A DNA stretch of 13,030 bases, taken from positions 1 to 13,030 of the forward strand of contig JAEWGQ010000095.1 of NCBI GenBank assembly GCA_023388235.1, in the 5' to 3' direction. The notes below the pieces were generated by a model. The model saw only the letters and a program-made list of their open reading frames with translations. It was not told where the DNA came from and ran no database searches. Origin of the DNA: Actinomycetes bacterium (GTDB taxonomy: Bacteria > Actinomycetota > Actinomycetes > Actinomycetales > Cellulomonadaceae). Below, in pieces: positions 1 through 13,030 of the stretch (its first letter is position 1; every line of letters starts with the position of its first letter). The position numbers and the translations under genes are program-made.

Positions 1-648
1 GGCCGGTCCGTGGTGGTGCTCGCCTACGACGACGGCATCGCGTTCGCGACCGAGAACCCGTCCCGCGCGCTGCACAAGGTGTCCGAGATCTACGACCGCA
101 TCGCCTTCGCGGCGGTCGGCAAGTACAACGAGTTCGAGAACCTGCGGGTGGCGGGCGTGCGGTACGCCGACCTGCGCGGCTACTCCTACGACCGCCGGGA
201 CGTGAACGCCCGGGGCCTGGCGAACGCGTACGCGCAGACGCTGGGCACGGTGTTCACCACGGAGTCCAAGCCGCTGGAGGTCGAGATCGTCGTGGCCGAG
301 GTCGGCGCCGACGCCGCGACCGACCAGATCTACCGGCTGTCCTACGACGGCTCCGTGGCGGACGAGCGCGGGTTCGTCGTCATGGGCGGGCAGGCGGAGC
401 GGCTGCGCGACGAGGTCGCGGGCGCGTGGGTGCCCGGCATGGCGCTGGGCGACGTGCTGGCGCTGGCGGTGCGGGTGCTGGGTGCGCCGGCCGACGGCGC
501 GGACGAGGACGACCGGCGCGTCATCCCGGCCGCGCAGCTCGAGGTCGCGGTCCTGGACCGCACGCGGCCCCGCCGGGCGTTCCGGCGGCTGTCCGGGGTG
601 GTCCTGGAGGACCTCCTGGCCTCGGCCGCCGTCCCGGACCAGCCCTGA
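1..648 (+). CDS. prcA: Proteasome subunit alpha, 5' end outside window
   Basis: Alpha-type subunit of the actinobacterial 20S proteasome; the alpha rings form the gated entry through which the Mpa/ARC ATPase feeds pupylated proteins to the proteolytic beta chamber. The frame is open from base 1, and 215 residues plus a TGA stop are visible; the N-terminal gating residues lie upstream. The sequence tracks Mycobacterium tuberculosis PrcA closely from memory: [49 protein letters not shown], a YDGS segment and a C-terminal [11 protein letters not shown]. The first visible GTG codons are internal and not the start, because the conserved strand ([10 protein letters not shown]) continues upstream. 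pafA follows after 13 nt, and its Shine-Dalgarno overlaps this stop codon, so the two are probably cotranscribed. The usual partners prcB and pup would lie upstream. Confidence 0.96.
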
Positions 649-661
649 GGGAGCGCGCACC

Positions 662-2023
662 ATGGACCGACGGATCTTCGGGCTGGAGACGGAGTACGGC
701 GTGACCTGCGCCGCCGAGGACGGGCGCGGCCTGTCGGCGGACGAGGTCGCCCGGTACCTGTTCCGCAAGGTGGTGGCGTGGGGCCGGTCGTCCAACGTGT
801 TCCTGCGCAACGGCTCGCGGCTGTACCTCGACGTCGGCTCGCACCCGGAGTACGCGACGGCGGAGTGCGACGACTGGCGCCAGCTCGTCACGCACGACCG
901 CGCGGGCGAGCGGATCCTCGAGGGGCTGGTGGCCGACGCGCAGCAGCGGCTGGAGCACGAGGGCCTGTCCGGGCGGATCCACCTGTTCAAGAACAACACC
1001 GACTCGGCGGGCAACTCCTACGGCTGCCACGAGAACTACCTGGTGCGCCGGCAGGGCGACTTCTCCCGGCTGTCGGACGTGCTGGTGCCGTTCCTCATCA
1101 CCCGCCAGGTGCTGACGGGCGCGGGCAAGGTGCTGGCCACGCCGCGCGGCGCGGTGTTCTGCCTGTCGCAGCGGGCCGACCACATCTGGGAGTCGGTGTC
1201 CTCGGCGACGACGCGGTCGCGCCCGATCATCAACACCCGGGACGAGCCGCACGCCGACGCGGAGCACTACCGGCGGCTGCACGTCATCGTCGGCGACTCC
1301 TCGATGTCCGAGACCACGACGATGCTCAAGGTCGGCAGCACGGACCTGGTGCTGCGGCTGATCGAGGCCGGCCTGCCGATGCGCGACCTCACGCTGGAGA
1401 ATCCGATCCGGGCGATCCGGGAGATCAGCCACGACGTGACCGGGACGCACCCCGTGACGCTGGCGACGGGGCGCACGGTCACCGCGGTGGACCTGCAGGA
1501 GGAGTACCTGGGACGCGTCCAGGACTGGGTGGCGCAGGAGACGGAGGCGGGGCCCGAGGTCAAGCAGGTGCTGGACCTGTGGGAGCGCGGGCTGCGCGCG
1601 CTGCGCACCGGGGACCTGTCGCTGGTGGAGCGCGAGCTGGACTGGGTGATCAAGTACCGCCTGATCGAGCGGTACCGCGCGAAGCACGGGCTGGACCTGT
1701 CGGACGTGCGGGTCGCGCGGATGGACCTGGCGTACCACGACATCTCCCGCACCGAGGGCCTGTACAACCTGCTGGCCCAGCGCGGGCTGGTGGAGCGGGT
1801 GACCACGGACGTCGAGGTGTTCGAGGCGACGTCGGTGCCCCCGCAGACCACCCGCGCGAAGCTGCGCGGGGAGTTCGTGCAGGCGGCCCAGGAGGCCCGG
1901 CGCGACTACACGGTGGACTGGGTGCACCTCAAGCTCAACGACCAGGCGCAGCGCACGGTGCTGTGCAAGGACCCCTTCCGCAACGTGGACGACCGGGTGG
2001 AGCGCCTCATCGAGTCCATGTGA
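662..2023 (+). CDS. pafA: Pup-protein ligase PafA
   Basis: Cytosolic ligase that uses ATP to join the C-terminal glutamate of Pup to substrate lysines, marking them for the proteasome. The 453 residues match the family length (M. tuberculosis PafA is about 452). The glutamine-synthetase-like fold is recognisable: N-terminal [12 protein letters not shown] with the metal-binding Glu9 region, [12 protein letters not shown], then [15 protein letters not shown], in which Asp57 sits at the position of the catalytic base. [37 protein letters not shown] and the C-terminal [22 protein letters not shown] are also intact. The ATG at 662 has GAGGGAG at 647-653, 8 nt upstream; the same frame is open further upstream, but that part overlaps prcA. 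The related deamidase/depupylase Dop shares this fold, but the adjacency to prcA and the near-collinear match favour PafA. Confidence 0.97.
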
Positions 2024-2053
2024 GGCGACCGGCCCGGCCCTGGTCCCGGCCCC

Positions 2054-2073
2054 GGGTCCGTCCGGACGGACCC
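2054..2073. promoter_or_regulatory. Perfect 20-bp palindrome downstream of pafA
   Basis: The sequence GGGTCCGTCCGGACGGACCC equals its own reverse complement with no mismatch; the flanking bases (C on both sides) break the symmetry. It lies 30 nt after the pafA stop and its centre falls where the -35 element of the FKBP-gene promoter would be (17-nt spacing from TACAGT at 2085-2090). It could be an operator for a dimeric regulator, or fold as an 8-bp stem with a CCGG loop and help end the pafA transcript. No T-run follows it. Seen: the symmetry and position. Inferred: either function. Confidence 0.5.
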
Positions 2074-2084
2074 CGCGGTGCCCG

Positions 2085-2090
2085 TACAGT
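2085..2090 (+). promoter_or_regulatory. Candidate -10 element (TACAGT) for the FKBP-hisF unit
   Basis: TACAGT fits the actinobacterial TAnnnT -10 pattern and would start transcription near 2097, giving a leader of about 32 nt before the GTG at 2129. No good -35 hexamer is visible; the -35 region is occupied by the palindrome at 2054-2073. Its presence also argues against the in-frame GTG at 2078 being the start. Confidence 0.45.
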
Positions 2091-2128
2091 GGGCGCCGGA
2101 TCTGTGCCGGACGCTGGGAAGGATCGAC

Positions 2129-3031
2129 GTGCGACGTCTCGTGGCCGCGTGCGCCGCCGCGGTGCTGCTGCTGGTGGGCTGCTCCTCGCAGGAGCCCGAG
2201 CCGCCGGAGGTGGTCGTCTCGGGCGACGCCGGCCAGGCACCGACCGTCACCTACCGGACGCCCCTGCGGGTGACCGACGCGCTGCACGAGGTGGTGTGGG
2301 AGGGCACGGGCCCCGAGCTGGAGGACGGCCGGCCCGTGCTGCTGGACTTCTGGCTGGAGGACGCCTCCGACGCCACGCTGGTCAAGGAGTCGTACACGTC
2401 GAGCCCGACGCCGCGGATGCTCACCGAGGAGGACCTCGGCAAGGACCTGTACGCCGCGCTGTCCGGCCAGCGGGTCGGCGCCCGGCTGCTGCAGATCAGC
2501 CCGGCGTCGTCGGCGAGCGCGTCGTCCTACCCGACGGTCACGGTGCTGGACGTGCTGCCGGTGCGGGCGGACGGCGAGCCCGTGCAGCCGCGCGAGGGCA
2601 TGCCCGCCGTCACGCTGGACGCCGACGGCGCGCCGTCGATCGCGCCGACCGGCACCGAGCCGCCGGCCGACCTGGTGGTGCAGCCGCTGATCCGCGGGAC
2701 GGGCGACCAGGTGGCCGAGGGCGACGTCATCACGGTGCAGTACACCGGGTTCGTCTGGGCCACGGGCGAGCCGTTCGACTCGACGTGGACCAACGGCAGC
2801 CCGCAGACGTTCTCGCTGTCCGACGTGCCGTCGTGGTCCGAGGCCCTGGTGGAGCAGTCCGTCGGCAGCCAGGTGATGGTGGTCGTGCCGCCGTCCTACG
2901 GGCTGGGCGCCACGGACAGCGAGGAGCTCGCCGGCCAGACCATCGTGTTCGTCATCGACCTGCTGGCGACGCGCGCCCCGGCGGCGGACGCCGCGGGCGG
3001 CGCGAGCACCGCCGCGCCCGAGGGGGAGTAG
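2129..3031 (+). CDS. Secreted FKBP-type peptidyl-prolyl isomerase lipoprotein
   Basis: Predicted lipid-anchored prolyl cis-trans isomerase acting outside the membrane. The GTG at 2129 is chosen because it has GGGAAGGA at 2116-2123 and begins a lipoprotein signal peptide directly: Arg-Arg, a hydrophobic stretch to residue 16, then the lipobox LVGC with Cys18 as lipidation site. Of 300 residues, about 181-282 form a normal FKBP domain ([38 protein letters not shown]). The aromatic pocket seems kept: Tyr205, Phe216, Asp217, Phe228, Trp236, Tyr257 and Phe274 correspond by motif to FKBP12 Tyr26, Phe36, Asp37, Phe46, Trp59, Tyr82 and Phe99. Residues about 40-146 look like a second, degenerate FKBP domain that has lost the Phe-Asp pair and the proline-tyrosine loop. 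An Ala/Pro-rich tail ends the protein. Placement after pafA is common in actinobacteria; hisF follows after 2 nt. Confidence 0.92.
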
Positions 3032-3033
3032 CC

Positions 3034-3804
<771 letters not shown>

Positions 3805-3856
3805 GCCGCCGGCGGGCGGACGGGCGCGCGGGGTGCACGCCGGGGCCCGGGCACGG

Positions 3857-3862
3857 CACGAT
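3857..3862 (+). promoter_or_regulatory. Possible -10 element (CACGAT) for a leaderless coaE
   Basis: CACGAT keeps the A at position 2 and T at position 6 of TAnnnT and ends 6 nt before the coaE ATG, the spacing expected when transcription begins at the start codon. No clear Shine-Dalgarno precedes that ATG. The match is weak, and the 64-nt gap holds no other obvious signal. Confidence 0.3.
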
Positions 3863-3868
3863 GGGGCG

Positions 3869-4498
3869 ATGCAGCGCATCGGACTGACCGGGGGGATCGC
3901 GGCGGGCAAGTCGGTCGCCGCGCAGCGGCTCGCGGAGCGCGGGGCGGTGGTGCTCGACTACGACGTCCTCGCGCGGGAGGCGGTCGCCCCCGGCTCGCCG
4001 GGGCTCGCGGACGTGGCCGAGGCGTTCGGCGCGGGGGTGCTCGCGGCCGACGGGACGCTGGACCGGCCCGCGCTGGCGGCCGTGGTGTTCGCGGACGACG
4101 CGGCGCGCGCCCGGCTGAACGGCATCGTGCACCCCGTGGTGCGCCGGCTGGCCGCCGAGCGGGAGGCCGCTGCCGCCGCCGCGGACGCGGGCGCCGTCGT
4201 GGTGCACGACGTGCCGCTGCTCGTCGAGTCGGGTGCCGCGGGCACGTTCCACCTCGTGGTGCTGGTCGAGGCCCCGGCGGTGCTGCGCGTCGAGCGCCTG
4301 GTGCGCTCGCGGGGCATGGACCGCGGCGAGGCGGAGCGGCGGATCGCCGCCCAGGCGCCGGACGAGGACCGGCGCGCCGTCGCGGACGTCGTGCTGGACG
4401 GGTCCGGCGCGCCCGAGGACCTGCAGGCGCAGGTGGACGCGCTGTGGGACCGGCTCGCCGCGGAGCGGGACGACGAGCAGGAGGTGGACGCCCCGTGA
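3869..4498 (+). CDS. coaE: Dephospho-CoA kinase
   Basis: Catalyses the last step of coenzyme A synthesis, ATP-dependent phosphorylation of the 3'-hydroxyl of dephospho-CoA, in the cytosol. The 209-residue protein begins MQRIGLTGGIAAGKS, with the P-loop at residues 8-15, followed by the substrate-binding segment VVLDYDVLAREAV and the conserved LNGIVHPVVR and VVHDVPLLVESG motifs (the latter typical of CoaE). The lid region holds RLVRSRGMDRGEAERRIAAQ. The ATG at 3869 is chosen over an in-frame GTG at 3833, which would add 12 residues before the P-loop strand that the family lacks. It consists of the kinase domain only; mycobacterial CoaE carries an extra C-terminal domain not found here. Its stop overlaps the start of pcp (GTGA). 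The coaE-uvrB neighbourhood is common in actinobacteria. Confidence 0.96.
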   Translation: MQRIGLTGGIAAGKSVAAQRLAERGAVVLDYDVLAREAVAPGSPGLADVAEAFGAGVLAADGTLDRPALAAVVFADDAARARLNGIVHPVVRRLAAEREAAAAAADAGAVVVHDVPLLVESGAAGTFHLVVLVEAPAVLRVERLVRSRGMDRGEAERRIAAQAPDEDRRAVADVVLDGSGAPEDLQAQVDALWDRLAAERDDEQEVDAP

Positions 4499-5148
4499 CG
4501 ACGGTGCTGCTCACGGCGTTCGAGCCGTTCGACGGGCAGCCGGTGAACGCGTCGGCGGCGGCGGTGCGCCGGGTCGCCGCGGGGTGGGACGAGGCCGGCG
4601 ACGGCGCCGCCCTCGTCACCGCGCTGCTGCCGGTGTCGTTCGCGCGGGCGCCCCGGGTCCTCGCGGGGCTGCTCGAGCAGGTGCGCCCGGACCTCGTCGT
4701 GTGCGTGGGCGAGGCGGGCGGCCGGGCGGCGGTCGGCGTCGAGCGGGTGGCGCTCAACGTGCAGGACGCGCGGATCCCGGACGAGGACGGGGCGCAGCCG
4801 GTCGACGTGCCCGTCGTCGCGGGCGGGCCCGTGGCGCACCTGTCGACGCTGCCGGTCAAGGCGTGCCTGGCGGCGGTGCGGGACGCGGGCGTGCCGGGCG
4901 AGGTGTCGAACACCGCCGGGACGTACGTGTGCAACACGGTGGCCTACGCGCTGGCGGACCACCTGGCGGCGGGGCTGCTGCCCGGGGCGCGCGGCGGGTT
5001 CGTGCACGTGCCCCGGCTGCCGGAGCAGGTGCCGGACGGGACGCCGGCGCTGGACGCCGCGGACTCGGCCGCCGGGCTGCGGGCGGTGCTCCGCGCGGCG
5101 CTCGGCACCCGCGAGGACGTCGTGCTCGCGGCGGGCGCCCTGGCCTGA
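4495..5148 (+). CDS. pcp: Pyroglutamyl-peptidase I
   Basis: Cytosolic cysteine peptidase (family C15) that removes N-terminal pyroglutamate from peptides. The 217-residue length is typical. The catalytic triad is visible: Glu83 in GVERVALN, Cys146 in SNTAGTYVCN and His171 in GGFVHVP. The start region MTTVLLTAFEPFDGQPVNAS matches the family, and the GEAGGR turn precedes the catalytic Glu. The GTG at 4495 overlaps the coaE stop in a GTGA junction, so translation is probably coupled; an upstream in-frame ATG at 4444 would only add coaE-overlapping Arg/Gly-rich sequence. The last 18 bases, including the stop codon, belong to the first unit of a degenerate 23-bp tandem repeat that continues into the spacer. 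Insertion of pcp between coaE and uvrB is not universal and may be lineage-specific. Confidence 0.95.
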   Translation: MTTVLLTAFEPFDGQPVNASAAAVRRVAAGWDEAGDGAALVTALLPVSFARAPRVLAGLLEQVRPDLVVCVGEAGGRAAVGVERVALNVQDARIPDEDGAQPVDVPVVAGGPVAHLSTLPVKACLAAVRDAGVPGEVSNTAGTYVCNTVAYALADHLAAGLLPGARGGFVHVPRLPEQVPDGTPALDAADSAAGLRAVLRAALGTREDVVLAAGALA

Positions 5149-5220
5149 CCGCAGCGGGCGCCTTGGCCCGACCGCCGGGGCCGCCCCGGCCCGACCGCCC
5201 CACGCCCTGGGCGAACCGCC
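5131..5220. repeat. Degenerate 23-bp tandem repeat between pcp and uvrB
   Basis: Unit 1 (5131-5153) and unit 2 (5154-5176) differ at 3 of 23 positions; unit 3 (5177-5199) matches unit 2 at 19 of 23. A shorter, poorer fourth copy ends at 5220. The shared core is TGGCC[T/C]GACCGC. Unit 1 contains the end and stop codon of pcp (TGA); in unit 2 the same position reads CGA. It fills most of the 108-nt spacer. It looks like local slippage duplication rather than a functional array. Confidence 0.6.
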
Positions 5221-5227
5221 GGGGCGG

Positions 5228-5250
5228 GTGTCGGACCCTCGTCGTACCGT
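5228..5250 (+). promoter_or_regulatory. Candidate PafBC-type (RecA-NDp-like) promoter of uvrB
   Basis: The arrangement is GTGTCGGAC, 8 nt, then TACCGT. The published RecA-NDp consensus recognised with the help of PafBC is TTGTCRGTG-N8-TAnnnT; here 6 of 9 upstream positions match (the TGTCGG core), the spacer is exactly 8, and the -10 fits. TACCGT (5245-5250) ends 6 nt before the uvrB ATG, so the transcript should begin at or next to the start codon; no Shine-Dalgarno is present. The motif and spacing are seen; control by PafBC is inferred. Confidence 0.55.
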
Positions 5251-5256
5251 GGACGC

Positions 5257-7362
<2,106 letters not shown>

Positions 7363-7366
7363 CCGG

Positions 7367-7392
7367 CGTGACGCGCGGCACGGCGCGTCACG
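7367..7392 (+). terminator. Hairpin terminator after uvrB
   Basis: A perfect 10-bp stem (CGTGACGCGC at 7367-7376 with GCGCGTCACG at 7383-7392) and a GGCACG loop starts 5 nt after the uvrB stop. No T-run follows, which is usual for actinobacterial hairpin terminators. It separates uvrB from the riboswitch-controlled terC transcript. Confidence 0.6.
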
Positions 7393-7417
7393 GGCTGTGC
7401 GCCTGGGACCGATGACC

Positions 7418-7423
7418 TATGCT
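7418..7423 (+). promoter_or_regulatory. Candidate -10 element (TATGCT) of the terC leader transcript
   Basis: TATGCT is the best TAnnnT in this spacer and would start RNA near 7430, just ahead of the aptamer's first strand at 7436. The -35 region (about 7394-7400) is weak. A GTGCGC at 7397-7402 and GCGCAC at 7425-7430 form a 6-bp inverted repeat around the -10; at this GC content it may be chance. Confidence 0.5.
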
Positions 7424-7435
7424 TGCGCACGCAGT

Positions 7436-7565
7436 GGAGGGGAGTATCCCGACACGACGCCCCCGTCATCACGGTCGCCTCCGTAGCCGGCCCGGGGTCG
7501 TCGGCCCGGCGGCGCCGGGTGGGAGAGACCTCCGGTACTCAGTCGTCTGTACCGGAGGGTGATCC
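7436..7565 (+). ncRNA. yybP-ykoY-type manganese riboswitch controlling terC translation
   Basis: This leader carries the two conserved blocks of the yybP-ykoY family: GGAGGGGAGTATCC at 7436-7449 and GGGAGAGACCTCC at 7521-7533. P1 pairs GGAGG (7436-7440) with CCTCC (7529-7533). An internal arm pairs CGACGCCCC (7455-7463) with GGGGTCGTCG (7494-7503, one bulged T), and a small hairpin, CCCGGC/GCCGGG, spans 7505-7519. The expression platform is a perfect 10-bp stem, CCTCCGGTAC (7529-7538) with GTACCGGAGG (7549-7558), whose 3' side holds the Shine-Dalgarno GGAGGG. The same CCTCC can therefore close P1 or hide the ribosome site, but not both. Known members bind Mn2+ through loops L1 and L3; here binding should stabilise P1 and turn translation on. 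The gene that follows is a TerC protein, a classic target of this riboswitch class. Confidence 0.88.
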
Positions 7566-8606
7566 ATGTCCGTGGACCTGTGGGTCTGGGTCGTGACAGC
7601 TGTCGCGATCGTCGGGATGCTCGTGTTCGACTTCTTCGCCCACGTGCGCACACCGCACGCGCCGTCGTTCCGCGAGGCCGCGACCTGGTCGGCGGTGTAC
7701 ATCGGCCTGGCGATCGTCTTCGGCATCGGCCTGGGCGTCGTCTGGGGCTGGGGCCACGGCACGGAGTACTTCGCGGGGTACGTCACCGAGAAGAGCCTCT
7801 CGGTCGACAACCTCTTCGTCTTCCTCATCATCATGACGAAGTTCGCGGTGCCCCGGGAGTTCCAGCAGAAGGTGCTGCTGGTCGGCGTCGCGATCGCGCT
7901 GGTGCTGCGGACCGTGTTCATCCTGCTCGGCGCCGCCGCGATCGAGCAGTGGTCGTGGGTGTTCTACCTGTTCGGCGCGTTCCTCGTGTACACCGGCATC
8001 AAGCTGGCGCGGGAGAAGCACGACGAGGGCGAGCTGGAGCACGCCGGCGAGCGGAACGACGGCCTGGCCGTGACGCTGCTGAAGAAGGTGCTGCCCACCA
8101 CGGAGGAGTACCACGGCGACCGGCTGACGACCCGCGTCGACGGCAAGCGCCTCATCACGCCGATGCTCATGGTGATGGTCGCGATCGGCGCCACCGACGT
8201 GCTGTTCGCGCTCGACTCGATCCCGGCGATCTACGGCCTGACGCAGGAGCCGTACATCGTGTTCACCGCCAACGCGTTCGCCCTGCTCGGCCTGCGCCAG
8301 CTGTACTTCCTGATCGGCGGCCTGCTGGAGCGCCTGGTGTACCTGAACAAGGGCCTCGCGTTCATCCTGGCGTTCATCGGCCTGAAGCTCGTGTTCCACG
8401 CCATGCACGTCAACGAGCTGCCGTTCCTCAACGGCGGCGAGCACATCGACTGGGCGCCCGAGATCCCCACGTGGCTCTCGCTGCTCGTGATCCTCGGTAC
8501 GCTCACCGTCGCCACCGTCGCGAGCCTGGCGAAGACCAGGCGGGACCGCGACGCCGCCCCGGCCGCCGTGGCCGCCGCGGAGGAGCCCGTCACCGAGGAG
8601 CACTGA
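7566..8606 (+). CDS. TerC-family integral membrane protein, probable Mn2+ exporter (first copy)
   Basis: Polytopic membrane protein of the TerC/Alx family; characterised members export manganese or help metallate exported proteins, and the family name comes from tellurite resistance. The 346 residues hold about nine hydrophobic segments. Family motifs with membrane-embedded acids are intact: Asp22 in VFDFF, TEKSLSVDNLFVF with Glu75 and Asp81, IGATD (Asp211) and ALDSIPA (Asp217). A polar loop at about 155-185 divides the two halves; a charged cytoplasmic tail closes it. The ATG at 7566 has GGAGGG 6 nt upstream, buried in the riboswitch platform. A second TerC gene follows after 4 nt. Export of manganese is inferred from the family and, strongly, from the riboswitch; no tellurite genes are nearby. 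Confidence 0.93.
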   Translation: MSVDLWVWVVTAVAIVGMLVFDFFAHVRTPHAPSFREAATWSAVYIGLAIVFGIGLGVVWGWGHGTEYFAGYVTEKSLSVDNLFVFLIIMTKFAVPREFQQKVLLVGVAIALVLRTVFILLGAAAIEQWSWVFYLFGAFLVYTGIKLAREKHDEGELEHAGERNDGLAVTLLKKVLPTTEEYHGDRLTTRVDGKRLITPMLMVMVAIGATDVLFALDSIPAIYGLTQEPYIVFTANAFALLGLRQLYFLIGGLLERLVYLNKGLAFILAFIGLKLVFHAMHVNELPFLNGGEHIDWAPEIPTWLSLLVILGTLTVATVASLAKTRRDRDAAPAAVAAAEEPVTEEH

Positions 8607-8610
8607 CCTG

Positions 8611-9621
8611 TTGGACGTCTCGCCGCTCGTCTGGTGCGTCTCGCTCGGCCTCGCCGCCGCCGTCCTCGTCGTGGACGTCGCGGTGGTGGGCCGGCGGCCG
8701 CACATCCCCAGCACCGCCGAGTGCCTGCGCTACCTGGGGGTGTACGTCGGGCTGGCGCTGGCGTTCGCCGTCGTGGTCTGGGCGGTGTGGGGGGCGGACC
8801 CCGCGGGGGAGTTCGTCGCCGGCTGGCTCACCGAGTACTCGCTGTCGGTCGACAACCTGTTCGTGTTCCTGCTGATCATGTCCCGGTTCGCCGTGCCACG
8901 GCAGTACCAGCAGACGGCGCTGCTGGTGGGGATCATCCTCGCGCTGGTGTTCCGCGGGATCTTCATCGGCGTCGGTGCCGCCGCGATCGCGTCGTTCTCG
9001 TGGGTGTTCTACCTGTTCGGCGCGTTCCTGGTGTGGACGGCCGTGAAGGTGGCGCGCGAGGGCGTCGGGGACGACGACGCGGACGCCGAGGACTACCGGC
9101 CGCCGGCGCTCGTGCGGCTCGTGCAGCGCGTGCTCCCGACGACCGACGCGTACCAGGGCGTCCGGCTCACGGCGAAGGTCGACGGCCGGCGCCACGTCAC
9201 CCCGATGCTGCTGGTCCTCGTGGCGATCGGGGCGACGGACCTGCTGTTCGCGTTCGACTCGATCCCGGCGGTGTTCGGCCTCACGCAGGAGCCCTACCTG
9301 GTGCTGATGGCGAACGTGTTCGCCCTCATGGGCCTGCGCCAGCTGTACTTCCTGCTCGGCGGGCTGCTCACCCGGCTGCGGTACCTCAACGTCGGCCTGG
9401 GCGTGCTGCTCGGGTTCATCGGCGTGAAGCTGGTGCTGCAGGCGCTGCACGAGAACACGCTGCTGTTCGTCAACGGCGGGCGGTCCGTGGCGTGGGCGCC
9501 GGAGCTGCCGTCCTGGGTGTCGCTCGCGGTGATCGTGGTGACGCTCGGCGTCACGGCCGTCACCAGCGTGGCGGCGTCCCGGCGGGACGAGCGGCGCGCG
9601 GCGGCCGACGCCCCGCGCTGA
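8611..9621 (+). CDS. TerC-family integral membrane protein, second tandem copy
   Basis: A paralogue of the preceding gene, by eye roughly half identical and collinear over the whole length (336 residues). The same acidic sites are kept at nearly the same numbering: Asp22, Glu75 and Asp81 in TEYSLSVDNLFVF, Asp210 in IGATD and Asp216 in AFDSIPA. The polar central loop is more acidic (GDDDADAEDYRP), and the tail is shorter. The TTG at 8611 is chosen because it aligns the N-terminus exactly with the first copy, lies 4 nt after its stop, and has GAGGAG about 10 nt upstream; no ATG or GTG is available there. It has no leader of its own, so it depends on the riboswitch transcript, perhaps through translational coupling. 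Whether it differs in substrate or pairs with the first copy cannot be told from sequence. Confidence 0.92.
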   Translation: MDVSPLVWCVSLGLAAAVLVVDVAVVGRRPHIPSTAECLRYLGVYVGLALAFAVVVWAVWGADPAGEFVAGWLTEYSLSVDNLFVFLLIMSRFAVPRQYQQTALLVGIILALVFRGIFIGVGAAAIASFSWVFYLFGAFLVWTAVKVAREGVGDDDADAEDYRPPALVRLVQRVLPTTDAYQGVRLTAKVDGRRHVTPMLLVLVAIGATDLLFAFDSIPAVFGLTQEPYLVLMANVFALMGLRQLYFLLGGLLTRLRYLNVGLGVLLGFIGVKLVLQALHENTLLFVNGGRSVAWAPELPSWVSLAVIVVTLGVTAVTSVAASRRDERRAAADAPR

Positions 9622-9630
9622 CCGGCGGGC

Positions 9631-9927
9631 TCAGCCGGGCAGACCGTCCGCCCACGGTCCGATGACGGGGTTCCAGCCCCGCACGTCGACCTCGGCCACG
9701 ACGCCGGCCACGGCGAACGGGTCGGCGGCGAGCACCGCGTCGAGCGCGTCCCGGTCCGGCTGCGCGAACACGAGCAGCGCCCCCGGGGCGCCGTCGGTGA
9801 ACGGTCCGGACCCGAGCAGGCCACCGCGGTCCGCGACGCCGCGCAGGTACGCGCGGTGCTCGGGGCGCAGCTCGTCCTGCAGGTCGGTGCGGTCGTCGTA
9901 GGTGTACCGGACGGCGAAGAGGGCCAT
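9631..9927 (-). CDS. YciI-like (YCII domain) protein
   Basis: Small 98-residue protein of the YCII/dimeric alpha-beta barrel superfamily. The pattern MALFAVRYTYDD, RPEHRAYL, GGLLGSGPFTDG, DPFAVAGVV and VRGWNPVIG is characteristic; His24 and Asp45 are the probable conserved polar pair. Related folds include the dehalogenase TftG and muconolactone isomerase-type enzymes, but most YCII proteins have no known reaction, and I assign none. The ATG at 9927 is preferred over an in-frame ATG three codons upstream (9936) because a CAGGAT -10 element lies 7 nt before it. It converges on the second terC with a 9-nt gap and diverges from the flavoprotein gene across 40 bp, which hints at shared control. 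Confidence 0.88.
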   Translation of the reverse strand: MALFAVRYTYDDRTDLQDELRPEHRAYLRGVADRGGLLGSGPFTDGAPGALLVFAQPDRDALDAVLAADPFAVAGVVAEVDVRGWNPVIGPWADGLPG

Positions 9928-9934
9928 GCGGCCC

Positions 9935-9940
9935 ATCCTG
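9935..9940 (-). promoter_or_regulatory. Candidate -10 element (CAGGAT) for the leaderless YCII gene
   Basis: Read on the minus strand, CAGGAT ends 7 nt before the ATG at 9927, the spacing of leaderless actinobacterial promoters. No Shine-Dalgarno is visible ahead of this start. Confidence 0.4.
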
Positions 9941-9954
9941 CCGCACGCCCGTGC

Positions 9955-9960
9955 CAGGGT
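9955..9960 (+). promoter_or_regulatory. Candidate -10 element (CAGGGT) for the flavoprotein gene
   Basis: CAGGGT ends 7 nt before the ATG at 9968, again at leaderless spacing. The intervening GGGGGA could alternatively act as a weak, very close Shine-Dalgarno. The two divergent -10 elements are only 14 bp apart, so RNA polymerase could not occupy both at once. Confidence 0.4.
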
Positions 9961-9967
9961 GGGGGAC

Positions 9968-11128
9968 ATGATCGACGCCCCCGCCACGCTGCTGCCCGAC
10001 GACCTGCTCGCCCGCGTCGCCGGGCGCGCCCCGGTGCACGACCGCGAGAACACCTTCCCGCACGAGGACCTCGCCGACCTGCGGGCCGCGGGCTACCTGG
10101 CCGCGTTCGTGCCGCGGCGGCTCGGTGGCGCGGGGCTGACGCTGGAGCAGGTCGCCCGGGAGCAGACCCGCCTCGCGTCGGCCGCGCCCGCGACGGCGCT
10201 GGCGGTGAACATGCACCTGGTGGTCACCGGGATGGCCGCGGTGCTCGCGGCGCGGGGCGACGACTCGCTGGAGTTCGTGCTCCGGGACGCGGCCGCCGGG
10301 GAGGTGTTCGCGTTCGGGAACTCCGAGGCGGGCAACGACCTGGTGATGTTCGGGTCGCGGACGCGCGCGGAGCGCCAGCCCGACGGCGGCTACCGGTACT
10401 ACGGCACCAAGATCTTCACGTCGCTGTCGCCCGTGTGGACGCGCCTGGCGACGTTCGGCCTGGACGAGGCGCACCCCGACGGCCCGCGCCTCGTGCACGC
10501 CGTGGTCGCGCGCGAGGCCGGGGGAGTCGAGAGCCGCGACGACTGGGACACGCTCGGCATGCGTGCCACGCAGTCCTGCACCACCGTGCTCGACGGCGCG
10601 TACGCCCCGGCCGACCGGGTGGTCCGGGCGCTGCCGCCGGGTCCGAGCGCCGACCCGTACGTGTTCGCGCTGTTCGCGGTCTTCGAGATCCTGCTCGCGG
10701 CGGTGTACACCGGGATCGGCCGCCGGGCGCTGGAGCTGGCCGTCGCCGCCGCGCACCGGCGCACCTCGTTCAAGCACGGCGGCCGCAGCTACGCGCAGGA
10801 CCCCGACATCCGGTGGCGGGTGGCCGGCGCCGCGATCGCGCAGGACGGGATCGAGCCGCAGGTGTGGGCGCTCGCCCGTGACGTGGACGAGCAGGTCGAC
10901 CACGGCGCGTTCTGGTTCGCGAAGGTCGTGGGCCTCAAGGTGCGCGCCACCGAGACCGCCCGCGAGGTGGTGGACGGCGCGGTGCGCGTGTCGGGCGGCG
11001 GTACGTACTTCAGCGGCAACGAGCTCGGGCGGCTGTACCGGGACGTGCTGGCGGGGATGTTCCACCCGTCCGACGACGAGTCCGCCCACGGCACCGTCGC
11101 CGCCGCGTGGCTGGGGCCGACGGCCTGA
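9968..11128 (+). CDS. Acyl-CoA dehydrogenase-fold flavoprotein
   Basis: A 386-residue member of the acyl-CoA dehydrogenase superfamily. An N-terminal helical domain spans about 1-110, a beta domain 112-215 (FAFGNSEAGND, GYRYYGTKIFTSLSP, LGMRATQSCTTVLDGAYAP) and a C-terminal helical domain 225-380 (GIGRRALELAVAAA, VSGGGTYFSGNELGRLYRDVLAG). Flavin-contacting segments are recognisable. Aligning RD at 358-359 without gaps to the RDAK motif of medium-chain acyl-CoA dehydrogenase puts Pro367 where the catalytic Glu would be, preceded by His366 (FHPSDDES). That pattern resembles the flavin-dependent monooxygenase branch (DszC-like) more than true dehydrogenases, so the reaction is open. The ATG at 9968 follows a -10 element; the same frame is open to 9902 but overlaps the divergent gene. 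A strong hairpin follows the stop. Confidence 0.88.
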   Translation: MIDAPATLLPDDLLARVAGRAPVHDRENTFPHEDLADLRAAGYLAAFVPRRLGGAGLTLEQVAREQTRLASAAPATALAVNMHLVVTGMAAVLAARGDDSLEFVLRDAAAGEVFAFGNSEAGNDLVMFGSRTRAERQPDGGYRYYGTKIFTSLSPVWTRLATFGLDEAHPDGPRLVHAVVAREAGGVESRDDWDTLGMRATQSCTTVLDGAYAPADRVVRALPPGPSADPYVFALFAVFEILLAAVYTGIGRRALELAVAAAHRRTSFKHGGRSYAQDPDIRWRVAGAAIAQDGIEPQVWALARDVDEQVDHGAFWFAKVVGLKVRATETAREVVDGAVRVSGGGTYFSGNELGRLYRDVLAGMFHPSDDESAHGTVAAAWLGPTA

Positions 11129-11133
11129 GACGA

Positions 11134-11169
11134 CGACGGGCCCCGGGGCGTGCGCCCCGGGGCCCGTCG
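11134..11169. terminator. Bidirectional hairpin terminator between convergent genes
   Basis: A perfect 16-bp stem (11134-11149 with 11154-11169) closes a GTGC loop, built on CGACGGGCCCCGGGGC and its complement. It lies 5 nt after the flavoprotein stop and 10 nt from the stop of the convergent gene, so it can serve both transcripts. No T-run is present on either side. Confidence 0.8.
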
Positions 11170-11179
11170 GTCGGGCGGG

Positions 11180-12532
11180 TCAGCCGCCGATCTCCTCCGC
11201 GCAGCTCATCGCGAACTCCACGCGGCCGCCGCAGGTCCCGCCGAAGTCCTCGTACTCGCTGCCGCCCGGCGAGCCCCAGTACAGGTCGTCGCACGCGGTG
11301 CCGCTGCCCCCGGCGCAGGCGTCCCAGAGCGCGTCGAGCGCCGGGTCGGAGCCGTAGCCCTGGGCGTCGGTGCTGCCGGTGTCCGGCTCGACCGCGTCCT
11401 CGGCGCAGAGGTCGCCGCCGGCCGCCTGGCCGCCGCAGGTGTCGCCGAACTCCTCGTACTCGGAGCCCGACGGCGCGCTCATGTACAGCGTGTCGCACGC
11501 CGCGCCGTCACCGGCCTCGCAGGCGTCCCACAGCGCGTCGAGCTGCGGGTTGTCGCCGTAGGTGAACGACAGCGTCCCGGTGTCGTCGGCCAGCGACTCG
11601 CAGTAGCTGCCGCCGTCGGTCCGCCCGCCGCAGGTGTCGCCGAACTCCTCGTCGTCGGACCCGGCCGGCGCGTCGCGGAACAGGCGGTCGCACGCCGCCA
11701 TGTCGCCGGACGCGCAGTCCGAGCGCAGGTCGTCCAGGTGGCCGTTGTACGCCTGGATCCCGAGCACCACGACGATGGCGATGATGATGCCGGCGACGAT
11801 CTCGAGCGCACCGAGCACGATGCCCGCGATCGCGAGGCCGCGGCCCTGGGTGCCGTCCCGCTTGGTGCGGCGCAGGCCGAGGATGCCGAGGACGAGCGGC
11901 ACGACGCCGAGGCCCAGCAGGCCGGTGACGAGCGCCGCGATGGACACGCCGTCGGTGCGTCCGGTCGCCGGCGGCGGGTACTGGCCCTGGCCGTAGCCAC
12001 CGGGTGCCGGCGGGTAGCCGCCGCCCGGGGGGTAGCTGCCGCCGTAGCCGCCCTGCGCCGTCCCCGTGGTCGCGCCGGGCTGGCCGTACGCGTCGGGCTG
12101 GGGGTACGCGCCCGGGTGCTGGCCGGAGGGCGCGGGCTGCTCGGGGCTGCCCGGGTAGCCGGGCCCGCCGGAGGCCCCGGCGCCGGACGCCGCGGGCGGC
12201 GCGTACCCGGGCTGCGGGTAGCCGGCGGGCTCGCCGTAGCCCGGCTGCGGGTACCCGGCGGGCTGGCCGTAGCCGGGCTGCGGGTAGCCGGCGGGCCGCT
12301 GCTCGTCGCCCTGACCGGGGCGGGCCTCGCCCTGCTGGGCGATCGGGGTGGTCGGCGCGTCGCCCTGCTGCGCGATCGGCGTGGTGGGCGCCTCGGCCCA
12401 GCCGGAGGTCGGCGTCGCCTCGTACCCGGACGGCGCGGGCGCCTCGGGTCGCTGTGCCGCGTCCGGGGCCGGCCAGGTGGGCTGGTCGGGTTCGCGGCCC
12501 GGCTCGGGCGCCGCGGTGCCGTCGTTCGACAT
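11180..12532 (-). CDS. DUF4190-type membrane protein with Pro/Gly/Tyr-rich head and three Cys4 repeats
   Basis: A 450-residue protein of unknown function. Residues 1-192 are disordered, rich in Pro, Gly, Gln and Tyr, with two copies of APTTPIAQQG[D/E] (48-69) and three of GYPQPGY-x2-PA (82-114). Two hydrophobic helices (about 196-220 and 233-260), joined by basic RRTKRDGTQGRG, match the DUF4190 pattern common in actinobacteria. The tail (266-450) has three repeats with Cys at 273/281/301/311, 338/346/366/376 and 406/414/434/444; the spacing 8-20-10 is identical in each. A consensus is C-x2-G-x4-ACD-x-L, then GS-x2-E-x-FG-x-TCGG. Disulfides or metal binding are possible. Topology (both ends on the same side) follows from two helices but the side is unclear. 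The ATG at 12532 has GAAGGA 6 nt upstream; upstream codons of the same open frame lack a ribosome site. The gene upstream on this strand is a hydrolase, 93 nt away. Confidence 0.85.
   Translation of the reverse strand: MSNDGTAAPEPGREPDQPTWPAPDAAQRPEAPAPSGYEATPTSGWAEAPTTPIAQQGDAPTTPIAQQGEARPGQGDEQRPAGYPQPGYGQPAGYPQPGYGEPAGYPQPGYAPPAASGAGASGGPGYPGSPEQPAPSGQHPGAYPQPDAYGQPGATTGTAQGGYGGSYPPGGGYPPAPGGYGQGQYPPPATGRTDGVSIAALVTGLLGLGVVPLVLGILGLRRTKRDGTQGRGLAIAGIVLGALEIVAGIIIAIVVVLGIQAYNGHLDDLRSDCASGDMAACDRLFRDAPAGSDDEEFGDTCGGRTDGGSYCESLADDTGTLSFTYGDNPQLDALWDACEAGDGAACDTLYMSAPSGSEYEEFGDTCGGQAAGGDLCAEDAVEPDTGSTDAQGYGSDPALDALWDACAGGSGTACDDLYWGSPGGSEYEDFGGTCGGRVEFAMSCAEEIGG
11201..11737 (-). repeat. Three in-gene copies of a Cys4 module
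   Basis: Coding copies of 138 nt lie at 11600-11737, 11405-11542 and 11201-11338 in protein order. Each encodes 46 residues with four cysteines at fixed spacing. The linkers between copies (19 and 22 residues) are Asp/Thr/Gly-rich and unlike each other. The second and third copies are closest (LDALWDAC, then SEYE[E/D]FG), suggesting the most recent duplication. Confidence 0.85.
12191..12289 (-). repeat. Three 33-nt units encoding GYPQPGY-x2-PA
   Basis: Three adjacent 11-residue units, GYPQPGYGQPA, GYPQPGYGEPA and GYPQPGYAPPA, in the disordered head of the DUF4190-type protein. The DNA is nearly identical between units, so copy number could vary between strains. Confidence 0.85.
12326..12391 (-). 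repeat. Two 33-nt units encoding APTTPIAQQG[D/E]
   Basis: Two adjacent 11-residue units differing only in the last residue (Asp or Glu). The Thr-Thr-Pro core would suit phosphorylation by Ser/Thr kinases, a guess from sequence only. Confidence 0.8.
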
Positions 12533-12583
12533 GGAGGTTCCTTCGCGTCGTGTGGAGATGTCGTGTGGGAAAGTCCGTGCGCC

Positions 12584-12589
12584 ACTATC
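12584..12589 (-). promoter_or_regulatory. Possible -10 element (GATAGT) for the DUF4190-type gene
   Basis: On the minus strand GATAGT keeps A2 and T6 of TATAAT and would start RNA near 12577, leaving a leader of about 45 nt with a GAAGGA ribosome site. No convincing -35 is visible. The 93-nt gap to the upstream hydrolase gene shows nothing else recognisable. Confidence 0.35.
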
Positions 12590-12625
12590 GCAGACGGGGT
12601 CGCCGGAGGGGCGGGGTGTCCGCAC

Positions 12626-13030
12626 TCACCAGCCGCGGGCCCGCCAGGCGGGGAGGTGGGGCCGCTCGGCGCCGAGCGTGGTGTCCCGCCCGTGCCCCGG
12701 GTACACCCAGGTGTCGTCCCGGTAGCGGGCGAACACGCGCTGCTCCAGGTCGGTCATCAGGGACGCGAAGTCGGTCGCGGAGGTGGTGCGCCCGGGGCCG
12801 CCGGGGAACAGCGAGTCGCCGGTCAGCAGGTGCACCCGCCCGGGGACGGCGCCGGGTGCCCGGGCGCCGGCCGGCTCGGTGTACGCGAGGGCGACGGCGC
12901 CGGGGGTGTGCCCGCGCAGCGCCACGACCTCGAGGGTCACCGCCCCGACCGTCAGGGTCTCGCCGTGCGCGAGGCCGCGGGGGCGGCTCGTCCCGGCGGC
13001 CGCCGCGACGGCGTCGGCGTCGGCCTCGCC
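12626..13030 (-). CDS. Metallo-beta-lactamase-fold hydrolase, 5' end outside window
   Basis: C-terminal 134 residues of an MBL-fold hydrolase of the glyoxalase II-like type; the frame stays open to the window edge. Metal-ligand motifs of the second half are visible: LRGHTPG (His), LLTGDSLF (the bridging Asp) and VYPGHG (the last His). The first motif, HxHxDH, must lie beyond the edge. Such actinobacterial proteins are often annotated as hydroxyacylglutathione hydrolase-like, but these bacteria mostly lack glutathione, so the substrate may be a mycothiol thioester or something else; the sequence does not say. An internal GTG at 12940 is not the start, since the conserved strand before GHTPG continues upstream. 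Confidence 0.88.
   Translation of the reverse strand, partial: GEADADAVAAAAGTSRPRGLAHGETLTVGAVTLEVVALRGHTPGAVALAYTEPAGARAPGAVPGRVHLLTGDSLFPGGPGRTTSATDFASLMTDLEQRVFARYRDDTWVYPGHGRDTTLGAERPHLPAWRARGW

Follow-up and report, generated by a model that had tools for sequence, protein, structure and literature searches.

Positions 7436-7533 of the analysed stretch of actinobacterial DNA (13,030 nucleotides, hereafter the window) very probably form the aptamer of an alx-type yybP-ykoY Mn2+ riboswitch, a P2-less three-way junction that acts as a translational ON switch for terC. Homology and gene context suggest Mn2+ as the ligand of the window aptamer. We further infer the direction of the switch (ON), its effect at translation instead of at the RNA level, and the function of the window TerC. 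The analysis adds two things to what is known of this family: a blind spot of the database and a testable exchange of the Shine-Dalgarno (SD) strand.

Leader architecture and covariation

In the window, the riboswitch leader is situated between uvrB and terC. The start codon of terC (ATG at 7566) follows 7 nt 3' of the SD. Features of the locus are given below as position, strand and description.

10-648, +, ORF with proteasome-subunit domain
778-3804, +, long ORF with HisF in its C-terminal part
3833-4498, +, CoaE
5257-7362, +, uvrB, gene 5' of the leader
7418-7423, +, -10-like TATGCT, 18 nt 5' of P1.1
7436-7440, +, P1.1 5' strand GGAGG, identical in sequence to the SD; covarying pairs with 7529-7533
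7439-7446, +, GGGGAGUA block, 3' of the P1.1 5' strand; forms L1 with the GAGACC block
7441-7446, +, L1 GGAGUA, conserved in 85 of the 90 leaders found by model
7447-7450, +, P1.2 5' strand UCCC, pairs with 7521-7524; U-A/C-G and C-G/U-A/G-C exchanges
7455-7462, +, P3.1 5' side, 7455-7459 with 7499-7503 and 7461-7462 with 7496-7497; covaries
7463-7472, +, L3 5' side CCGUCAUCAC, with CA at 7467-7468 in 90 of 90 leaders; E. coli alx is ungapped here
7473-7492, +, P3.2 hairpin, 7473-7477 with 7488-7492; covaries
7493-7495, +, L3 3' side CGG, from structure and alx alignment
7505-7519, +, P4 hairpin, 7505-7509 with 7515-7519; covaries
7521-7528, +, P1.2 3' strand GGGA and L1 3' side GAGA, from alignment and covariation
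7525-7530, +, GAGACC block, at the P1.1 3' strand
7529-7533, +, switching strand CCUCC, part of P1.1 (3' strand) in the ON state and anti-SD in the OFF state
7529-7558, +, OFF hairpin, perfect 10 bp with 10-nt loop, 7529-7538 with 7549-7558; -18.1 kcal/mol alone
7554-7558, +, SD GGAGG of terC
7566-8606, +, terC (P0001), TerC/Alx family; PF03741 175.4 bits, TIGR03718 'R_switched_Alx' 387.6 bits
9902-11128, +, acyl-CoA-dehydrogenase-like
11180-12625, -, DUF4190 protein

The aptamer is composed of P1.1, L1, P1.2, P3.1, L3, P3.2 and P4. P2, the helix of four-way junctions, is absent both from the window and from the 104-position consensus of related leaders, therefore the junction is a three-way one. 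Within L3, A7468 is presumably the Mn-binding adenosine; it probably corresponds to A41 of Lactococcus lactis and A48 of Xanthomonas oryzae. As placed by TATGCT at 7418-7423, the transcript probably starts at about the 5' end of the aptamer. TAnnnT occurs within 40 nt 5' of P1.1 in 74 of 79 terC loci (best 80 of 165 relatives), whereas a control stretch contains it in 1 of 79; its distance to P1.1 in these loci (best 80 of 165) is mostly 14-18 nt. Consensus scan detected no sigma-70 promoter in 7300-7650; it is the -10-like TAnnnT alone that has comparative support.

Relatives were collected by TerC protein search of genome contigs, which retrieved 165 of them; the best 80 were kept. Among these best 80 of 165, 79 loci are titled Actinobacteria and 35 are titled Curtobacterium. 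Sequence-pattern search located both conserved blocks upstream of terC in 79 of the 80 loci (best 80 of 165), block identity in this set being partly by construction because the pattern contains GGAGTA and GAGAC/AAGAC. Identity of CGUCA in L3, determined in a set of 52 leaders, is independent of the pattern. L062 is the only terC locus among the best 80 of 165 without the leader. Locus L014, titled 'Proteobacteria bacterium', carries an actinobacterial leader and a terC 73% identical to that of the window; its genome bin is probably mislabelled.

The alignment of 52 leaders comprises 51 of the 79 and the window; it was thinned for Curtobacterium and not fitted to structure. Standard pairs make up 87.4% of the pair cells in this alignment, and 21 of 26 pairs display change on both sides. 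Cells changed on both sides number 268 versus 96.2 in shuffles, and none of 500 shuffles reaches 268. When partners are slid, the paired share falls to 39-54%.

From the 52 actinobacterial terC leaders a covariance model (R1, with a 104-position consensus) was built and run on 296 Actinomycetota genomes drawn evenly. At E<=0.01 it detected at least 94 places in at least 69 of the 296 genomes; 13 candidates were scored per genome, thus these counts are lower bounds. Leaders were fetched for 90 of the 94 places, and 86 have a readable downstream frame (L093, L109, L113 and L165 were dropped). The 90 model-found leaders, all from other genomes, are 92.7% paired with 536 both-side changes versus 149.2 in shuffles, in an alignment that was fitted to structure and so leans towards it. 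Of these 90 leaders, 85 retain GGAGUA and 88 retain GAGAC or AAGAC; the CA of L3 is invariant. In both sets the P1.1/P1.2 leg covaries; the P3 leg with the invariable L3 adenosine is present, and P3.1 and P3.2 covary. Folding energy by itself is unremarkable and uninformative: for 7420-7570 z is -0.63, and 43 of 200 shuffled sequences reach an equal or better value.

Competition for the Shine-Dalgarno strand

The preliminary description proposed that CCTCC (7529-7533) pairs either with GGAGG of P1 (7436-7440) or, within a 10-bp stem, with GGAGG of the terC SD (7554-7558), the two states being mutually exclusive. All these coordinates are exact, and the proposal is supported by covariation, by comparison of stems and by permutations. 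We scored as SD type any stem of at least 5 pairs that begins at the first base of the P1.1 3' strand and leaves 4-10 nt to the start codon. Such a stem is present in 64 of 80 terC leaders (window included; relatives from the best 80 of 165). Competition of the aptamer strand and the SD for one partner is conserved among terC relatives to this extent (64 of 80; relatives from the best 80 of 165).

Occurrence of the stem depends on the P1.1 3' strand: it is found with CCUCC in 19 of 21 leaders, with CCUUC in 41 of 41, with CUUUC in 4 of 4 and with other strands in 0 of 14. The SD side tracks the strand, since CCUCC is matched by GGAGG, CCUUC by GAAGG or GGAGG, and CUUUC by GAAAG. Stems of at least 7 pairs are formed by 81% of strands with their own partner, by 13% with a partner from another class and by 3% with shuffled tails. 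In 52 of the 64 terC leaders of SD type (from the best 80 of 165), P1.1 has a 5' strand identical to the SD partner. Because the P1.1 5' strand of the window has the letters of the SD, the switch would amount to passing a single 5-nt strand from one of two identical partners to the other. This layout is simple, and few point changes suffice as a test.

In the phylum sample (n=86), 53 leaders are of SD type, 3 of terminator type and 30 other. Permutation of partners among the 73 non-GDT1 loci, which ignores kinship, reached the observed pairing in 0 of 2000 cases. The same test with the 13 GDT1 loci reached it in 1956 of 2000, which suggests that GDT1 leaders operate otherwise. In 10 of these 13 the hairpin of the P1.1 strand ends 39-51 nt before the chosen start. 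Leaders of the GDT1 type are those of L134, L140, L146, L147, L148, L157, L168, L170-L174 and L180; in L134, L140 and L168 a second hairpin holds the SD, as judged by eye. As a universal rule, simple SD pairing was rejected: it fails in 16 of 80 terC leaders and in 33 of 86 phylum leaders. The terC leaders without a simple SD stem are the 14 with other P1.1 strands (12 titled Micrococcaceae), L067 and L072.

For the family, Mn2+ is described as docking L1 on L3 via the invariable adenosine and thereby stabilising P1.1 against strand invasion (PMC6754395). In the window leader, the invader of P1.1 would be the SD. At low Mn2+ the CCUCC of the P1.1 3' strand would pair with the SD in the 10-bp hairpin, the ribosome would be excluded and terC would be off. 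At high Mn2+, L1 would dock on L3, and the stabilised P1.1 would retake CCUCC. Formation of P1.1 would open the lower half of the hairpin and set the SD free, while the upper half (GGUAC/GUACC) may stay. TerC would then be made at high Mn2+ and would export Mn.

Energies were calculated with a model that contains neither tertiary contacts nor a bound ion. With the aptamer core kept, OFF lies below ON in 63 of 64 leaders, by 4.5 kcal/mol on average. In the window, OFF is favoured by 1.6 kcal/mol for the shorter fragment and by 4.4 kcal/mol for the longer one. The modelled energies fit a default-OFF switch. When folded without constraint, the window leader is 11.6 kcal/mol more stable than in its best structure containing P1.1 (set mean 8.5), so the ON state would need the ion, tertiary contacts or folding order.

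Translational rather than transcriptional control, as originally predicted, gains comparative support. We consider it unlikely that the same riboswitch acts chiefly by premature end of transcription, through Rho or a GC-rich hairpin without U-tract, with SD occlusion being secondary. Terminators do occur in 3 of 86 phylum relatives, most clearly in the low-GC L129, and one is seen by eye in L113 (no readable frame, outside the 86); moreover, in GDT1 leaders the hairpin of the P1.1 strand lies at a distance from the SD. However, no intrinsic terminator-like site was detected in 7300-7650, the OFF stem of the window is followed by GUGAUCC and not by U's, and in 64 of 80 terC leaders (from the best 80 of 165) the switching strand pairs with the SD itself, in a stem that ends 4-10 nt short of the start codon.

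Family assignment and known relatives

Assignment to the yybP-ykoY family, made in the preliminary description from conserved blocks, is supported by covariation and by the match of R1 to E. coli alx. The alx leader, which lies outside the training set, scored 56.3 bits (E 1.5e-11 in 50.9 kb) with ungapped core. Since R1 finds alx, a yybP-ykoY riboswitch, we file the window element as yybP-ykoY, alx type, despite RF00080 remaining below cut-off and despite the absence of P2. The window itself scores 95.7 bits with R1, which is circular because the window belongs to the training set. Among 19 comparison loci, R1 matched 16 at E<=0.01; nothing was listed for E. coli mntP (L181), L186 and L190. 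Three actinobacterial loci (L081, L082, L087) have further Mn-riboswitch-like leaders of GGGGAGUAGC / CGACA type, and that of L081 possesses a P2-like hairpin by eye.

The preliminary description had chosen the Rfam yybP-ykoY covariance model as a check and lack of a hit as grounds for refutation. By that formal standard the assignment falls, yet Rfam lists no match at alx either. The Rfam 15 model RF00080 has 177 positions and a cut-off of 45 bits. Rfam 15 gave no match in the window at cut-off. RF00080 was likewise absent from 7350-7620 at E<=10, from 20 loci scanned out of the 80 terC loci (best 80 of 165) at cut-off, where two tRNAs were the only Rfam hits, and from 20 loci scanned out of the 90 of the phylum sample at E<=10. 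In E. coli K-12, RF00080 gave the leader of mntP 41.6 bits, which is below the cut-off of 45, and left the alx leader unlisted at E<=1. In the RF00080 consensus, as seen in two printed alignments, the GGGGAGUA block is unpaired and P1 is missing. Rfam is unreliable as refutation here because the alx leader is also unlisted and RF00080 as printed lacks P1. Its cut-off is set for database purposes and does not describe a biological property.

E. coli alx is described as a yybP-ykoY riboswitch activated by Mn and alkaline pH (PMC9603457; PMC12096827). Its whole leader is aligned by R1 with ungapped core AAAGGGGAGUA, CGUCAUUACG, CCGG and GAGACCU; it also lacks P2 and precedes a gene of the same family. 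P4 and the stretch from P1.1 to the start codon are longer in alx. A pH response is known for alx only (PMC9603457). E. coli mntP, in which Mn turns translation on according to the same source (PMC9603457), shares the GGGGAGUA and GCGAGACC blocks with the window. It differs by a P2-like hairpin after GGGGAGUAGCC (by eye), by the absence of an R1 match and by its RF00080 score of 41.6 bits.

Solved aptamer structures of X. oryzae and L. lactis share the P1.1 switch helix, L1-L3 docking and 3' GAGACC with the window (PMC6754395) but form a four-way junction with P2 and have transcriptional output. The streptococcal mgtA leader, described as a yybP-ykoY three-way junction (PMC9495176), makes the absence of P2 not new. 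It differs from the window in preceding a P-type ATPase gene and in transcriptional activation by Ca2+ and Mn2+ (same source). In Corynebacterium glutamicum, an RF00080 leader of 49.13 bits with observed transcript is given for terC (cg2157; PMC3890552). Unlike the window, it was scored with the older Rfam of 2013, and it is likened here by description, not by sequence. The family, the ON logic, an actinobacterial terC member (PMC3890552) and three-way-junction members (PMC9495176) are thus already known. An open-access literature search, in itself weak evidence, returned no statement on the Rfam gap or on an HtpX/M50 link, and SD-copy strand exchange as a recurring design was not met there.

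Distribution in Actinomycetota and downstream genes

We give about equal credence and doubt to a wider proposal: that the alx-type P2-less Mn2+ riboswitch is widespread in Actinomycetota, mostly works by a 5-nt strand trade with an SD copied in the aptamer, is nearly invisible to Rfam, and has a regulon that includes HtpX and M50 site-2 type metalloproteases, which would link an excess of Mn to quality control of membrane proteins. In the 296 genomes where R1 gave the counts above, RF00080 (8 candidates scored per genome, thus also lower bounds) matched at least 13 genomes at E<=0.01 and at least 1 above cut-off. When more candidates were scored in 41 of the 296, R1 matched 14 of 41; RF00080 matched 2 at E<=0.01 and none above its cut-off. 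In 18 genomes holding a terC locus, RF00080 passes cut-off in none. R1 matches all 18 (29 places at E<=1e-4, the next at 0.036), a result close to circular because training sequences come from 16 of these genomes. Annotation based on Rfam 15 misses most such actinobacterial switches (at least 1 versus at least 69 of 296 genomes). A family model including the P1 helix would map Mn regulons over a phylum with soil-dwelling, industrial and medically relevant members.

Genes downstream of the 86 readable leaders were grouped by single-linkage clustering into TerC (48), P-type ATPase (13), GDT1 (13), Na/Ca exchanger (5), M48 (HtpX-like, 3), M50 (2), purC (1) and no family (1). Pfam was run on one representative per cluster except TerC. 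Direct blastp match to P0001 or to the cluster representative was obtained for TerC 48/48, P-type ATPase 13/13, GDT1 13/13, Na/Ca exchanger 4/5 and M48 3/3. Genes of the first four groups follow 79 of the 86 leaders. Mn efflux systems include UPF0016/GDT1, P-type ATPases and TerC (PMC13274385); the downstream gene set is largely that of Mn homeostasis.

These targets bear on whether Mn2+ is the main cue. That the same fold responds mainly to another ion or to alkaline pH seems quite improbable to us, still more so than premature end of transcription. The alx reporter is stated to respond to pH 8.5 on its own and most strongly to the two cues together (PMC9603457), the streptococcal member also binds Ca2+ (PMC9495176), and Na/Ca exchanger genes are among the targets. 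Against this, TerC, GDT1 and P-type ATPases are known Mn efflux families (PMC13274385), and the CA of L3 is present in 90 of 90 leaders. Scarcely credible is the notion that the GGAGG repeats flank a GC-rich leader by chance and do not constitute a switch: lack of an Rfam match and the folding z of -0.63 would suit it, but covariation, far above shuffles and slides, rules out chance origin of the leader structure, R1 matches alx in another phylum, and the SD side changes along with the P1.1 strand.

Five Mn-riboswitch-like leaders precede membrane metalloproteases, not transporters: M48/HtpX-like in L151, L153 and L156, and M50 in L136 and L144. The element begins at 1501 in each (strand-wise locus coordinates). 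TerC proteins of Bacillus subtilis are reported to co-purify with HtpX and FtsH (PMC10550928), therefore a link between Mn excess and membrane quality control is conceivable.

Finally, two R1 elements stand back to back in opposite directions, 78 bp apart (G010 C3:291651-291747 (-) and 291826-291920 (+); locus L206). This pair belongs to the genome of locus L055 (Microbacterium ihumii).
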